This document shows, in pieces, positions 1 to 64,000 of a stretch of DNA of 64,000 nucleotides. The position numbers and the translations under genes are program-made. Positions within the stretch are counted from its first letter, which is position 1, and the number at the start of each line of letters is the position of its first letter. Source of the DNA: Fidelibacterota bacterium (GTDB lineage Bacteria; Fidelibacterota; Marinisomatia; Marinisomatales; SCKK01); assembly GCA_004124475.1 (NCBI GenBank), contig SCKK01000007.1:1-64000 (forward strand). The letters run 5' to 3'. Below the pieces are notes generated by a model. The model was given only the letters and a program-made list of their open reading frames with translations. It ran no database searches and was not told where the DNA came from.

Positions 1-114
1 CGAATGATCAAAGAAATTCTGATGGAACGGACAAATTTAATCGATATTTTGTCCTTAAACGTGAAAACAGTCAAGAAGGCAAGGGAACCTGTGCCTCAAT
101 TAGCGCTATTTTAA
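1..114 (+). CDS. C-terminal end of an unidentified protein with a clamp-binding-like tail
   Basis: This is an open frame entering from the left edge and stopping at TAA 112-114, so only the last 37 codons are visible. The final residues are PVPQLALF. QLALF matches the known QL(S/D)LF consensus by which DNA-replication and repair proteins (MutS, Y-family polymerases and others) bind the beta sliding clamp. The rest of the visible sequence is basic and shows no domain I recognise. A repair or replication protein such as MutS is a guess from the tail alone. Confidence 0.5.
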   Translation, partial: RMIKEILMERTNLIDILSLNVKTVKKAREPVPQLALF

Positions 115-166
115 CCGGACAGTAGTGAAGAATTATATAAATAAAAATATTTTGAAGGAGAAGATA

Positions 167-388
167 ATGCATCAAGTCACAATTCATGAAGCGAAGACAC
201 ACTTGTCCAAACTAATTCGCGAGGTACTTGAGGGTGTAGAAGTCGTTATTGCCAAGGGAAAAACACCCGTTGTGAAGCTTGTTCCGGCTGACCAACGAAA
301 AAAACCTTTATTTGGTAGTGCAAAAGGAATTATCAAGATGTCCGAGGACTTTGATGAACCTTTGGAAGATTTCAAAGAATATATGTAG
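167..388 (+). CDS. Type II antitoxin, Phd/YefM family
   Basis: A 73-residue protein that probably neutralises the PIN toxin encoded immediately downstream and represses the pair's own promoter. The N-terminus MHQVTIHEAKTHLSKLI is the typical Phd/YefM DNA-binding segment (swapped-hairpin fold, 'EAKTxLSxL'). It is followed by a basic strand (VVIAKGKTPVVKLVP) and an acidic C-terminal tail (SEDFDEPLEDFKEYM), as expected for the toxin-wrapping region. I chose ATG 167 over the upstream in-frame ATG 125 because GAAGGAG lies at 154-160 and the family begins here. Its TAG overlaps the toxin's GTG start by one base, so the two are translationally coupled. Confidence 0.88.
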   Translation: MHQVTIHEAKTHLSKLIREVLEGVEVVIAKGKTPVVKLVPADQRKKPLFGSAKGIIKMSEDFDEPLEDFKEYM

Positions 389-774
389 TGAATTTATTAT
401 TAGATACTCATGCGTTTATCTGGTTTTGCGAGGGGAATCCTAGAATAAGTCGTATAGCTAGAGCAGCCATAGAAAATTTGAATAATACGCGATATCTGAG
501 CATTGCCAGCATCTGGGAGATGAGCTTAAAAAAAAGTATGGATAAATTAACTTTGTCGATTCCTCTTGAACAGTTCATTAGCAAACAAATGGAAATAAAT
601 AGTATTAAAATAATACCTATTAAGTTACGCCATGTATATCAGGTAGCATCGTTGCCATTCCATCATCGGGATCCGTTTGATCGTCTTCTTATTTCTCAGT
701 GTCAAATCGAGCAGTTTTCTATACTCAGTAGAGATAAGATATTTTCCTTATACAACATTGATGTGGTTTGGTAA
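388..774 (+). CDS. PIN-domain toxin, VapC-like
   Basis: A 128-residue PIN-domain endoribonuclease, the toxin of the pair. The family uses acidic residues to hold Mg2+ and cleave RNA. The candidates are all visible: D6 in LLLDTHAFIW, E44 in SIWEMSLKK, D95/D98 in HRDPFDRLLI, and D116 in LSRDKIF. Length and motif spacing match VapC-family toxins paired with Phd-type antitoxins. The start is GTG at 388, which shares a base with the antitoxin stop. The nucleic-acid target cannot be read from the sequence. The gene looks intact, since no catalytic acid is missing. Confidence 0.9.
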   Translation: MNLLLDTHAFIWFCEGNPRISRIARAAIENLNNTRYLSIASIWEMSLKKSMDKLTLSIPLEQFISKQMEINSIKIIPIKLRHVYQVASLPFHHRDPFDRLLISQCQIEQFSILSRDKIFSLYNIDVVW

Positions 775-1156
775 TACATAAAGCATGTTTTACATGTCTG
801 TGTATTAGCCCGCATTTCTCAACAAAACTCTATTACGATGGTGAATCTGTTCATAACTACTGCGTTTTACTTGAAAATTGTACTCAACGGACTGACCAGT
901 ACGTTTCCGTTCAATTTTCATCGTAAGCCTTGTATTTATAAATATCTCCACCCTCTCATAACGACCTTTTGTGAGAAATCCGGGTTAGACTGTTTTTACA
1001 TCTTGTATTTACCTTAATACGTGCTCCGGAGGTGTCCCATCAGGAAACATTTTGACACTTGAACACTATCCACTTTCTACAATGCAAGTAAAAATTTGCA
1101 TTTTAAATTGTTAAAATAGCCAAATCCGTTCATTAGCCATAAATTTGTTGTGAATT
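775..1156. other. Non-coding stretch between toxin and obg, including a possible MITE
   Basis: About 380 bases hold no convincing gene. Most of it lies between two inverted copies of a roughly 20-base sequence (see the MITE entry). The remainder, from about 990 to 1156, has AT-rich runs that could hold the obg promoter, but I could not fix a -35/-10 pair with confidence. No strong terminator hairpin was seen after the toxin gene. Confidence 0.5.
803..989. mobile_element. Possible MITE with terminal inverted repeats
   Basis: The left arm at 803-827 reads TTAGCCCGCATTTCTCA then aCAAAA. The right arm at 967-989, read on the minus strand, is CTAACCCGGATTTCTCA then CAAAA. The arms agree over about 20 positions with two substitutions and one extra base. 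The element is 187 bp with no coding capacity, the form of a miniature inverted-repeat element. No clean target duplication was found, so the call is tentative. Confidence 0.4.
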
Positions 1157-2134
1157 ATGTTTGTTGATTACGCAAAAATCAAGGTGACCTCCGGTCATGG
1201 TGGGAACGGTTGTGTCAGTTTCCGCAGGGAGAAGTATGTTCCCAAAGGGGGTCCTAATGGGGGCAATGGAGGGCGGGGCGGTCATGTCTCTTTTAAAGTC
1301 GATCGTCAACTTCATACATTGCAGGATGTCAAATATCGGAAGCAATATAAAGCTGAAAACGGAATGGACGGCTCTGGAGGGAGGAAAACTGGGAAAAACG
1401 GAAAAGATATTTACATTCCCGTACCCAAGGGAACCGTTTTACGGCGAAATAGTGAGGAGATTATTGTAGTAGACCTGATAAATCATGGTGATGAATTTCT
1501 CGCCGCTAAAGGAGGGAAAGGAGGTAAAGGCAATTCGGAATTTGCTACTGCTACAAGGCAGACTCCTGACTTTGCCCAACCGGGACAACCGGGACAGAAT
1601 TTTGAATTTATTGTTGAGTTAAAGGTTCTTGCAGACGTGGGACTCGTGGGTCTTCCTAATGCGGGCAAATCGACTTTACTTTCGAGGCTGACTTCGGCAA
1701 AGCCTAAAATAGCAGATTATCCTTTTACGACACTCCAGCCTCATCTTGGCATAGTGAAGTATAAAGATTTTACCTCTTTCGTTATGGCAGATATACCAGG
1801 GCTCATCGAAGGGGCAAGCCAGGGAAAGGGATTAGGTATCCGGTTCCTTAAACATATTGAGCGAACTTCCATTCTACTCTTCTTAATTGATTCAACGGAT
1901 GAAAACCTAAACGAAATATTCAATACTTTGTTGGGGGAATTGGATAGTTTTAACCCAATTTTGCTTGAAAAACCGAGAATAGTTGTTTTCACAAAGTCTG
2001 ATTTGTTAGGTGGTGATATGTCCAAACTTCCTCCCCAAATATCCGAAAATGAAACACTTACCGTTTCTGCAATCACAGGTGACGGATTGGATAATTTAAT
2101 TCACAAATTGTACGGCATACTGAATGAAACATGA
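1157..2134 (+). CDS. obg: Obg-family GTPase (ObgE/CgtA)
   Basis: Essential GTPase associated with the 50S ribosomal subunit and the stringent response. The 325-residue protein has the glycine-rich Obg fold at about 1-158 (many GG repeats, e.g. KGGPNGGNGGRGGHV). The G domain follows, with P-loop GLPNAGKS at 165-172, the switch II DIPG at 212-215, and TKSD at about 279-282 for guanine recognition. It ends just after the G domain, so the optional C-terminal OCT domain is absent, as in many bacteria. The stop overlaps the start of dprA by 11 bases, suggesting cotranscription. Confidence 0.96.
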   Translation: MFVDYAKIKVTSGHGGNGCVSFRREKYVPKGGPNGGNGGRGGHVSFKVDRQLHTLQDVKYRKQYKAENGMDGSGGRKTGKNGKDIYIPVPKGTVLRRNSEEIIVVDLINHGDEFLAAKGGKGGKGNSEFATATRQTPDFAQPGQPGQNFEFIVELKVLADVGLVGLPNAGKSTLLSRLTSAKPKIADYPFTTLQPHLGIVKYKDFTSFVMADIPGLIEGASQGKGLGIRFLKHIERTSILLFLIDSTDENLNEIFNTLLGELDSFNPILLEKPRIVVFTKSDLLGGDMSKLPPQISENETLTVSAITGDGLDNLIHKLYGILNET

Positions 2135-3218
2135 TAGTTTAATACCAATTTTAAGATTGATGGAAATTCAGGGATTAGGACCTACCCGTATCAGGTCTTT
2201 GATTGCAAAATTTGGTGAACCAGAATTAGTTTTCAAAGTTTCCATCACAGACTTGTGCCGAGCGGAAAGAATTAATCTCAAGTTAGCTCAGAATATCAAA
2301 TCCTACACCCCAACTTCATTTCCAGAGAATCAATTAGAAATGGGGAACAAACTGAGTGTAAAAATTATATCACTGTGGGATCGAGATTATCCAACATTAC
2401 TGAAGAAAATATATGATCCTCCAATTCTACTCTTTATTAAAGGAGAGATTTGTGAAAAGGATTTTGACTCAATTGCCATAATAGGTACTCGTGCTCCAAC
2501 AACCTATGGCAAAAGGTATGCGCATCTCCTGTCAACTGAATTGGCAAAATCCGGGTTAACAATTATCAGCGGGTTTGCGAAGGGAATTGATACAATTGCA
2601 CATGTTGCAGCCTTATCTGCAGGGGGTCGAACTATTGCGGTTTTGGGAAATGGATTGGACTTAGTTTATCCCGCAGAAAATAGAAAAATATTACCTATGT
2701 TCAGAGAGAATGGAGTAATCCTTACAGAATTTCCATTCGGGACGAATCCGGATGCGGGAAATTTTCCACAAAGAAACCGAATTATAAGTGGCTTGAGTCA
2801 TGGTACGATTGTAGTGGAAGCAGGGAACCGAAGCGGTGCCTTGTTAACAGCGATTTATGCGGTTGACCAGAATAGAGATGTTTTTGCGGTACCCGGTCGT
2901 TTAACGGATAAAAAGAGTGTAGGGTGTTTGCGCCTTATTCGACATGGAGCCATCCCTGTGGAAAATACAAATCAAATCGTGGAAGTGATTAAATCCAGAC
3001 TGATGCATCCTCCGAAACCAGTCCAAACGGAAATAAAGTTGGACTTGACAAAGGAGGAAATGTTGTTATATCAAATATTAACCGATGACCCCAAATATGT
3101 GGATGATATTGTGGAACAAATCGATTTTGATTCTCCAAAAGTACTCACATTACTTTTAACCATGGAATTGAAAGGTGTCGTGAGGCAGTTAAGTGGAAAG
3201 CAATTTGTCAGGGCATAA
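2124..3218 (+). CDS. dprA: DNA-processing protein DprA
   Basis: DprA/Smf loads RecA on incoming single-stranded DNA during transformation. The 364-residue protein has an N-terminal helix-hairpin-helix-like region (IQGLGPTRIRSLIAKFG). A Rossmann-like DNA-binding core follows (IIGTRAPTTYGKRYA, SGFAKGIDTIAH, FPQRNRIISGLS). A C-terminal winged-helix-like domain occupies roughly the last 70 residues. The Rossmann core is complete. The gene overlaps the end of obg. No other competence genes lie in the window, so natural transformation itself cannot be inferred from this gene alone. Confidence 0.95.
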   Translation: MKHDSLIPILRLMEIQGLGPTRIRSLIAKFGEPELVFKVSITDLCRAERINLKLAQNIKSYTPTSFPENQLEMGNKLSVKIISLWDRDYPTLLKKIYDPPILLFIKGEICEKDFDSIAIIGTRAPTTYGKRYAHLLSTELAKSGLTIISGFAKGIDTIAHVAALSAGGRTIAVLGNGLDLVYPAENRKILPMFRENGVILTEFPFGTNPDAGNFPQRNRIISGLSHGTIVVEAGNRSGALLTAIYAVDQNRDVFAVPGRLTDKKSVGCLRLIRHGAIPVENTNQIVEVIKSRLMHPPKPVQTEIKLDLTKEEMLLYQILTDDPKYVDDIVEQIDFDSPKVLTLLLTMELKGVVRQLSGKQFVRA

Positions 3219-3272
3219 AACTTATAACTTGAAACTTGTTTGAGGGGGGCGAATATACCGAAAGGGATGAAG

Positions 3273-3288
3273 TCCCGAAACTTCGGGA
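3273..3288. repeat. Dispersed palindrome, TCCCGAAACTTCGGGA
   Basis: A 16-bp near-perfect inverted repeat in the gap between dprA and the DHH gene. The same core recurs at 8903, 32473 and, with changes, at 11325, 13724, 19543, 22410, 24672 and 43168. Confidence 0.8.
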
Positions 3289-3373
3289 TACGAGGAAACA
3301 TGAAACTTTTTCATCAAACCTACCTATGATTAAGAGGTTACTTTTTAGTAGGTTAATTATTGGTTAAATTCGA

Positions 3374-4480
3374 ATGATAAATGTAAATTTAAAATCTGGA
3401 AATTCGGGGAAATTGGCTAACGTAATAATATCATCTGTGGATAAAAATAGATTACAAGATCGTTGGGGTGAAGCTCATAGACTTCTTTCTCAGGCGGAGA
3501 GGATTGTCTGCTCCACTCACTTCAATCCGGATGGAGACGGACTTGGCTCCCAATTGGCATTGGTTCGCTATTTGAAAAACCAGGGGAAAGAATGCCGGAT
3601 ATTGAATCCATCAGCTCTCCCGAATGAGTACAAATTCATGGCGGAATATTGTGAGTTTGAAGTTTATAATCGATCATTACATTCGGATTGGGTTAAAAGC
3701 TCAGACCTTGCAGTCATCCTGGATATTGGTGATTTTAAACGTCTCAATGAACTTGGCGAAGATATTCAAACTTTTGGTCTCCAATCGCTATCCATCGACC
3801 ATCACCCCCAGGATGAACCCAGCGGATTTGACTACACAATGCACGACATTTCAGCCTGTGCCACAGGTTATCTTATATGGGAATACCTTCAGTATATGAT
3901 GATGCTTAATGGTAAATTCGAACTGAATTCAAAAATTGCTCATGGATTGTACATAGCTGTTATGACGGATACGGGTTCTTTTAGATTTAATAATACATCT
4001 CCTGAGGCACATGACATGGCAAGCGAGATGATTAGATTAGGGGTTCTTCCACACGAGGTTTATAAAGAAGTATATGAGGTAAATTCCGTAGAGAAAATGC
4101 GACTGATGGGAACCGCTCTTAGAAATATCAAGATTGAAGGAGAGGGTCAGTTGGCATGGTTTCCCGTTACGATGAAAATGATCAAAGAAGCAGGCGCAAC
4201 CCATGCAGATGTCTCAGGTTTTACTGATCTGGTAAGGACTATCGGCGGTGTTGAAGTCACGCTCATGATTCATGAAATTGATAATAACCGTTGCAAAGCG
4301 AATTTTCGTTCAAAAGGTAAAATTCGAATAGATGAATTGGCTCGTAGATTAGGTGGAGGCGGGCACCCTTTTGCAGCAGGCTCTACTGTGGAAATGGAAT
4401 TGGGAAAAGCGATTAAATACGTGGTCTCAGAAACGTTAGATGTTATCAAATCGCAATCCTATATGGGAGGTGGTAAATGA
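3374..4480 (+). CDS. DHH-family phosphoesterase, NrnA-like oligoribonuclease/pAp phosphatase
   Basis: A 368-residue protein of the NrnA type, which degrades short RNA oligonucleotides and dephosphorylates pAp in the cytoplasm. DHH-domain motifs are present: THFNPDGDGLGSQ, LDIGD, the diagnostic DHHPQDE, and TDTGSFRF. The C-terminal DHHA1 domain ends with the substrate-binding GGGGHPFAAGS. ATG 3374 lies 155 bases after dprA, so the gene may have its own promoter. The last codons overlap ispH in an ATGA arrangement. The first ~25 residues extend beyond the usual NrnA start, so the true start could be slightly downstream. Confidence 0.9.
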   Translation: MINVNLKSGNSGKLANVIISSVDKNRLQDRWGEAHRLLSQAERIVCSTHFNPDGDGLGSQLALVRYLKNQGKECRILNPSALPNEYKFMAEYCEFEVYNRSLHSDWVKSSDLAVILDIGDFKRLNELGEDIQTFGLQSLSIDHHPQDEPSGFDYTMHDISACATGYLIWEYLQYMMMLNGKFELNSKIAHGLYIAVMTDTGSFRFNNTSPEAHDMASEMIRLGVLPHEVYKEVYEVNSVEKMRLMGTALRNIKIEGEGQLAWFPVTMKMIKEAGATHADVSGFTDLVRTIGGVEVTLMIHEIDNNRCKANFRSKGKIRIDELARRLGGGGHPFAAGSTVEMELGKAIKYVVSETLDVIKSQSYMGGGK

Positions 4481-5328
4481 AAATCACCATAGCAAAAGAT
4501 GCCGGATATTGCTTCGGTGTAAGGGATGCTGTTAATCTGGCTTACGACACTAACAAGGAAAATGGTCAAGTCTATATGTTAGGTGACGTCGTACATAATG
4601 AACGTGTGGTCAGGGATCTCGCTGATGTTGGAACAAAGGTAGTAAAGAATTTGGACGATATTCCGGAAGGCTCTCCCGTTTTATTCAGGGCTCATGGAAC
4701 AGCAGTAGCGGTGTGGGATGAAGCTCAGATGAAAGAGATGAATATCATCGATGCTACATGTCCGTTAGTGAAGGAGATCCATGATGAAGTAAAGAAGTTT
4801 GAGGCGGAAGGTCGTCCTATCATTATTATCGGTGACCACGGTCATGATGAAGTTGTAGGGATTGCCAGTCAGGTAGAAAATCCAATCATAATTGCAACCC
4901 CTCAAGAAGCGAAAGAATTAAGAAAAATGAAACGGGTAGGGGTTGTTTCACAGTCTACACAGACTATCGAGAATGTTCAGGAAATTATCAATATTATCAT
5001 GACAAAGGTTTTTGACCTCAGGTTTGTAAATACAATTTGTTTTCCGACGAAAAGAAACCAAAGCCAGATAAAGGAATTGGCATTAGAAAATGATGTGATG
5101 ATTATAATAGGTTCTTTCACAAGCGCCAATTCAAAACGGCTTACGCTCTTATCGAAACAGGTCAATCTCAACACGTATCAAGTGAATTCTGCCGAAGAAA
5201 TTCAACCTTACTGGTTCGATGATGCAGAAAAAGTTGGTATATCAGCAGGGGCGTCAACTCCGGATTATCTTATTCAGGAAGTGAAAGATAAAATTGAGGA
5301 AATATCATTAGTTTTTGAGGAGGGATAA
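4477..5328 (+). CDS. ispH: 4-hydroxy-3-methylbut-2-enyl diphosphate reductase
   Basis: The last enzyme of the MEP isoprenoid pathway, reducing HMBPP to IPP and DMAPP with a 4Fe-4S cluster. The 283-residue protein shows the three cluster cysteines: C12 in AGYCFGVRDAV, C95 in DATCPLV, and C188 in NTICFPTKRNQ. Conserved histidines appear in VVHNERV, RAHG and GDHGHDE. The start overlaps the previous stop (ATGA), with GGAGGTGG just upstream as a ribosome site. dxs, the first enzyme of the same pathway, is only 1.5 kb downstream. Confidence 0.97.
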   Translation: MKITIAKDAGYCFGVRDAVNLAYDTNKENGQVYMLGDVVHNERVVRDLADVGTKVVKNLDDIPEGSPVLFRAHGTAVAVWDEAQMKEMNIIDATCPLVKEIHDEVKKFEAEGRPIIIIGDHGHDEVVGIASQVENPIIIATPQEAKELRKMKRVGVVSQSTQTIENVQEIINIIMTKVFDLRFVNTICFPTKRNQSQIKELALENDVMIIIGSFTSANSKRLTLLSKQVNLNTYQVNSAEEIQPYWFDDAEKVGISAGASTPDYLIQEVKDKIEEISLVFEEG

Positions 5329-5331
5329 GAG

Positions 5332-6213
5332 ATGGAAAAAGGATCATTTGAAGTGAAAATCGGCTTGGCGGAAATGCTGAAAGGTGGCGTCATTATGGAC
5401 GTCACTACAGCGGAGCAGGCAAAAATCGCGGAAGATGCAGGCGCAGTTGCAGTCATGGCTCTTGAACGAATCCCAGCAGATATCAGATCAGAAGGGGGTA
5501 TAGCCCGCATGTCTACCCCTAAAATGATCAAGGATATCCAGAACATTGTTTCAATTCCTGTGATGGCAAAATGCCGGATCGGGCATTTCGCTGAAGCACA
5601 GATTTTAGAATCATTGGATGTTGATTTTCTTGATGAAAGTGAAGTATTAACTCCAGCTGACGATGCTAACCATATCAATAAACATGCTTTTAAAGTTCCT
5701 TTTGTGTGTGGGTGTCGAGACTTAGGTGAAGCATTAAGAAGGATCGGAGAGGGGGCTGCCCTGATCCGGACAAAGGGTGAAGCAGGAAGCGGAAATATTG
5801 TAGAAGCAGTTCGGCATATGCGTAAAGTTCAGAATGAGATGAAAGTGCTGACAATCCTCGATGAAGAAGAATTAATGGCAAAATCTAAGGAATTGGGGGC
5901 ACCCTTCAGCTTAGTAAAACAAGTAGCTAAATTGGGTAAATTACCGGTACCGAACTTTGCTGCAGGTGGAATTGCCACCCCGGCAGATGCGTCCCTCATG
6001 ATGCAATTGGGTGCGGAGAGTATATTTGTAGGTTCAGGTATTTATAAATCGGAAGATCCACCCAATAGGGCAAGAGCCATTGTAGCTGCTGTAACTTACT
6101 TCGACAATCCGGAAAAATTGGCGGAAGTATCCTATGATCTCCGGAAAGCGATGAAGGGTCTCGATATAGCGGAAATACCGGAAGAGCAGCGACTACAGGA
6201 ACGAGGGTGGTAA
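5332..6213 (+). CDS. pdxS: Pyridoxal 5'-phosphate synthase subunit PdxS
   Basis: The synthase subunit of the DXP-independent vitamin B6 pathway. It condenses ribose 5-phosphate, glyceraldehyde 3-phosphate and ammonia into PLP in a PdxS/PdxT complex. The 293-residue protein keeps the two catalytic lysines: K80 in VMAKCRIGH and K148 in IRTKGEAG. The phosphate-binding [12 protein letters not shown] and [10 protein letters not shown] segments are also present. GAGGGATAAGAG precedes ATG 5332. The TAA overlaps the pdxT ATG by one base, giving tight stoichiometric coupling. Confidence 0.98.
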
Positions 6214-6800
6214 TGCCAACAGTTGGAATTTTAACTCTCCAAGGAGCTTATGATAAGCATGCACAGGTTCTGAGAAAAAGGAATGTAGATACTCAATCTG
6301 TTCGATACCGTGGTGACCTATTAAATTGCGATGCGCTAATTATCCCTGGTGGTGAATCAACAACTATGTCCAAACTGATGGATCACATCGGTATTCGTGA
6401 TGAAATTTTAACATTTGCTCAAACGAATCCGGTGATGGGTACCTGTGCTGGAATGATTTTGATGGCAAATCGAGGAGGAGATTCAAGAATAAAACCATTG
6501 GGATTGCTTGATATTACGATTGTACGTAATGCATATGGCAGACAGGTTGACTCATTTGTTGAAGAAATTGAGGTTAAAACCAAAGTTGGTGTAGAAGTTA
6601 TTAAGGGCGTTTTTATAAGAGCGCCCAAGATTAAATCAATCGGTGAAAATGTGGAAGTACTTGCTGAATTGTATAACGAACCTATATTTGTTCGTCAAGG
6701 ACTTCATATGGCAACCTCATTTCATCCCGAATTGTCAAATAGTTGCGCCATTCATGATCTCCTTATTTCCATGATTTGGGAACCCGTCCTTGCAGAATAG
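6213..6800 (+). CDS. pdxT: Pyridoxal 5'-phosphate synthase glutaminase subunit PdxT
   Basis: A class I glutaminase that feeds ammonia to PdxS. It is 195 residues from ATG 6213, which overlaps the pdxS TAA. A GTG two codons earlier is possible but unneeded. The catalytic cysteine is C78 in MGTCAGMILM, and the His-Glu pair is in the C-terminal SFHPELS. The oxyanion-side IPGGESTTM motif typical of PdxT is also present. The 3' end overlaps the predicted start of dxs, so pdxS, pdxT and dxs look like one transcript. That places PLP synthesis next to an enzyme that makes DXP. Confidence 0.97.
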   Translation: MPTVGILTLQGAYDKHAQVLRKRNVDTQSVRYRGDLLNCDALIIPGGESTTMSKLMDHIGIRDEILTFAQTNPVMGTCAGMILMANRGGDSRIKPLGLLDITIVRNAYGRQVDSFVEEIEVKTKVGVEVIKGVFIRAPKIKSIGENVEVLAELYNEPIFVRQGLHMATSFHPELSNSCAIHDLLISMIWEPVLAE

Positions 6801-8697
6801 TTTCAAGATTCTACACAGAATAAATTCCCCTGCAGATCTGAAAGATCTCTCGAATGAGGAATTAAATCTAGTCTGTGCAGAATTAAAGCAATATATAATT
6901 AATGTTGTTGAAGAGAAGGGTGGACACTTTTCTTCGCCTCTTGGAGTAGTGGATTTGACAGTAGCTCTCCACAGGGTTTTCGACACACCGGATGATCTCA
7001 TGATCTGGGACGTAGGTCACCAGTGCTATCCCCACAAAATACTTACTGGGAGAAGGGATCAGTTTCCAACATTACGTCAGGAAGGTGGCATCAGTGGATT
7101 TTGTAAGCGTTCAGAAAGTGAATATGATGTGTTTGGCGCTGGTCATGCAAGTACTTCAATTTCCGCAGGTGTGGGAATGGCGATAGCTCGAAATCTCCAG
7201 AGAAAAACTCATCGCATCATCTCCATAGTTGGTGACGGGGCAATGTCAGGGGGGTTGGCGTATGAAGGTCTCAACAATGCCACTAATATTAATGGGCAAT
7301 TTCTTATTGTCTTAAATGACAACAAAATGTCTATTTCACCCACTGTTGGAGCGTTATCTCATTATCTGACAAAAATAGTCACCAATCCTATTTACAATCG
7401 TATACGGGATAAAATTTGGAAGTTAACAGGGAAAGTACCAGCAGGTTCTACAGCTATCCGGAGAGTTTTTCACAGTCTTCAAGAAGGATTAAAATCGTTT
7501 CTTGTTCCTGGGATGATTTTTGAAGAATTGGGACTCCGTTATTTCGGACCAATTGATGGACATGACCTTAATGAAATGATCGAGACTTTTGAAAACCTCA
7601 GGGATTTCCCTCATCCGGCTGTGGTACACGTTCTGACATTAAAGGGAAGTGGAAAATTGCAAGCGGAAGCTGACCCTCTGAAATATTACAGTTTATCTGG
7701 TAAAAAGTCGGCTGGTAAAAAGATGAGAAAAGATGAAGCCCCGGGCTACAGTAATGTATTTGGCAAAATTATCTGTGATTTGGCAGAAAAAGATGATGAG
7801 ATCTGCTGTGTTGTTGCCGCAATGCGGGAAGGTACTGGTCTTTTGGATTTTGCTAAAAATTTTCCTGAACGATTTTTTGATACTGGGATTGCTGAGGGAC
7901 ATGCCGTTACATTCGCTGCGGGTCTTTCAATTTCAGGTATCAAACCAGTAGTCTCGATTTATTCTACTTTTTTACAACGAGCTTACGACATGATTATCCA
8001 TGACGTTGCTATTCAGGATTTGCATGTTGTGTTCACACTTGATCGTGCTGGGGTAGTAGGTCCGGATGGTCCGACACACCACGGTATCTTTGATCTTGCA
8101 TTTCTTCAAAACATACCGGGTCTCGTAGTAACTGCTCCTAAGGATGGTAATGAATTCCGGGATTTGCTATATACAGGACTTTGTAACTACAATGGACCCT
8201 TTTCCATCCGGTACCCAAAGTCATCGAGCATACGGTTTGATCCCAAAACGCAAGCTAAATCACTTACCATCGGATCATGGGATGTGATTTCACCAGGAGA
8301 AGAAATTGCGGTTTTAGCTGTGGGAAGCATGGTAGAGCAAGCTGGAGTGGCAATAGGGTTATTAAATACTGATACAGTCAGACCTCAAGTTATCAATGCT
8401 CGATTTATTAAACCGCTGGATGAGAAAATGTTATCAAACCTCATGTCCGATTTTTCTCACATTGTTACTGTTGAAGAAGGTATTTTGACGGGAGGATTTG
8501 GTGGGTCTGTGCTTTCTTGGTTAAATGGTAAAAAGTATTCAGGTACCGTAGAAATTATGGCGATTCCGGATGAGTTTGTTGACCATGGAAATCGAATGAA
8601 TCTGTTAGATGCAATGAATTTATCTGGTCGAGGGATTGCTGAAAAAATTAACTCTATTTTAATAGGAAAAAATAGTGAATTGAAACTTGAAACGTAA
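6790..8697 (+). CDS. dxs: 1-deoxy-D-xylulose-5-phosphate synthase
   Basis: A thiamine-diphosphate transketolase-like enzyme that makes DXP from pyruvate and glyceraldehyde 3-phosphate, starting the MEP pathway. It is 635 residues, full length for the family. The N-terminus INSPADLKDLSNEEL is typical. IWDVGHQCYPHKILTGR, GAGHASTSIS, the ThDP motif GDGAMSGGLAYEGLNNA, and the C-terminal transketolase GGFGGSVLSWL region follow in order. The reading frame has no ATG before conserved sequence, so TTG 6790, inside the end of pdxT, is the best start. Its start position is the only uncertain point. Confidence 0.95.
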   Translation: MQNSFKILHRINSPADLKDLSNEELNLVCAELKQYIINVVEEKGGHFSSPLGVVDLTVALHRVFDTPDDLMIWDVGHQCYPHKILTGRRDQFPTLRQEGGISGFCKRSESEYDVFGAGHASTSISAGVGMAIARNLQRKTHRIISIVGDGAMSGGLAYEGLNNATNINGQFLIVLNDNKMSISPTVGALSHYLTKIVTNPIYNRIRDKIWKLTGKVPAGSTAIRRVFHSLQEGLKSFLVPGMIFEELGLRYFGPIDGHDLNEMIETFENLRDFPHPAVVHVLTLKGSGKLQAEADPLKYYSLSGKKSAGKKMRKDEAPGYSNVFGKIICDLAEKDDEICCVVAAMREGTGLLDFAKNFPERFFDTGIAEGHAVTFAAGLSISGIKPVVSIYSTFLQRAYDMIIHDVAIQDLHVVFTLDRAGVVGPDGPTHHGIFDLAFLQNIPGLVVTAPKDGNEFRDLLYTGLCNYNGPFSIRYPKSSSIRFDPKTQAKSLTIGSWDVISPGEEIAVLAVGSMVEQAGVAIGLLNTDTVRPQVINARFIKPLDEKMLSNLMSDFSHIVTVEEGILTGGFGGSVLSWLNGKKYSGTVEIMAIPDEFVDHGNRMNLLDAMNLSGRGIAEKINSILIGKNSELKLET

Positions 8698-8766
8698 TAC
8701 GTAAAACGTGAATATGTGAACACGTAAAGAGACTAAAGACGAGCGAAGAAAGACAAAAGATTTCTA

Positions 8767-8794
8767 CCTATTGCCTATTGCCTATTGCCTATTG
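8767..8794. repeat. Four exact CCTATTG heptamers in tandem
   Basis: Four contiguous copies of a 7-base unit. The unit is too short and has no spacers, so it is a microsatellite-like stretch, not CRISPR. Confidence 0.85.
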
Positions 8795-8874
8795 TCTCTC
8801 TTATGTTGAACAGTTGCGCCATAGGCGTTCCAGGGGAAACACATGAACACCCGAACACTTGAAACTTGTTGGAG

Positions 8875-8918
8875 TCCCGATGCATCGGGAGAAATCTCAT
8901 TGTCCCGAAACTTCGGGA
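8875..8918. repeat. Pair of dispersed palindromes
   Basis: TCCCGATGCATCGGGA (8875-8890, perfect) and TCCCGAAACTTCGGGA (8903-8918) stand 12 bases apart. Both belong to the TCCCGA-N4-TCGGGA family scattered over the window. Confidence 0.8.
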
Positions 8919-9109
8919 CTATAGGACAGGCATTCTTCCCTATATGGCAGTAACTCTTGTTTTATTTATTTTACAATCGAGTGATTTTCTTGGGAACAAT
9001 AATGTTTTATTTATCATCAATTTTATATTAACGATTTAAATAGTGTGGATGATCGTCGAAGGGGTACTTGCCGTTCAGAGAATACAGTCGTCATTAATAC
9101 CTGGTAAAT

Positions 9110-10786
9110 ATGAAAAACAGATCGTCTGAAAACCATCAACTCAACATCTTTGAAGATCAGAAAAAGCAGTGGATTGAAGAAGTCGAATTTTCTGTAAATC
9201 GAGATTACAGTTTTGAAACTGTAAGCGGAGAAAGTGTAGACCTCCTTTATTATCCTGACACCGCAGATGAAAAGTACATGACTGATTTGGGGTTTCCCGG
9301 GCAATATCCCTATACAAGGGGGATTCATGCGAATATGTACAGAGGAAAACTTTGGACCATGCGTCAGTTTTCCGGTTTTGGAACCCCGAAAGAGACAAAT
9401 GAGCGTTTCCATTTTTTGTTAGAAGAAGGTCAAACGGGTCTTTCTGTTGCTTACGATATGCCCACCCTAATGGGTTATGACTCTGGTGATTCTATAGCGG
9501 CAGGAGAAACAGGAAAGTGTGGTGTGTCTGTCTGTACTTTGCAGGATATGGATATTTTATTTGATGGAATCGATCTGGGTGCTGTGAGCGTATCCCAGAC
9601 GATTAACGGTCCCGCTGTCATCCTGTTTGCGTTTTATATTGCTGTGGCTGAAAATCGGGGTGTTCCTATAGAAAAACTTCGTGGAACCCTTCAAAATGAT
9701 ATATTGAAAGAATTCATCGCACAGAAAGAATGGATTTTTCCACCCAAACCACATATGAGAATTATAACCGATATCATCGAATTCTGCACAGAGAAAATGC
9801 CACAATTCAATACCATTTCAGTGAGTGGATACCATATTAGAGAGGCGGGATCCACAGCAGCGCAAGAATTAGCATTTACGTTGTTGGACGGTTTTACTTA
9901 CATTGAACATGCCTTGGAAAGGGGAATCGACATAGATGATTTTGCTCCCAGAATTTCTTTTTTCTTTAACTCTCATTTAGATTTCTTTGAGGAGATAGCA
10001 AAATTCCGGGCGGCTCGGCGTATTTGGGCACGCTATATGAGAGAAAAATACGGTGCAAAATCTGAGCGTTCATGGAAGATGAGGTTTCATACTCAGACTG
10101 CAGGGTGTTCTCTTACCGCGCAACAACCGGAAATAAATATAGCAAGAACAGCCTTTCAGGCAATGGCTGGTGTGTTGGGAGGTACGCAATCATTACACAC
10201 AAATTCAATGGATGAGACTCTGGCATTACCTTCTGAAAAAGCTGCGGAGATTGCGCTCAGAACCCAGCAATTGATTGCATTTGAAAGCGGTGTTACAAAT
10301 GTAGTGGATCCGTTGGGAGGATCATGGTATGTAGAATCATTGACAGATAAAATAGAAGAAGAAGCGGAAGCATATTTTGATAAGGTCGAGAAAATGGGGG
10401 GAGTGATTAACGCCATAGAGAAGGGATTTTTCCAGAGGGAAATTGCAAGAGCTGCATTCGAATATGAAAAAAAAGTGAATAATAAGCAGCGAATCGTGGT
10501 AGGTGTAAATGAGTTTATCAAAGATAATGAAGAATTGGACATCCCAATCCTGGAAATAGGTAAAGAAGCAGAACAGGACCAAGTCACGAAATTATCAGAA
10601 TTAAGGAAAGTTAGAGACTCTGAATCTGTGAAAAAGACATTGAACAGAGTTGAAACAGCTTGCCGTAATAATGAGAATGTGGTACCTCCAATTGTAGAAG
10701 CGGCAAAAGCCAATGCCACGTTGGGAGAAATTGTGGGTGTTATGAAAAAGGTCTTTGGTGAATGGCAAGAAAATCCTGTAATTTAA
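9110..10786 (+). CDS. Methylmalonyl-CoA mutase, large catalytic chain without B12-binding domain
   Basis: A 558-residue catalytic TIM-barrel chain of an acyl-CoA mutase, which interconverts methylmalonyl-CoA and succinyl-CoA with adenosylcobalamin. Typical mutase segments are TRGIHANMYRGKLWTMRQ, GLSVAYDMPTLMGYDS, TLQNDILKEFIAQ, TISVSGYHIREAG and LGGTQSLHTNSMDETLALP. Length and the absence of a DxHxxG cobalamin-binding motif show the separate-subunit (archaeal-type) form, so a small B12 subunit must be encoded elsewhere. Close relatives (ethylmalonyl- or isobutyryl-CoA mutases) cannot be excluded, but GYHIREAG and YRGKLWTMRQ favour methylmalonyl-CoA. GTG of ccmE follows 26 bases later. Confidence 0.9.
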   Translation: MKNRSSENHQLNIFEDQKKQWIEEVEFSVNRDYSFETVSGESVDLLYYPDTADEKYMTDLGFPGQYPYTRGIHANMYRGKLWTMRQFSGFGTPKETNERFHFLLEEGQTGLSVAYDMPTLMGYDSGDSIAAGETGKCGVSVCTLQDMDILFDGIDLGAVSVSQTINGPAVILFAFYIAVAENRGVPIEKLRGTLQNDILKEFIAQKEWIFPPKPHMRIITDIIEFCTEKMPQFNTISVSGYHIREAGSTAAQELAFTLLDGFTYIEHALERGIDIDDFAPRISFFFNSHLDFFEEIAKFRAARRIWARYMREKYGAKSERSWKMRFHTQTAGCSLTAQQPEINIARTAFQAMAGVLGGTQSLHTNSMDETLALPSEKAAEIALRTQQLIAFESGVTNVVDPLGGSWYVESLTDKIEEEAEAYFDKVEKMGGVINAIEKGFFQREIARAAFEYEKKVNNKQRIVVGVNEFIKDNEELDIPILEIGKEAEQDQVTKLSELRKVRDSESVKKTLNRVETACRNNENVVPPIVEAAKANATLGEIVGVMKKVFGEWQENPVI

Positions 10787-10812
10787 CAAGTCTATTATGG
10801 AGGAGAAATTAA

Positions 10813-11226
10813 GTGAATAAGAAATTTACGGTTGTCATTGTGGCTGTGGTTTTACTGCTGGTTTTTTGGGTTGCAACGGGGATAGAGGGTAACGAGCTTC
10901 CCTATGCAACCATAGGTGAATTGGAAAATTATCAGGGAAAGTTAGATGGGAAAAGATTTCGGCTTGGGGGGAATGTACAAGAGGGTTCAATAGTACGAGA
11001 TAAAACAAACCCTCTTTTTGTGGGATTCATCATTGAACAAGGCGATGAGACGCTTCCGGTAAATTATCACAAGATTACTCCCGATATGTTTAAAGATGGC
11101 GTGGAAGTCATAGTGGAAGGGGAGTTTGTCAATGGTACTTTTCAGGCGGATAATCTCATGACAAAATGTGCTTCCCGCTATGAAGGTGACCTCAGGCAGA
11201 CCCAGATGAACGAAATTGAATTATAA
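10813..11226 (+). CDS. ccmE: Cytochrome c maturation heme chaperone CcmE (CxxxY type)
   Basis: A periplasmic heme chaperone that takes heme from CcmABCD and hands it to CcmF. It is 137 residues, with one N-terminal membrane anchor at about 5-22 followed by the OB-fold domain (KLDGKRFRLGGNVQEGS, PLFVGFIIEQGDETLPVNY, VIVEGEF). The heme-attachment site reads KCASRYEG: C119 stands where HxxxY proteins have histidine, with Y123 retained. This CxxxY form is known from archaea and Desulfovibrio. The start is GTG 10813 with GGAGGAG nine bases upstream. It heads the ccm cluster. Confidence 0.95.
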   Translation: MNKKFTVVIVAVVLLLVFWVATGIEGNELPYATIGELENYQGKLDGKRFRLGGNVQEGSIVRDKTNPLFVGFIIEQGDETLPVNYHKITPDMFKDGVEVIVEGEFVNGTFQADNLMTKCASRYEGDLRQTQMNEIEL

Positions 11227-11228
11227 TT

Positions 11229-11275
11229 AGAACATAGCTAGGTCCCCCCGACATGTCGGGGGGATTTAAAAAGGC
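11229..11275. repeat. Hairpin block with 20-bp perfect palindrome, likely terminator
   Basis: CCCCCCGACATGTCGGGGGG at 11244-11263 is a perfect 20-bp palindrome, followed by GATTTAAAAAGG. The whole ~45-base block (starting AACATAGCTA) recurs after tilS at 19492-19540. It could end ccmE transcripts, but the trailing T-run is weak, so it may simply be a mobile palindrome. Confidence 0.7.
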
Positions 11276-11324
11276 TGAGGAAGTGTTAAATGAGGAGATG
11301 TTTTCGTATATTGGTTGTAGGTAA

Positions 11325-11429
11325 TCTCGAAGTTTCGGGACTACCACGGAGAGTCCATTGAGACCTTTGACCCAAAGGGTCTCCTATGGAGGAGAAATTC
11401 CCCGCCTGACCGTCCAACGGAGGGCGGGC
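11325..11429. repeat. Composite palindromic intergenic block before ccmF
   Basis: TCTCGAAGTTTCGGGA lies at 11325-11340. A second part at 11369-11429 has GACCCAAAGGGTCTCC, TATGGAGGAGAAATTCC and then GCCTGACCGTCC...GGGCGGGC. Its first half recurs at 20167-20191 before ftsH. Its 'TATGGAGAAATTCCCTGCCTGA' half recurs, with changes, at about 52079 and 59730. Confidence 0.7.
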
Positions 11430-11452
11430 AAGCAAGCCAATAAAATATAAGT

Positions 11453-13417
11453 ATGGTAGTTTACGGAGCAACATTACTTAATATAGCATTAGGCTTAGCT
11501 GTTTTGACAATCGGTCTTATGGTTGTCTATTTACGTAAGGGAGATTACCGTCTATTTTTGGCTGGTCAGCGAACTGCATTGGGTATTTCGTTTTTGGTAT
11601 TTTTGGCTACGATAATTCTTGTATACAACTTGTTAAAGAGTAATTTTAGCATTGACTACGTAGCGAAGTATACAAGTCTGGAAACTCCATTCGTTTATAA
11701 GTTATCAGCCCTTTGGGCAGGTCAATCCGGATCACTATTATTCTGGCTGTTTATATTATCCGTTTATGCTACAATCGTGGTTCTTCAAAATAGATTTCGG
11801 TATCATCAATTAATGCCTTATGTGATTTCGGTAATGGCAACCATTCAATTGTTTTTTCTCCTGTTGGTGAATATTGCTGCAAATCCATTCAAACCTGTCG
11901 ATGCAGGTATTACAGTTATCGATGGAATGGGGTTAAATCCATTATTGCAAAATCCCACGATGGCAATTCACCCACCAGTATTGTACTTAGGTTATGTGGG
12001 ATTTTCTGTTCCTTTCGCATTTGCCTTAGCAGCACTTTTTTCCAATAGGTTAGATGCCATGTGGATACAGAGTATCCGACGCTGGACTCTCTTTACCTGG
12101 CTGGCGTTGGGATGTGGAATTATTTTAGGTGGCTATTGGGCATATTTGGAACTTGGTTGGGGGGGATATTGGGCTTGGGACCCTGTTGAAAATGCCTCGC
12201 TTATGCCCTGGCTCACAGGGACTGCTTTTGTCCATAGTATCATTATTCAAGAAAAGAAAAATATGCTCCGTGTTTGGAACATGGTGCTCATTATCACCAC
12301 ATTCGTTTTGTCGATATTTGGCACTTTTTTAACACGAAGTGGTATTGTGTCGTCTGTACATTCATTCACACAATCTACCCTAGGACCCATGTTTTTAGGG
12401 TTTTTATTGTTAATCATTGCGGTTTCGGTCTCATTAATCATATTTCGTCTGAAAGATCTCCGCTCGGAGAAAAGAATGGAATCATTCATTTCCAGAGAGA
12501 GTGGTTTTCTTTTTAATAACGTGATCTTTGTGAGTCTCTGTTTTGCTGTATTTTGGGGAACACTTTTCCCAGTGATATCAGAAGCAGTTCGCGGTACAAA
12601 AGTAACGGTCGGCGCACCATTCTTTAATCAAATTGCAGTCCCGATAGGTATTATTCTGCTACTTCTGACTGGAATAGGTCCGCTTCTTGCCTGGAGACAC
12701 ACTTCGAGAAAGAGCTTAATTCGGAATTTTTCCATACCTGTTGTTGTTGGTCTTGTTACTTTTTTAATATCTTTCTTTTTTGGGATTCGCTCATTATATC
12801 CGCTTATGACTATCGGAATATCGGGGTTTGTTACTGGAACGCTAGTCATGGAGTTTTATCGAGGGATTCGAGTCCGAGTGAAAAAGTTTGATGAAAGTCC
12901 TTTTGCTGCATTCATACGGATAGTTTCCAAGAACAGAAGCCGTTATGGCGGTTATATTGTCCATTTAGGCATTGTATTGATGTTTATTGGTTTTGTGGGC
13001 AAAGCTTTTGATGAAGATAATGAGTGGGCATTGAAAGTTGGGGATCAGGTAGAAATTGCCGGATATTCTATTACACTGACCAATGTTGAGGAAGAAGAAC
13101 GACCGAATCATTTTGCATGGATTGCTTCTCTGAGAATAGAAAAAAATGGTAAGCATTATACAGATCTCTACCCTGAAAAACGGATCTACTTCCATAATAA
13201 TCCCGATCCCAATAGACGGCAACCTCACAGTGAGGTGGATATTCATTCTTCATTTACGGAGGACATATATTCCATATTTGGCAGGATCGACACAGAAACG
13301 GATATCATTTCCCTTAAAATCATGGTTAATCGTCTTATTATGTTGGTTTGGATTGGGGGATACTTTCTACTTATAGGTACAGTAATTGCCTTTTGGCCCT
13401 CTAAATCGAGTGTGTAA
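11453..13417 (+). CDS. ccmF: Cytochrome c heme lyase subunit CcmF
   Basis: An integral membrane protein that attaches heme from CcmE to apocytochrome c. It is 654 residues, mostly transmembrane helices. The WWD-type periplasmic heme-handling segment GGYWAWDPVENASLMPWL lies near 237-254. Conserved MAIHPPVLYLGY is near 170-181, and GTFLTRSGIVSSVHSF follows the WWD region. Its C-terminal ~110 residues form a soluble domain (about 520-630) followed by a last helix, as usual. ATG 11453 starts directly at the first helix. The next gene begins two bases after its stop. Confidence 0.96.
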   Translation: MVVYGATLLNIALGLAVLTIGLMVVYLRKGDYRLFLAGQRTALGISFLVFLATIILVYNLLKSNFSIDYVAKYTSLETPFVYKLSALWAGQSGSLLFWLFILSVYATIVVLQNRFRYHQLMPYVISVMATIQLFFLLLVNIAANPFKPVDAGITVIDGMGLNPLLQNPTMAIHPPVLYLGYVGFSVPFAFALAALFSNRLDAMWIQSIRRWTLFTWLALGCGIILGGYWAYLELGWGGYWAWDPVENASLMPWLTGTAFVHSIIIQEKKNMLRVWNMVLIITTFVLSIFGTFLTRSGIVSSVHSFTQSTLGPMFLGFLLLIIAVSVSLIIFRLKDLRSEKRMESFISRESGFLFNNVIFVSLCFAVFWGTLFPVISEAVRGTKVTVGAPFFNQIAVPIGIILLLLTGIGPLLAWRHTSRKSLIRNFSIPVVVGLVTFLISFFFGIRSLYPLMTIGISGFVTGTLVMEFYRGIRVRVKKFDESPFAAFIRIVSKNRSRYGGYIVHLGIVLMFIGFVGKAFDEDNEWALKVGDQVEIAGYSITLTNVEEEERPNHFAWIASLRIEKNGKHYTDLYPEKRIYFHNNPDPNRRQPHSEVDIHSSFTEDIYSIFGRIDTETDIISLKIMVNRLIMLVWIGGYFLLIGTVIAFWPSKSSV

Positions 13418-13418
13418 A

Positions 13419-13703
13419 ATGTATGCTGAGTTTATGCTGTTGATAACTTTTGTAATAATAGTGGGATTTATTATCCAGCCTTTGCTCCTGAAAAAAGTTG
13501 ATAAACCAGACTACGAAGAAATTACCTTAGAAACGTTAAAATTAAGTAAAAAGGTAATATATAAACAAATAAAAGAAGCAGAGATGGAATATGAGATGGG
13601 GAATCTTTCAGAGGAGGATTATATTAGAACACGTAATTCTTTGAAGGAAGAAGCTTCGTCTGTGATTAAAATTATCGAGAAGAAATCAGTAAATAGAACC
13701 TGA
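13419..13703 (+). CDS. Small membrane-anchored CcmI-like protein
   Basis: A 94-residue protein with one N-terminal membrane segment (about 4-21). A charged helical region follows (LKLSKKVIYKQIKEAEMEYEMGNLSEEDYIRTRNSLKEEA). The pattern of 'LxELExDxxxGxLSEEDYxxxRxxL' after a single helix is that of the N-terminal part of CcmI. CcmI presents apocytochrome to the heme ligation complex, but its TPR domain is absent here. The gene sits between ccmF and ccmA in the same operon. I infer a role in cytochrome c maturation, most likely as an accessory to CcmF. The name rests on pattern and context only. Confidence 0.65.
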   Translation: MYAEFMLLITFVIIVGFIIQPLLLKKVDKPDYEEITLETLKLSKKVIYKQIKEAEMEYEMGNLSEEDYIRTRNSLKEEASSVIKIIEKKSVNRT

Positions 13704-13723
13704 ACAAAAACAGTGGTTAATCA

Positions 13724-13739
13724 TCCCGAACTTACGGGA
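13724..13739. repeat. Dispersed palindrome between ccmI-like gene and ccmA
   Basis: TCCCGAACTTACGGGA, a 16-bp imperfect member of the TCCCGA...TCGGGA family. Confidence 0.7.
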
Positions 13740-13819
13740 TTTGTGCAATACTTTTCACTCATGTACTAAATAATTCTTCTCCTTTCGAATTTCACAATAC
13801 TGCTTCTATTACATCTTAA

Positions 13820-14449
13820 ATGCTATCAATCTCTCACTTAGCTAAGTCTTTTCAAAATCAGCCTATATTAAAAGATATCACTTTTTCGATAGAAAAAGGG
13901 GGAACTACTGGAATAAGCGGTAAAAACGGTGCGGGTAAAACAACTCTTCTCCGGATTATAGCCTGTATTGTTTCCTCTGATGGGGGAGATATTTTGCTTG
14001 ATGACAAACCTCTTTTGAAAAAAAATAACCCTGAACTCAGACGAAAACTGCTTTATTTGGGACATTCTCCTAACATGTACCCTGGGTTAAGTGGGGAAGA
14101 AAACTTGAAATTTGTTATGTCATTATACGGCGCTTCCAATTCAGTTATGGATATTGATACTGCGCTCTCAACAGTAGGACTAAAACAACACAAATGGAAA
14201 CTTATTCGCAATTACTCAAGAGGAATGCTTCAGCGATTGGTATTGGCAAAGGCATTGGTAACTCCTTGGGAGTTACTACTTCTTGATGAACCCATGGCTG
14301 GATTAGATGAATCCGGTGTGGTTTTGCTTCAGCAATTTATCGAAAAATGGCAACGGGAAGAAAAAACTTTGCTCATGGTATCACACCAGAAATTGTGGTT
14401 AGAGAAATATTGTCATCAAATACTACATTTGGAAAACGGTATCATTTAA
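13820..14449 (+). CDS. ccmA: Heme exporter ATP-binding protein CcmA
   Basis: ATPase of the CcmAB transporter that drives release of holo-CcmE from CcmC/D. It is 209 residues, the normal size. Walker A GKNGAGKTT lies at about 34-42. The signature motif is YSRGMLQRL (Y in place of the usual L), and Walker B is LLLLDEPMAGLD, with the switch histidine in MVSHQK. ATG 13820 starts directly in the first strand. ccmB follows after 32 bases. Confidence 0.94.
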   Translation: MLSISHLAKSFQNQPILKDITFSIEKGGTTGISGKNGAGKTTLLRIIACIVSSDGGDILLDDKPLLKKNNPELRRKLLYLGHSPNMYPGLSGEENLKFVMSLYGASNSVMDIDTALSTVGLKQHKWKLIRNYSRGMLQRLVLAKALVTPWELLLLDEPMAGLDESGVVLLQQFIEKWQREEKTLLMVSHQKLWLEKYCHQILHLENGII

Positions 14450-14481
14450 TTCAACAACGAGAATAAAAATATAAGGAATGA

Positions 14482-15174
14482 GTGAACTACACAATTTTTC
14501 CCTGGGATTTTATGCTTAGCGTACTAATCAAAAAGGACCTACTCCTTGAATTCCGAAGTAAAGAAATCGTGGTTTCCATGGCTGCATTTGGAATTTCAGT
14601 CATCGTGCTTTATGCCTTAGGTTTCAATGCTTCGTCTGAGGAATTTTTAAAGTTTTCTCCTGGACTCCTTTGGATGATGTTCCTTTTTATTTCTGTTCTT
14701 GGTTTACATCGATCATTTTCCATTGAAAAAGAATTTGATGCGTTTGGGTTGCTCTTATCTGCCCCGGTGAGTCGTTCGGATATTTTCCTTAGTAAATGGA
14801 TAAGCAGTTTTTTGTTCCTATTGATGTCCCAAATAATCGTTCTTCCAATTTTTTTCCTCTTTTTAAATGTGTCAATTCCAAAGGGGTGGTTACTCTGTAT
14901 TTTAGTGTTTTTAATAGCTGACTTGGGTATTACTGCAATAGGAAGTCTTGTATCGGGTGTCGCTATGCGAGTTCGAATGAGTGAAGTGATTTTACCTATT
15001 CTGTTATTTCCATTAGTAACACCTCTTTTAATAAGCGTCGTAAAATGCACCCACGGATTGTTTAATGGATTATTGTTTGAGGAATGGAAAATTTGGTTTC
15101 AAATTATGGTCACTTTTGTTCTTGTATTTGGGGTAACAGGGTATTTAATCTTTGATTACGTGAGTGAGGAGTAA
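14482..15174 (+). CDS. ccmB: Heme exporter membrane protein CcmB
   Basis: Permease subunit partnered with CcmA. It has about six hydrophobic helices in up to 230 residues. The N-terminal LIKKDLLLEFRSKEIV and the following LSAPVSRSDIFLSKW are characteristic CcmB motifs. The first possible start is GTG 14482, with AAGGA just upstream. ATG 14512 (MLSVLIKKDLL) is an equally reasonable start closer to family length, so the N-terminal ten residues are uncertain. The stop abuts ccmC. Confidence 0.93.
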   Translation: MNYTIFPWDFMLSVLIKKDLLLEFRSKEIVVSMAAFGISVIVLYALGFNASSEEFLKFSPGLLWMMFLFISVLGLHRSFSIEKEFDAFGLLLSAPVSRSDIFLSKWISSFLFLLMSQIIVLPIFFLFLNVSIPKGWLLCILVFLIADLGITAIGSLVSGVAMRVRMSEVILPILLFPLVTPLLISVVKCTHGLFNGLLFEEWKIWFQIMVTFVLVFGVTGYLIFDYVSEE

Positions 15175-15894
15175 ATGGGGAAATTTCATTCAAAAAGTAT
15201 AAAATTAGATATATTTAACCTTCAGATAAGTATACCTGTCAATAAATTGCTATTTGTCTTAATTATTGTCATGTTTGCTTTTGGTCTTTATCTTGTTCTG
15301 ATAGTTACAAGAGTCGATGCCGAACAACAAATGGCACAGAAGATTTTTTATTTTCATGTTCCTTCTGCATGGAGTATGTTTTTGGCTTATTTTCTTGTTC
15401 TGATTGCAGGTATTCAATATTTACGAACTCAAGCTGAAAAATGGGACAGATTTGGATTAGCATCGGCTGAAGTAGGGACTTTATTCTGTGCGTTGGTGCT
15501 TATTACGGGTCCCATCTGGGCAATACCAATATGGGGGACGCCTTGGAGTTGGGAGCCACGATTGACAACCACACTAATCCTTTTCTTAATTTATATCGGA
15601 TATTTTATGCTACGGCAATACGGAGGTGATAGAAAACAAATTGGCAGACTTTCTGCCATTATTGGGATAATTGCTTTTATTGACGTTCCGTTTATATATT
15701 TTTCAATTAATTTATGGGCTGAAAGTGCTCAAGCTCACCCGCAATCGGACATGGGAGGACAACCAACGGATGTATTAGGAACGTTCCTGTTTATGCTACT
15801 TACTTTCACAATACTACTAAGCTATATGATACGCTACCGTATGCATGTGCTTAAACTGGATACAAAACTGACGGAGTTAGAACATGGAATATAA
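15175..15894 (+). CDS. ccmC: Heme export/insertion protein CcmC
   Basis: Loads heme onto CcmE. It is 239 residues with six predicted helices. The tryptophan-rich periplasmic segment reads WGTPWSWEPRLTT (about 120-132), where the textbook form is WGTWWxWDxRLT. The acidic residue is E rather than D and one tryptophan is proline. The flanking ligand-type histidines remain: H61 in YFHVPSAW and one in AQAHPQSDM. It starts one base after the ccmB stop. Its end overlaps the ccmD-like ORF by 11 bases. Confidence 0.94.
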   Translation: MGKFHSKSIKLDIFNLQISIPVNKLLFVLIIVMFAFGLYLVLIVTRVDAEQQMAQKIFYFHVPSAWSMFLAYFLVLIAGIQYLRTQAEKWDRFGLASAEVGTLFCALVLITGPIWAIPIWGTPWSWEPRLTTTLILFLIYIGYFMLRQYGGDRKQIGRLSAIIGIIAFIDVPFIYFSINLWAESAQAHPQSDMGGQPTDVLGTFLFMLLTFTILLSYMIRYRMHVLKLDTKLTELEHGI

Positions 15895-16039
15895 ATATTT
15901 TGGATATTTCATAAGTGTATTATTAATCATTATGTGTTCCATAGGTGGCTGGATAATCGTAACATTCAAAAAGGAAAAATCGATATTGAATAAGTTGACA
16001 TATTTAAATAATTCTACCAACAATAATGGGAATAAGTAA
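15884..16039 (+). CDS. CcmD-like single-helix protein
   Basis: A 51-residue ORF overlapping the end of ccmC. It starts MEYKYFGYFISVLLIIMCSIGGW, has one membrane helix at about 7-27, and ends with a basic and asparagine-rich tail (FKKEKSILNKL...). CcmD proteins are small single-helix membrane proteins encoded right after ccmC that help release holo-CcmE. Position, size, topology and translational overlap all agree. Sequence identity in this family is always low, so the call rests mainly on context. Confidence 0.7.
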   Translation: MEYKYFGYFISVLLIIMCSIGGWIIVTFKKEKSILNKLTYLNNSTNNNGNK

Positions 16040-16042
16040 GTT

Positions 16043-17107
16043 ATGGGAAGAAAAATTGTCCATGTTATTGGGACGGGTACTATTGGTGAACCTTTAATTG
16101 GGCTTTTGAGCGACTACAGCACGCCATTGGGGATTGACGAGGTTACGTTTCATAAAAACTCGCCTTTAACTTATGAAAGAGCAAAGGTTAGAGATATGAT
16201 TGCTCGGGGCGCAAGATTAACAGTTTATAAAGAAGCTTGGGAAGGATTTGAAAAAATAGGCATAAATCCCGAGTTTGAAGCAGAAGAAGCAATTGCAAGA
16301 GCAGCGGTTGTGATAGACTGTACTCCAAAAGGAATTGGTCATCAGAATAAGCATAAGTATTATGAAAAATTTTCAAAGACAGTAAGGGGGTTTCTTGCCC
16401 AAGGAAGTGAACATGGTTTTGGACTTAAGTATGCAAGAGGGATTAACGATATTGCATTAAAAAGAAATACCAATAATTTTGTGCAGATTGTTTCATGCAA
16501 TACACATAATATTGCCTCGTTAACCAAAACGCTTGGTATGATCGACGGTGAAGATATATTAGAAGAAGGAAAGTTTGTCTGTATCCGACGTGCGTCAGAT
16601 ATCAGTCAAACCAGTGCATTTGTGTCATCTCCGGATGTGGGAAGGCATGGATTTGAAGGATATGGAACACATCATGCTCGCGATGCAGTTCAGTTGTTTC
16701 AAACGATTAATTATACTCCGAACCTCTTTTCATCTGCAATGAAAGTCAATTCACAATATATGCACATTATATGGTTTAATATCCGTCTGAAATACCAAAT
16801 AACCCTACAAAATGTATTGGATAAATTGGAAAACAATCCACTCATCGCATTGACGGAAAAAACGAGTGCAAGCACGGTTTTTTCCTTCGGCAGGGATCAT
16901 GGGCATTACGGAAGGATATTAAATCAGACGGTAGTTTCTGTCCCGACTCTTGCTATCCAAAATCGGGATATAATTGGGTTTTGTTTTACGCCCCAGGACG
17001 GTAATTCACTGTTAAGTTCCATTGCTGCTTCGGAGTATTTTCTTTATCCAAACTCATGGGAAGATAAAATTCAGCGCCTTTCTCATCTCTTTTTTTCAGA
17101 GGTATAA
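16043..17107 (+). CDS. Divergent archaeal-type (type II) GAPDH-like oxidoreductase
   Basis: A 354-residue protein with an N-terminal nucleotide-binding Rossmann motif (VIGTGTIGEPLIGLL). Its central part, DCTPKGIGHQNKHKYYEK, then FLAQGSEHGF and VQIVSCNTHNIASLTKTLG, parallels the archaeal glyceraldehyde-3-phosphate dehydrogenase family (TPxGIGxxNK, QGGEKH, VSCNTTGLxR). C152 corresponds to the catalytic cysteine and is followed by Asn-Thr as in that family. RRASDISQTS and a histidine-rich GRHGFEGYGTHHARD follow. It is clearly diverged from classical enzymes, so substrate and direction are unknown. ATG 16043 starts three bases after the ccmD-like stop, so it may be cotranscribed with the ccm genes. 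Confidence 0.65.
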   Translation: MGRKIVHVIGTGTIGEPLIGLLSDYSTPLGIDEVTFHKNSPLTYERAKVRDMIARGARLTVYKEAWEGFEKIGINPEFEAEEAIARAAVVIDCTPKGIGHQNKHKYYEKFSKTVRGFLAQGSEHGFGLKYARGINDIALKRNTNNFVQIVSCNTHNIASLTKTLGMIDGEDILEEGKFVCIRRASDISQTSAFVSSPDVGRHGFEGYGTHHARDAVQLFQTINYTPNLFSSAMKVNSQYMHIIWFNIRLKYQITLQNVLDKLENNPLIALTEKTSASTVFSFGRDHGHYGRILNQTVVSVPTLAIQNRDIIGFCFTPQDGNSLLSSIAASEYFLYPNSWEDKIQRLSHLFFSEV

Positions 17108-17130
17108 TTCCACTGGAAAAGGACTATATT

Positions 17131-18078
17131 ATGAAAGTTGTTGAATATCTGGAAAAATCGAGTACGACCACGTTTAGTTACGAGATTATTCCACCATTAA
17201 GGGGGGGCACGGCGGAAAAGATATTTAATCTTGTAGAAGTGTTAATGCCTTTTGATCCACCATTTATCGATGTAACAAGTCGAGCGGCAGAAGTCTATTA
17301 TGAAGAGAGTTATCACTCTGACCCAATACGACGGGTGCGTCGGAAAAGACCGGGAACATTAGGACTTTGCGCTGCTATTAAAAATAGATTCAATGTGGAG
17401 ACGGTGCCGCACCTTCTCTGTAATGGGTTTACTAAAGAAGAGACTGAAGACGCTCTGATCGAATTAAATTATCTTGGAATAAATAATGTATTGGCAGTGA
17501 CAGGAGATGATACTGAGAGAGAGAAAAATCGTAATGAAAAGAGAAACAAAAACAAATTTGCGAATGAATTGGTTGAGCAAATTGTAGCTTTGAACTCCGG
17601 ACTCTATCTGGAAAATCTCGAGGATAGTTACCCTACTGATTTTTGCATAGGTGTAGGTGGATATCCTGAACCCCACAAGGATTCTCCTGACTTTGAAACG
17701 GATACGCATTATCTGGCACAAAAGGTTGATGCAGGGGCTGATTATATTGTCACCCAAATGTTTTTTGATAATTCAAATTTCATCCATTTTGTAGAAAGGA
17801 TAAGAAAAGCCGGAATTGATATCCCAATTATCCCCGGATTGAAGATTTTATCATCGAAGCCGCATTTAAGATTATTACCCGAAAGATTCCATGTAACAAT
17901 ACCTGATGATTTGGAAAACCAGGTCAAAAACTCAGACCCAAAAGATGTGAAAAGGATTGGGGTTGAATGGGCTCTTAATCAATGCCAGGAACTTTTGGAA
18001 ATGAAAGTTCCTTGTATCCATTTTTACATCATGCAAAGTGCTAAATCTGTTTTAAAAGTGGTTTCTGAATTTAAATAG
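17131..18078 (+). CDS. metF: Methylenetetrahydrofolate reductase
   Basis: A FAD-dependent TIM-barrel enzyme that reduces 5,10-methylene-THF to 5-methyl-THF for methionine synthesis. It is 315 residues, somewhat longer than E. coli MetF (296). Signature segments are FSYEIIPPLRGG, PHLLCNGFTKEE, YLGINNVLAVTGDD, IGVGGYPEPHKDS, DYIVTQMFFDN and PIIPGLKILSS. A lysine/asparagine-rich linker (about 132-145) is a lineage insertion. It ends with the expected C-terminal helix. tilS follows after eight bases. Confidence 0.95.
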   Translation: MKVVEYLEKSSTTTFSYEIIPPLRGGTAEKIFNLVEVLMPFDPPFIDVTSRAAEVYYEESYHSDPIRRVRRKRPGTLGLCAAIKNRFNVETVPHLLCNGFTKEETEDALIELNYLGINNVLAVTGDDTEREKNRNEKRNKNKFANELVEQIVALNSGLYLENLEDSYPTDFCIGVGGYPEPHKDSPDFETDTHYLAQKVDAGADYIVTQMFFDNSNFIHFVERIRKAGIDIPIIPGLKILSSKPHLRLLPERFHVTIPDDLENQVKNSDPKDVKRIGVEWALNQCQELLEMKVPCIHFYIMQSAKSVLKVVSEFK

Positions 18079-18086
18079 CTATATAT

Positions 18087-19496
18087 ATGAAGATGGAAAC
18101 TGATAAGTTATTATCCGAATTAATCGAGCTGTATTTAAAAAAATCATCTCTTGTTCCACATGATTCAAGAGGACTAATCGCTGTTTCAGGTGGAGTAGAT
18201 TCTGTTGTACTTTTACATCTCTTGCATGACCTCTCGAACCGGTTCAATCTAAAATTAGGTGTCGCTCATTATAATCATCAGATTCGTGGAGTAGAGGCAG
18301 ATGAGGATGAAAAATTCGTTCACAATATCGCAGCAACCTTCGGACTTCCATTTTATCGAGAATCTATGCCTCTACAAAATAGTCAGAGTCGAGAAAGTTG
18401 GGAAGCTTATGCTCGCCAACAAAGATATGCGTTTTTGGAGAAAATCAGACAGAACGAAAAATTTGACTGGGTTGCTACTGCCCACCATGCAGATGATCAG
18501 ACTGAAACTATTTTGTTGAGGGTTCTTCAAGGGTCAGGAGTGGAAGGATTGCAAGGGATTAGGGAACAGGTAGGAGCAATTATCAGACCGTTGTTGATTT
18601 TTTCTAAGGAGCAAATTCTTCAATACTCAAAGGAGAAAGATATTAAGTTCAAAGAGGATGTGACAAACCGTTTTCTTAATCATCCCCGTAACTATTTAAG
18701 ACATCAAGTTATACCTCTTCTACAAAAGTTCAATCCCGGATTAAATAAAAGTATTCGGCGGTTGACCCAAAATATGGAAGAGATGGAAGACCTTACACAA
18801 ACGGTTATTTCCTGGTGCCGCGGCGCTGTTGTAGAAGACCAAAATTCCGAATGTATAAAGTTAGATAAAGACCTTTTGGCTTCTTATCCTATTTATCTTC
18901 AGAAACGGATTATTTTTAATATAACTGCTGTGGAAAATAAAGTAATTAACATGAGGCATTATGTGTGGCAAAACTTGGAGCAGTTTTTAGAGAAGTCTAC
19001 AACGGGTGATACATTATCTCTCCCCCATGGATGGACTTTATTGAGAGATCGGAAAAATTATCTTTTGAAAAGGTTAAAAGAGAGTAAATCATATCCGAAT
19101 ATTGTCGCTTTTAAAATAGATAATGTTGAACATAGCAGCGTGATTGCAGGGGAATACTTATTATCATTGAACCTGATGTCCGAATCAATTTATTATAGTG
19201 AAGATCCACGATTGGAGTATGTTAATTTTGATAAGTTGTCAGGGGAATATTTAAAATTACGCTTGTGGCAACCGGGTGATCGAATGAAACCGTTGGGATT
19301 GAGGAGCTTTAAAAAGGTCAGTGATATATTAATTGATCATAAAGTTGACCGGTTTAAAAAAGCCAACCAATACGTATTAACAGTGAATAATAAGATTGTT
19401 TGGTTGTGTGGTGTACAATTAGATGATAGATATAAAGTACAAAAATCGACAAAAAGGATTTTGCAATTAGGATGGTTATCTCTAATAAAAACATAA
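18087..19496 (+). CDS. tilS: tRNA(Ile)-lysidine synthase
   Basis: Modifies C34 of tRNA-Ile(CAU) to lysidine so that it reads AUA. It is 469 residues. The ATP-pyrophosphatase P-loop is AVSGGVDSVVLLHLL at 32-46, followed by VAHYNHQIRG and the conserved TAHHADDQTETILLRVLQGSGVEGLQGI. The middle linker domain and the C-terminal domain (WQPGDRMKPLGLRSFKKVSDILIDHK) are both present, so it is the long-form enzyme. ATG 18087 and ATG 18093 are both possible starts. The end is followed by the duplicated palindrome block. Confidence 0.95.
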   Translation: MKMETDKLLSELIELYLKKSSLVPHDSRGLIAVSGGVDSVVLLHLLHDLSNRFNLKLGVAHYNHQIRGVEADEDEKFVHNIAATFGLPFYRESMPLQNSQSRESWEAYARQQRYAFLEKIRQNEKFDWVATAHHADDQTETILLRVLQGSGVEGLQGIREQVGAIIRPLLIFSKEQILQYSKEKDIKFKEDVTNRFLNHPRNYLRHQVIPLLQKFNPGLNKSIRRLTQNMEEMEDLTQTVISWCRGAVVEDQNSECIKLDKDLLASYPIYLQKRIIFNITAVENKVINMRHYVWQNLEQFLEKSTTGDTLSLPHGWTLLRDRKNYLLKRLKESKSYPNIVAFKIDNVEHSSVIAGEYLLSLNLMSESIYYSEDPRLEYVNFDKLSGEYLKLRLWQPGDRMKPLGLRSFKKVSDILIDHKVDRFKKANQYVLTVNNKIVWLCGVQLDDRYKVQKSTKRILQLGWLSLIKT

Positions 19497-19558
19497 CTAT
19501 GTCCCCACGACCGACATATCGGGGGGATTTAAAAAGGATTAGTCCCGAAGTTTCGAGA
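19492..19558. repeat. Second copy of the 45-base palindrome block, plus TCCCGA palindrome
   Basis: AACATAACTATGTCCCC, then CCGACATATCGGGGGGATTTAAAAAGG, parallels 11229-11275. It is followed by TCCCGAAGTTTCGAGA at 19543-19558. The block overlaps the tilS stop, so it may act as its terminator. Confidence 0.7.
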
Positions 19559-19620
19559 TCTTTGGTTCTCCACAGGATCCATCAGTTGACGGAAGGCTTA
19601 ACCATGTTAGGTAATACTGA

Positions 19621-20127
19621 ATGAAAGAGCTTATTTCAGAAAAACAGATTAAATCTCGAGTTAAAGAACTTGCTGAAGAGATATCAGATAAATATAGAGG
19701 AAAAACTCCGATATTAATTGGAGTGCTGAATGGCAGCTTCATCTTTTTAGCAGACCTGGTAAGGGAACTTACCATTGAATGTGAAGTGGATTTTATCAAA
19801 ATTTCGAGTTATGAAGGAACACGATCCGTCGGAACAGTTCATCTTTTGAAAGATATATCAGCCGATATTACAGGTCGTGATATTATTATTATTGAGGATA
19901 TCATTGATTCCGGATTGACTATGAATTTTCTTAAAACGAGACTGGAAGGTGCAAATCCTGCTTCCTTAGCAATTACAACTTTACTTTTTAAAAAAGAGGT
20001 AGCAAGGCTAAATTTCATGATAGATTTTGTCGGGTTTGAGATACCTTCGGAATATGTCATTGGTTATGGTCTCGATTTAAATCAGAAAAAAAGGAACCTT
20101 AAATCCATATTTCGAATTGAACAGTAG
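19621..20127 (+). CDS. hpt: Hypoxanthine phosphoribosyltransferase
   Basis: Purine salvage enzyme that joins hypoxanthine or guanine with PRPP. It is 168 residues. The PRPP-binding loop is IIIIEDIIDSGLTM. ILIGVLNGSFIFLADLVREL and DFIKISSYEG are typical of the family, and VDFVGFEIPSEYVIGYGLDL near the C-terminus contacts the purine base. ATG 19621 is directly preceded by an AT-rich spacer with no strong ribosome site. hpt next to ftsH is a widely conserved gene order. Confidence 0.95.
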   Translation: MKELISEKQIKSRVKELAEEISDKYRGKTPILIGVLNGSFIFLADLVRELTIECEVDFIKISSYEGTRSVGTVHLLKDISADITGRDIIIIEDIIDSGLTMNFLKTRLEGANPASLAITTLLFKKEVARLNFMIDFVGFEIPSEYVIGYGLDLNQKKRNLKSIFRIEQ

Positions 20128-20166
20128 GTATTTGCCCTGAATAATTCGCCACTAAGGGACTCCTGC

Positions 20167-20191
20167 GACCCAAAGGGTCTCCGATGGAGGA
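20167..20191. repeat. GACCCAAAGGGTCTCC repeat block
   Basis: This 25-base block is shared with 11369-11393, with one base changed. It contains the palindrome GACCCAAAGGGTC and lies between hpt and ftsH. Confidence 0.7.
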
Positions 20192-20231
20192 AGAGTCTTG
20201 GTGGCTGATGAATTAATGAGATTAGATATTA

Positions 20232-22295
20232 ATGAAAAAAACATATATGTCTGAAAATAAAAAGAAAAAACTGCGAAAATTTCCAGGTAAAAAGCAGGGT
20301 AGTTCCCGTAAGAATATAAATAGTAGTAAAAAGGATAAAAATATATTCCAGTGGAAGCAAGCGGGTAAAACTTCAATTGTATGGATTGCAATACTTATTT
20401 CAGCCATCCTTTTGTCTGGTCTATTTACCAGTAGAGATAAGCATGAAATAAGAATAGAATACCCGGAATACTATGAATTCCTGATGTCAAATATTATCGA
20501 TGAACTCAAAATTATTGAGAGGGAAGCACATGGAAAACTGGTAACTCCGACAGAAACGAAGTTGAATAATAAGGTAACAGTAATGGTGGATCGCTTCGTA
20601 GTAACACTCCCCTACGATGTTGATAAGGCGGTTATCAAAGAATGGGATGAATATGATCTTAGGTATAGTTTTGAAGAAAAAAAGGTTGACTGGAAGTCTT
20701 ACTTGCTCAGTATGGCGCCTTGGCTTTTATTGATTGCATTCTGGATTTTTATTATGCGTAGAATGCAAGGTGGAATGGGAGGACGCGGGATATTTAATTT
20801 TGGGAAAAGTCGGGCAAGGTTGTGGACTTCCGAAAAACCTCAGACATCCTTTAAAGATGTGGCAGGATGTGTGGAAGCAAAGGAAGAACTCCACGAAGTT
20901 ATTAATTTTCTTAAACATCCAAAACGATACCAGAAACTGGGGGGGAAAATTCCTAAAGGGGTACTTTTATTAGGACCACCTGGCACAGGTAAAACATTGC
21001 TGGCACGAGCTGTAGCAGGGGAAGCAGATGTTCCGTTTTTCAGTCTGAGTGGGGCGGATTTTGTGGAAATGTTTGTAGGTGTTGGAGCCTCCCGGGTTAG
21101 AGATTTATTTGAACAGGGGAAAAAACATGCACCAAGCATTATTTTTATAGATGAGATAGATGCTGTAGGTCGACACCGTGGAGCTGGTATCGGGGGTGGG
21201 CACGACGAAAGGGAGCAAACTCTTAATGCATTATTGGTGGAGATGGACGGATTTGAAGACAATCAGAATGTCATTCTTCTGGCAGCTACGAACCGTCCGG
21301 ATGTGCTTGATACTGCATTACTCCGTCCTGGGAGGTTTGATAGACAGATCGTAGTAGATGTACCCGATCTCCGAGGACGAATCGGTATTTTAAAGGTCCA
21401 CACAAGAAAAACACCCCTTGATAAAGATATAGATCTCGAAACTTTGGCGAGAGGGACCCCAGGATTAGTTGGGGCGGATTTGGCAAATCTGGTTAATGAA
21501 GCATCGTTGTTGGCTGCGCGTAAAAAAAGGAAAAAAGTATGTATGGAGGATTTTGAAGACGCGAAAGATAAGGTTATGATGGGTGTAGAGCGGAGAAGTT
21601 TAATTTTAAGCGATGAAGAAAAGAAACTGACAGCTTATCACGAATCAGGTCACGCCTTGATGGCAAACCTGTTACCGAAAGCTGATCCGGTCCATAAAGT
21701 AACCATTATCCCTCGAGGACGGGCATTGGGGCTTACGTCTCAATTACCCATCGATGAGAAACATAATTACTCTAAATCCCATATCGAAGCACGACTTTAT
21801 GTTTTATTAGGAGGTCGGGTTGCGGAAAAACTCATTTTTAATGAATTGTCAACCGGTGCAAGTAATGATATTGAAATTGCTACAGAATTAGCAAGAAAAA
21901 TGGTATGTGAATGGGGAATGAGTGATACAATGGGTCCTTTGTCTTTTGGCAAAAAGGAGGAAGAAATATTTTTAGGTAGAGAAATACAGACTCACCGTGA
22001 TTATAGCGAAAAAACCGCACAAACAATAGATCAGGAAGTCACAAAAATTGTAATGGATGCCGAAAAAAAGTCAAACGAACTTTTAAAGGATAATATTGAC
22101 ATACTTAACAGAATAGCGAATGAACTGATTGAACATGAGACGCTTACAGGAGATGAGATTGACAAGATTATTTCCGGGAAAAAGCTGAGAAAAAGGAGAA
22201 GAACAAAAAATTCTTCAAATAGCAATCACGGTCGAAAGAATGCTTCCAAAAGCCGGGCAAAGCAAGTGAAGAAAGAAGTGGAAGAGGTCGGATAA
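20232..22295 (+). CDS. ftsH: ATP-dependent zinc metalloprotease FtsH
   Basis: A membrane-bound AAA+ protease that degrades unstable membrane and cytosolic proteins. It is 687 residues. A very lysine-rich cytoplasmic start (about 1-45) precedes TM1 at about 47-66. A small extracytoplasmic domain follows, then TM2 at about 162-178. The AAA module has Walker A GPPGTGKT at 248-255, Walker [12 protein letters not shown] and the second region of homology [19 protein letters not shown]. The zinc site is [10 protein letters not shown] in the protease domain. The basic C-terminal tail ([21 protein letters not shown]) is longer than usual. The element is complete. Confidence 0.97.
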
Positions 22296-22600
22296 CTACA
22301 AAATATATATCTACCTAAATTGGACAAAGCCATCCGTCAGCAGACGGTTCCTACGGGAAAACTAAAAAATCTGTGCCATAGGCATCCCTGCGGGAAAAGC
22401 TGAAAGTAGTCCCAAACCTTCGGGATTGTCTTCGCAATGATGCCTGGAATACCTATGAATGGTAGCAACGCAATAGGAAGTCGCAATATCTTCCATAATT
22501 TGCATGAAAGCGTTCAGATTAGGTAAAATTATTGTTTGAAGTGAAATAACCACTCATTGATTTTTTTGAGTGGTTATTTTTTAAATCAACTTTGGATTAA
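22296..22600. other. Intergenic region with palindromes and a terminator
   Basis: About 305 bases. It holds CCGTCAGCAGACGG at 22334-22347, TCCCAAACCTTCGGGA at 22410-22425 and a strong hairpin terminator at 22544-22584. Nothing else was recognised. folP begins shortly after the terminator, so its promoter must overlap or follow it closely. Confidence 0.6.
22544..22584 (+). terminator. Rho-independent terminator
   Basis: AAATAACCACTCA (22544-22556) and TGAGTGGTTATTT (22567-22579) form a perfect 13-bp stem around a 10-base loop, followed by a short T-run. It lies downstream of ftsH and immediately before folP. The T-rich loop would also give a U-run in the opposite direction only weakly. Confidence 0.8.
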
Positions 22601-23434
22601 ATGAGTATTCATAAACTGCTGGCACAAGATAGAACATTGATCATGGGAGTTCTTAATGTTACCCCAGATTCTTTTTCAGATGGTGGGAAATTTCTCTCCC
22701 CATTACTGGCAATCGAACATACCTACAAAATGATTGAAGAGGGGGCTGATATTATCGATATTGGGGGAGAATCTTCCAGACCTGGATCAGATCCGGTATC
22801 AATTGAGGAGGAAGTAAATCGCGTTTTACCAATCATTGATGCGCTAAATGACAACATTAGTGTTCCGTTATCCATAGACACTTATAAATCAAAGGTAGCC
22901 CAAGAATCTCTAAAATTAGGGGTAGAAATTGTCAATGATATCAGTGGACTAAGGAGTGATCCTAAAATGGGTAAAATCATTTCCGAATATAAAGCATTCG
23001 TTATCATCATGCACATGAAAGGCACACCTAAAAACATGCAGGATAATCCTTATTATGATAATCTCCTGGAGGAAATTATTGAATTTTTCAACAGGCAGAT
23101 CCAAATTGCCGTTAATTCAGGAATACAAAAAAACAGGATTATTTTAGATCCTGGTATTGGTTTCGGGAAACGGATTGCTGATAATTTTGTGCTTTTGAAT
23201 TCCCTACAAAAGTTAGCAGATTTAGGTTACCCTATGTTAGTTGGTTCTTCCAGGAAATCGTTTATTGGGTTGACGCTGAAATTACCGCCAAATCAAAGGG
23301 TAGAGGGAACAGCGGCTACAGTGACAGCATCCATATTAAATGGTGCAAAAATTGTGAGAGTTCATGATGTAAAAGAGATGAAGAGGGTCGTTACTATCGC
23401 AGATTTAATCCTCAGGAATGGACAACAGTCATGA
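22601..23434 (+). CDS. folP: Dihydropteroate synthase
   Basis: Joins p-aminobenzoate to the pterin diphosphate in folate synthesis, and is the sulfonamide target. The 277-residue TIM barrel has MGVLNVTPDSFSDGG near the N-terminus. ADIIDIGGESSRPGS, PLSIDTYKSKVA, VNDISGL, IIMHMKGTPKNMQ, LDPGIGFGK and LVGSSRKSFIG follow. All family motifs are present. Its end overlaps the start of the diadenylate cyclase gene in an ATGA arrangement. folP next to cdaA is common in several phyla. Confidence 0.96.
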   Translation: MSIHKLLAQDRTLIMGVLNVTPDSFSDGGKFLSPLLAIEHTYKMIEEGADIIDIGGESSRPGSDPVSIEEEVNRVLPIIDALNDNISVPLSIDTYKSKVAQESLKLGVEIVNDISGLRSDPKMGKIISEYKAFVIIMHMKGTPKNMQDNPYYDNLLEEIIEFFNRQIQIAVNSGIQKNRIILDPGIGFGKRIADNFVLLNSLQKLADLGYPMLVGSSRKSFIGLTLKLPPNQRVEGTAATVTASILNGAKIVRVHDVKEMKRVVTIADLILRNGQQS

Positions 23435-24204
23435 CACTTTTTAAAATCGGTTTTTTGACCATCACTTTGGTGGATGTTATTGACATCTTATTAGTGAGTT
23501 GGCTCTTTGTAAAGTTATATTTTTATTTTAAGGGTACTCGTGCAGGCCATATGTTGGTAGGTCTGGTCATTATACTTGTGGCATCATTTGTATTTCGATC
23601 TATTGGGATGAGTGGTATGTCATGGATTATTGATAGCCTTCAAACGGTTTGGGTGGTGGCGTTTGTCATTTTATTCCAACCGGAACTACGGCGTCTTTTA
23701 ATCTATGTGGGCAGAACTCGCATTTTCAGTAAAATATTCCGGGTGGGAACCTCCAAAACGATTGATTCGGTAGTAGAGGCAAGCTTGTCGTTAAAAGAAC
23801 ATGGGTGGGGAGGATTGATCGTACTTCAAAGGGATACAGGACTCAAGAGTTTAAAAGAAGCGGGAACACCTTTAAAAGCAGAGGTCACGGCGCCACTTTT
23901 GGTTTCTTTATTCAATCCATCTTCTCCTCTCCACGATGGAGCAGTGATTATTCAAAATGATGTTATCGAAGCCGCCCAATGTATATTACCTCTGACAGAA
24001 AGTGAATTAGTTGACCCGGATATGGGTACGCGACACCGTGCTGCTTTAGGATTAAGTGAAGAAACAGATGTCATCGTCGTTGTGGTTTCCGAAGAGAAAA
24101 AGCGAATATCTGTTGCGATGAATGGCGTATTTCATCTTAATTTAGACAAATTTGCACTCAGAAGGTTTCTCAACGAATACCTGTTTGCGGGATCCGGTGA
24201 ATAA
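23431..24204 (+). CDS. cdaA: Diadenylate cyclase, CdaA family
   Basis: Makes the second messenger cyclic di-AMP from two ATP. It is 257 residues. Three N-terminal membrane helices occupy about 8-85. The DAC domain follows, with the DGA motif in SSPLHDGAVII and the RHR motif in GTRHRAALGLSEETD, both catalytic. This topology is that of CdaA (DacA) rather than DisA. c-di-AMP usually controls potassium and osmolyte transport and cell-wall homeostasis. No such targets are adjacent, so its role here is inferred from the family. Confidence 0.95.
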   Translation: MTLFKIGFLTITLVDVIDILLVSWLFVKLYFYFKGTRAGHMLVGLVIILVASFVFRSIGMSGMSWIIDSLQTVWVVAFVILFQPELRRLLIYVGRTRIFSKIFRVGTSKTIDSVVEASLSLKEHGWGGLIVLQRDTGLKSLKEAGTPLKAEVTAPLLVSLFNPSSPLHDGAVIIQNDVIEAAQCILPLTESELVDPDMGTRHRAALGLSEETDVIVVVVSEEKKRISVAMNGVFHLNLDKFALRRFLNEYLFAGSGE

Positions 24205-24721
24205 AAAGTTTAATTGCTGCTGTACGACTATTTAGAGTCTGTCTATAATGTCGGGACTTCTTTCTCCGTAGCCCCGTCATTCATGGCGGGGTTAGGGATT
24301 CTAATAACACGCTGACGCCGTTCAAGGAGTTTTAAACATATGATACTCCAAATGATAGGGGCATGAATGCCCTGCTGGAATTTTGGCGCATTCAAATCCT
24401 CCCCCCGACAAGTCGGGGTCGGGAAAGGGCTGGGCTATTGATATTAAAACTTGTAACTTTATAGATTAAAATAGTTGTATGTAATAAATTCGTCAGCCAA
24501 CGGATGACATAAACCGTGTCATTTTGTTGCATTAAATTTTGTGCCTATATAAGGAGTTCTGTAGTGAGATTTCAAGAAGAATTACTTGTCCCAAAAGGTA
24601 ATAGATTTGTGTAAGACTAATTTCCTATATTTCTTCAATCTTTGTCCACAGGATCCTGCGGATGTTCCTTATCCCAAACCATCGGGATCAGTGGCTCAAA
24701 GGTAAATAGTTTCAAATGATG
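24205..24721. other. Repeat-laden intergenic region left of the IS element
   Basis: About 515 bases without a gene. It contains hairpins such as CCCCGTCATTCATGGCGGGG (24273-24292), GGGCATGAATGCCC near 24359, CCCCCCGACAAGTCGGGG at 24401-24418, GTCCACAGGATCCTGCGGAT near 24645-24664 and TCCCAAACCATCGGGA at 24672-24687. It looks like a landing zone of successive short palindromes plus the IS. Confidence 0.6.
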
Positions 24722-24750
24722 CCCTAATTCCGATATTGAGCTAAGAAAAA

Positions 24751-24807
24751 CCTCCTAAGTGATTTAAATTATGATATTTGTAAGAACAATCAAAATCACT
24801 CAGGAGG
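24751..24807 (+). promoter_or_regulatory. Leader hairpin covering the transposase ribosome site
   Basis: CCTCCTAAGTGATTT (24751-24765) pairs with AAATCACTCAGGAGG (24793-24807) over 14 of 15 positions. The right arm contains the AGGAGG ribosome-binding site of the transposase (ATG 24817). In RNA this stem would hide the ribosome site, like the translation-blocking leaders known in IS10 and IS50. Confidence 0.65.
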
Positions 24808-24816
24808 TGAAAGATA

Positions 24817-26159
24817 ATGTCAGGAAGAATATTACCATTTTTAGTCACACAATCCAAAGAAAAATTAACGGATCGAGGTCATTTAGCCATTATTGATGAG
24901 TTCATAACCTGTATAGGATTTAAAGATCAGATTTCGAGGTTATTTCCTAAGCCAGGTTCTGGTAGAGGAATAGAGTCATATGACTATATTCGTACCCTAA
25001 TGTTTCATTTATTAGATGGCGGTCGTTATTTGGAAGATATTCAAGCCGTGAAGAACGATGTGGGGTTCAATGAGTTAATTAAGATAAAGAGGATGCCGGG
25101 TTCAGATGCGGTAGGAGACTGCCTGCCTGTCGGCAGACAGGGCTTCGTAGAACAGGAGGTTGGGGATTGACTTCTGCTGTGGACAAGGTGATTGATTACT
25201 CTGTAAAGCAATATTTAGCCAATTTTGAGAGTGATGAATTGACATTTGATCCGGATGCCACGTTAATTGTGTCGGAGAAGGGGGATGCTGAAAAGAGTTA
25301 TAAAGGGTTTACAGGCTATCACCCGATGTTGGGCTTTTTGTCTGATGGTGAGGGTAATCCAATGTGTTCATACGTGAAATTTCGTCATGGAAATGCATCC
25401 CCTCAGGTAGATATTCTGGAGTCATTACAGCATACGGAGACTTTGTTGAGACAGGGGCAACGAATAAAATACTTTCGGAGTGATAGTGCAGCTTATCAGT
25501 CAAAGATCGTTGATTACTGCAATGATCATGGGATTTATTACACGATTACGGCAGACATGGATGCATCGGTAAGGGACGCAATTTTATCTATCCCTTCAAA
25601 TAGTTGGAACCCTTTACACGACAGGAAAGATGGATTTAAGACTGGTAGGGAGGTTTCGGAGACAATCCATACCATGAATGAAAACAACCACAGTTTTCGA
25701 TTGATTGTTCAGAGGGAACTTATAGACGAGCCTTCATTGTTTGAATGTTGGGGGAATTACAAGTACTACTGTATCATCACCAACATCCCGGAGGAGGAAA
25801 ATAATAGTGAAGAGGTGATCTGGCATCACAATAGACGGGGAAATGCAGAGAAGTATATTGAGGATAGCAAGTATGGGTTAAAATTACGCTTTGTTCCTTG
25901 TGGACAATATGAGGCCACCACGATGTATTTTATGATTGGGATGCTAACTTACAATCTGATTAAGCTGATGCAGATATTGGTGCTACCGAAACGATGGTTA
26001 AAGAAGACCATTCTTGGGTTAAGAAACACCCTCTTTCGGATAGTAGCCAAGGTCACCAAAAGCGGTCATCAAATCAAACTACAGGTGAATAAAACTCTGG
26101 AAGAAATAGAGGAGTTAATATTAATACGGGAAAGAATTTATCAGTTATCCATTGCTTGA
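24817..26159 (+). pseudogene. IS1380-family transposase, frameshifted by a 20-bp palindromic insertion
   Basis: A DDE transposase read in two frames. The first frame (24817-25170) runs MSGRILPFLVTQSKEKLTDRG... to GSDAVGDC. The second, continuing to 26159, carries DPDATLIVSEKGD, SYKGFTGYHPMLGFL and YFRSDSAAYQSKIVDYC, typical of this family. Removing 20 bases at 25122-25141 (CCTGCCTGTCGGCAGACAGG) restores one frame reading GSDAVGDWLRRTGGWGLTSAV and gives about 440 residues, the normal length. The break is therefore one palindrome insertion and not gradual decay, since the rest of the protein looks intact. The copy is probably inactive. Confidence 0.9.
25122..25141. repeat. 20-bp palindrome inserted in a coding sequence
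   Basis: CCTGCCTGTCGGCAGACAGG is a near-palindrome (two mismatched pairs). It interrupts the transposase codon TGG, and its removal restores the frame. A sibling differing at two positions lies at 31070-31089. Confidence 0.88.
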
Positions 26160-26435
26160 GTATAGATGAAAAGAGGAAAAGTTATATTCCCTTCTTTGGG
26201 AAATAAGATAGGTACGCCTATTTTGGAAAAAACCATAAACAAAAACCCCTGATTTATTCTGTTGGAAGTTGATATTAGACTCGATTTTGTGATTCCAACT
26301 CCTTTAACCAGATAAAATGTACAATTATCGAAAAAATTCTAAAGAAGATCCTATTCGAACTGTCAATATCGGAATTTGGGTTGATGGAAACCACTTGATT
26401 AACTCATAGAATTACCTCAAATTTTGAATTACCCA

Positions 26436-27845
26436 ATGAAAAAGACATTACTGACACAGTGTGTCTTCCTACTATTGCTCATGAGATTGGAAGGCCAAAT
26501 AGATAGTTTATCTCTGTCAGGAGAGGAAAGTGTTGTCCTTCCTGGATTTGATTTATTTATTGCAACAGATTATTATCAATCAATTTTACTACGTTGGAGC
26601 GTTGAGCATCAAATTGGACATGGGAAAATATCCATTAAAAGAAGTGAAGACTTAAAGGGTGAGTTTGAAATGATTGCTCAAGTCGAGGATGATGTTTCAT
26701 TATGGAGGGATTGGGAGGTTGAAGTAGACAATGTTTATTTTTACCGGTTAATATGGGAAGATCCGTTTGGAAATACATTTGCCACATCAGAAAAAACGCC
26801 TCCTCTGGCATCTCCATTGCCTTTACCGGATGATTTATCCATTTTAAATTTGACTATGAAGCCGGATAGCGAGTTTCCCCTTAACCTATCTACAGAACAA
26901 AACGGACTGATACTTATTTCCACCCAAATTGATACTCAGATCTTTCAAGGAGAAATTTATGATAGCCTAGGGTCGGATATTATCCTGAAAAGTGATAGCA
27001 GTGAATTATTCCTTAAACCCGTCCAAAACCTTCATGACCTTTTCCATTATATTTTTATCCGTCCATTAATCTATTCATCTCCTTTTGTTTTAGAGAATAA
27101 ATCTATCCAATGGATTCAGTTAGACCAACGCCATCTGGGGCTATTTTCAGTACAGACCCAGGTTTTACCAGATTCAGGAACAGAAGCTCTCTTATCAAGG
27201 TTAGTTGATGACTTGGGTTTTTACGGATACGATCAATACTTCGAAGAACTTCATTATAAAGGGGTAGTAGGTACTTTGTATTGGGAAGACTTATCTTTTT
27301 CTACAACCAGAATTCTCAAAGACAACTTGACTAATATTTTGGAAGAAGGACTAACCCCACAAGTTGTCGATTATATTGAAAAGACATATTTAATCCTGAA
27401 TCCGCAAATTCATACCGAATCTATAAATATCAATGATGGAGGTAAATTAGAGACTGATTTACATTTTATTCTTCAAACCTGGTTAGAGGAATTAGAATCT
27501 CAAATTTTTTCTTATGAGAATCAGGATTCGATTCTTGTTTTAGATAACAAACCTAAAGTCCCAGAAATCTTTGCCCTCTATCAGAATTATCCCAATCCAT
27601 TTAATAATGAGACGACAATCCGCTTCGCTTTGTTGGAAGAGGGTCTGATAACACTGATTGTATTTGATGCAACGGGTCATGAAGTAGGCGTATTAATTAA
27701 CGAGGAATATTTATCTCCAGGGCATTATAGTTTTAATTGGAAAGGAGAGAATTACAGTAGCGGTATCTATTTCTTCTCCCTCAAAGCCTTTGTGGGTGAG
27801 TATGAAGTATTTGTAGATTCGAGGAAGATGATATATTTAAAATAG
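26436..27845 (+). CDS. Secreted protein with type IX-style C-terminal sorting domain
   Basis: A 469-residue exported protein from ATG 26436 (an in-frame TTG lies four codons earlier). A signal peptide (MKKTLLTQCVFLLLLMRLEG) precedes a fibronectin-like strand region (ILLRWSVEHQIGHGKISIKRSED). A middle part of unknown function follows. The last ~85 residues, ALYQNYPNPFNNETTIRFAL to the end, form the Por secretion tail / FlgD-like Ig fold seen on exported proteins of FCB bacteria. No catalytic motif was recognised. The gene begins 56 bases after the IS right end, so its original promoter may have been separated. Confidence 0.85.
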   Translation: MKKTLLTQCVFLLLLMRLEGQIDSLSLSGEESVVLPGFDLFIATDYYQSILLRWSVEHQIGHGKISIKRSEDLKGEFEMIAQVEDDVSLWRDWEVEVDNVYFYRLIWEDPFGNTFATSEKTPPLASPLPLPDDLSILNLTMKPDSEFPLNLSTEQNGLILISTQIDTQIFQGEIYDSLGSDIILKSDSSELFLKPVQNLHDLFHYIFIRPLIYSSPFVLENKSIQWIQLDQRHLGLFSVQTQVLPDSGTEALLSRLVDDLGFYGYDQYFEELHYKGVVGTLYWEDLSFSTTRILKDNLTNILEEGLTPQVVDYIEKTYLILNPQIHTESININDGGKLETDLHFILQTWLEELESQIFSYENQDSILVLDNKPKVPEIFALYQNYPNPFNNETTIRFALLEEGLITLIVFDATGHEVGVLINEEYLSPGHYSFNWKGENYSSGIYFFSLKAFVGEYEVFVDSRKMIYLK

Positions 27846-27870
27846 TATTCAGAAATCCGGAGATAAAGAT

Positions 27871-28407
27871 ATGACAGAAGATTTTAATGATGAATTCCAA
27901 CAGATGGACGAGCGGGAATTTGAAACAGAACACACAATGGGTAAGGCAGTTTCCATTGAAGCCCCCATAAGCAGTCTACAACTCCAGAAGATGATTACGG
28001 TGGATTTGGGAACAACGGTCGCTGATGTTGTTAAATTGATCCAGACTGAAGGGGTCGCATGTGTTCTGGTTACGGATCAAGGAAAACTTGTCGGAATATT
28101 CACTGAGAGGGATGTTATCCGAAAATTAGTGGGTAAAGATCTTGATCATACCCGGGAAATTGTGGATGACTACATGACACCAGATCCTCGCTTCTTGTTC
28201 ATAGACGATCCCATTGCGTACGCATTAAATCGAATGTATGATGGTGGTTACCGACACGTTCCAATTATAGATACTGATCATAAACCCGTAGGAATTGTGG
28301 GAATATTGGATATCATCAGTCATTTAGCGGTCTATTATTCTGACGAGATTATGAATTTACCTCCCGATCCCTTACGGGTTGCCCAAAAACGACCAGAAGG
28401 TGGATAA
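27871..28407 (+). CDS. CBS-domain pair protein
   Basis: A 178-residue cytoplasmic protein consisting of two CBS motifs after a charged N-terminal ~40 residues. CBS1 covers about 40-105 (VDLGTTVADVVKLIQTEGVACVLVTDQGKLVGIFTERDVIRKL). CBS2 covers about 110-165 (MTPDPRFLFIDDPIAYALNRMYDGGYRHVPIIDTDHKPVGIVGILDII). Such pairs bind adenosine nucleotides and sense energy state. No enzyme or transporter domain is attached, so the partner is unknown. It starts 25 bases after the sorting-domain gene and could share its transcript. Confidence 0.9.
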   Translation: MTEDFNDEFQQMDEREFETEHTMGKAVSIEAPISSLQLQKMITVDLGTTVADVVKLIQTEGVACVLVTDQGKLVGIFTERDVIRKLVGKDLDHTREIVDDYMTPDPRFLFIDDPIAYALNRMYDGGYRHVPIIDTDHKPVGIVGILDIISHLAVYYSDEIMNLPPDPLRVAQKRPEGG

Positions 28408-28739
28408 AATTTATTGTTTGTCAATGAGACTTCGTGAACACTTACCTCATATTTTGCAATTCCATTTCGTCAGGATGTCACTATCAAAAAGGATATATGA
28501 AGTCTACGCACAGCATCCTTGTCCGCAGGATCCTTTTAGGGCATCCTGTGGATAAGGTAAACGGTATAAGAGACAAGTTGAAGAAATGGAATCTGTTAGA
28601 CTTAATCCCTGATCACTTGAACAAATAAAATGAATTTTTTGGAAATACGAAGGATAGATACTGTGCCTGACTATATCCCCATACCATATAACTTATACCC
28701 CACACCCCTATTCTGTCTCCATAGATGGATAGTTAGTAA
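28408..28739. other. Intergenic region with one hairpin repeat
   Basis: About 330 bases. CCTTGTCCGCAGGATCC (28517-28533) faces GCATCCTGTGGATAAGG (28541-28557), an imperfect palindrome of the CCGCAGGATCC family. A 64-codon frame at 28434-28628 runs through this repeat and is not supported as a gene. Confidence 0.55.
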
Positions 28740-29477
28740 ATGCGAAACTTGAGTTACTTAATATCTATTATTAGTCAACAAAAACTTATTTTTATCATAT
28801 TAGTGTTTTTCCTGTTTGGCTGTGCTGCTCACCCAACGGTAGCCTATAAAACCATGAAAAAGGGGGAAAAGCTTTACGGCTACTCTTTTTCCATTGAGAA
28901 TGTTTTTCCTGTTCTTTTTTATCGATATGGAATCTCAGAGATCAGTGACGTTGGTTTTCGTTTGGGTTTGCCCATATATGGTAGCGGATTCGATTACTCC
29001 AGAATTTTATTCCAAAGCGGACAAAAAAGAGATGTCTTAAATATTGCCTGGTCGTGGACACCCAATTCCAACTTCGATTTTACATATTATAAATTCACTG
29101 AAAAGAAAAAACGCCCTGGCATTGTTACCTACTGGGGTTTAAGAGGGATGTTCATACCCAAAGGAATTACGGGGGGTCGAAGTTTAAGAATTGGATTACT
29201 ACTTGGATCAAACCTCAAAGGTAAATTTGGATATGAGATCGGTTACTTTCACGATGCTGCCGGTATTCCAATAAAACAGATATTTACTCCTAAATTTGAT
29301 GATGCTAATCCCGACTGGGACGACCGATATAAACAGTATCCCCTAACTTCAGATTTTGGATTTCCGACTGAACATGCACGAATTACAGGGCTATCTATTC
29401 GTTTGAATTTCTTCATCAATACTAGTAATAATAAGAAATTATCAAAAGGTGATTCGGAATCTGTTGATAATAATTGA
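28740..29477 (+). CDS. Hypothetical lipoprotein
   Basis: A 245-residue protein I do not recognise. The N-terminal membrane segment ends in the lipobox LFGC|AA (cysteine near residue 28), so it should be lipid-anchored. The rest alternates aromatic and polar residues in short strands (FRLGLPIYGSGFDYSRILF, WSWTPNSNFDFTYYKF, GGRSLRIGLLLGSNLKGKFGYEIGYF). That suggests a small beta-barrel or beta-sandwich facing the outer membrane. The C-terminus is asparagine- and serine-rich. GTTAGTA lies directly upstream of ATG 28740, so this might be another integron-like cassette start, but that is weak. Confidence 0.7.
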   Translation: MRNLSYLISIISQQKLIFIILVFFLFGCAAHPTVAYKTMKKGEKLYGYSFSIENVFPVLFYRYGISEISDVGFRLGLPIYGSGFDYSRILFQSGQKRDVLNIAWSWTPNSNFDFTYYKFTEKKKRPGIVTYWGLRGMFIPKGITGGRSLRIGLLLGSNLKGKFGYEIGYFHDAAGIPIKQIFTPKFDDANPDWDDRYKQYPLTSDFGFPTEHARITGLSIRLNFFINTSNNKKLSKGDSESVDNN

Positions 29478-29792
29478 TGAGTCTACTCCGAAAAGGGTTT
29501 AAACAAAAGGTGAGTGGGTAATTTACATTGAATTCCCTTGGTAATTTAACACTTTATCCCTTCTATCTACATTTCACTGCGATAGACAGGATTATTTTCA
29601 AGTATACCCCTAAAGTGGGTAATGATTTCATCTATCTGTCGTTAGGGACGATAGACAGGTCAATTCTAACAAAAATGACCTTTTCGGATACGACTCATTG
29701 ATCATAAAATACACCTTATCCATAATATATTCCATATATTTTGTTGTTAGCACTATAATTAAATGATTCAACAAATTAATTAAGGGGGAAGC
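29478..29792. other. Intergenic region with palindromes and cassette boundary
   Basis: About 315 bases. It contains an imperfect palindrome CTATCTGTCG...CGATAGACAGG at 29632-29659, a candidate attC at 29664-29752, and the cassette boundary GTTAGCA at 29746-29752. No gene was seen. Confidence 0.5.
29664..29752 (+). other. Candidate attC site upstream of the protease cassette
   Basis: TTCTAACAAAAATG at the left and CATATATTTTGTTGTTAGCA at the right can pair in part across an 89-base region. The outer core motifs (CTAAC/GTTAG) are in the positions expected for R'' and R'. The interior is AT-rich and less regular than the downstream site, so this is a weaker call. Confidence 0.4.
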
Positions 29793-30794
29793 ATGCGCAA
29801 GACGATAACCACTTTTGTAATAATCTTCATTCTTCATAGCGGAATTTCTATGGCATCTGGAGAAAACAAGAAAAGTTGGATTGATCTTGTTCGTGAGGCT
29901 ACGGTTGCTTTGGGTACCGTCAAACAAGCAAAAGTCCAAGATGAAAAGGGAGAAAAAACTGAAAAGAATATTTTTGCCGTTGTGGGTACTGGCGTCATCC
30001 TTGGAATACCAGACGATCAATCTAAAACACCATGGATAGTCACCGCTAAACACGTTTTTCATGACCCCACAAAAAATTGGGATCCTGATACAATTCAACT
30101 TCGATTTGCTTGGTTTGAAGAAAAAGGTATTGATGAGTATCTCGGTATCAAAATCAATCTTAAGAAGAATGGGAAGCGCTTATGGACACCTCACCCCAAT
30201 AACCAAGTTGATCTTGCTGCTATGCCCCTAATAATTCCGAAACAAGAAGCTGGACGAGATTCTCTCCCAATTATCCCATTAGGCAACTTTGCAACTGGAG
30301 CTGATCTATATGAAGGTGCTGCTGTGTTGATATTTGGTTTCCCTGGTGCAGTCGGTCCATCATTCTGGACTAAAGCTTTGGTTAGGTCAGGCATCATTGC
30401 ATGGGTTCACCCATCTGCACCAGAGGAACAACCATTACTCATTGACGCGATGGTATTCCCTGGTAACAGTGGAGGTCCAGTTTTTCGTATTCCAACCGGA
30501 ATTGATCGGTATGGTAATTTCATCGTCGGCGGGAAACCATCTTTTCTTGGAATAGTCTCACAAGGACGACGTCAGGCTGTTCCTTTAACAGCCGGGGGTA
30601 AAGAGATAGAGCTTCAAGGACCCGCAGGCCCAATGAAAATTGTCAGTGAAGATTGGATTGGTGTGGGTATAGTGGAACCAGCTTCAAAAGTGCTCGAACT
30701 CTTGAAGTTCGCTAGTGAAAACAAACCATAATTTGAACGGAAGTGCTAACAAAAAAATCCAGCGAATGCGTAATACGCCCCGCTGATTTTAACG
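29747..30794 (+). mobile_element. Integron-type gene cassette carrying a serine protease
   Basis: The segment starts at the G|TTAGCA boundary (29746-29752) and ends at G|TTATGC (30794-30800). Its own R'' box TGCTAAC (30744-30750) is the exact complement of its first bases plus G (GTTAGCA). That relation is required when a cassette is excised as a circle. It holds one gene on the + strand with short flanks, and the attC begins 12 bases after the gene. No integrase is in the window, so this would be a lone cassette or part of an integrase-less cluster. Confidence 0.65.
29793..30731 (+). CDS. Secreted trypsin-like serine protease
   Basis: A 312-residue protein with a signal peptide at about 1-22 (MRKTITTFVIIFILHSGISMA). 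It has a trypsin-like catalytic triad: H87 in VTAKHVFH, D140 in NQVDLAAMPL, and S226 in FPGNSGGPVF. The oxyanion GNSGGP box is canonical for the S1/HtrA-type fold. There is no PDZ domain, so it is not a full DegP/HtrA. GGGGGAAGC precedes ATG 29793. It lies alone inside the cassette-like segment. The target is unknown, and a stress or antagonism role is only a guess. Confidence 0.85.
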   Translation: MRKTITTFVIIFILHSGISMASGENKKSWIDLVREATVALGTVKQAKVQDEKGEKTEKNIFAVVGTGVILGIPDDQSKTPWIVTAKHVFHDPTKNWDPDTIQLRFAWFEEKGIDEYLGIKINLKKNGKRLWTPHPNNQVDLAAMPLIIPKQEAGRDSLPIIPLGNFATGADLYEGAAVLIFGFPGAVGPSFWTKALVRSGIIAWVHPSAPEEQPLLIDAMVFPGNSGGPVFRIPTGIDRYGNFIVGGKPSFLGIVSQGRRQAVPLTAGGKEIELQGPAGPMKIVSEDWIGVGIVEPASKVLELLKFASENKP

Positions 30795-30800
30795 TTATGC
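30744..30800 (+). other. attC recombination site
   Basis: A 57-base imperfect palindrome bounded by TGCTAAC and GTTATGC. AAAATCCAGCG pairs with CGCTGATTTT, leaving one bulged base as attC hairpins do. An inner GCGT-AAT-ACGC hairpin forms the tip. Size and organisation match short integron attC sites. Confidence 0.65.
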
Positions 30801-30833
30801 ATTTTAATTTTTTCAAGAATAAGAGAAAATGAT

Positions 30834-30908
30834 ATGAAAGAAACATTAAATGCAATTTATGAAAAAGGAGTTTTTAGATCTTTAAAACCTCCTCAAATAT
30901 TAGCTTGA
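30834..30908 (+). pseudogene. Truncated DUF104-like (AF2212 family) antitoxin remnant
   Basis: A 24-codon frame, MKETLNAIYEKGVFRSLKP followed by PQILA and a stop. The first 19 residues match the conserved start of AF2212/DUF104 antitoxins (M..TIEAIYENGVFRPLKP), and then the similarity ends abruptly. No PIN toxin follows. It sits right after the attC boundary, where the next cassette's gene would begin, so it is probably the stub of a truncated toxin-antitoxin cassette. Confidence 0.6.
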
Positions 30909-30927
30909 TCTATTCATCAGCCGCTAA

Positions 30928-30943
30928 CCCCGAATATTCGGGG
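30928..30943. repeat. Perfect palindrome CCCCGAATATTCGGGG
   Basis: A 16-bp perfect inverted repeat flanked by CGCTAAC and GTTACGC. It belongs to the CCCGA...TCGGG family. Confidence 0.75.
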
Positions 30944-31069
30944 GAAGTTACGCTAATGTTTTTCCGCAGGATGCTACGCATTTTCATTTTAGGTGACTAA
31001 AAAATGTTCCAAATTTCGTAAAATCTGTGCGATGATGTGTTCCCCATAATAATTTATTTTTCTTACCTT

Positions 31070-31089
31070 CCTGCTTATCGGCAGACAGG
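31070..31089. repeat. 20-bp palindrome, sibling of the transposase insertion
   Basis: CCTGCTTATCGGCAGACAGG differs at two positions from the element inserted at 25122-25141. It lies upstream of the transsulfuration-type gene. Confidence 0.8.
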
Positions 31090-31142
31090 TGTGTTGCTTT
31101 GTGTTTCTTAGTGCCATCGTAACTATAAAAAAAGGAGATAAT

Positions 31143-32285
31143 ATGAGATTTGACACAAAAGTGGTACGGGCAGGGATCAAACCGGATCCTACGACTGGCG
31201 CAATTATTCCACCTATTTATCAAACAGCTACTTATGTGCTTGAAGAAGTAGGGAGAGATAAAGGATTTGATTACACCCGTTCTGCAAATCCTACCCGGCA
31301 GCTTTTAGAAGAAAACCTGGCTGCCATAGAAGGGGGAAAATACGGAGTCTGTTTTGCCAGCGGCATGTCTACGGTGGATGCCTGTTTAAAACTGTTGGAA
31401 GCCGGTGATCATGTCGTCTGTTCAGATGATGTTTATGGGGGAGTTTCCCGTCTTTTCAATAATATTCTCAATAAATATGATTTGAAGTTTACCTATGTGG
31501 ATACATCGGACCCGGATCAAGTAGTTGAAGCGATTCGCCCTGAGACAGTGATGTTGTGGATAGAAACGCCGACAAACCCTCTACTCAAAGTGACTGACCT
31601 TGAAGCAATGGGCGTGATTGCAAAGGAACACACTTTGTTGTATGCCGTGGATTCTACCTTTGCGACCCCGGTTTTCCTTCGTCCGTTGGAATATGGGGCG
31701 GATATGGTTGTCCATAGTACCACAAAATATTTAAGTGGACATAACCAGCTCATCGGAGGGATTGTGATTACCAACCAGGAAGATATTTTTGACGAAATGA
31801 AATTTGTCCAGAAAACCATTGGTGCGGTTCCCAGTCCATTTGACTGTTGGCTCACATTATTGGGCGTAAAAACTTTGCACCTTCGTATGGCAAGACATGC
31901 TGAAAATGGGCAGGTTGTGGCGGAATTTCTGGAGAACCACCCGAAAATAGCAAAAGTTACCTATCCGGGATTACCCTCACATCCCCAGTATAACGTAGCA
32001 ATAAAACAGATGTCGGGTTACAGTGGTATGATTTCATTTGAACTCAAAGGGGGCATTGCGGCAGGAAAGAATTTGATGAATAATGTCAAGTTATGTTTAC
32101 TTGCGGAAAGTCTCGGGGCAGTGGAAACAATGATTACTCACCCCGCCACAATGACCCACGTGGATGTACCAAAAGATGAGCGTTATGCGAGGGGACTCAC
32201 CGATGGGTTGGTGAGGATTTCTGTGGGTATTGAAGATCCCGAGGATATTGTTAATGATCTTGGACAGGCTCTCGAATTTGCATAA
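31143..32285 (+). CDS. Cys/Met-metabolism PLP enzyme (cystathionine synthase/lyase type)
   Basis: A 380-residue fold-type I PLP enzyme of the transsulfuration family. ATG 31143 was chosen because AAAGGAGATA precedes it. A longer in-frame extension to 31089 runs into the palindrome and lacks conservation. IIPPIYQTATYV, the YTRSANPTRQLLE region, FASGMSTVDACL and IETPTNPLLKVTDLEA are typical. The PLP lysine is in HSTTKYLSGHNQLIGG. The C-terminal SLGAVETMITHPATMTH and GLVRISVGIEDPEDI complete the fold. The motifs suit cystathionine gamma-synthase, beta-lyase or gamma-lyase, and I cannot separate these by eye. A paralogue follows. Confidence 0.9.
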   Translation: MRFDTKVVRAGIKPDPTTGAIIPPIYQTATYVLEEVGRDKGFDYTRSANPTRQLLEENLAAIEGGKYGVCFASGMSTVDACLKLLEAGDHVVCSDDVYGGVSRLFNNILNKYDLKFTYVDTSDPDQVVEAIRPETVMLWIETPTNPLLKVTDLEAMGVIAKEHTLLYAVDSTFATPVFLRPLEYGADMVVHSTTKYLSGHNQLIGGIVITNQEDIFDEMKFVQKTIGAVPSPFDCWLTLLGVKTLHLRMARHAENGQVVAEFLENHPKIAKVTYPGLPSHPQYNVAIKQMSGYSGMISFELKGGIAAGKNLMNNVKLCLLAESLGAVETMITHPATMTHVDVPKDERYARGLTDGLVRISVGIEDPEDIVNDLGQALEFA

Positions 32286-32601
32286 TAATCCTCGTTATCA
32301 ATGTTGTCAATATCTCAAAAAATAATCTATAATTTGAACTCGAAACCTCAGTGTTGTGGCAACCAAGATCATCAAAACCACAACATTGAAAGAGGTAGAG
32401 ATTTTTCACCTGAAAATAGCTTTAAGCATGGAGTACGGAGTATGGAGAATTGCCTGCCCCGTACGGAGCTTGTCCCGAAGTTTCGGGATGTGTGTCTCAT
32501 TTCGAATGATATTTTATCAGACTTAGAACAGACGGTGTGAAAAGCTCGACTTTTTTTGTCTTAATACCTTAAAAATAGTTGTTCACGTAGAAGGTCAGAT
32601 T
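32286..32601. other. Intergenic region between two PLP enzymes
   Basis: About 315 bases. GTGTTGTGG (near 32352) and CCACAACAT (near 32380) form a hairpin. CCCCGTACGGAGC lies near 32458, and TCCCGAAGTTTCGGGA is at 32473-32488. A 79-codon frame over this stretch is not supported as a gene. Confidence 0.5.
32473..32488. repeat. Dispersed palindrome TCCCGAAGTTTCGGGA
   Basis: 16-bp inverted repeat of the dispersed family, the same core as at 3273 and 8903 with one central base pair changed. Confidence 0.75.
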
Positions 32602-33756
32602 ATGAATAAAAACTTCAAAAAGATTGAAACAAAGCTCATCCACTCCGGTGAACCGGAACCCCGGATTGGTGGAGCAGTGGCTATGCCAATTTTTCAATCG
32701 GCTATGTATGAGACCGCTGGGGAAGGTAGTTACCATGATATTAAATATATTCGCCTGAATAACACTCCTAACCAAATCGCCCTACAGGAAAAATTGTCAG
32801 CATTAGAAAATGCAGAAGCTGGTCTTGTCACATCCAGCGGCATGGCAGCTATCACCACTTCTCTCCTTTCATTTCTGTCCTCAGGGAATCATCTGTTGAT
32901 CCAGGATACGCTCTATGGTGGGACTCATACCTTTATTACACATGATATCGGACAGTGGGGAATATCTTACGATTTTATCAATGGTGATGATCCGGATTCG
33001 TGGAATGATTTGTTAAAGCCTGAGACTAAAGTAATTTATATGGAGACGATGACTAATCCCCTGTTGCAGGTAGCAGACCTGGAAGCGGTAGTGGTTTTTG
33101 CTCAAAAACATGGATTAATCTCTATCATTGACAATACATTTGCCTCGCCTATTAACTTTAGACCTGCAGAGTGGGGATTTGACCTGTCGTGTCATAGTTG
33201 CACGAAATATTTGAATGGTCACTCAGATATTGTTGCCGGTGCAGTGATTGGAAGTGCCAATTTAATAGAAAAGATCACATACACATTGAATCAACTGGGA
33301 GGAACTCTCGACCCTCACGCCTGTTTTTTACTGCATAGGGGTGTCAAGACTCTGGCAATCAGGATGGAACGTCAAAATACAAATGCTATGACAATAGCAG
33401 TATTCCTGAAAAATCATCCGGCTGTACATCATGTCAATTATCCCGGCTTAAAAAACCACCCCGATCATGACAGAGCCTCCAGGTTATTTGATGGATTCAG
33501 CGGCATGTTAAGTTTTGAATTAACCGGGGGGTTGGAAGACTCGAATCGTTTTATTAAGAAAGTGAAACTTCCCATTGTGGCGCCCAGTTTGGGTGGGGTT
33601 GAAACACTCGTTACCCTTCCAGCCACGACATCGCATTCAGGAATGTCAGGCGAAGAACGCCAGCAATTAGGAATTACCGATAGCTTGATTCGTCTTTCGG
33701 TGGGAATTGAAAATGTGGATGATTTGATAGAAGATTTTGAACAGGCGCTGACGTAG
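32602..33756 (+). CDS. Second Cys/Met-metabolism PLP enzyme (methionine gamma-lyase-like)
   Basis: A 384-residue paralogue of the preceding enzyme. The N-terminal ETKLIHSGEPEPRIGGAVAMPIFQSAMYE, SSGMAAITTSLLSFL, METMTNPLLQVADLEAV and the PLP-lysine region CHSCTKYLNGHSDIVAG are all present. The shape fits cystathionine gamma-lyase or methionine gamma-lyase. The substrate-specifying residues differ from those of the first copy (HSCTKY against HSTTKY; YIRLNNTP against YTRSANP), so the pair probably splits synthase and lyase roles. sfsA follows after 13 bases. Confidence 0.88.
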   Translation: MNKNFKKIETKLIHSGEPEPRIGGAVAMPIFQSAMYETAGEGSYHDIKYIRLNNTPNQIALQEKLSALENAEAGLVTSSGMAAITTSLLSFLSSGNHLLIQDTLYGGTHTFITHDIGQWGISYDFINGDDPDSWNDLLKPETKVIYMETMTNPLLQVADLEAVVVFAQKHGLISIIDNTFASPINFRPAEWGFDLSCHSCTKYLNGHSDIVAGAVIGSANLIEKITYTLNQLGGTLDPHACFLLHRGVKTLAIRMERQNTNAMTIAVFLKNHPAVHHVNYPGLKNHPDHDRASRLFDGFSGMLSFELTGGLEDSNRFIKKVKLPIVAPSLGGVETLVTLPATTSHSGMSGEERQQLGITDSLIRLSVGIENVDDLIEDFEQALT

Positions 33757-33769
33757 CTGAATCAATAGG

Positions 33770-34495
33770 ATGAAAATTGTTGGTCCTTTATTCGATGCCA
33801 CATTTGTCGATCGACCCAACCGGTTTCTCACCATCGTTAAAATTGATGGGATAAAGGTAAAAAGCCATCTTCCTGATCCAGGTAGGTTAGAAGAGCTTCT
33901 CCTTCCAGGTGCCACGCTCAAGGTACGACCTGTTTCCCCACAGGGTCCTTTGGACAATGGTCAAATGGTAAAACGGAAGACAGAGTGGACAACGGTTATG
34001 GTAAAAACCAGTAACCAGTGGGTTTCAATTGACACCACACTGCCCAATCGGTTTGTCAAGTGGTTGTTGGAAAAAAGTGATCTCCCATTCTTAACAGATT
34101 TTCATATAGTAAAACAGGAAGTGACTGTAGGTCATCACCGGTTTGATTTTCTATTAGATGGTGCCAATGGTTTGTTCTATTTGGAAGTGAAATCCGTTAC
34201 CTTGGTGGATAACGGGGTGGCTATGTTTCCCGATGCGGTGACGGTTAGAGGTAAACGCCATTTAGAAGCATTAGCGGAAATGTCAAATGAGGGAAAAGAT
34301 ACAGGTGTTTTGTTTGTTTGTCAGAGACCAGATGTTGTTGAATTCCGCCCTCAATGGAATCGAGATCCTAAGTTTTCCAAAGCATTAATTAATGCGGAAG
34401 CTGCTGGAGTAAAAATCCGGGTGATTTCCGCAAATGTGTCACCAACTAAAATTCTGTTTGAAAAAGAAATACCTTATAAACTTGGTAAACATTAA
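33770..34495 (+). CDS. sfsA: SfsA-family DNA/RNA nuclease
   Basis: A 241-residue SfsA (sugar fermentation stimulation) protein. The family has an N-terminal OB fold (FVDRPNRFLTIVKIDGIKVKSHLPDPGRLEELLLPGA) and a C-terminal restriction-endonuclease-like domain. The latter's metal site is visible as DFLLDGANGLFYLEVKSVTL, with the E-x-K. FPDAVTVRGKRHLEAL and GVLFVCQRPDV are family hallmarks. It is annotated as a nuclease of uncertain physiological role. The length is normal. Confidence 0.94.
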   Translation: MKIVGPLFDATFVDRPNRFLTIVKIDGIKVKSHLPDPGRLEELLLPGATLKVRPVSPQGPLDNGQMVKRKTEWTTVMVKTSNQWVSIDTTLPNRFVKWLLEKSDLPFLTDFHIVKQEVTVGHHRFDFLLDGANGLFYLEVKSVTLVDNGVAMFPDAVTVRGKRHLEALAEMSNEGKDTGVLFVCQRPDVVEFRPQWNRDPKFSKALINAEAAGVKIRVISANVSPTKILFEKEIPYKLGKH

Positions 34496-34580
34496 GTGAA
34501 CTCGTCAGTTATGATATCTGTACTATACCGAAGCAACAGGTTTACCAATTAATTACTAACATTATACCATTTTAAAAACG

Positions 34581-36275
34581 ATGTCTGATATTCAATATTA
34601 TTTCTACAGAAGAAATGAAAAACTAACGATTTTATGGTTATTAATTATTTTGATCGGTTGTGCTGCCGTGGCGCCACCTCCTGGAGGTCCTGTCGATAAA
34701 ACATCTCCATCTCTTGTTTCAGTAGAGCCTCTTTCCGGAACCACGCATATCAGTGGTGGATTATCTGTGTTGCTTGTTTTTTCAGAGCGACTTGATGAGA
34801 CCTCATTGGATAAAGGAATCAATCTGCTTCCTGTTATGAAAATACCGATAGAGCTCAAAATTAAAAAAGAAATGGTTACGGTTAAATTACCTGAAGATCT
34901 TGCTTTGAATCAAACGTACATATTAACCCTCACAAGAGACATTTTGGACGAACATCGTAACCGTCTGGATCGTGTGTACCAGCTTGCTTTCAGTACGGGG
35001 GATAAAATCTCTGAAGGAATGATTTCTGGTAGGGTATATGGTTCACCGGAGAAATCGAGTCTCGTTTATCTTTATCAAAGTAGGGAGGAAATGGCTGATA
35101 GTTTATTTCTAAGACAGCCGGACTATGCAACGGAAACAGATGATGAGGGTCACTATTCATTTTCTTACCTTGATCCGGGTGAGTATCTGGTGATTGCATT
35201 TACAGGAGGTAGATCCCCTTTCCCTGTTGTCCCTTCGAGGATGCATTACGGTGTTTACTGGAGGTCATCCGTAGCCATTGCTGTCAATGATACTACCTTC
35301 AATATAAATATGCGAATTTTTAAAGAAGTCCCCCTTTTTAAAGTATTAAATATCCAGATGGAAAACCGAGCACAGGGTTTAATTCGTTTTACTACCCCTG
35401 TCTCTCTTTCGTCACAAAATATGCCAATACTATTATTTTCTTCTGAGAATGAACACGAAGTGATTCCCGATATTATTTTTCAATTTATAAGTAATTCGGA
35501 AGAAGTAAGATTTCAAACTTCTAATTTAGTTCCAGGTAACAAATATACCATTCGTGTTTCTAATTTTCGGGATTCAACGGATCAGGAATTGGAAACGATC
35601 TCAAAAGAAATTCAAGTTCCTGAAATGGATAGTCTGAAGATCTCAATCATATTCCCTGAAATTGGAAGGACGATTAAATTAACTGAGGGATTCACGCCAA
35701 TAAATGTTCAATTCGACGGAATTACACTATCCAGTACAGACAGTGTAGTAGCAACATTGGAAGATACGGGTGGAATTGAATTGCCGCTGATATTAGAATG
35801 GGAAAATCCGACCCATCTGGTTCTCACGCCTGGATTAGGGTGGGATCCTGATGAGGAGTATAGATTGAATTTGTTTGCCAATCGGTTGTTTTCAAGGGAC
35901 AGTATTCACATGGCTGATACCGTTTTTACCTATCCAATCAAAATTAGGTTGGATGGAGGAGAAGGTGGGATCTCTGGTAAAGTACTTGGGGAATACTTTT
36001 TGGGCTCGATTGTTGAGGCAAAACCGATAGAAAATTCAATTATTTCTTATAGCGTAGTTGTAAATTCGAAGGGTGAATTTGTCTTCAAAAACCTACCGGC
36101 AGAGGATTGGATATTAAGTGCATTTCAGGATTCGGATAAAAATGGACGTTATACTCCAGGAAGAGCCATTCCGTTCATCCCATCCGAACCATTTTTAATG
36201 ACACAGGATACAATAGAAGTAAGAGCCAATTGGGATGTGGAAGGAATTGAACTTACCTATCCAGACGAAGAGTGA
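34581..36275 (+). CDS. Ig-like domain lipoprotein (SbsA/Big_5 type)
   Basis: A 564-residue exported protein. A basic start and hydrophobic stretch end in the lipobox LIGC|AA (cysteine near residue 27), followed by a proline-rich APPPGGPVDKTSP. The first fold resembles the Big_5/SbsA Ig-like domain: PSLVSVEPLSGTTHISGGLSVLLVFSERLDETSL, ending YQLAFSTGD. A carboxypeptidase-regulatory-like strand region follows (ISGRVYG, YLDPGEYLVIAF). Two more beta regions, the last with DSDKNGRYTPGRAIPF, suggest a surface or periplasmic scaffold. The next gene starts right after its TGA. Confidence 0.85.
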   Translation: MSDIQYYFYRRNEKLTILWLLIILIGCAAVAPPPGGPVDKTSPSLVSVEPLSGTTHISGGLSVLLVFSERLDETSLDKGINLLPVMKIPIELKIKKEMVTVKLPEDLALNQTYILTLTRDILDEHRNRLDRVYQLAFSTGDKISEGMISGRVYGSPEKSSLVYLYQSREEMADSLFLRQPDYATETDDEGHYSFSYLDPGEYLVIAFTGGRSPFPVVPSRMHYGVYWRSSVAIAVNDTTFNINMRIFKEVPLFKVLNIQMENRAQGLIRFTTPVSLSSQNMPILLFSSENEHEVIPDIIFQFISNSEEVRFQTSNLVPGNKYTIRVSNFRDSTDQELETISKEIQVPEMDSLKISIIFPEIGRTIKLTEGFTPINVQFDGITLSSTDSVVATLEDTGGIELPLILEWENPTHLVLTPGLGWDPDEEYRLNLFANRLFSRDSIHMADTVFTYPIKIRLDGGEGGISGKVLGEYFLGSIVEAKPIENSIISYSVVVNSKGEFVFKNLPAEDWILSAFQDSDKNGRYTPGRAIPFIPSEPFLMTQDTIEVRANWDVEGIELTYPDEE

Positions 36276-37373
36276 ATGATAGTGAAAGTTAAAGGGAAAA
36301 GGAAAATAGTCTGTGTCATCATGGCAGGTGGTCGGGGAACTCGATTCTGGCCTTTAAGTCGTAATTCACGTCCCAAACAACTTTTGAAAATACTAGGCGA
36401 ACATTCCATGCTTCAGAGGACAGTTGACAGGCTTCGAAAAATCAATTTCGTAGAGGACATTTATATCATTACAGGACCTGATCTTGAAGAAACCATAAAA
36501 AATGAGATTGAAGGTGTTTCACCTGACCGGATAATTGTAGAACCATCTGGGAAGAATACAGCGCCCTGTATTGGGCTTGCAGCTCTACACATGGCAGCAA
36601 AAAATCCGGATTCCATCATGGGAGTTTTCCCCGCAGACCACCTCATCATTGGTCATCAAAAGTTTTCCAGCGCTCTGCGAATGGCAATGAATCTTACTGT
36701 TGGTGGAGATGCTTTGGTCACCTTTGGAATTGTTCCCAATTCTCCCCACACCGGTTACGGCTATATCCAATTTGACAAGCGTAAAGAAACCGTGCCTGGG
36801 AAGGTATACATGGTAAAAACCTTTGCGGAAAAACCGAATGAAAGAGTTGCAAAAAGGTTTGTGAGAAGTGGAGAATTTCTGTGGAATAGCGGGATGTTTG
36901 TTTGGAAAGTATCATCGATTCTGGGTGCTATCGAATTACATATGCCCGAACTATCGCAATCTTTGTTGGCAATTCGTGATGCGCTGGGGAAGAGATCCTA
37001 TCATTCAACCCTTTTGGATCAATGGGAATTAATAAAACCTGAATCTATCGATTATGGTATATTGGAAAAGAGCGATAATATCTATATGGTCAAATCAGAA
37101 TTTCAGTGGAGTGATGTGGGATCATGGAATTCATTCTTTGAATTATCACCGAAAAATGGAATGGGAAATGTCATTAAGGGAGATGTAATTGTACTGGATG
37201 GAGAAAATAACCTGATTCATTCCAACGGGAAACTGACGGCAGTAATCGGGATAGATAACGTAGTAATTATCAATACACCAGATGCTACGCTCGTGGTATC
37301 GAGAGACAAAGTTGAGGATGTGAAGGTACTGGTTAAATTGCTTGAAGAATCTGGGAGAGAAGAGGTCCTATAA
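36276..37373 (+). CDS. Mannose-1-phosphate guanylyltransferase
   Basis: A 365-residue nucleotidyltransferase of the ManC/Mpg family that makes GDP-mannose for polysaccharide or glycolipid synthesis. The N-terminal nucleotide-binding loop is VIMAGGRGTRFWPLSRNSRPKQLLK (about 14-38). FPADHLI, the TGYGYIQFD substrate motif and FAEKPNERVAKRFVRSGEFLWNSGMFVWK follow. EFQWSDVGSWNSFF closes the catalytic domain, and a short left-handed helix region ends the protein. There is no phosphomannose isomerase domain (it would be about 470 residues). The start overlaps the preceding lipoprotein gene's stop region without a gap. Confidence 0.94.
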   Translation: MIVKVKGKRKIVCVIMAGGRGTRFWPLSRNSRPKQLLKILGEHSMLQRTVDRLRKINFVEDIYIITGPDLEETIKNEIEGVSPDRIIVEPSGKNTAPCIGLAALHMAAKNPDSIMGVFPADHLIIGHQKFSSALRMAMNLTVGGDALVTFGIVPNSPHTGYGYIQFDKRKETVPGKVYMVKTFAEKPNERVAKRFVRSGEFLWNSGMFVWKVSSILGAIELHMPELSQSLLAIRDALGKRSYHSTLLDQWELIKPESIDYGILEKSDNIYMVKSEFQWSDVGSWNSFFELSPKNGMGNVIKGDVIVLDGENNLIHSNGKLTAVIGIDNVVIINTPDATLVVSRDKVEDVKVLVKLLEESGREEVL

Positions 37374-37648
37374 TGGATGAAAATTGGTTGTATGAACAAT
37401 TTGAACGGTTGGCAGAAGAGATGGATGTTACCTTACTCGAAGGTAAGGGTGATTTTATCGGAGGATTTTGCACAATTAATAGGGATAAGTTTATTGTATT
37501 AAATAAAGTAAAACCGTTGAGTCAAAGATTGCGAGTTATGGCAACATCATTTCGGGAATTAGAAATTCATGATCGGTATTTAATTCCGGTTTTAAGGGAA
37601 TTCATTGAGTTAGAAAATGATAGAAAAAGTCTTGATTTGCTATGGTGA
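37373..37648 (+). CDS. Conserved small protein of unknown function
   Basis: A 91-residue acidic protein starting MDENWLYEQFERLAEEMDV, with no recognised domain. It has a beta hairpin-like middle (LLEGKGDFIGGFCTINRDKFIVLNK) and a basic, leucine-rich second half (LSQRLRVMATSFRELEIHDRYLIPVLREFIELEND). The ATG overlaps the preceding TAA by one base, so it is translationally coupled to the guanylyltransferase and probably expressed with it. I infer no function. Confidence 0.75.
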   Translation: MDENWLYEQFERLAEEMDVTLLEGKGDFIGGFCTINRDKFIVLNKVKPLSQRLRVMATSFRELEIHDRYLIPVLREFIELENDRKSLDLLW

Positions 37649-37743
37649 ATTTTTTATACTCCGCAACTTTGAATTCACAAATAATTAATTCATCAAGAAG
37701 AAATTATTTTTGTTCTTAACCTTTTGCTATAGAAAGGATTTCA

Positions 37744-39828
37744 ATGAGTTTTGTTCAACCTTCAGATATTCGTAATCTTGCAATTGTAGGTCATGGAACA
37801 TCTGGGAAAACTATCTTGGCAGAGGCGATGCTATATTCCAGTGGGAAAACCAATCGCCTGGGAAAAATTGAGGAAGGTACTACCATCTCAGATTACCATA
37901 AGGATGAAATTACCCGCCAAATTTCCATAGGTGTTAGTACCCTTCATTGTAACTGGGAGGGTAAAAAAATAAATTTTCTGGACACACCAGGATTTTTTGA
38001 TTTTATGGGGGACACAAAAGCCGCTCTTCACGTTTCTGATCTGGCATTAATTGTAGTACAGGGTGTTTCTGGAGTCGAGACTGGAACGGAATTGGTGTGG
38101 GATTACGCTGAACAAAATAAATTACCAAAGTTTTTTGCCATCAATATGATGGATAAAGAAAATACGCACTTCGAAGCCATTTTAGAAAAACTAAAGAACA
38201 GATTCTCTAAAAAGATTTTTCCTTTTACACTACCCGTTAGTACAGGGCCTGGATTCAATCAAGTCGCTGATGTCCTTCGTAAGTCAATGTTTACTTATGA
38301 TGCAAATGGGAAGGGGAAATATAGAGTGAATGACCTACCAGCAGATTGGGTTGACAGAATTGATGGACTGCATGAGGAACTCATCGAAAATATTGCCGAG
38401 TCGGATGATGCATTGATGGAGAAATTTTTTGATGAGGGCGGATTGATGGAAGATGACTTGCGTAGCGGTATGCATGATGCAATTATAAATGGTTCCGTTA
38501 TTCCATTGGTTTGTACTTCCGGATTCACCAATGTAGGTGTTACCAGAATGATGGATATTATTACAAAATATTGTCCGTCTCCAGCTGATACTTCTTCAAT
38601 CCAGGTTTTTAAAGCGGGTACTAATGAAGAAGTGGAATTAAAAACAACACGGGATAATCAAACCAGTATTCAGGTATTTAAAACTCTAAGCGAAGCGCAT
38701 GTGGGAGAGTTATCCTTCTTTCGTGTTTATTCCGGAAAAGTAAAAGCGGGGATGGATTTGAGGAATCCCAGTCGACAGACTACTGAGAGGTTAGGACAAA
38801 TTTTCGTCATGAATGGAAAAGATAGAAAGGATGTGGGTGAATTGGTGGCTGGAGATATAGGCGCTGTTGTAAAATTGAAGAACACTCACACCGGTGACAC
38901 GTTGTGTCGTCCCAAATTTGAGATAGAACTTCCCAGTATCGATTTTCTTTTACCAAATATTAATGCTGCTGTAGTCACCAAATCCAAGGGGGACGAAGAT
39001 AAAATTGCCACAGGTCTTGCAACCCTCCATGAGGAGGATCCAACCTTTATTTTCAAAGTGGACTCCGAACTCAGTCAAACCATCATATCAGGTCAGGGTG
39101 AGCTTCATTTGGAAGTGGTTGTAGATAAACTGAAGAGAAAATTTCATGTAGAGGTAGATCTCATTGAGCCTAGAATTCCTTATCGAGAAACGATTAAAGT
39201 GCATGGGGAATCCAAATTTCGTCATAAGAAACAGTCGGGTGGCGCTGGACAATTTGCCGAAGTCTGGATGCGTGTTGAACCGAAAGAACGTGGAACTGGT
39301 GTGGAATTTACAAACTCACTGGTGGGGCAACATGTTGACCGTGTTTATGTACCATCTGTTGAAAAAGGAGTTAACGCCGCAACTACAGAGGGTGCTTTAG
39401 CTGGTTATCGAATAGTTGATCTAAAAGTGGAATTTTATGATGGGAAACAACACACTGTAGATTCAAAAGATATCGCATTTCAGATTGCAGGGAAAGGTGC
39501 TTTTAAAGAAGCATTTCTATCAGCTAAACCCTGCCTTTTAGAACCTATTTATGAAATTGAAGTAAAAGTTCCTGATGACCATATGGGTGATGTTATGGGA
39601 GACATTTCCGGTAGAAGAGGGAAAATCCTCGGGATGGATTCTGAGGATGGAAACCAGATTATCAAAGCTTATGTACCTCAGGCAAATCTATATCGGTATT
39701 CTACAGCACTCCGTTCCATCACAGGAGGCAGAGCAATACATAAAGAGAAATTCAGTCATTATGAAGAGGTACCTAAAGACCTCGAACAAAAAATTATCAA
39801 GGCGGGGAAAAATGGGGGTAAAGTGTAG
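37744..39828 (+). CDS. fusA: Elongation factor G paralogue with altered NKxD motif
   Basis: A 694-residue translational GTPase. The P-loop is GHGTSGKT (16-23), followed by TRQISIGVS (switch I), LDTPGFFDF (G3, 80-86), and domains II-V to the end. The G4 motif, normally NKxD, reads N134-M-M-D137 (AINMMDKEN), so the lysine is replaced by methionine. P-loop GH.xSGKT and overall form match the EF-G-2-type family rather than the main EF-G (AHIDAGKT). It may be a second EF-G with a recycling or stress role, and the main fusA would be elsewhere. Symbol is given for the family only. Confidence 0.88.
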   Translation: MSFVQPSDIRNLAIVGHGTSGKTILAEAMLYSSGKTNRLGKIEEGTTISDYHKDEITRQISIGVSTLHCNWEGKKINFLDTPGFFDFMGDTKAALHVSDLALIVVQGVSGVETGTELVWDYAEQNKLPKFFAINMMDKENTHFEAILEKLKNRFSKKIFPFTLPVSTGPGFNQVADVLRKSMFTYDANGKGKYRVNDLPADWVDRIDGLHEELIENIAESDDALMEKFFDEGGLMEDDLRSGMHDAIINGSVIPLVCTSGFTNVGVTRMMDIITKYCPSPADTSSIQVFKAGTNEEVELKTTRDNQTSIQVFKTLSEAHVGELSFFRVYSGKVKAGMDLRNPSRQTTERLGQIFVMNGKDRKDVGELVAGDIGAVVKLKNTHTGDTLCRPKFEIELPSIDFLLPNINAAVVTKSKGDEDKIATGLATLHEEDPTFIFKVDSELSQTIISGQGELHLEVVVDKLKRKFHVEVDLIEPRIPYRETIKVHGESKFRHKKQSGGAGQFAEVWMRVEPKERGTGVEFTNSLVGQHVDRVYVPSVEKGVNAATTEGALAGYRIVDLKVEFYDGKQHTVDSKDIAFQIAGKGAFKEAFLSAKPCLLEPIYEIEVKVPDDHMGDVMGDISGRRGKILGMDSEDGNQIIKAYVPQANLYRYSTALRSITGGRAIHKEKFSHYEEVPKDLEQKIIKAGKNGGKV

Positions 39829-39837
39829 GGAGATGTA

Positions 39838-40410
39838 TGATGGGTGATGGTGGAGTTGTAGCTGGTGTAATGGTAGCTGGTGAGGATTTTAATGGCTGAT
39901 TATCAAGATGTTAAAGTAGCTGAAATTGATTTTATCAACGAACCTGATCGTTATAAGTTGGATAATTTTGAAGTATATAAACATTCACGAGTGTTTAGAA
40001 AAAAGTATACCATATTATTAACCAATTACCTGAAGGAGAAAAATATAATCTGACATGTCAAATGCGAGACGCGATCATTTCTATTACAAATAACATTGCA
40101 GAAGCACATGGTCGTTGGCATTATAAAGAATCAATCCAGTTTTGTCGTATCGCTCGTGGTTCAACTGAAGAAATTATTGATGATCTCAATATCTGTATCG
40201 ATGAGAACTATTATGACATTGAGCAATGTACACATCTTAAAGAAACTGGGTATGAATTAGTGAAAAAAATTAATGGTTACATTGCCTATCTCAATTTACA
40301 GAGAAATCAATATAAATCATAATATATGACCGCTCACCAGCTACCCCCGTACAGTCGCAAGCTCCTTACGGGGCAGGCACTCACCGCTAACCAGTTACCA
40401 TTCACCAATC
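39838..40410. mobile_element. Inverted-repeat-flanked four-helix-bundle gene unit
   Basis: The left flank (39838-39886) is built of words such as GTGATGGTGGAG and two GTAGCTGGTG copies. The right flank (40325-40410), on the opposite strand, has CTCACCAGCTACC and ACCAGTTACCATTCACC with ATCACC. The arms are roughly inverted. The gene between them encodes a four-helix-bundle protein. A CCCCGTACAGTC...CTTACGGGG palindrome interrupts the right arm. The gene is also broken, so this unit may no longer move. Confidence 0.45.
39892..40322 (+). pseudogene. Four-helix-bundle (S23/IVP-like) protein with a one-base frameshift
   Basis: Read across a shift, the product is MADYQDVKVAEIDFINEPDRY..., then VFRKKVYHIINQLPEGEK and YNLTCQMRDAIISITNNIAEAHGR, as in the four-helix-bundle family of 23S rRNA intervening sequences and Avd-like proteins. 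The frame changes at the run of six A at 39999-40004. One missing A there restores a single 144-residue frame. The rest is conserved to YLNLQRNQYKS. Either the gene is recently broken, or the sequence has a homopolymer error. Confidence 0.75.
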
Positions 40411-40420
40411 ACCATCAACC

Positions 40421-40918
40421 ATGAAAACACTTTGGGCTCCATGGCGAATTGAATATGTGAAAGCACCCAAGGATGAAGGGTGTATTTTCTGTGATAAACC
40501 CGATCGTGACGATGATCGTAAAATGTTAATACTTCACAGGGGTGATCTGGCATTCATTATGATGAACCTTTATCCATACAACAACGCTCATCTGATGATT
40601 GCTCCTTATGAGCATGTTGCAGATCCCTCACAGCTATCAATCGAAACAAAGACTGAGATAACGTCGTTGACCGATTCCGCAATGAAAGTCTTGAAAAAAG
40701 CTGTAAATCCGGATGGATTCAATTTTGGTGCTAACTTCGGCAAAACCGCTGGTTCGGGAATTGAAGAGCATGTTCACTATCATCTTGTTCCACGGTGGGC
40801 AGGGGACACGAATTTTATGCCCGTGATCGGGCATACGAAAGTCCAAGTACAGGAACTTCAAGAATGTTTTGACACTCTCAAACCGTTTTTCGATCGACTA
40901 ATGATAGAAGGAGGTTAA
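40421..40918 (+). CDS. HIT-family hydrolase
   Basis: A 165-residue HIT-superfamily protein, probably acting on AMP-linked nucleotides such as ApnA. The HIT motif is EHVHYHLVPRW (about 116-126), with the catalytic middle histidine. MKTLWAPWRIEYV, the EGCIFC pair and NLYPYNNAHLMIAPYEHVADPSQLS are typical of the prokaryotic AP4A-phosphorylase-like branch. The ATG directly follows the inverted-repeat arm of the upstream four-helix-bundle unit. Confidence 0.92.
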   Translation: MKTLWAPWRIEYVKAPKDEGCIFCDKPDRDDDRKMLILHRGDLAFIMMNLYPYNNAHLMIAPYEHVADPSQLSIETKTEITSLTDSAMKVLKKAVNPDGFNFGANFGKTAGSGIEEHVHYHLVPRWAGDTNFMPVIGHTKVQVQELQECFDTLKPFFDRLMIEGG

Positions 40919-40944
40919 TTATACTACCCTTTTCACAAACCTGG

Positions 40945-41133
40945 TTGCCATATCTTTACCTCTATGGAGTGGGTGGTTGCCTATTCCTGGTTGGAATATG
41001 GTTAATACTGCGATATCGCTCTCTGAATTTACAACTCCGTAAGCATCGATATTGGTTCATGATACTATTGGGTGGATTTCTCTGGTATATGGCCATTCAC
41101 GCCTTTTTCATCCTGGCAGCATTGAGAGGATAA
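40945..41133 (+). CDS. Small two-helix membrane protein
   Basis: A 62-residue ORF MPYLYLYGVGGCLFLVGIWLILRYR... with two hydrophobic helices (about 4-22 and 38-58) around a basic middle (LRKHRYWF). No family was recognised. The TTG 40945 start is uncertain. The frame is open back to the HIT stop, where AGGAGG at 40909-40914 might serve an unusual ATT/ATA start. It overlaps nothing and precedes the symporter by a few bases, so it may be an accessory subunit or only a non-coding stretch. Confidence 0.5.
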   Translation: MPYLYLYGVGGCLFLVGIWLILRYRSLNLQLRKHRYWFMILLGGFLWYMAIHAFFILAALRG

Positions 41134-41138
41134 CCGGT

Positions 41139-42983
41139 ATGACACCTTCATCGATAGGAACCGGATTAGACCAAATTATCATAATTGTATACTTTGTCGT
41201 TATCTTGTTGTTTGGGAGTTATTTCGGACGATATGCCAAGACAACGTCTGACTTTTTCTTTGGGGGACGCCGGTTTGCCTGGTGGCTTATTACAATTTCA
41301 ATTGTTGCCACGGGAGTAGGTTCTCATAGTTTTATCAAATATTCTTCCAAAGCTTTTCAATATGGATTTTCATCCACAATGACATATATGAATGATTGGT
41401 TTTTCATACCGTTTTTCATGTTTGGATGGTTACCGATTATTATTTATTCGAAAGTTCGTTCCATCCCCGAATATTTTGAGCGTCGATTCAATCCCACCGC
41501 CCGACTACTGGCAACGATGATGATTTTGCTCTACATGATTGGCTACATTGCCATTGGATTCTTAACTTTGGCGACTGCTTTACATAAAATTATGGGTTTG
41601 CCCTTAATGGGAACGGTGATTATCATCGCCGTACTAACGGCAGTATACATGCACTTTGGCGGGCAGACTTCTGTTATTTTCACTGATCTTTTACAGGGTC
41701 TCATATTACTTTTTGCAGGTTTATTTCTATTTTTTATTGGATTACAATATGTCGGAGGATTTGATATATTCTGGAACGCACTATCCCCACAGGCAAAATT
41801 ACCCCTGGCACCTTATAATTATCCGCCGGATTTTAATTTTGTAGGCATTTTCTGGCAGGATGGAATAGCTGGTTCGATTGGATTCTTGTTTATGAATCAG
41901 GGGTTAATCATGCGGTTTATGGCTTGCAAAAGTGTCAATGAAGGACGCAAAGCGGCCACCATTAATATTCTGATTGTCTTACCTATTTCTGCGGTTGTTG
42001 TGTCGAATGCCGGTTGGATTGGACGTGCTATTCTGGAAGTATTTCCCGGTCAGATTGATCCTAATATCAATCCTAATGATATCTTTGTTATGGTAACGAG
42101 CCTAGTGGCTAAACCGGGTGTATTTGGGTTCATTATTGCTGCGTTGAGTGCTGCGTTAATGTCCACGGTGGATACTTTAGTGAACGCCTCGGCAAATGTT
42201 TTTGTAAATGACCTCTATCGTCCCTTCGTCAGGAAGAAGCATAGCGATAAACACTATTTACACGTTGCCAGGTGGTCGTCTGTTGCGGTCACAGCTTTAG
42301 GTGTTATTCTGGTTCCGGTTTTTAATTCGTTTGACACGATTTACGAAGCTCATGGTTGGTTTCATTCTACTTTTACACCACCACTCATTGTTGCTGTGTT
42401 CCTGGGAATTTTCTGGAGACGTTTTACCTCCCCTGCGGTGATTGCGACGTTTACAGTTGGTGCAGGACTCATGATCTTGGGGCAGTTTTTTCCCCAGCTC
42501 ATTTCTCCCTTTGATCATGGTATTGAGATGCAAGCAGGGAAGCCTTACATTTATATTGGCGCTCTGTATAATATTGTCGTTTGTACAATCGTAGGTGTAG
42601 GGGTCAGCCTGGTGACAAAACCCAAGACGCCGGAAGAGGTTAAAGGACTAACGATTTTCGATTTGACCCACGCCCGCGAATATTTCAAAGGCAGTCCACC
42701 GAATGACCGTGAAGGTAAACCGGTTCTGGCACATTGGAAGATCATTGATGATCAAGAAGATGTAATCAGGTTTTCTCAACAGGATATGGCACGAATGGCT
42801 GCAGATCCAGGAGATTTGGTCTATATAATGGACAAACGCAAATGGCTTGGTGGACTGAAATCAATTCACTCGATATATGGAGAGCCACATAATGAAAATG
42901 GTGTGGTTTATATGTCTGAGGCTCAGATGAAGAGTGGAATGTTTGTTGAGGGTCGAATTTTGGAAGCCGAGAAGGAAATGTAA
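41139..42983 (+). CDS. Sodium:solute symporter (SSS family)
   Basis: A 614-residue membrane transporter with about 13 helices. ATG 41139 was chosen because GAGAGGA precedes it, while the longer frame from 41052 overlaps the small membrane ORF. SSS-family features are FFFGGRRFAWWLITISIVATGVGSHSFIKYSS (TM1-2), RSIPEYFERRF, SALMSTVDTLVNASANVFVNDLYRP and a final helix. A cytoplasmic tail (about 525-614) follows that is not usual for small SSS proteins. The substrate is unclear, though SSS members carry sugars, amino acids, nucleosides and carboxylates. Confidence 0.9.
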   Translation: MTPSSIGTGLDQIIIIVYFVVILLFGSYFGRYAKTTSDFFFGGRRFAWWLITISIVATGVGSHSFIKYSSKAFQYGFSSTMTYMNDWFFIPFFMFGWLPIIIYSKVRSIPEYFERRFNPTARLLATMMILLYMIGYIAIGFLTLATALHKIMGLPLMGTVIIIAVLTAVYMHFGGQTSVIFTDLLQGLILLFAGLFLFFIGLQYVGGFDIFWNALSPQAKLPLAPYNYPPDFNFVGIFWQDGIAGSIGFLFMNQGLIMRFMACKSVNEGRKAATINILIVLPISAVVVSNAGWIGRAILEVFPGQIDPNINPNDIFVMVTSLVAKPGVFGFIIAALSAALMSTVDTLVNASANVFVNDLYRPFVRKKHSDKHYLHVARWSSVAVTALGVILVPVFNSFDTIYEAHGWFHSTFTPPLIVAVFLGIFWRRFTSPAVIATFTVGAGLMILGQFFPQLISPFDHGIEMQAGKPYIYIGALYNIVVCTIVGVGVSLVTKPKTPEEVKGLTIFDLTHAREYFKGSPPNDREGKPVLAHWKIIDDQEDVIRFSQQDMARMAADPGDLVYIMDKRKWLGGLKSIHSIYGEPHNENGVVYMSEAQMKSGMFVEGRILEAEKEM

Positions 42984-43116
42984 AGGTTTTTTCACTTTTT
43001 ATTCTTTCCTAAATTCGCAGCGCTTTTTAATTTGGAAACACAAAAATATGAAGAATAATAGGGATGTTACTTTTTTCTTTGTGTCTTTGTAATCAATAAA
43101 AAATTCCGGCGTAGCT

Positions 43117-43138
43117 TCCCGACACTTCGTATACGGGA
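43117..43138. repeat. Palindrome in the D-loop position of the tRNA remnant
   Basis: TCCCGACACTTCGTATACGGGA, imperfect 22-bp inverted repeat, a longer member of the dispersed TCCCGA family. Confidence 0.7.
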
Positions 43139-43167
43139 CAGGCAAATGGTAGAGTGAGTGGCTGTTA

Positions 43168-43183
43168 TCCCGATGTTTCGGGA
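43168..43183. repeat. Palindrome in the anticodon-arm position of the tRNA remnant
   Basis: TCCCGATGTTTCGGGA, a 16-bp inverted repeat. It interrupts the remnant just after the CTGTTA of the anticodon loop. Confidence 0.75.
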
Positions 43184-43240
43184 CGGGGGTTCGAGTATTG
43201 GCGAGGATGTTCAATAAAAAAATTATACATGAATAAATAT

Positions 43241-43313
43241 TCCGGCGTAGCTCAGTTGGTAGAGCGAGTGGCTGTTAACCACCAGGCCGGGGGTTCGAGT
43301 CCCTCCGCCGGAG
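43241..43313 (+). tRNA. tRNA-Asn (GTT)
   Basis: A 73-base cloverleaf: acceptor TCCGGCG (43241-43247) pairs with CGCCGGA (43306-43312), discriminator G 43313. The D-arm is GCTC...GAGC. The anticodon loop CTGTTAA has anticodon GTT at 43274-43276, and the T-arm is GGGGG-TTCGAGT-CCCTC. CCA is not encoded. One A-C mismatch occurs at the base of the anticodon stem, so folding should be checked, but the gene looks functional. Confidence 0.96.
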
Positions 43314-43835
43314 CGGGAAATTACCTTGCAAAAGCGGGGTTTTTCATTTCCTGAATAGGAGGGACGAGAAGTTTATCCCGATGAGGGAAGTGAATCGGGG
43401 AGTCCCTCCGCCGGAGCGGGAAATTACCTTGCAAAAGCGGGGTTTTTCATTTCCTGAATAGGAGGGACGAGAAGTTTATCCCGATGAGGGAAGTGAATCG
43501 GGGAGTCCCTCCGCCGGAGCGGGAAATTACCTTGCAAAAGCGGGGTTTTTCATTTCCTGAATAGGAGGGACGAGAAGTTTATCCCGATGAGGGAAGTGAA
43601 TCGGGGAGTCCCTCCGCCGGAGCGGGAAATTACCTTGCAAAAGCGGGGTTTTTCATTTCCTGAATAGGAGGGACGAGAAGTTTATCCCGATGAGGGAAGT
43701 GAATCGGGGAGTCCCTCCGCCGGAGCGGGAAATTACCTTGCAAAAGCGGATTTTTTCATTTCCTGATTAGGAGGGACGAGAAGTCACAGCGCAACAAAGA
43801 TCCCGATAAACGCAGTGAATCGGGAAGTCCCTGCT
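43298..43835 (+). repeat. 103-bp tandem array containing the tRNA 3' end
   Basis: Units begin at 43314, 43417, 43520 and 43623, exactly 103 bases apart, with a diverged fifth from 43726. Each unit holds GCGGGAAATTACCTTGC, AAAGCGGGGTTTTTC, GGAGGGACGAGAAG and a copy of the tRNA-Asn 3' end AGTCCCTCCGCCGGAG. Identity of the first four is essentially complete, so the duplication is recent. A single diverged copy without the tRNA tail occurs at 45521-45605. Confidence 0.93.
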
Positions 43836-43969
43836 TGTCCGGTTGGCGGGCCTCCTCCGGAGATTTTAAGGGAGATATGAGAGAAGTTGGAAAAGGATAA
43901 GGAAGAAGGAGAACCGCAGGAAGGTGAATGACGGAAAACAAAGCACACCCAGATAGGAGCATAATCAAT
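43836..43969. other. Gap between the tandem array and the nucleotide-binding-like gene
   Basis: About 130 bases with a purine-rich stretch (GGAAAAGGATAAGGAAGAAGG) and GGAGC at 43956 as ribosome site. No gene was recognised. Confidence 0.4.
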
Positions 43970-45096
43970 ATGTCCACAGCCTTTATTATAATGTCAATTG
44001 GTAATTCGGATTTAGACAAAATGTGTGAGAAAGTAATTATTCCATCACTAGTTAATGTGGATTTAAGAAGGAAAACTGCATTCGTATTGATAAGCACAAT
44101 GAGGGTGGACTATTAAAAAGTGAAATAATTAAGCATATAAGTGATGCTGATATAATAATTGCAGATTTAACTAATGAAAGACCCAATTGTTATCTAGAAG
44201 TTGGTTTTGCTATGGGCATTGATAAGTTTAAAAACTTGATTTTAATGGCTCGAGAGGATCATAATCCCGATAGTCCCAACTATCAAAAGGGTGGACCCAA
44301 AATACATTTTGATCTAATAGGATATGATATTCTATTTTGGGAACAAAATAATTTTAATTACGCTATCGAAGAACTTGTTAAAAGGTTAGATAGAAGATTG
44401 CAGCTATTGTCAGCTAATCAAATTAAAGAAAATAGCTGGGATCGAGATTGGATAGATTCTAATCGTAAGAAAGGGCTGACAATAATTTCAAGTGTAACAC
44501 AGCAAAATTATCTTGAAATTTTATTCAGTCTTGATGATAAAGACATTAATGCCGATCATCATAAATTAAAAGAAGCTGCAATAAGAGCACAAATTCCTAT
44601 TACTGGATTCCCAATTGGAATGGTTAGTAACCCACAACCACGAAGAAGAGGAATTGTGGATAGTGCAAAGATTAGTGGTTGGGTAAATTTTTGGGCTTTA
44701 AGATTTGATGGAGACTATTATTTAATTGAGAGCTTTTCTATTCCAGATGAAATAAGAATAAATGCTATTCATATGGGACTTCGAATTGATAGAATAATTG
44801 CAGCATTAAAATTTTGTGAACGTTTATATGGGAATTTGGGAATTAATCATGGATCTGTTAATGTAAGTGTTACACATAAAGGACTAAAAGGAAAATTACT
44901 CTACGGTGTTCAAATTTCGACTAGTAATTCTACTGAAGATGAAGTTAAAACAGAGCGTAAAATTACGTTTGAGAGAATTCGTTCAGATCTTCCTGGAATA
45001 GTTATGGAGTTTGGTAATGATTTATTAGTGCTTTTTGGGTTTTTTAGTCAAAAAACCTGGGAATATGAAAGTTTAGTTAGAGATTTTCGGAGTTAA
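43970..45096 (+). pseudogene. Nucleoside deoxyribosyltransferase/TIR-like sensor gene with one frameshift
   Basis: Read across a shift near 44056, the N-terminal ~110 residues run STAFIIMSIGNSDLDKMCEKVIIPSL, then GFKKENCIRIDKHNEGGLLKSEIIKHISDADIIIADLTN, and RPNCYLEVGFAMG. This is the fold of nucleoside 2-deoxyribosyltransferase-like or TIR-like domains used in many defence systems. The C-terminal ~250 residues (KISGWVNFWALRFDGDYYLIESF..., FCERLYGNLGINHGSVNVSVTH) are unrecognised and may be a sensor. One inserted base at 44056 gives a single 375-residue frame. ATG 43970 with GGAGC upstream is the best start. The gene is probably inactive unless the shift is an error. Confidence 0.55.
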
Positions 45097-45177
45097 TTAG
45101 CTAGTTTATTTAATAATTCTATTAGTACTCTAGTAACCCACACCCTACTAACCCCCAGCTGCCTGGCCAATTCAGCC
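45093..45177 (-). pseudogene. Remnant of a second helix-turn-helix gene
   Basis: On the minus strand, after an in-frame TAG, the sequence reads IQAELARQLGVSRVWVTRVLIELLNKLAN and stops. This matches the HTH core of the intact gene just to the right (NQVDVAKHLGISRARVTQILNILK). It is a truncated copy placed directly after the intact gene's stop, and it overlaps the end of the + strand sensor gene. Confidence 0.7.
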
Positions 45178-45189
45178 TGAATCTAACAT

Positions 45190-45444
45190 TTAAAGATTCC
45201 GCAACCTTCGCTCCGTAATCCTGACACTCTCCTTTTCCATCCGATCGATCTTTTCTTTCGGAATTTTCAAGATGTTGAGGATTTGTGTAACACGTGCTCT
45301 GCTAATCCCCAGGTGTTTGGCAACATCAACCTGATTCCAGTCATTGACCTCCATCAATTCTAAAATGTCGATAGCTAGGCGAAACAGTGATGGCTTTTTT
45401 GGTTTTGGGGTCTCCGGTTCAGGCATAAACCAGATTGTGCACAT
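45190..45444 (-). CDS. Small helix-turn-helix protein
   Basis: An 84-residue basic protein. The centre NQVDVAKHLGISRARVTQILNILKIP is a clear helix-turn-helix of the ParB/KorB-like or recombinase-associated type. Proline-rich, lysine-rich residues precede it, and an arginine-rich tail follows. ATG 45442-45444 is the furthest start, and ATG 45424-45426 would give 78 residues. It is on the opposite strand to its neighbours, inside the segment bounded by the 103-bp repeat. It may regulate the module or bind its ends. The partner is unknown. Confidence 0.75.
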   Translation of the reverse strand: MCTIWFMPEPETPKPKKPSLFRLAIDILELMEVNDWNQVDVAKHLGISRARVTQILNILKIPKEKIDRMEKESVRITERRLRNL

Positions 45445-45899
45445 GGTTCCTGTAATACGGTAAAACGGGATTGTGAACGTGATCCACCCTCGGACGGTGT
45501 GTGTTTTGTGACCTTGTAGGGAGCGAGAAATTACCCTGCGAAAGCGGGGTTTTTCATTACCTGATCAGGAGGGACGAGAAGTCGCACCGGAACGAAGATC
45601 CCGATAGCGAAAAGTATGGTGGATTCTAATCAAAAGGTGGTAATATAAAACTATAACAATTTAAGAGTAAAATACACCTCGCACCGTGCAAAACTCACAC
45701 TTTTCATTAGAACGATTAATGTAAATTCTTTAACCTATAACGTGTGCTACAAATACGGTTGTGGTATCTGTATTTCTCGCAGTGACCTGTTATTCCCATT
45801 GCTCACACCTCAGCGGAATATTTCTTGCAAAGAAAGAAACAAAGAAAGAAATTAACTTGCATATTGATGTAAGAATATGTTAAAGGATTTAAAGGAAAG
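45445..45899. other. Intergenic region with repeat copy
   Basis: About 455 bases. 45521-45605 is a diverged copy of the 103-bp unit. ACCCTGC-GAAA-GCGGGGT at 45533-45550, followed by TTTTC, is a hairpin terminator with GAAA loop. An AAAGAAAG-type direct repeat lies near 45832-45851. Nothing else was identified. Confidence 0.55.
45521..45605. repeat. Diverged single copy of the 103-bp unit
   Basis: GAGCGAGAAATTACCCTGCG and AAAGCGGGGTTTTTCATTACC then GGAGGGACGAGAAGTCGC parallel the units at 43314 onward. Its right half is closest to the diverged last unit (43726-43811). It ends the segment that contains the sensor-like and HTH genes. Confidence 0.85.
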
Positions 45900-46274
45900 T
45901 TGAAAACTAAACTGCCATCATTAAGCAACAAGAAGAGTAAATCAGCTGAACAAAAATACCCTGATTCTAATACATTATTATCAACCATTATTGAGAGTCC
46001 GAAAGATATTGTCATTTTCGCCTTGGGCCGGAATTACTGCTATACCGCTTTTAATAACGATCATGAGCAGACGATAAAAAAGATCTGGGGGGCCGATATT
46101 GAGATTGGTATGAATATGCTAGAGATCATCAAGGACCCCCGGGATCGGGAGAAGATACTCGCTGCGGGGTGTGATGATTACCTGGCTAAACTGGTGTATC
46201 AGGAAGTCATTCTGAAAAAATTGAAGGAATGGTTAGCGAAAGAAGGTATTTTTCAAAGGTACATTGGAGATTAA
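45900..46274 (+). pseudogene. PAS start fused to receiver-domain end: collapsed kinase remnant
   Basis: A 124-residue frame. Residues about 25-85 (LLSTIIESPKDIVIFALGRNYCYTAFNNDHEQTIKKIWG...) are the beginning of a PAS domain. From about 86, ILAAGCDDYLAKLVYQEVILKKLKEWLAKE is the end of a response-regulator receiver domain. The junction is at DPRDREK|ILAAGCDDY. PAS domains continue after DREK, and receivers often have DREKxLAAGC, so a deletion through a short shared sequence is likely. TTG 45900 with AAAGGAAAG is the start, but I do not expect function. Confidence 0.65.
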
Positions 46275-46275
46275 C

Positions 46276-49200
46276 ATGACCAAAATCTTAATAATCGATG
46301 ATATAGAAAACATCCTGATTTCAGTTAAAGCTTTATTGAAGAATCTCGAGCCGGAATATGAAGTGATTACCGCTCAAAGTGGAATTGAGGGAATTAAGCT
46401 GGCCAAATCCAAACAACCGGATACGATCCTGCTGGATGTTCACATGCCCGGGATAGACGGCTATGAGGTTTGTAAACGGTTACGGATGGAAGAGAAGACA
46501 GAGCATATACCCATAATCTTTCTGACAGGAGTCAAAACCACTTCCAAAGATCGAATTAATGGCCTGGAACTGGGTGGGGATGCTTATCTTACCAAACCCA
46601 TTGATGAAGAGATGCTGTTAGCTCATCTACACGCGATGATCCGGATTAAGAAGGCTGAAGATAAAGTACGCCAGGAAAGAGATTTATTAGAAGTAAAAGT
46701 TGCTGATCGGACCAAGGAATTACAGGTGTCCGAAGCCAAATATATTGATCTGTACGAAAATGCACCGGACATGTTTGCTTCTGTTGATGCCAAAACATCA
46801 ACGATCCTTCGATGTAATCAGACTTTAGTTTTGGCTCTGGGCTATAAAAAGGATGAAATCATTGGTCAACCAGTATTCTTTGTCTATCATCCTGATTGTA
46901 TGGAAGAAGCGAATAAAAATTTCCAGCAATTTGTGGATAGTGGGGAGATTCATGGCGCTGAATTGCAGTTAAAACGAAAAGACGGTAGCAAAATTGATGT
47001 TAGTTTGAATGTATCGTCTGTTCGTGATGAAGAAGGCATAGTGCTTTATAGCAGGTTAATATGGCGGGACATCACTGACCGCAAGCTGGCGGAGGAGGAA
47101 TTCAGGAAGCAATCCGCTCAACGCCACAGATTATTGGAAGCTGGCCGTCAGTTAATATCTTCTCTGGAAATTGATAAGGTCTTGAAATATTTATCTAAAG
47201 AAGTTCGCACACTCTTGGGTTGTAACGGTGTAACAATCTATATACTTGACGAACAAGGCAAAATGCTTGAACCGATTCTGGCCTACGATCCCCCTTATGA
47301 AAAACAGATCATGTCTGCCAAACTTGATATTGATAACAGTTTAACCGGGCAAGGAATAAAAGCGAAGAAAGGGATTATATTTAACTATGCTGCCCAGCAA
47401 CCAGGTGGTTATCACATACCCGGTACTCCAGTTGATGACGTTGATCATATTATCACAGCACCTTTCATTATTGGTGAGAGAATTATTGGAGCATTAACTA
47501 TTTATCGGAGGCAGGAAATATTTAATGAAGAAGATCTAACTTTGGTCGAGACTTTCACAATGTATGCCAGTACGGCAATCAACAACGCCCAAGTGCATCA
47601 GGAGTTGCTGAATCAAATTGAGAAACGCGAGCGGGCGGAAGAAACTTTGAAAGCGAGTACCACCATACTTGAAGAATCTCAAAGAATAGCTAACCTGGGC
47701 TCCTATGTACTGGATATTACAACTGGTATTTGGACCAGTTCTGGAATTTTGGATAAAGTATTTGGTATTGACAAAAATTACAAGAGAGATGTCAGTGGAT
47801 GGTTAAAAACCGTACATCCTGATGAGCGTAAAGAAATGCAGGATTATTTAACTAATCATGTGATAGCTGAACGTAAACCTTTTGATAAAGAGTATCGCAT
47901 AATTCGAAAAAATGATCAGAAAGAATGCTGGGTCCATGGCCTTGGAAAACTTGAATTCGATTCTGTAGGGAAACCCATCAGAATGATAGGAGTAATACAG
48001 GACATTACCGAGCGGAAGCAGATCCAGGAGGCACTGCAGAAGAGCGAAGAGAAACTACGCAGCATTGTAGAGCACAGCACAAATCTTTTCTACTCTCACA
48101 CGCCGGAACACGAATTAACCTATCTCAGCCAGCAAAGCCGTGAATTCTTGCAATGTGAGCCAGAGGAAGCCATGACCAGATGGACCGAGTTCGCAACCGA
48201 TAACCCTGTTAATGAGAAAGGATTCGCGGTAACCGAGAAAGCCATCAAGACCGGCAAAAGGCAGCCTCCATACGAGCTGGAACTGGTGGGAAAGAAAGGG
48301 CAAGTAATATGGGTGGAAGTCCACGAAGCACCAGTCGTGGTAAAGGACAAGACGGTTGCTATTGTAGGTTCTCTAACCGACATCACCGAGCGGAAGAAAA
48401 CAGAAGAAGAATTGCAGGCATCCAGGGAATATGCTCAGAATCTTATTAATAGTTCCCTGGACATGATCATCGCCGTGGATAAGGGACGCAATATCATGGA
48501 GTTCAACAAGGCCGCCGAACAAACGTTTGGCTACAAGAAAGAAGAAGTGATGGGTAAACACGTGGATTTGCTTTATGCAGATGTGAGAGAGGGTCGGACA
48601 GTCCACAAATCAACCGTGGAAAAGGGACAGCATGTTCAGGAGATAACGAATAAGCGTAAAAATGGTGAGACCTTCCCGGTGCTGTTGGCTGCCTCTACTC
48701 TACTCAACGCTCAGGGTGAAATAGTAGGAATCATGGGGGTTTCCCGCGATATCTCGGAACAAAAAGCGGCGGCGCAGGCACTGCGTGAGAGCGAAGAAAA
48801 ATTCCGCGGTGTAATCGAGCAGTCCAACGATGGTATTTATGTCCTTCAAGGGGATCGGTTTGTCTTCATCAATCCCCGCTTCACGGAAATCACTGGCTAC
48901 GAGCTGGAGGAAATCATCGGACAGGATTTCGATTTCATGAAATTGGTGGCTGAGGAAGGACTAAAAGTGTTAGAAGAAAGAAAAGCGATGCGAGAAAGGG
49001 GTGAAGAACCTCCTGGCCGGTACGTTTTTAAAGGCCTCAGAAAAGATGATCAAGAAAGGGATTTTGAGGTAAGTATAACCCATGCGGAATGGGGGGGCGA
49101 GGAAGCAACTTTAGGAATTATTCAGGATGTAACCCAACGGATTCAAGCCCGTCTGGATCTTGAGGATGCATTAGAAAAAGCAAAACAGGGGGAAAAAGTT

Positions 49201-50307
49201 AAAAGTCTTTTTCTGGCTAATATGTCACATGAAATCCGAACGCCGTTAAATGTTATTCTGGGGTTCACTGATTTAATTGAATTTAGCACTAAAGATAAAA
49301 TCAGCGCAGAGGAACAGGAATTTTTTGATACTATTCGCCAAAGCGGCAAGCGGCTCTTACATACGATCCATGAGATTTTGGACATGTCCCTAATTGAAGC
49401 TAAAACTATTTCTGTTAACTTAGAAGAACTCAATCTGGCAGATATCGTGAAAAAGGCAGTTAAGCCCTTGGTCTCAGAGGCTAATACCAAGGGTCTTGAG
49501 CTAAATATCAATACAGGCGAATCAAGGGGTCACATCTTAGCCGATGAAGACTCTGTTGTTAAGACGATTACCAATGTAGTTGAAAATGCGATCAAATATA
49601 CTGAAATAGGCAGAATCGATGTTGATCTTACCGAAAAAATAAATACCATGGTGCTATCCATTAAGGATACAGGCATCGGGATAGAGAAAGAGTTCTTAGA
49701 TGAAATATTCCAGGTGTTTACTCAGGAAAGTGAAGGGTATACCAAGAAATATCAGGGCGTCGGCCTTGGGTTGGCATTGGTAAAGAAATATCTTGAATTC
49801 TGTAATGCCTCTATAGAGGTTAAAAGTAAAAAAGGGGTTGGGTCAACGTTCACTATAACTTTTAAGAAGATAAAAGAACGGAGTAAGAAGAAGAGGATAG
49901 AAAAGTCTGTCGAAAAGACCAAGGTTGAACTGGATGTGAGAAAACATAGGCCGTTGGTTTTGTTAGTGGAGGATGATAAAAGCTCACAGAAACTTATTCA
50001 TTTCTTTCTTAAGGATCGCTATGAATTGGATTTTGCAGTCAGCGTTTCTGAGGCTAAGGAAAAACTTAGAGAGAAAAAAGTAGAACTGGTACTGCTGGAT
50101 TTGTCATTGATTGGGGGTGAGGATGGGCTGAACCTGGCACGATATATGAGAAAGACAAGGAAATGGCAAGAAATCCCAATAATAGCCACAACTGCTCACG
50201 CATTTACGGAAGACAGGGATAAATGCCTCAATGCGGGGTGTAATGACTATATATCAAAGCCCATGAATCAAATAGATTTGTTAAGTAAGATGGAACAGTG
50301 GGTGTAA
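46276..50307 (+). CDS. Hybrid histidine kinase with receiver, GAF and multiple PAS domains
   Basis: A 1,343-residue cytoplasmic sensor kinase with no obvious membrane helix. The order is receiver (about 1-120, phospho-acceptor D54), coiled coil, PAS, GAF (about 285-440), and four further PAS domains. The HisKA domain follows with H985 in MSHEIRTP, then the HATPase (N box VVENAIKY, GVGLGLALVKK) and a C-terminal receiver with D1275 in VLLDLS. GGAGATTA precedes ATG 46276. Domains are complete, so both receiver domains may transfer phosphate. The collapsed kinase remnant lies immediately upstream. Confidence 0.93.
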   Translation: MTKILIIDDIENILISVKALLKNLEPEYEVITAQSGIEGIKLAKSKQPDTILLDVHMPGIDGYEVCKRLRMEEKTEHIPIIFLTGVKTTSKDRINGLELGGDAYLTKPIDEEMLLAHLHAMIRIKKAEDKVRQERDLLEVKVADRTKELQVSEAKYIDLYENAPDMFASVDAKTSTILRCNQTLVLALGYKKDEIIGQPVFFVYHPDCMEEANKNFQQFVDSGEIHGAELQLKRKDGSKIDVSLNVSSVRDEEGIVLYSRLIWRDITDRKLAEEEFRKQSAQRHRLLEAGRQLISSLEIDKVLKYLSKEVRTLLGCNGVTIYILDEQGKMLEPILAYDPPYEKQIMSAKLDIDNSLTGQGIKAKKGIIFNYAAQQPGGYHIPGTPVDDVDHIITAPFIIGERIIGALTIYRRQEIFNEEDLTLVETFTMYASTAINNAQVHQELLNQIEKRERAEETLKASTTILEESQRIANLGSYVLDITTGIWTSSGILDKVFGIDKNYKRDVSGWLKTVHPDERKEMQDYLTNHVIAERKPFDKEYRIIRKNDQKECWVHGLGKLEFDSVGKPIRMIGVIQDITERKQIQEALQKSEEKLRSIVEHSTNLFYSHTPEHELTYLSQQSREFLQCEPEEAMTRWTEFATDNPVNEKGFAVTEKAIKTGKRQPPYELELVGKKGQVIWVEVHEAPVVVKDKTVAIVGSLTDITERKKTEEELQASREYAQNLINSSLDMIIAVDKGRNIMEFNKAAEQTFGYKKEEVMGKHVDLLYADVREGRTVHKSTVEKGQHVQEITNKRKNGETFPVLLAASTLLNAQGEIVGIMGVSRDISEQKAAAQALRESEEKFRGVIEQSNDGIYVLQGDRFVFINPRFTEITGYELEEIIGQDFDFMKLVAEEGLKVLEERKAMRERGEEPPGRYVFKGLRKDDQERDFEVSITHAEWGGEEATLGIIQDVTQRIQARLDLEDALEKAKQGEKVKSLFLANMSHEIRTPLNVILGFTDLIEFSTKDKISAEEQEFFDTIRQSGKRLLHTIHEILDMSLIEAKTISVNLEELNLADIVKKAVKPLVSEANTKGLELNINTGESRGHILADEDSVVKTITNVVENAIKYTEIGRIDVDLTEKINTMVLSIKDTGIGIEKEFLDEIFQVFTQESEGYTKKYQGVGLGLALVKKYLEFCNASIEVKSKKGVGSTFTITFKKIKERSKKKRIEKSVEKTKVELDVRKHRPLVLLVEDDKSSQKLIHFFLKDRYELDFAVSVSEAKEKLREKKVELVLLDLSLIGGEDGLNLARYMRKTRKWQEIPIIATTAHAFTEDRDKCLNAGCNDYISKPMNQIDLLSKMEQWV

Positions 50308-50460
50308 AATAGGTTTGATTATTCACCCACGAAAAACGGTGGGGCTATTGATAAAACGTAACCATTCAATAATCTAATGAATGGCCCCATCCTTTCCGCA
50401 GGATTCTTTGGACAATTATTCATAAACATAACTCTTCAATTTTTACGAACTAAAATTTAA

Positions 50461-51900
50461 TCAACCTTTTATAACCCCAATCGGTCTGAATCTTGCCACT
50501 TTCTTACTGATCCCTGCTCCATCCATCACATCCACCACGTTTGAAACATCTTTGTAGGCATGAGGCATTTCTTCGGCGATAGTCCGTTTTCCACGGGCCA
50601 TAATCTCTACCCCTCTGGAGCGAAGTTCTTCAATCATATTCATAGATCGGCTGATTTTACTCGACTTTTTCCGGCTCATCATCCGACCGGCACCATGACA
50701 GGAGGAACCGAAAGTCTCTTGCATTGCTTTTTCTGTCCCAATACACAAGTAGGAATACCGACCCATGTCACCGGGGACCAGAACAGGCTGTCCAATCTCT
50801 TTATACGATTCCGGTAATTCAGGATGATGCGGACCAAATGCGCGGGTTGCACCTTTTCTATGAACACAAACAGAGACTTTTTTGCCATCAACCGTATGCT
50901 CTTCAAATTTGGCAACGTTGTGACAGATATCGTAAATAAGCTTCATTTTTAATTCCGTTTGCGAGATGGCGAGGGCTTTGATAAAAGCCTTTTCTGTGAG
51001 GTGTTTGATAACCTGTCGATTGACAAAAGCAAAGTTAGCGGCGGCTCTCATGGCCCCTAAGTATGCCTGACCCTCCGGGGACTGAATGGGTGAACATGCT
51101 AATTGTCTATCAGGAAGCTCTATCCTGTATTTTTCCACAGCTTTCTGTGTCATTTTCAGATAGTCAGTACAAACCTGATACCCCAATCCACGCGAGCCGG
51201 TGTGAATAATAACGACAATCTGGTCTTTTTTCAGACCAAGAACTTCCGCACTGTAATTATCATATATTTCTTCCACGTAATCAACTTCGAGAAAATGGTT
51301 TCCTGAACCGAGTGTCCCAATCTGTTTGCTACCTCGAAGTTTGGCATGTTGGCTGACTCTCTCAGGATCAGCTCCTTTCAAACATCCGTGTTCCTCGATA
51401 AAAAGGATATCTTCTTTACTGGCAAACCCCATATTTACTGCACTCGTTACACCGTCGAGAAGAATTTTATCCAGAGCTTTGATACCCAGGTTTGGTATTG
51501 CTCCTTGTGAACCTACACCAGAGGGAATGTCCCGAAACAATTGGGCGAGAAGTGTGCGGATTTGGGGTTGTAATTCGGAACGATGCAATCCTGTTGATAA
51601 AAGCCTAACGCCGCAGTTGATATCATATCCAACTCCGCCCGGGGAGATGACCCCCTCATCTATATCCATCGCTGCCACACCCCCTATGGGAAATCCATAA
51701 CCCCAGTGAATATCGGGCATGGCAAAGGAGTATTGAATAATTCCCGGAAGATGAGCTACATTCTGTACCTGTTCGATACAAGGGTCATTTGCAATTCCTT
51801 TCATCAGTTCCCGATCGGCATAGATGCGGCCGGGTACCCTCATTTTTCCCGTTTTGGGGACTTCCCAGATATATTCGTTAATTTGTTTCAATTGAACCAT
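50461..51900 (-). CDS. rtcB: RNA-splicing ligase RtcB
   Basis: A GTP- and Mn2+-dependent RNA ligase that joins 2',3'-cyclic phosphate or 3'-phosphate ends to 5'-OH, for tRNA or RNA repair. It is 479 residues. Metal and guanylation motifs are DINCGVRLL, GTLGSGNHFLEV, IHTGSRGLGYQV, the catalytic-histidine region CHGAGRMMSR and VCVHRKGATRAFGP. The start is ATG 51898-51900 (a TTG lies two codons upstream). It lies downstream of the archease gene on the same strand, the expected pair. Confidence 0.96.
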   Translation of the reverse strand: MVQLKQINEYIWEVPKTGKMRVPGRIYADRELMKGIANDPCIEQVQNVAHLPGIIQYSFAMPDIHWGYGFPIGGVAAMDIDEGVISPGGVGYDINCGVRLLSTGLHRSELQPQIRTLLAQLFRDIPSGVGSQGAIPNLGIKALDKILLDGVTSAVNMGFASKEDILFIEEHGCLKGADPERVSQHAKLRGSKQIGTLGSGNHFLEVDYVEEIYDNYSAEVLGLKKDQIVVIIHTGSRGLGYQVCTDYLKMTQKAVEKYRIELPDRQLACSPIQSPEGQAYLGAMRAAANFAFVNRQVIKHLTEKAFIKALAISQTELKMKLIYDICHNVAKFEEHTVDGKKVSVCVHRKGATRAFGPHHPELPESYKEIGQPVLVPGDMGRYSYLCIGTEKAMQETFGSSCHGAGRMMSRKKSSKISRSMNMIEELRSRGVEIMARGKRTIAEEMPHAYKDVSNVVDVMDGAGISKKVARFRPIGVIKG

Positions 51901-51956
51901 GGTCAAATATTAAAGTAACTATTCAGCCTATTATGACGGAAAAAGGGCAAGGCATA

Positions 51957-52045
51957 GGCTAAGGAAGTGGTGAGTGATGAGTAGTAATTGGTAAGTATCG
52001 AGTTATGATAAACAACTAACGAGTAACAAATTGACCAATAACTAA
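51957..52045. repeat. Low-complexity GAGTGATGAGTA / AACTAACGAGTAAC block
   Basis: GTGGTGAGTGATGAGTAGTAATTGG and later AACTAACGAGTAACAAATTGACC reuse similar short words on opposite strands, like the arms around the four-helix-bundle gene. It lies between rtcB and archease. Confidence 0.45.
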
Positions 52046-52066
52046 TTTTATCGTCGATAAACATTG

Positions 52067-52129
52067 TTCCGCAGGAACTCCTATGGAGAAATTTCTTGCC
52101 TGACACCAGGCAGGTGAAACAGTTAAATA
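52067..52129. repeat. CCGCAGGAACTCC...GCCTGACACCAGGC repeat block
   Basis: TTCCGCAGGAACTCCTATGG, AGAAATTTCTTGCCTGACACC and AGGCAGGTGAAACAGTTAAATA. It overlaps the end of archease. Similar blocks occur at 11381-11429 and 59726-59788. Confidence 0.65.
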
Positions 52130-52551
52130 TCAAAAATAATTCTAGCATTCCACCCATCGGATGTTTTGGAAACTTGAAACTGGTAATAGGTAATCCCCTT
52201 GATTTCGGTATGAATGATATGACGCTCCGGATCATAAATTTCGCCCCATGCTTCCCCAATATAATGATCTCTGTTGTTCATTGATACTTTGAATTTTGAA
52301 AAGAGATAATTGCTGCCGTTGAATTGGATCATTAAATCCTCGAGCCATTGACGTAACGCAACTTCATGATTTTCTGAGGTGATATCGATTTGGTAACTTA
52401 TGCTCTCCTTTACCTTGGATGTGTCTGTGATAATCTGAAACAAAGCAGAACCGGCATGTTCTAAAAGTGAAGGAAACGTCTCGCCATAGACTTCTATCCC
52501 AATGTCTGCGGTATGATCAATCATTGAAAATGTCTTCATAGTATCACTCAT
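52123..52551 (-). CDS. Archease, RtcB activator
   Basis: A 142-residue archease, a small protein that helps RtcB turn over and use different NTPs. FSMIDHTADIGIEVYGETFPSLLEHAG is the family's metal-site N-terminal signature (D13-H14, with D17). ALRQWLEDLMIQFN, GEIYDPERHIIHTEIKGITYYQFQVSKT and the C-terminal ARIIFDI complete it. ATG 52549-52551 and a second ATG four codons in are both possible. It is cotranscribed with rtcB, across the 222-base gap with repeats. Confidence 0.92.
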   Translation of the reverse strand: MSDTMKTFSMIDHTADIGIEVYGETFPSLLEHAGSALFQIITDTSKVKESISYQIDITSENHEVALRQWLEDLMIQFNGSNYLFSKFKVSMNNRDHYIGEAWGEIYDPERHIIHTEIKGITYYQFQVSKTSDGWNARIIFDI

Positions 52552-52649
52552 TCTATATGAACAATTTACTAAAAATTAGCATCTTTTCTTTTGATTTAAA
52601 TTCGAGTTTATCTTGACATTTTCCGGTTCAAATTGTTAATTGACATGCC

Positions 52650-53618
52650 TTGAAAAAGATAATTCCCATTGCAGACTTTAAACTGAATGCTGATATCCAG
52701 GGGTTTTACCTGTGCAAAGGGAAACATCTGCGCACGACCCGAGCCGGTGAATTATTCCTTGACCTTACACTACAGGACAAAACCGGAGAAATCGGGGGAA
52801 AGATATGGGACAGAGTATCCGACTTTGCGGACAAATTTAAAGCCGGTGATGCTGTGGCTGTTCGTGGAAGGGTGGAATCTTATCAGGATAAACTGCAACT
52901 TGTAATAGGTCGTATAAACAAAGCTTCCTTGTCCCGTTATGGGCGATATGGTTTTAAGGAAGAAGATCTTGTTCCCACCTCATCTTTGGACCCACAAAAA
53001 CTCTGGGCTGATATTGGTCAAGTAATCCAGAAAATGGACAATAAATTTCTTAAACGACTGATTACGGATATCTACAGGAAAAACAAAAAAACAATCCAGA
53101 ATATTCCAGCATCTATATCGATGCATTATCCCTACAGGACAGGCTTTCTGGAGCATGTTCATTCCATGGTTCAATCAGGGGAGCAATTGGCAAAACATTA
53201 TCAAGCGGATGTGGATCTTTTGCTTGCAGGGATTTTTCTACACGGAATCGGGAAGGTAAAGGAATTGTCTGATACTCTTATCCCTCAGTTCACCGATGAT
53301 GGAAACTTTATCGGTCATACTATACTCAGCAGAGATATGATTCGAGAGGCAGCAACAGGAATTAAAGGATTTCCTGAGGAACTTTTGATACAGTTAGAAC
53401 ATCTTGTCATTACTCACGAAGGTGTCTTTGGAGGTAGATATACTTCCAAAGCCAAGACTAAGGAAGCACTGCTTCTTCAATTTCTCGATCATATGGATAC
53501 CAAGTTGAACCTTTTTGACAGAGTGTTAAATGATGATTCTGAAGATGGAGACTGGACTTCCCACAGGAATTACTTTGGCGCCTCACTTTACAAGAGAAAA
53601 CCCAACAAGACTCACTAA
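52650..53618 (+). CDS. YhaM-like OB-fold/HD protein with a changed HD motif
   Basis: A 322-residue protein like the 3'-5' exoribonuclease YhaM. It starts at TTG 52650. The N-terminal OB fold covers about 10-95 (FYLCKGKHLRTTRAGELFLDLTLQDKTGEIGGKIW). The HD domain starts near 160 (RTGFLEHVHSM). In the metal-binding HD motif the aspartate is replaced: LH198-G199-IGKVKEL, where the family has LHDIGK, with GGA at 53244-53246. Activity may be lost. The 3' end overlaps the next gene by up to 89 bases. Confidence 0.85.
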   Translation: MKKIIPIADFKLNADIQGFYLCKGKHLRTTRAGELFLDLTLQDKTGEIGGKIWDRVSDFADKFKAGDAVAVRGRVESYQDKLQLVIGRINKASLSRYGRYGFKEEDLVPTSSLDPQKLWADIGQVIQKMDNKFLKRLITDIYRKNKKTIQNIPASISMHYPYRTGFLEHVHSMVQSGEQLAKHYQADVDLLLAGIFLHGIGKVKELSDTLIPQFTDDGNFIGHTILSRDMIREAATGIKGFPEELLIQLEHLVITHEGVFGGRYTSKAKTKEALLLQFLDHMDTKLNLFDRVLNDDSEDGDWTSHRNYFGASLYKRKPNKTH

Positions 53619-54129
53619 TCTAGCCAAAGCTGCCGTATTTACCAGTCTGGCAGTGGGAGCGGGATATGCCCTATTGCTTGTACCCAATGTGGAACTCATT
53701 ACGGCAATCGTGTTTACATCGGGAGTTTACTTGGGACCAAGGTGGGGAATGATCGTTGGTGCAACAGGGGAATTTATCTTCAGCGCTGCAAATCCCATGG
53801 GATCAGGACTGGTCTTTCCCCCTTTAATCATTTCGCAAATGCTCGGTATGGCGATAGCAGGATTGTCCGGCGGAATCCTCAGAAAATTTCTCATTAATTC
53901 CGTTTGGACAGTAGGTAGAAAGATTCTTTTGGGGTGTATAGGAGGATTGATCACTTTCATTTTCGATAGCCTCACAACGATCAGTTACCCAATTGCGGCA
54001 GGCTACGAACCGAAACAAACTGTGGCAATTTACCTGACAGGGATCGGTTTTATGGTTCTTCACCAGCTTTCTAATACAGTAATATTTGCAACGGCTCTCC
54101 CCAGAGTTTTCTCCAGAGTGAATGGATGA
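53545..54129 (+). CDS. ECF transporter S-component-like membrane protein
   Basis: Up to 199 residues with about five to six helices: LAKAAVFTSLAVGAGYALL, VELITAIVFTSGVYLGP, LVFPPLIISQMLGMAIAGL, KILLGCIGGLITFIFDSLTTI and GIGFMVLHQLSNTVIFATAL. GPRWGMIVGATGEFIFSAANPMG is typical of S components that give vitamin specificity to ECF ABC transporters. Possible starts are ATG 53530, 53545 or TTG 53575, all inside the YhaM-like gene. The partner ATPases are not in this window. A cobalamin- or cofactor-related substrate is inferred only from the nearby B12-controlled receptor. Confidence 0.7.
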   Translation: METGLPTGITLAPHFTRENPTRLTNLAKAAVFTSLAVGAGYALLLVPNVELITAIVFTSGVYLGPRWGMIVGATGEFIFSAANPMGSGLVFPPLIISQMLGMAIAGLSGGILRKFLINSVWTVGRKILLGCIGGLITFIFDSLTTISYPIAAGYEPKQTVAIYLTGIGFMVLHQLSNTVIFATALPRVFSRVNG

Positions 54130-55850
54130 AAAAATTCATGACATATTGGGTGATATTCACAATTGGAGGATGGGGATTTCTTTTCTCTCAGGATGAATTG
54201 GGTGTGGGGAAACTTCCATTTGATTGGAGTGGACATTGGGGCATTTACCACAGGTTTGGATACCCTGGTTGGGGGCAGGATTTAACTGATGGACCTTTAT
54301 TTTTGGATGGTACGTTTGTTTTTTGGCCGGCTCGTTATTCCTTCCCGTTTACTCAAGACTTTCAAATAAATGAGGATTCTAATTCTGAAACAAATATCTG
54401 GTATCGCCGGGGGGACTATGCCTTAGATGATTTTGCACTTGATATGAAATTCAAACGAAGTAAGGACCAATTTATTCGATTTCAGGGAGTGAAGAGAAAT
54501 TTTGAGGGAGAGGGTGCCTTTTTTGGCCCCATGAATAACCCCGGAGGCGCTATCCAGCAGAATTATAAATTGACTTACAATTTAAAGAATGATGACGAAA
54601 CCGGCTGGGAATTGGTCCTGGCATATTTTAAAACGAGCCATTCTATTCCAGCAGTTGTGTTTGGACAAGGTGTATTCCCGAATGAACCTTGGGAGAAAAG
54701 TGTGTCTCAAAGTGATAAAGTCGTAACAATGGGAGTTGCTCGATCCTACCATCGCGGCAATTTTCACGGCATGACAAGTTTTGGATTATTCTCACAGAGA
54801 TTGAAATTAATACCAAATTCCGGATTGCCCAATTGGAAAGGGGATATCGTCAGTTACTGGTTGACTCACGAGGGACAATTACCCCTTTCCTCTAGCATAG
54901 ATCTGACGACACAATTTTCAACCAAACAATCTTACCTCGACTCTGATAACCTTGGGTACCAGTTCAACAGAGAAGGAACTTTGACAATGGGATTCACGAA
55001 TCAGACAGAAGATGGTTCATCTCAAAGTCAATTGGGTCTGGGGTTTGTGGGGAATGAATGGAAACTTGTGGGGAGTGGTAAACTAAGCGGAAGTAATAGG
55101 TTTTTTACGATGTTCATAGATTTGAACCATGAATTTGTAAACCTCCCCAATCAGATGAGTGGCGCCCGGTTCCTCTCTGATCGGATTAATCTATATCCTG
55201 ATAGCAAAGCCACGTCTCAAATTCAGACCCGAGTTCACACTGGCATTAGTAAAATGTGGAAAAAAGGTTTGACGACAATTGGGGTGTTTCAGTCAACAAC
55301 AAGTCCTCACTATTATTTTCAATACGTTTCTTCTATTGATCTTGTAACGGTGAATAAAAGTACAGTACAGGGTGGTTTAGCAAAGTTTCGTTGGAATTAT
55401 TTCAGGAATTGGTGGTTGTCAGCGGAAGGATTAAGTTTTTTTCAGAGTGAGAAAGGGTGGGGACACGGGTTTCGACACGAAGGGGAAATCTCTCTTTCGT
55501 TTCAGGAAGATTTATTTAAAGGCAGACTGGATGCCCAGGTGCGATTGTGGGCAGATGTCTGGCTGGGTAGAGACGCAAGTTTCGTATGGGATCCCTTTAT
55601 TTTCATCGGGTATTATAAAACACAAGATAACAACCTACCCCCGGATCAAAGAGTCCTGAATTTGGAAATCAGAGGCATCATCTCTTCCCGGTTCGAAATT
55701 TCCTATACCATGCTCAACGTGTTGAAGATTGTGGAAATGTGGTCCGGGAGAAAAATAGGAAAGGGAGAAACAGAATTTACAGCTTCTCCCTTGTTTCCTG
55801 AATTGGGTCGTCTGGCATACCTCACCTTCCGGTGGGACTTAAGCGACTAA
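54126..55850 (+). CDS. Predicted outer-membrane beta-barrel protein of unknown function
   Basis: A 574-residue exported protein with a signal peptide (MKKFMTYWVIFTIGGWGFLFS, about 1-21). It has alternating aromatic/polar strands through the whole length (for example WGIYHRFGYPGWGQD, WELVLAYFKTS, KVVTMGVARSYHRG, SFFQSEKGWGHGFRHEGEISLSF). It ends in LAYLTFRWDLSD, which resembles a barrel's last strand. No family was recognised. The start overlaps the preceding gene by four bases, so it is probably coexpressed with the S component. Its end overlaps the end of the TonB receptor by four bases, tail to tail. Confidence 0.75.
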   Translation: MKKFMTYWVIFTIGGWGFLFSQDELGVGKLPFDWSGHWGIYHRFGYPGWGQDLTDGPLFLDGTFVFWPARYSFPFTQDFQINEDSNSETNIWYRRGDYALDDFALDMKFKRSKDQFIRFQGVKRNFEGEGAFFGPMNNPGGAIQQNYKLTYNLKNDDETGWELVLAYFKTSHSIPAVVFGQGVFPNEPWEKSVSQSDKVVTMGVARSYHRGNFHGMTSFGLFSQRLKLIPNSGLPNWKGDIVSYWLTHEGQLPLSSSIDLTTQFSTKQSYLDSDNLGYQFNREGTLTMGFTNQTEDGSSQSQLGLGFVGNEWKLVGSGKLSGSNRFFTMFIDLNHEFVNLPNQMSGARFLSDRINLYPDSKATSQIQTRVHTGISKMWKKGLTTIGVFQSTTSPHYYFQYVSSIDLVTVNKSTVQGGLAKFRWNYFRNWWLSAEGLSFFQSEKGWGHGFRHEGEISLSFQEDLFKGRLDAQVRLWADVWLGRDASFVWDPFIFIGYYKTQDNNLPPDQRVLNLEIRGIISSRFEISYTMLNVLKIVEMWSGRKIGKGETEFTASPLFPELGRLAYLTFRWDLSD

Positions 55851-57940
55851 GGAATTTCAATCGTCAGTCTTGAATAGAGTGTTCTCCCCGGTTCAGGATA
55901 TCCGTAAACAGACTCCTGACTTTTATGATCTTGTAAATTCTTTACTCCCATACTAAAAATTGGTCTGATTCCTGTGATTTCAGTACTTGTGTAAGTTATG
56001 GAAAAATCCAACCGGTCGTAGGATTTCAATTCCACAGCGTCATAAAATTGGCTATATGTGAATCTTCTCCTTCCGTAAAACCTGTAATTCAGATTGACTT
56101 GTAATGATTTTATCCGCCAGGATATTTCTGCCCAATGTGAAACAGCCGGAACATAGAGGAGTCGTTTTCCCCAATCATCCCCTTTTGACAAGTTTCGACT
56201 TTCATTTTGATCGGACGTGAACTTGAATAGTATGGGAAATTTCACGGGCACATAATCAACCGACAAAGATACCCCGTAAGACTCTGTTCTATTGAGGTTA
56301 ACGGGTGAATAAGTCCAATCAGGATTTGGGACCCATTGTATCAGGTTTTGTGTATAGAAATGATAACCACGGAAAGTGAGTTGAAGAGCATCCGATTGAA
56401 AGGGTGTTATTTTGATTGCAAGATCTGAGGACGATCCCTCTTCCGGTTTGAGGTTTGGATTTCCTTTCGAACCGTATGCATCTACCCAGTAAAGGTCATT
56501 GAAAGTGGGGTTACGGTAGCTGGTACCTATATTCAAAAGTAAAGCTTTGAGGGTGCGAATATGTGGTTTCAATATAAATCCCAAGCTTCCGGTAGTTATG
56601 GTTCCATCGGATTTTCCGTTCCATTCGGTACGAATTGTGGACGTGACCTGGATACTTGGCTTAAGTTGAAATTGACCTAACCAGCCCACGGATTCGAAAT
56701 CGTTTTTATGTTTTCCCGCATCATCACTTTTTATGCGATTTGCAGATCCATCTAAAATAATATTATGGCGGATTCGTCCATTCGCCGAGAATCGATGGAT
56801 AATTCGCAAACGAGTCGAGAAAACTTTATGTTTTGAATCGGTCGTCCAGTCTGGATCTGTATAGTGTTCATTTGTTTGTACAGCGCCAAAGAGAATTTCG
56901 GTCTGACCAAAACGGGAAAGTCCGCGAAGTGTCAGAATATGAAATTCATCACGATTGGTTTTTCTCGCCAGAGGAGAAGGGAATTGGAGGGAACCTGATA
57001 TTCCTCGATCAGTATTATTCCAGAGTGAAAACAGGTGAGCATTCCACATTTCTCCTAATGGCAGATATGCCTGGACTCCATATGATTTTTGACTGAAGTT
57101 GTTGTTATCACGGAAATCGCCTTCATTTTCATACGAATTCCCATAGAGAGCACCGTTTACATTTCGATAAGAAAAAGCGCCTCTTCCACTGACGCCCCTT
57201 TCCCCAAATTCTCCGATTTTTGTCTCAATGAAGGAAGAGAATTGTTGGTCAGTGATTAGATTAATCACACCCCCCATTGCATTGGAGCCATATAAGGATG
57301 AACCGTGACCCCAATAATATTCGCCCTGACTGAAAAGGTTGGCAGGAAGCGTACTGAAATCAAAGGTACCGTTTTGCAACGAATTCAATGGGAGTCCATC
57401 CATCATCACTAAAATGTGTTCACCATATCCCGTGGGGGAAGCGGTTGTCTTTAACCCAGCAGCTCCACCGTAATCCTTTATCTGGATTCCCATTCGGTCG
57501 AGTTGGTCTCCAACACTGTTGCCGGAGGAAGGAAACCCCTGGATATTAAATGTCTGATGGACAACGGGTATGTTAAGTGATTCTTTCGCATACAGGTTTC
57601 CAACAACGTTTACGGGATCGAATGAATAAACCTTTTCTTCAAGCACAACGGTGATGTTTTGATGATTACCCTCTGATAGAGTAATTTCTAAAGGAAGATA
57701 GGCTGAGTGAGTAATTTTCAGGATTGTTGTTTTGGTTCCATCAGCTTTGATGAAAAACCGACCATCCTGATTCGTTGTTGTGCCGAAACTATCTTCTGCT
57801 ATGTAAACTTCAGCAAAAGGAATCGGCTTTCCGTTTTCGTCAGTAACCTTTCCTATAAAGAAGCTGTTGGCGAAGATATTCCCCAAATTGAGGAAGAATA
57901 AAGTAAAAATGTAGTAGGTTAACCTTGAGGTTTTTTTCAT
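55847..57940 (-). CDS. TonB-dependent receptor under cobalamin riboswitch, BtuB-like
   Basis: A 697-residue outer-membrane receptor, likely for cobalamin or a corrinoid. A signal peptide (about 1-25) precedes a carboxypeptidase-regulatory-like domain (GKVTDENGKPIPFAEVYIAEDS, about 30-110). The plug follows, with LVMMDGLPLN, SLYGSNAMGGVINLIT and the usual TonB-box region around residue 115. The barrel ends in RTLYSRLTIEIP. The start ATG 57938-57940 has GGGAAAGGAGAG upstream. Cobalamin specificity rests on the riboswitch, not on pocket residues. The cobalamin-using mutase is also in this window. Confidence 0.9.
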   Translation of the reverse strand: MKKTSRLTYYIFTLFFLNLGNIFANSFFIGKVTDENGKPIPFAEVYIAEDSFGTTTNQDGRFFIKADGTKTTILKITHSAYLPLEITLSEGNHQNITVVLEEKVYSFDPVNVVGNLYAKESLNIPVVHQTFNIQGFPSSGNSVGDQLDRMGIQIKDYGGAAGLKTTASPTGYGEHILVMMDGLPLNSLQNGTFDFSTLPANLFSQGEYYWGHGSSLYGSNAMGGVINLITDQQFSSFIETKIGEFGERGVSGRGAFSYRNVNGALYGNSYENEGDFRDNNNFSQKSYGVQAYLPLGEMWNAHLFSLWNNTDRGISGSLQFPSPLARKTNRDEFHILTLRGLSRFGQTEILFGAVQTNEHYTDPDWTTDSKHKVFSTRLRIIHRFSANGRIRHNIILDGSANRIKSDDAGKHKNDFESVGWLGQFQLKPSIQVTSTIRTEWNGKSDGTITTGSLGFILKPHIRTLKALLLNIGTSYRNPTFNDLYWVDAYGSKGNPNLKPEEGSSSDLAIKITPFQSDALQLTFRGYHFYTQNLIQWVPNPDWTYSPVNLNRTESYGVSLSVDYVPVKFPILFKFTSDQNESRNLSKGDDWGKRLLYVPAVSHWAEISWRIKSLQVNLNYRFYGRRRFTYSQFYDAVELKSYDRLDFSITYTSTEITGIRPIFSMGVKNLQDHKSQESVYGYPEPGRTLYSRLTIEIP

Positions 57941-57969
57941 GATTCTCTCCTTTCCCTCGAAAGATTTGT

Positions 57970-57985
57970 CCCGTTACATTACGGG
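57970..57985. repeat. CCCGTTACATTACGGG palindrome in the receptor leader
   Basis: An inverted repeat of 5 bp arms between riboswitch and ribosome site on the minus strand. It may be part of the expression platform, or one more TCCCG-type dispersed palindrome. Confidence 0.6.
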
Positions 57986-57996
57986 TGTTTGAGAAT

Positions 57997-58160
57997 ATCA
58001 GTTTTGTAGGTTTCCTGACTTATGCCTCATAGGATAACTTCCGCCTTCTCATCCCGATTATTTTCGGAACAATGGCCTTCACATTGGGGAAGGAAGCTCC
58101 TAAGCAATTACAGTAGCGGGGCTGTACCCGATTTTCACGGGTTTCTCTCTCAAAACTGAT
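57997..58160 (-). promoter_or_regulatory. Cobalamin riboswitch
   Basis: On the minus strand ATCAGTTTTG (58151-58160) pairs with CAAAACTGAT (57997-58006) as the closing stem. Inside lie AGCCCCGCTACTGT (58110-58123), AGGCGGAAG and AAGTCAGGAAACCTAC (the B12 box, 58006-58021), in the order of the AdoCbl class. It precedes the TonB receptor gene by about 57 bases. The regulated gene should be turned down when cobalamin is plentiful. Confidence 0.93.
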
Positions 58161-58272
58161 CTGTCAATAGGCAGGTAAACTTATCTAATTATCGACGTTG
58201 ATGTCAAGGCTTTTACCTTGATTTGCTGGAAGGGTCAGAATAAATTTCCACAGCTTTACTTGAACCAAATTT

Positions 58273-59088
58273 ATGGAGAATTCAAACTTATACGTAAATG
58301 TATCGGTAGCCAACATATATGGAGAGGCAGCTTTTACTTCCGAAGTGGTTACTCAAGCCCTGTTGGGGGAAAGCCTCGAAGTTTTAAAAATTGAGGGTGA
58401 ATGGGCTTTTGTTAAACAGTGGGACAACTATGAAGGGTGGATTAATCAATTTTTCACGGTTACACCGAATTCGGAGTTTCTGAGAAGAATAGATGGGAAT
58501 TCTAAAATTATTGTGGGGGATCTTTTCGGGGTGGTTTGTAAAGAACCAAATTCTTCATCGACAATTATTCGAGATCTTGTCTATGGAAACAATCTTCCCA
58601 TTTTAGAGAATAAGAATGAATGGATGCAGGTCCTTCTCCCAAATGGAGAGAAGGGGTGGACGTCTGTAAAACCGCAAGATTTTTCAGCAAATGACATGCG
58701 TCATTATTTGGTTCAGGAAGCGAGTCGGTTTATAGGCATTCAATATTTTTGGGGAGGAAAATCACCAAAAGGATTTGACTGTTCCGGTTTCGTACAAACG
58801 GTGATGAAATCTGCCGGAATCCATTTACCAAGAGATACCCAGATGCAAGAAGACTGTGTAAAATTAGAATCAATTCCTTATGCAAAACATCAGAAGGGGG
58901 ATTTGATTTTTTTCTCCAATAATAAAGATTGGGTTAATCATGTAGCAATTTCAACAGGTGGAGATAAATTCATCCATTGTTCCGGTTTTGTAAAAATTGC
59001 AAGTTTTGATAAAGATGACCGTTTATATGATGATCAGTTGAGTAAAACCGTCACATCCGTAAAAAGCATTAAAAGGCGGTGCCATTGA
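58273..59088 (+). CDS. SH3-NlpC/P60 cell-wall peptidase
   Basis: A 271-residue protein with two SH3-like domains (about 6-65 and 75-135) followed by an NlpC/P60 peptidase. The peptidase active site shows C170 in KGFDCSGFVQ, H223 in WVNHVAIS and H235 in KFIHCSGF. It hydrolyses peptidoglycan stem peptides. No signal peptide was clear, as the sequence starts MENSNLYVNVSV. The gene may have a longer unseen start, or the protein may act in the cytoplasm, for example in muropeptide recycling. Confidence 0.9.
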   Translation: MENSNLYVNVSVANIYGEAAFTSEVVTQALLGESLEVLKIEGEWAFVKQWDNYEGWINQFFTVTPNSEFLRRIDGNSKIIVGDLFGVVCKEPNSSSTIIRDLVYGNNLPILENKNEWMQVLLPNGEKGWTSVKPQDFSANDMRHYLVQEASRFIGIQYFWGGKSPKGFDCSGFVQTVMKSAGIHLPRDTQMQEDCVKLESIPYAKHQKGDLIFFSNNKDWVNHVAISTGGDKFIHCSGFVKIASFDKDDRLYDDQLSKTVTSVKSIKRRCH

Positions 59089-59624
59089 GGAGATTACGGC
59101 GAAATGGTAACTCTATTTTAAACCGTGAGGTTCTGGTTCTTAATCAGAATTATCATCCCTTGCAGGTTTGTACAGCTAAACGGGCAATCTGTCTGGTATA
59201 TTTAGGGAAAGTTGTTGTGGTTGAAAACTACCGGAACATTATTCATTCTCCAAGTACTGTTCTTCATCTGCCCAGTGTCGTTCGGCTTGACAAATATGTA
59301 CATGTGAATGGAAGTGAAATTGTTTTGACACGGAAAAATATATTGAAACGGGACAAACACCAGTGTCAATATTGCGGTCGGAAAAGTGTACCGATGACCA
59401 TAGATCATATTATTCCCAAGGAACGGGGAGGGAGAGATACATGGACTAATTTGGTCTGTTGTTGTCATGCCTGTAACCGAAAGAAAGGAAACCGAACTCT
59501 GCATGAATCAGGTTTAAGTTTGCTTAAAAAACCGATGAAACCTACCCGAATACACTACATCCAGCAATTTGTGAAAAAAGAACAATCCTCCTGGCGTCCT
59601 TACCTCTACATGGAACCGATTTAA
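59079..59624 (+). CDS. HNH endonuclease
   Basis: A 181-residue HNH nuclease. Zinc/metal ligands are CQYCGRK and CHACNRKKGN, and the HNH core is TIDHIIPKERGGRDTWTNLVCCCHAC. LVLNQNYHPLQVCTAKRAICLVYLGKV is typical of this branch. The gene starts at GTG 59079 (or TTG 59085), inside the end of the NlpC gene by 10 bases. Whether it acts in restriction or repair is unknown. Confidence 0.9.
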   Translation: MPLRRLRRNGNSILNREVLVLNQNYHPLQVCTAKRAICLVYLGKVVVVENYRNIIHSPSTVLHLPSVVRLDKYVHVNGSEIVLTRKNILKRDKHQCQYCGRKSVPMTIDHIIPKERGGRDTWTNLVCCCHACNRKKGNRTLHESGLSLLKKPMKPTRIHYIQQFVKKEQSSWRPYLYMEPI

Positions 59625-59669
59625 AGGAAGGACATAGCTGCGAATAAAAAAAAAGAAGTGGAGTGACGC

Positions 59670-59788
59670 TCCGCAGGAGTCCCTCCGGGACAGTACTCCA
59701 TGTAAGGCAGTAAACATTTCCAATGAATCCTGTGGAGAAATTCCCTGCCTGACTCCGATTTAATCGGGGCAGGCGATACAGTTAAATA
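59670..59788. repeat. Composite palindrome block before trpS
   Basis: TCCGCAGGAGTCCCTCCGGGA near 59670. Then AATCCTGTGGAGAAATTCCC and TGCCTGACTCCGATT facing AATCGGGGCAGGC end in GATACAGTTAAATAA, directly abutting trpS. The second half resembles blocks at 11381-11429 and 52067-52129. Confidence 0.65.
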
Positions 59789-59789
59789 A

Positions 59790-60770
59790 ATGCATCGAAA
59801 ACGTATTTTAAGTGGCATACAACCATCCGGGAATCTCCATCTGGGAAATTATTTTGGTATGATGAAACGGATGATTGAATACCAGGAGACAAATGAGCTT
59901 TTCTGCTTCTTGGTGAATTATCATGCGATAACCACTATCACCAATAGTGAATTACTGAGGCAGAACACTTTTAAGGCTGCCTGTGATTTTCTTGCTCTGG
60001 GATTGGATCCTGATAAGGCAATTTTCTGGGTTCAAAGTGACGTCCCTGAAGTAACGGAATTGACCTGGTTGTTGAATAATACCACAAGCGTTGGGCTTTT
60101 GGAAAGAGCCCATTCATACAAAGATAAAATAGCAAAAGGATTTAGACCAAACCATGGTCTGTTCAGCTATCCGGTGTTAATGGCGGCTGATATTTTGCTC
60201 TTTGGAGGAGAAGCCGTTCCTGTGGGGAAAGACCAAAAACAACACTTAGAGATTACACGGGATATTGCTATCCGTTTTAACAAAACTTTTGGCGAAACAT
60301 TCATCATTCCGGAATCGCTTATTGAAAATGACACGGGTCTCATTCCTGGTATCGATGGACAGAAAATGTCCAAGTCGTATAAAAATACCATCGAAATTTT
60401 TTGTGAGAAGGATGTACTTGCCAAAAAAGTGATGAGTATTGTCACCAACAAAACACCCATAAATGAGGCCAAGGAGACGGAAAATAGTACCCTGTTTCAG
60501 GTTTATTCTCTGTTTCTTAATGATGAAGATAAAAAGGAATTGGAAGACCGATTTCGTACACCTGGGTTGGGATATGGAAAAGTAAAAAAGGAACTTATTG
60601 AAATTATTTGGAATTATTTTAATCCTTATCGTATTAAACGAGAGAAGCTGTTAAATGACAAATCTTACGTTGTAAAAATTTTAAAAGAAGGAGCTGAAAA
60701 AGCACGGAGTGTTGGTAAGTCCTTCCTGGAACTGGCGAGGAAAAATGTTGGGTTAAACTATCAGGAATAA
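59790..60770 (+). CDS. trpS: Tryptophanyl-tRNA synthetase
   Basis: A class I aminoacyl-tRNA synthetase that charges tRNA-Trp, 326 residues. ATP-binding SGIQPSGNLHLGNYFG stands for the HIGH motif, and GQKMSKSYKN is KMSKS. PVLMAADILLFGGEAVPVGKDQKQHLEITRDIA is characteristic. The start directly follows the repeat block. The TAA overlaps the scpA ATG. Confidence 0.97.
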   Translation: MHRKRILSGIQPSGNLHLGNYFGMMKRMIEYQETNELFCFLVNYHAITTITNSELLRQNTFKAACDFLALGLDPDKAIFWVQSDVPEVTELTWLLNNTTSVGLLERAHSYKDKIAKGFRPNHGLFSYPVLMAADILLFGGEAVPVGKDQKQHLEITRDIAIRFNKTFGETFIIPESLIENDTGLIPGIDGQKMSKSYKNTIEIFCEKDVLAKKVMSIVTNKTPINEAKETENSTLFQVYSLFLNDEDKKELEDRFRTPGLGYGKVKKELIEIIWNYFNPYRIKREKLLNDKSYVVKILKEGAEKARSVGKSFLELARKNVGLNYQE

Positions 60771-61489
60771 TGCAATACGAAGTTCAATTAAATAATTTCC
60801 AGGGTCCTCTTGATTTGCTTCTGTTTTTCATTCGCAGGGATGAGATTGATATCATGGATATACCCATTGCCAGCATCACACAAGAATATTTAGAGTATAT
60901 GGAAGCTCTACAAACTTTGAATGTAGCGATTGCAGGAGAGTTTATAGTGATGGCTGCAACCTTGATGAGAATTAAGGCTAAAATGCTGCTCCCGAAGATT
61001 CATGGCGAGGAGGATGAAGATTTTGAAGACCCAAGGACAGAATTGATGCACCGGTTATTGGAATATCAGCAATTTAAAGTTGCCTCGGGAAATTTAGGCT
61101 TGATGTTAGAGACACATAGCAGTCAATTCCCGAGGTCTGTCTCTTTGAATTATGATAATTCAGAGGGCGATGCGACCTATTATCTTGAGGAAGTTTCGCT
61201 TTTCAACTTGGTGCAACTTTTCAAAAACCTAATAGAAAATCTTCCCCCGGTAATTGAGTTAATAACAGCCCGAGAGGAGATTCACGTCAGAGAACAAATT
61301 GCCTTTATACTGTCAAAGTTTGTTGAAAAAAATCGATATTTGTTTTCTGAATTATTCCCTTTCTTCAAAACAAAGCAGGAAGTAATCACAGCATTTTTGG
61401 CTATTCTTGAGATGATAAAGTCAAAACAGATTCAGGTATTACAAAAGGGGGTATTCGGGGAGATTGTATTAGAACGATCTGAAGCATAG
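60770..61489 (+). CDS. scpA: Segregation and condensation protein A
   Basis: The kleisin subunit of the SMC-ScpAB chromosome-organising complex. It is 239 residues, with the N-terminal FQGPLDLLLFFIRRDEIDIMDIPIASITQEYLEYM and MRIKAKMLLPK. A C-terminal winged helix follows (FSELFPFFKTKQEVITAFLAILEMIKSKQIQVLQ). Start and stop overlap the neighbouring genes by one base each, so trpS, scpA and scpB are translationally coupled. Confidence 0.96.
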   Translation: MQYEVQLNNFQGPLDLLLFFIRRDEIDIMDIPIASITQEYLEYMEALQTLNVAIAGEFIVMAATLMRIKAKMLLPKIHGEEDEDFEDPRTELMHRLLEYQQFKVASGNLGLMLETHSSQFPRSVSLNYDNSEGDATYYLEEVSLFNLVQLFKNLIENLPPVIELITAREEIHVREQIAFILSKFVEKNRYLFSELFPFFKTKQEVITAFLAILEMIKSKQIQVLQKGVFGEIVLERSEA

Positions 61490-62040
61490 TGAAAAAAAAT
61501 TCTTTACATAAAGAAGAACTTAGAATTGTGGAAGCCCTGTTGTTTTCTTCCAGCGAGCCTCTAACTCAGAAAAGAATTGACCTCTGTTTCGACAATAATG
61601 CTCCTCTACTATCGGAAGTAATTCCTGAACTGATTGAGGGATATAATGGGGAAACCCATTCGTTTACCATCGAAAAAGTAGCGGGTGGATATCGCCTTAT
61701 TACAAAATCAAAGTATGAACCATGGGTCAAACGCCTTCATAATCGTGCAGGAAAAACTAAACTATCTCCGGCTGCCTTGGAGGTTTTGGCCGTGATTGCT
61801 TATAAAGCGCCCATCACAAGAGTGGAAATTGAAAGTATACGCGGTGTAAACAGCGGAGGAGTGATCAAAACGTTGATAGAAAAAAACCTGCTTAGGATAA
61901 AAGGTCGAGCCAAAGGTCCTGGCAGGGCTTTGTTGTATACCGTAACGGATACATTTCTAATTTCTTTTGGACTTGATCAATTATCTGATCTGCCTAAACT
62001 TAGAGAAATATCAGACCTTGAAAAAGAACTTCTTCCATAG
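61489..62040 (+). CDS. scpB: Segregation and condensation protein B
   Basis: The winged-helix partner of ScpA in the SMC complex. It is 183 residues starting at GTG 61489, which overlaps the scpA TAG. LRIVEALLFSSSEPLTQKRI, FTIEKVAGGYRLITKSKYEPWV, LSPAALEVLAVIAYKAPITRVEIESIRGVNSGGVIKTLIEKNLL and LYTVTDTFLISFGL are family features. The C-terminus is short. Confidence 0.96.
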   Translation: MKKNSLHKEELRIVEALLFSSSEPLTQKRIDLCFDNNAPLLSEVIPELIEGYNGETHSFTIEKVAGGYRLITKSKYEPWVKRLHNRAGKTKLSPAALEVLAVIAYKAPITRVEIESIRGVNSGGVIKTLIEKNLLRIKGRAKGPGRALLYTVTDTFLISFGLDQLSDLPKLREISDLEKELLP

Positions 62041-62075
62041 AAGATTCGTTAGAATCGAGGGTAATAATACATTCA

Positions 62076-62109
62076 TCCCGACCCCCCCGACAAGTCGGGG
62101 TCGGGGGGA
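62076..62109. repeat. CCCCGACAAGTCGGGG-type palindrome before rluB
   Basis: CCCCCCGACAAGTCGGGGTC with surrounding CCCGACC/GGTCGGGG sequence, a 34-base inverted repeat. A second member is at 24401-24423, and the perfect member is at 11244. It may act as a terminator after scpB. Confidence 0.7.
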
Positions 62110-62190
62110 CAAACTTGCCCGACTGAACATATGGTCAGGCGGGTCAGGCAATTCTCCATGCTCCCTGCTCAAAGCTATTTTCAGGTGAAA

Positions 62191-62910
62191 ATGCGTCTTA
62201 ATAAATTTTTAGCGAAAGCAGGAATAGCATCCAGAAGAAAAAGCGAAGAAATAGTTAAGGCAGGGAGAGTTCAAATCAACGGTATCCTGGTTAATGATCC
62301 ATATGTTATTATTGATACTAACGACGATGTTGTATTGGATGGAAAGCCTCTTCTTTCTTCTGTAGAAAGAGTTGTCATTTTGTTAAACAAGCCCTCAGGA
62401 GTTATCTCAACAGTATCCGATACTCACCAGCGACCTACTGTGATGGATCTGATTCAATATGATGGTAGGTTGTTCACTGTGGGGCGTTTGGATAAAGATA
62501 CAACCGGAGCACTTCTTTTGACCAATGATGGGGATTTAGCGTATAAACTTACTCATCCAAAGTTTGAGATTCAAAAAATCTATGAAGTTTCGATTGATAG
62601 ACCATTAATGAAAGAAGACGGGGAAAGAATAGAAAGGGGTATCGATATTGGAGACGGAGAAACGGGGATAGCAACTGTTTTAAAAACAAGGGAAATCGAT
62701 AATAAAAACGGGGTAAGATGTTGTGTAACAATTTGTCTCCATCATGGGAAAAAACGTGAAATCCGACGAATGTTTTCAGCCCTGAAGTACCAAGTTTTCA
62801 GACTCAAAAGGGTCGAGTTTGCAGGAATAGGGGTAAAGGGATTACCGGAGGGAAAATGGAGAGAATTGTCTTTACAGGAAGTAAATATGCTAGTACCTGA
62901 GCCCCTCTAA
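62191..62910 (+). CDS. rluB: Pseudouridine synthase, RluB/RsuA family
   Basis: A 23S or 16S rRNA pseudouridine synthase of 239 residues. The S4 RNA-binding domain is at about 1-60 (MRLNKFLAKAGIASRRKSEEIVKAGRVQINGILV). LLNKPSGVISTVSD precedes the catalytic GRLDKDTTGALLLTNDGDLA, where D is the nucleophile. KKREIRRMFSALKYQVFRLKRVEFAGI closes the fold. ATG 62191 with CAGGTGAAA is preferred to 62131, which lies in the repeat block. RluB against RluE/RsuA is not fully separable by eye, but the scpB neighbourhood supports RluB. Confidence 0.88.
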   Translation: MRLNKFLAKAGIASRRKSEEIVKAGRVQINGILVNDPYVIIDTNDDVVLDGKPLLSSVERVVILLNKPSGVISTVSDTHQRPTVMDLIQYDGRLFTVGRLDKDTTGALLLTNDGDLAYKLTHPKFEIQKIYEVSIDRPLMKEDGERIERGIDIGDGETGIATVLKTREIDNKNGVRCCVTICLHHGKKREIRRMFSALKYQVFRLKRVEFAGIGVKGLPEGKWRELSLQEVNMLVPEPL

Positions 62911-62973
62911 ACCACATTTGTAAAAAGTAATGTTTCAGTCATGGGTAGAAAGTATAGTTGCAAGAGACCCAAA

Positions 62974-63056
62974 AACCAAGAGCCAAGAACCAAACTTTTT
63001 TTATTTATCGACGATTCATACAATCTTGGTTCTTGGGATTTGGAACTTGGTTCTTC
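62974..63056. repeat. ACCAAGAACC/GGTTCTTGGG inverted repeat region
   Basis: AACCAAGAGCCAAGAACCAA (62974-62993) faces CTTGGTTCTTGGGATTTGG and GAACTTGGTTCTTC (63025-63056). It is a low-complexity, AT-rich stem-forming region with a T-rich spacer, between rluB and cmk. Confidence 0.55.
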
Positions 63057-63212
63057 ATGCATTTACCATTAATTGAGGGATTTCGTTAAAAAGGAATAAC
63101 ACTTTGGCTTTCACTTATTCGTTAATTAAATTTTCAAGCTTTTTGAAAGGTAGATTTTCAATTTTCATATGGGGTCTTTTTGTCTACGCATTATTGTAGA
63201 GTTTTTTAACAA

Positions 63213-63884
63213 ATGATTATTGCGATTGATGGTCCTGCTGCTTCTGGTAAAAGCACTACTGCATTGGGTGTGGCTCAAGCATTGGGGATTCGATACCTTG
63301 ATACGGGTGCCATGTATCGAGCTGTAACGTTGGCTGTGATCAGAGAAAAAGTAGATTTGAGTAATGTGAAGAGTGTTGATGCATGTCTTTCTCATATTGA
63401 ATTATCATTAAAATTTGAAAATTCTAAGGCTCATGTTTTCTTGGGAGATGAGGATGTTACGGAGGTAATTAGAGGGATTGAGGTGACACGGAATGTGAGT
63501 GCTGTTAGTGCTTTACCTTCGGTTAGACGAAAATTGGTTTCTCTCCAGCGAAAGATCGCATGGCAAGGGGATACCATCGTTGAAGGAAGAGATATTGGTA
63601 CGGTTGTATTTCCTGATGCTGATTTTAAGTTTTTTATCGTTGCAGATTATGAAACACGAGGAGAGAGACGTTGGAATGACCTAAAAAAGATGGGAATTGA
63701 TCTGTCTACCGAGGAGATAATTAAGGACCTTAAAAGAAGGGACACAATAGATTCTAGCCGAAGGCATTCTCCACTCACTAAGGCAGAGGATGCAGTTGAA
63801 ATTGACACTTCGGGGATGACGTTAGAGGAACAAATAGGACTTATTGTCGAAACGGTTAAAAAAAGAAAAAAGGGAGGAAAATAA
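63213..63884 (+). CDS. cmk: Cytidylate kinase
   Basis: Phosphorylates CMP and dCMP. It is 223 residues. P-loop IDGPAASGKSTTA is at 5-17. LDTGAMYRAVTLAV, EVTRNVSAVSALPSVRRKL, VEGRDIGTVVFPDADFKFFIVA and RRDTIDSSRRHSPLTKAEDAVEIDTSGM are typical. A ~300-base gap with repeats separates it from rluB. rpsA follows after six bases, the usual cmk-rpsA order. Confidence 0.96.
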   Translation: MIIAIDGPAASGKSTTALGVAQALGIRYLDTGAMYRAVTLAVIREKVDLSNVKSVDACLSHIELSLKFENSKAHVFLGDEDVTEVIRGIEVTRNVSAVSALPSVRRKLVSLQRKIAWQGDTIVEGRDIGTVVFPDADFKFFIVADYETRGERRWNDLKKMGIDLSTEEIIKDLKRRDTIDSSRRHSPLTKAEDAVEIDTSGMTLEEQIGLIVETVKKRKKGGK

Positions 63885-63890
63885 TAGTTA

Positions 63891-64000
63891 ATGACTGACG
63901 AAAAAGTCGAAATTAAAGAAAAAATCGAAGAGGTTGAAGCTTCCGTTACAGAAGTAAAGGAAGAAGAGAAACAGGATTTACCATCTTTACCTGAAATTGA
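63891..64000 (+). CDS. rpsA: Start of a probable 30S ribosomal protein S1 gene, cut by the window
   Basis: Only the first 36 codons are visible, from ATG 63891 (GGGAGGAAA upstream). They read MTDEKVEIKEKIEEVEASVTEV and then a glutamate/lysine-rich stretch with LPSLPEI. An acidic N-terminal extension ahead of S1 domains is common in FCB bacteria, and the position directly after cmk is the conserved place of rpsA. No S1 domain is visible yet, so the identity rests on context. Confidence 0.6.
   Translation, partial: MTDEKVEIKEKIEEVEASVTEVKEEEKQDLPSLPEI

Follow-up and report, generated by a model that had tools for sequence, protein, structure and literature searches.

Integron gene cassettes are known to integrate outside of integrons at genomic attG sites, a route described by Loot et al. 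(2024, Nat Microbiol 9:228-240; as cited in PMC12901181 and PMC12444791). The off-target activity of the integron integrase (IntI) requires little more than a GNT sequence, extendable to GTTRRRY (PMC10127599). In genome surveys, IntegronFinder accepts single-attC calls as possible true positives, and 22% of integrase-bearing RefSeq genomes carry more than one integrase (PMC9024848).

In the window (i.e., the whole 64-kb stretch analyzed here, located on contig C76 of a 3.15 Mb genome of 77 contigs, G000), we identified a region that is very probably a complete integron gene cassette, present as a lone insertion in the ordinary chromosome (Table 1). A preliminary description of this DNA had proposed an integron-type cassette, and this is upheld by both the score of an attC covariance model and an empty site in a same-genus genome (see below). 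The three sequences it quoted (at the left core, R'', and R') lie exactly where it placed them, and its 57-base bulged palindrome ending in GTTATGC is borne out by position and by DNA folding. As also described, a single ORF fills the cassette alone and in one direction. It is oriented toward the attC site, starts 46 bp past the left boundary, and ends 12 bp ahead of attC. The left core and R'' are complementary at 7/7 positions, and GTTAGCA occurs only twice on the forward strand of the window (at 23212 and 29746). No attI, intI, or second attC was found at the locus, which lies in intergenic DNA of an ordinary kind, and the covariance model recognized one attC in the window. The window was correctly noted to lack an integrase; all intI copies sit on contigs other than that of the window, and the locus does not constitute a complete integron (intI-attI-array). 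To the earlier reading, we add that the cassette is outside any integron array and alone in the chromosome.

Table 1. Features at the cassette locus (window positions).
Feature	Position	Strand	Details
Integron gene cassette (very probable)	29747..30794, 1048 bp	+	Starts one base past G29746 (TTAGCA...) and ends with the G of the R' box in attC (...AACG)
Left boundary core GTTAGCA	29746..29752	+	G^TT crossover; matches the reverse complement of R'' exactly
Trypsin-like serine protease, 312 aa	29793..30731	+	Pfam PF13365; triad H87/D140/S226
attC site, 57 nt	30744..30800	+	R'' TGCTAAC 30744-30750; R' GTTATGC 30794-30800
Right half of target site (GTTATGCAT)	30794..30802	+	G001 empty site is ATTG^TTATACAT
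~220-bp repeat, not part of the cassette	29470..29705	.	27-nt terminal inverted repeats CTACTCCGAAAAGG.../...CCTTTTCGGATACGACTC

The set of genomes examined contains a single genome of the same genus (G001). To either side of the insertion (window 26382-29496 and 30821-32463), it is collinear with the window at about 95% DNA identity, but the cassette itself is missing; the upstream gene (28740-29477) has a 95% identical orthologue there. The empty site in G001 reads ATTTTATTG^TTATACAT, with the gap falling at the predicted G^TT crossover, such that the window junction of ...TTCCATATATTTTGTTG^(cassette)^TTATGCAT corresponds to ...TTCCATATATTTTATTG^TTATACAT in G001. When 11,000 pairs of a left and a right breakpoint were compared, the pair whose two pieces best reproduced the G001 junction was 29746|30795 (22/24), which is the junction predicted from the attC rule, and the runner-up pairs (20/24) share its left breakpoint; the crossover is resolvable no finer than the shared GTTA, and the right junction rests on eight bases (seven of them matching), followed by a 16-base indel. 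These 16 bases (TTTAATTTTTTCAAGA, window 30803-30818), next to attC and directly after TTATGCAT, are missing in G001 and may be either a later indel or a part of the insertion event. At the empty locus in G001 (L050), neither the covariance model nor a structural scan found an attC site, and no intI was found there. The target is neither an attI nor an attC site, contains G^TT, and its core (GTTATRC) is one position off GTTRRRY. The comparison of orthologous loci suggested in the preliminary description thus came out in favor of a cassette, as the same-genus genome is without the protease and its gap coincides with the base that was predicted.

Several other elements lie close to the cassette. 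The ~220-bp repeat just upstream is in the opposite orientation in G001, recurs at C52:26476-26670 and as fragments in other places, and resembles a MITE or an invertible segment. Further upstream, an insertion sequence (window 24722-26381) encodes a DDE transposase (PF13701, IS1380-like) split into ORFs of 117 aa and 330 aa; its insertion is probably recent, given that it is absent from the collinear place in G001. Downstream, a short ORF (window 30833-30907, MKETLNAIYEKGVFRSLKPPQILA), which is also short in G001, looks on reading like a DUF104-type antitoxin truncated after its start.

The direction of the event was most plausibly a gain, as read from sequence comparison with a single sister genome and not formally polarised. 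We prefer a gain because the protease has only distant relatives (28–32% identity, with no match above 32%) in 245 genomes of the phylum, and none in G001. An ancestral cassette that G001 lost by precise excision, with no gain in the window genome, is unlikely. IntI excision would leave an identical junction, and two intact intI genes are present in G001; against this, no protease of this kind other than the distant relatives is found in the order or the phylum, so that a single gain is the simpler account. We consider it more improbable still that the cassette is the remnant of a decayed array (CALIN-type), in which a former integron at this place has lost its other cassettes, attI, and intI. 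Decaying integrons do occur in this genome, where attC sites lie close to a broken intI (C65, C13, C16), and intI fragments are common. However, G001 has at this place only a short stretch of plain intergenic DNA, free of attC and intI, between collinear flanking genes, so that an array would need to have disappeared without a trace in both species.

The attC site itself displays the expected architecture of a folded recombination site, with an R''/R' stem. Its stem (AAAATC(C)AGCG / CGCTGATTTT) carries one extrahelical C and is followed by an unpaired spacer (AAT/CC) and a terminal stem (GCGT-AAT-ACGC). Using DNA folding parameters, the 57-nt site yielded −11.2 kcal/mol for the top strand and −12.6 kcal/mol for the bottom strand (z −4.1 and −4.8, respectively), with 0/200 shuffles folding as well. 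The bottom strand is hence slightly more stable than the top, as expected for attC sites. The boxes depart somewhat from consensus: two positions of TGCTAAC (R'') do not fit RYYYAAC, and one position of GTTATGC (R') does not fit GTTRRRY. Structural attC scans either accepted too many sites or, owing to these off-consensus boxes, passed over the one in the window, and a trained covariance model was used instead.

The training set of this model (R1) comprised 11 attC sites close to intI genes of this genome, all of them outside the window; one candidate (C71:24180-24330) was omitted, as its left box was apparently out of register. In the training sites, 78% of cells were paired, compared to 63% in shuffles (0/500 as high) and 28–42% in slid versions. 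With this approach, positions 30744-30800 scored 35.2 bits over the full model length (1-58; E 8.5e-7), and the next-best place in the window reached only 14.5 bits; in a search of the whole genome, the site ranked seventh (E 4.2e-5), noting that these E-values are rough and that the training sites were chosen by the analyst with similar criteria. In the covariance-model check proposed in the preliminary description, the site thus scored well, with a model trained within the same genome. A near-identical attC core occurs at C16 beside an intI remnant (AAATCCAGCGGACGC...GCCGCTGATTT; ATCTAACAAATAAATCCAGCGGACGC...GCCGCTGATTTAGGCGTTGGGC), and further near-repeats of the window core are found at C44 and in the same-genus genome (G001:C71:604-660). 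An Rfam scan of the window returned no attC family match at the cassette site. Separately, a cobalamin riboswitch lies on the minus strand at window positions 57988-58194. That the locus is no integron cassette at all, and instead a hairpin that arose by chance behind an ordinary gene gained by horizontal transfer, or a small element (a transposon or MITE), is scarcely credible despite the off-consensus boxes, the MITE-like repeat immediately upstream, and the lack of an Rfam match, given the model score derived from independent attC sites, the left core that complements R'' with the crossover falling at G^TT, and the further attC sites in both species that share its sequence type.

A search for intI in the remainder of the genome, also proposed at the outset, revealed that integron integrases are abundant outside of the window. 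Four are intact (C57, C71, C54, and C50; loci L017-L020), scoring 407–432 bits against a curated cut-off of 265, and retain the Arg / His-x-x-Arg / His / Tyr catalytic region and the IntI-specific insert (assigned by eye). Another two are broken (C65 and C13), and intI fragments are also present; three of the integrase genes are close paralogues. At C50, five attC sites follow one another divergently to intI, and their R'' boxes match the core that precedes them (e.g., TCCTAAC with GTTAGGA, and TTCTAAC with GTTAGAA). Integrases are patchy in the order, found above the cut-off in 12 of 61 genomes, with the window genome having the most. Set against the 22% of integrase-bearing RefSeq genomes that carry more than one, four intact and two broken integrases in one genome looks unusually high. 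Dispersed attC sites without an adjacent integrase occur in both species. At one of these places in G001 (C48, L074), a lone attC (1501-1559), with about 690 bp next to it, accompanies a vapBC-like toxin-antitoxin cassette outside any array. The flanks of this cassette are not shared with G000, nor are those of the lone attC at C44 of G000 shared with G001.

Taken at face value, the cassette most likely entered by recombination between attC and a genomic site of the attG type. An excised, circular cassette would have its attC fold on the single-stranded bottom strand, and an IntI, probably encoded elsewhere in the same genome, would pair this site with a chromosomal G^TT site (ATTTTRTTG^TTATRCAT). 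Exchange between G and TT would then place the 1048-bp cassette into the target in a single orientation; the cassette core (GTTAGCA) would come to lie at the left and the target core (GTTATGC) at the attC end. Given no Pc lies near, expression of the protease would be limited to its own or a neighboring promoter. A promoter scan found sites no more numerous than in shuffles, and a TATAAT at 29754-29759 was rejected as a promoter, having no matching −35 element. The anatomy suggests that the cassette would be excisable, and it may still be mobile at present. The route itself is already known and published; the present locus is a clean, natural case of it in a little-studied lineage, which we regard as well supported.

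The cargo of the cassette is a trypsin-like serine protease, preceded by a ribosome-binding-like sequence (AAGGGGG). It matches Trypsin_2 (PF13365) at 49.9 bits (cut-off 27.6), and its catalytic triad is invariant across four homologues. The predicted structure is of moderate confidence (pTM 0.71, pLDDT 62), and the best PDB matches of this model are the protease domains of Deg9, DegS, and DegP (E 2e-8), with no PDZ domain found in the protein. The N-terminus (MRKTITTFVIIFILHSGISMASG) contains a strongly hydrophobic, signal-like segment at residues about 4-21 by hydropathy, which is missing in the relatives of the protease. The preliminary description had named the protein as secreted; the hydrophobic N-terminus stands and is the sole basis for that label, and export is likely on these grounds. 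Homologues are few, with only two distant ones (28% and 31%) in the named genome collection and none in plasmids or phages, and no attC model match was found at any of the four homologue loci examined (0/4).

A comparison with the PADLOC profiles revealed a match to PDC-S45 (trypsin-like) over residues 61-307 (E 1.1e-20), which PADLOC lists only as a candidate phage-defence protein and to which the protease is distantly related. In addition to this match, the homologues in Splendidivirga and a Nitrospinae MAG have the DAMVFPGNSGGPV motif in common, whereas the window protein, unlike the homologues, bears the N-terminal signal-like segment. Two relatives adjoin genes of a type often seen in defence islands, HNH-like (L051) and RelA/SpoT-like (L052), as named by sequence reading. 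A defence role for the protease is thus a reasonable guess, owing to the PDC-S45 match and to two relatives lying next to genes that are often in defence islands. A periplasmic location would be unusual for a defence protein, and a housekeeping or scavenging role as an exported protease is equally open.

From these observations, integron recombination outside of arrays seems to be a way by which this lineage takes genes into its chromosome. That single-cassette capture at dispersed chromosomal sites could be a main route of gene gain, with cassettes forming dispersed islands of one gene each that carry exported or defence-like enzymes such as this protease, is a tentative proposition that we hold as possible and rather doubtful. 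To our knowledge, natural, base-exact entries of cassettes into an ordinary chromosome are few compared to experimental ones, and a trypsin-like cargo related to a defence candidate is not usually listed among cassettes. The present case combines an empty site in the same genus, a genome that itself encodes the responsible enzyme family, and an unusual cargo, and offers a testable claim on gene gain in a poorly known lineage. Lone cassettes without a nearby integrase also escape default integron searches, which need two attC sites.

Set against the known systems, the locus resembles a canonical cassette in its R''/R' cores, its bulged hairpin with an extrahelical base, unpaired spacer, and terminal stem, its one ORF in the attC orientation, and its left core complementary to R'' with a G^TT crossover. 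It differs in lying outside any array with no adjacent attI or intI, and in an R'' that is two positions off RYYYAAC. It shares with CALIN and single-attC elements an attC without an adjacent integrase (PMC9024848); however, CALIN are viewed as degraded integrons and need, by default, at least two attC sites (PMC9024848), whereas the empty site here points to insertion rather than decay. It also resembles attG insertion as cited in PMC12901181 and PMC12444791, with recombination of attC and a chromosomal site that is neither attI nor attC, a G^TT crossover, and a single chromosomal cassette. While the attG work is cited for experimental insertions in E. coli (PMC12444791), the event described here would be a natural one, seen between two uncultivated species and in an intergenic target.

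Follow-up and report, generated by a model that had tools for sequence, protein, structure and literature searches.

Palindromes interrupting partial tRNA copies in genomes of Neomarinimicrobiota

Results and discussion

An intact tRNA-Asn and a broken partial copy

The window, i.e. the whole stretch of DNA analysed (64,000 nucleotides), belongs to the draft genome of a marine Neomarinimicrobiota bacterium (G000; 3.15 Mb, 77 contigs). In sequence, its neighbours are Candidatus Neomarinimicrobiota. As listed in Table 1, an intact tRNA-Asn is preceded by a remnant of the same tRNA, which spans positions 43105-43196 and starts exactly 136 bp 5' of the intact gene. A sequence-only reading of the window had described three tRNA-Asn blocks lying there in order with one base difference, and this was borne out by gapped alignment (nt 1-12, 17-37, and 48-60), the remnant ending at nt 60 with the 3' end of the tRNA missing. 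The alignment score was 58.5. Among 1000 shuffles the highest score was 30, and among 2618 other stretches of the window, taken from both strands, it was 24.5. With a likeness far beyond chance, the remnant proves to be a partial copy of the adjoining tRNA-Asn.

Two palindromes separate the blocks, one in the D-loop and one in the 3' anticodon arm, as that reading had placed them. Its wording that the first stands in place of the D-loop overstates the loss a little, since TGGTA, at the 3' side of the loop, is kept: the D-arm insert, TCCCGACACTTCGTATACGGGA followed by CAGGCAAA, stands for nt 13-16, and the D-loop has lost CAGT only. CAGGC is found 3' of D-arm palindromes beside further tRNAs as well, not just tRNA-Asn. 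In the anticodon arm, the loss begins in the loop and extends down the 3' side. The sequence CAATAAAAAAATT occurs twice, ahead of the remnant and again in the remainder of the 136-bp block ahead of the intact tRNA-Asn, and the second occurrence fits a partial tandem duplication.

Table 1 Features at and around the tRNA-Asn locus of the window.
Feature	Position	Strand	Basis or remark
Remnant block 1, tRNA-Asn nt 1-12 (TCCGGCGTAGCT)	43105..43116	+	identical to 43241-43252
Palindrome 1 (TCCCGACACTTCGTATACGGGA), 22-bp imperfect, in D-loop	43117..43138	.	fits TCCCGA...CGGGA family pattern
Tail of D-arm insert (CAGGCAAA)	43139..43146	+	sequence
Remnant block 2, tRNA-Asn nt 17-37	43147..43167	+	one change, C to T at 43155
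Palindrome 2 (TCCCGATGTTTCGGGA), in 3' anticodon arm	43168..43183	.	replaces nt 38-47 (ACCACCAGGC)
Remnant block 3, tRNA-Asn nt 48-60 (CGGGGGTTCGAGT)	43184..43196	+	identical to intact tRNA
Remainder of 136-bp block, missing in G001	43197..43240	+	alignment with G001
Intact tRNA-Asn(GTT)	43241..43314	+	ARAGORN; Rfam 68 bits
103-bp tandem array, 4.7 near-identical copies, starting inside tRNA-Asn	43297..43784	+	
Diverged terminal array copy, TCCCGAT...ATCGGGA then AGTCCCT	43801..43832	+	
Distant copy of 103-bp array unit, 87% identical	45520..45606	+	

Each unit of the tandem array contains an inverted repeat, ATCCCGAT...ATCGGGG, with the inverted pair GGAGGGAC/GTCCCTCC, and then the last 18 bp of tRNA-Asn (GAGTCCCTCCGCCGGAGC). 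A related unit lies 3' of tRNA-Asn in another family (G034, L064). Beside the array, two ORFs (window 43928-45096) resemble one frameshifted gene, to which no family was assigned. The sequence 3' of tRNA-Asn differs in a genome of the same genus (G001), hence this flank of the window may be an insertion hotspot.

The same locus in relatives

G001 is about 95% identical to G000 and syntenic with it over much of the window. When the locus was compared with related strains, as the sequence-only reading had proposed, G001 was found to carry one clean tRNA-Asn straight after the shared flank, with neither the 136 bp nor the palindromes; the 136 bp were therefore gained in G000 or lost in G001. Recombination between palindrome copies outside the tRNA, which that reading had named as the contrary scenario, was not seen in G001, whose locus has no palindromes to recombine.

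The order of a transporter gene and then tRNA-Asn was also followed into other families. Most genomes have a spacer of 55-80 bp there and no remnant, and interrupted tRNA-Asn remnants are present in L089, L092, L097, L101, L150 (two), and L157. The last of these, upstream of tRNA-Asn in G022, has the same D-plus-anticodon architecture as the window, TCCGGAGTAG[TCCCGACTGGTCGGGA]CGGGTGGCTGTTA[TCCCGCTACGGCGGGA]TGGGGTTTCGAGTC; its palindromes and its D-arm breakpoints are different ones. G010, of the same genus as G022, lacks the double-palindrome remnant at its tRNA-Asn locus (L156). Presence and absence within two genera, together with the different palindromes, argue for recurrence and not for one ancient event.

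Remnants of other tRNAs

The tRNAs of two draft genomes of one genus were surveyed (42 in G000 and 43 in G001). To the question whether other tRNA genes carry such elements, the answer was yes: partial copies of many tRNAs are interrupted, in the anticodon and T arms as well as in the D arm. In each genome, some dozen or more tRNAs have pieces of themselves within 400 bp, the 5' pieces lying upstream of the tRNA and the 3' pieces mostly downstream. A strict scan of both genomes gave 30 sites where a copy of the neighbouring tRNA is broken by a palindrome; the same scan with reversed or reverse-complemented tRNAs gave 0 sites. A 31st row of the scan was the intact anticodon stem of a tRNA-Gly and was discarded as a false match.

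In 5' remnants the break is in the D arm and in 3' remnants in the T loop, and a few sites are in the anticodon arm. Most left breakpoints are at nt 10-12 in the D arm, nt 37 in the anticodon arm, and nt 53-58 or equivalent in the T arm. A typical D-arm site reads GTAGCT[palindrome]GTAGAGC, and a typical T-arm site reads GGTT(C)[palindrome] with a loss of 0 to 8 bp from the T-loop region. In the extreme cases, about ten 43-bp units lie upstream of tRNA-Lys(ctt) and four of about 74 bp lie downstream of tRNA-Lys(ttt). At two orthologous sites the palindromes are nested: tRNA-Gln(ctg) has CCCGCCTGACCGGAATCAGTCGGGCAGG in G000 and CCCGC[TCCCGATATAATCGGGA]TCGGGCAGG in G001, and at tRNA-Val(gac) G001 has TCCCGACATGGCATCGTCGGGA where G000 has a palindrome within a palindrome.

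Among the 66 flanks of 33 orthologous tRNA pairs, remnants were present in both genomes at 9, in G000 only at 4, and in G001 only at 4. Thus 8 of the 17 remnant-bearing flanks have a remnant in one genome only, which indicates fast turnover at 95% identity.

In several D-arm remnants (L309, L310, L314, L315, and L092), the palindrome is often followed by CAGGCANNTTCGCT or a similar run, which sometimes extends to complement the 5' part of the tRNA (GTAGC), closing a larger hairpin. GIY-YIG genes adjoin tRNAs in related phyla; here, small GIY-YIG genes were observed directly 3' of tRNA-Gly(gcc) (L183/L215), tRNA-Ser (L192/L223), tRNA-Leu (L249), and the tRNA-Asn of G034 (L064), and a 3' remnant of the same tRNA often follows the tRNA-adjacent GIY-YIG gene.

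Spread across the phylum

Of 245 genomes of the phylum, 24 contain a D-arm pattern of GTAGYT followed by a TCCCGA palindrome and otherwise free of tRNA sequence; the control gave 2 matches. Ten loci from ten genomes were opened. Each had an intact tRNA on the same strand shortly downstream (for Val, Arg, Lys, Gly, or Ala), at a distance of 34-125 bp, the Lys(ctt) array excepted. The T-arm pattern was less clean, with 3 of 10 opened loci beside tRNAs, so that this pattern alone is no evidence of a tRNA copy. Near-identical copies of palindrome 1 of the window follow GTAGTT in G129, where three copies of TCCCGACACTCCGTATACGGGA are spaced at 127 bp (G129:C112:1885-2166).

Palindrome families across the genome

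About 200 TCCCGA...CGGGA palindromes were counted in each of G000 and G001, against 2-3 for reversed-pattern controls (201 forward and 193 reverse matches versus 3 and 2). This count covers chiefly TCCCGA-N-TCGGGA and leaves out the CCTGCCTGCC..., CCCGCCTGAC...GTCGGGCAGG, and TCCGTCA... types. In the stretch compared between the two genomes, the palindromes lie largely in spacers, and many such spacers differ between both genomes.

The clearest filled-versus-empty case outside tRNAs is a pair of Y1_Tnp genes of G000. These paralogues are closely similar outside two sites: one copy has a 27-bp palindromic insertion and, in place of CAACGTG, the sequence TCCCGACTCGTCGGGA (7 bp to a 16-bp palindrome), both in frame. 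The replacement lies at 1798-1813 of L083 and the insertion earlier in the same gene, and both are absent from the paralogue L075. In L071, a palindrome is likewise seen inside a Y1 (RAYT-like) transposase gene (1566-1581).

The immediate flanks of dispersed palindromes, those outside tRNA remnants (n=73), have no strongly conserved tag: GTAG was found at 3 of 146 ends and CGTC at 0 of 146. D-arm sites do follow GTAG, but the tRNA itself supplies it there. No target-site duplication was found; the tRNA sites are pure insertions or have lost up to about 15 bp.

Are hairpin loops the target?

The elements had been suggested from the sequence to target hairpin loops or single-stranded DNA. For the tRNA copies this is supported: of 22 independent events, left after arrays and orthologues had been collapsed by hand, 17 have the midpoint of the interruption inside one of the three loops (D, anticodon, or T), where 9.8 would be expected (p 0.00125). 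The other 5 midpoints, including that of the anticodon-arm palindrome of the window, lie outside the loop proper. Most pure insertions are in the T-loop, directly after TTC. This preference for the T-loop and the D arm suggests a DNA hairpin as the target, either a cruciform or single-stranded DNA during replication, and the nested palindromes at orthologous sites also point toward loop preference.

The dispersed copies do not share the preference. The 73 palindromes lie in the loops of larger hairpins no more often than by chance; their flanks form stems of 3.22 bp on average versus 3.00 (sd 0.17), which is not significant, and a flanking stem of at least 6 bp was seen at 4 of 73 against 1.8 expected. 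At the in-frame insertions in the transposase genes, a hairpin target is not evident either. Targeting of hairpin loops or single-stranded DNA in general is therefore unproven. An insertion system that recognises hairpin loops, with palindromic units entering the loops of other hairpins and tRNA genes as the commonest hosts, is an improbable reading; it might act via a Y1 enzyme for which the tRNA D arm (GTAG and then a hairpin) mimics a REP. If such a system existed, every insertion would enlarge a hairpin and thereby make a new target.

Origin of the interrupted copies

We consider it probable, though by no means firmly so, that tRNAs recurrently undergo partial duplication and that genome-wide palindromes insert into the hairpin loops of the expendable copies. 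If a partial tandem duplication ended within the tRNA gene on one side and in the flanking DNA on the other, it would leave an intact tRNA and an expendable partial copy. Short GC-rich palindromes of the kind found across the genome would then enter the D-loop, anticodon arm, or T-loop of this copy, either inserting or replacing up to about 15 bp. The polarity of the remnants needs no special mechanism, since a duplication that ends within a tRNA will place 5' parts on its upstream side or 3' parts on its downstream side. The tandem origin is suggested by the structure of the copies; the palindromes would move as units, arrive after the duplication, and find in the loops a recognised target. 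The enzyme responsible may be of the HUH/Y1 (RAYT-like) kind or another single-strand-acting candidate. Y1_Tnp genes gave 7 matches in G000 and 5 in G001, and no match in G034 despite its 104 palindromes. Across 15 families, palindrome density correlates with the density of Y1 genes (rho 0.65), with that of GIY-YIG genes (rho 0.76), and with genome size (rho 0.71); Y1 or GIY-YIG abundance was rejected as the cause, because genome size correlates too and there are clear exceptions.

The same structures might arise without any mobile element if replication forks stalled at tRNA hairpins and switched template, a single event both duplicating part of the tRNA and copying in a palindrome located elsewhere, with the loops as stall points. 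Such events are favoured by the palindrome-bearing partial copies with their breaks at hairpin loops, by the arrays (units of 43, 74, and 103 bp), and by the nested palindromes. However, the inserted arms are those of a few families present genome-wide and not of local sequence, and protein genes without evident hairpins have received insertions too; we regard this explanation as possible but rather improbable.

It is unlikely that the remnants are footprints of homing elements. On that view, a GIY-YIG nuclease would cleave the tRNA gene and the element would restore its end, leaving behind a copy whose palindromes mark or protect the former cut site. The window locus has no GIY-YIG gene, either beside the tRNA-Asn or inside the inserted block, and G022 bears its double-palindrome remnant with only a uvrC-sized GIY-YIG gene. 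What speaks for a link is position: with the uvrC-sized gene left out, 5 of 9 GIY-YIG genes in G000 and 7 of 9 in G001 lie just downstream of a same-strand tRNA. Several of them separate the intact tRNA from a 3' remnant with a palindrome, and in G034 a GIY-YIG gene stands between the tRNA-Asn and a palindrome-bearing remnant. Genome size is nearly as good a correlate of palindrome density per family as is GIY-YIG density, the correlation that would favour homing, and the same palindromes occur far from tRNAs and within other genes.

A functional tRNA-like RNA, acting as leader or decoy with its hairpins under selection, is very unlikely, even though remnants recur at one locus in several families and the inserted palindromes could lengthen tRNA arms: the nearest relatives of G000 and of G022 lack the remnant, most loci have only the short spacer, and the window remnant, folded as DNA, is no more stable than shuffles (z -0.74). 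An assembly artefact, conceivable for a draft in 77 contigs with a tandem array at the locus, is hardly credible, as the arrangement recurs in many independent assemblies from different families.

Relation to known systems

Integrative or homing elements duplicate tRNA 3' ends, and tRNA-linked tandem arrays exist, e.g. E. coli tyrT/rtT. The present loci resemble these in having an intact tRNA with partial copies outside it and, in the 103-bp array, a unit that holds the tRNA 3' end; they differ in that the copies are broken by palindromes at loops and that 5' copies occur besides the 3' ones.

REP/REPIN sequences with RAYT (Y1 tyrosine) transposases are alike in being short palindromes, with about 200 copies per genome here, mostly intergenic where looked at, and in the accompanying Y1_Tnp genes, G034 excepted. 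High copy number and enrichment over chance, both expected of REPs, were found for the TCCCGA palindromes. RAYTs act on single-stranded hairpins according to the accessible parts of PMC3733652, in which replacement of tRNA loops does not appear as a REP behaviour. In contrast to REPs, the dispersed copies lack the GTAG tag, on which ground membership of the classical REPs was rejected. Palindromes do occur near or inside some Y1 loci, where no regular flanking layout of the REPtron kind was seen. The CGTC-tagged palindromes, including the Rickettsia palindromic elements, can lie inside genes and have no known dedicated transposase (PMC3733652, same parts). Palindromes here are also found within genes, but they are 16-30 bp long and have no CGTC tag, and those parts describe no link of the CGTC palindromes to tRNA loops.

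Mitochondrial GC clusters, double-hairpin elements, and repetitive hairpin-forming elements are mobile, GC-rich hairpins whose stems are conserved and whose loops vary, and they spread in intergenic DNA and rRNA genes (PMC4478555, PMC2800124; accessible parts). They differ from the present palindromes in belonging to organelle genomes, and a tie to tRNA copies is not described in the accessible parts of either source; for the yeast GC clusters, these give a putative target-site duplication, of a kind not found here. In searches of the open-access literature, none of the titles and abstracts listed described palindromes in tRNA-copy loops. The recurrence of the arrangement beside many tRNA genes of the relatives suggests a recurrent and seemingly undescribed process that places hairpin-forming DNA in the hairpin loops of expendable tRNA copies.

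The way in which short palindromes spread in bacteria has long been an open question. Since the tRNA sequence is known to the base, the broken copies are before-and-after records with exact insertion points and lost bases, and their recurrence across the phylum makes hairpin loops as the target, the acting enzyme, and the rate testable.

Other features of the window

A cobalamin riboswitch (Rfam RF00174, 74 bits) was found at window positions 57988-58194 on the minus strand. At 62077-62108 there is a nested GC palindrome, CCCCCCGACAAGTCGGGGTCGGGGGG, which is also nested in the palindrome 3' of tRNA-Val(gac) (L187).
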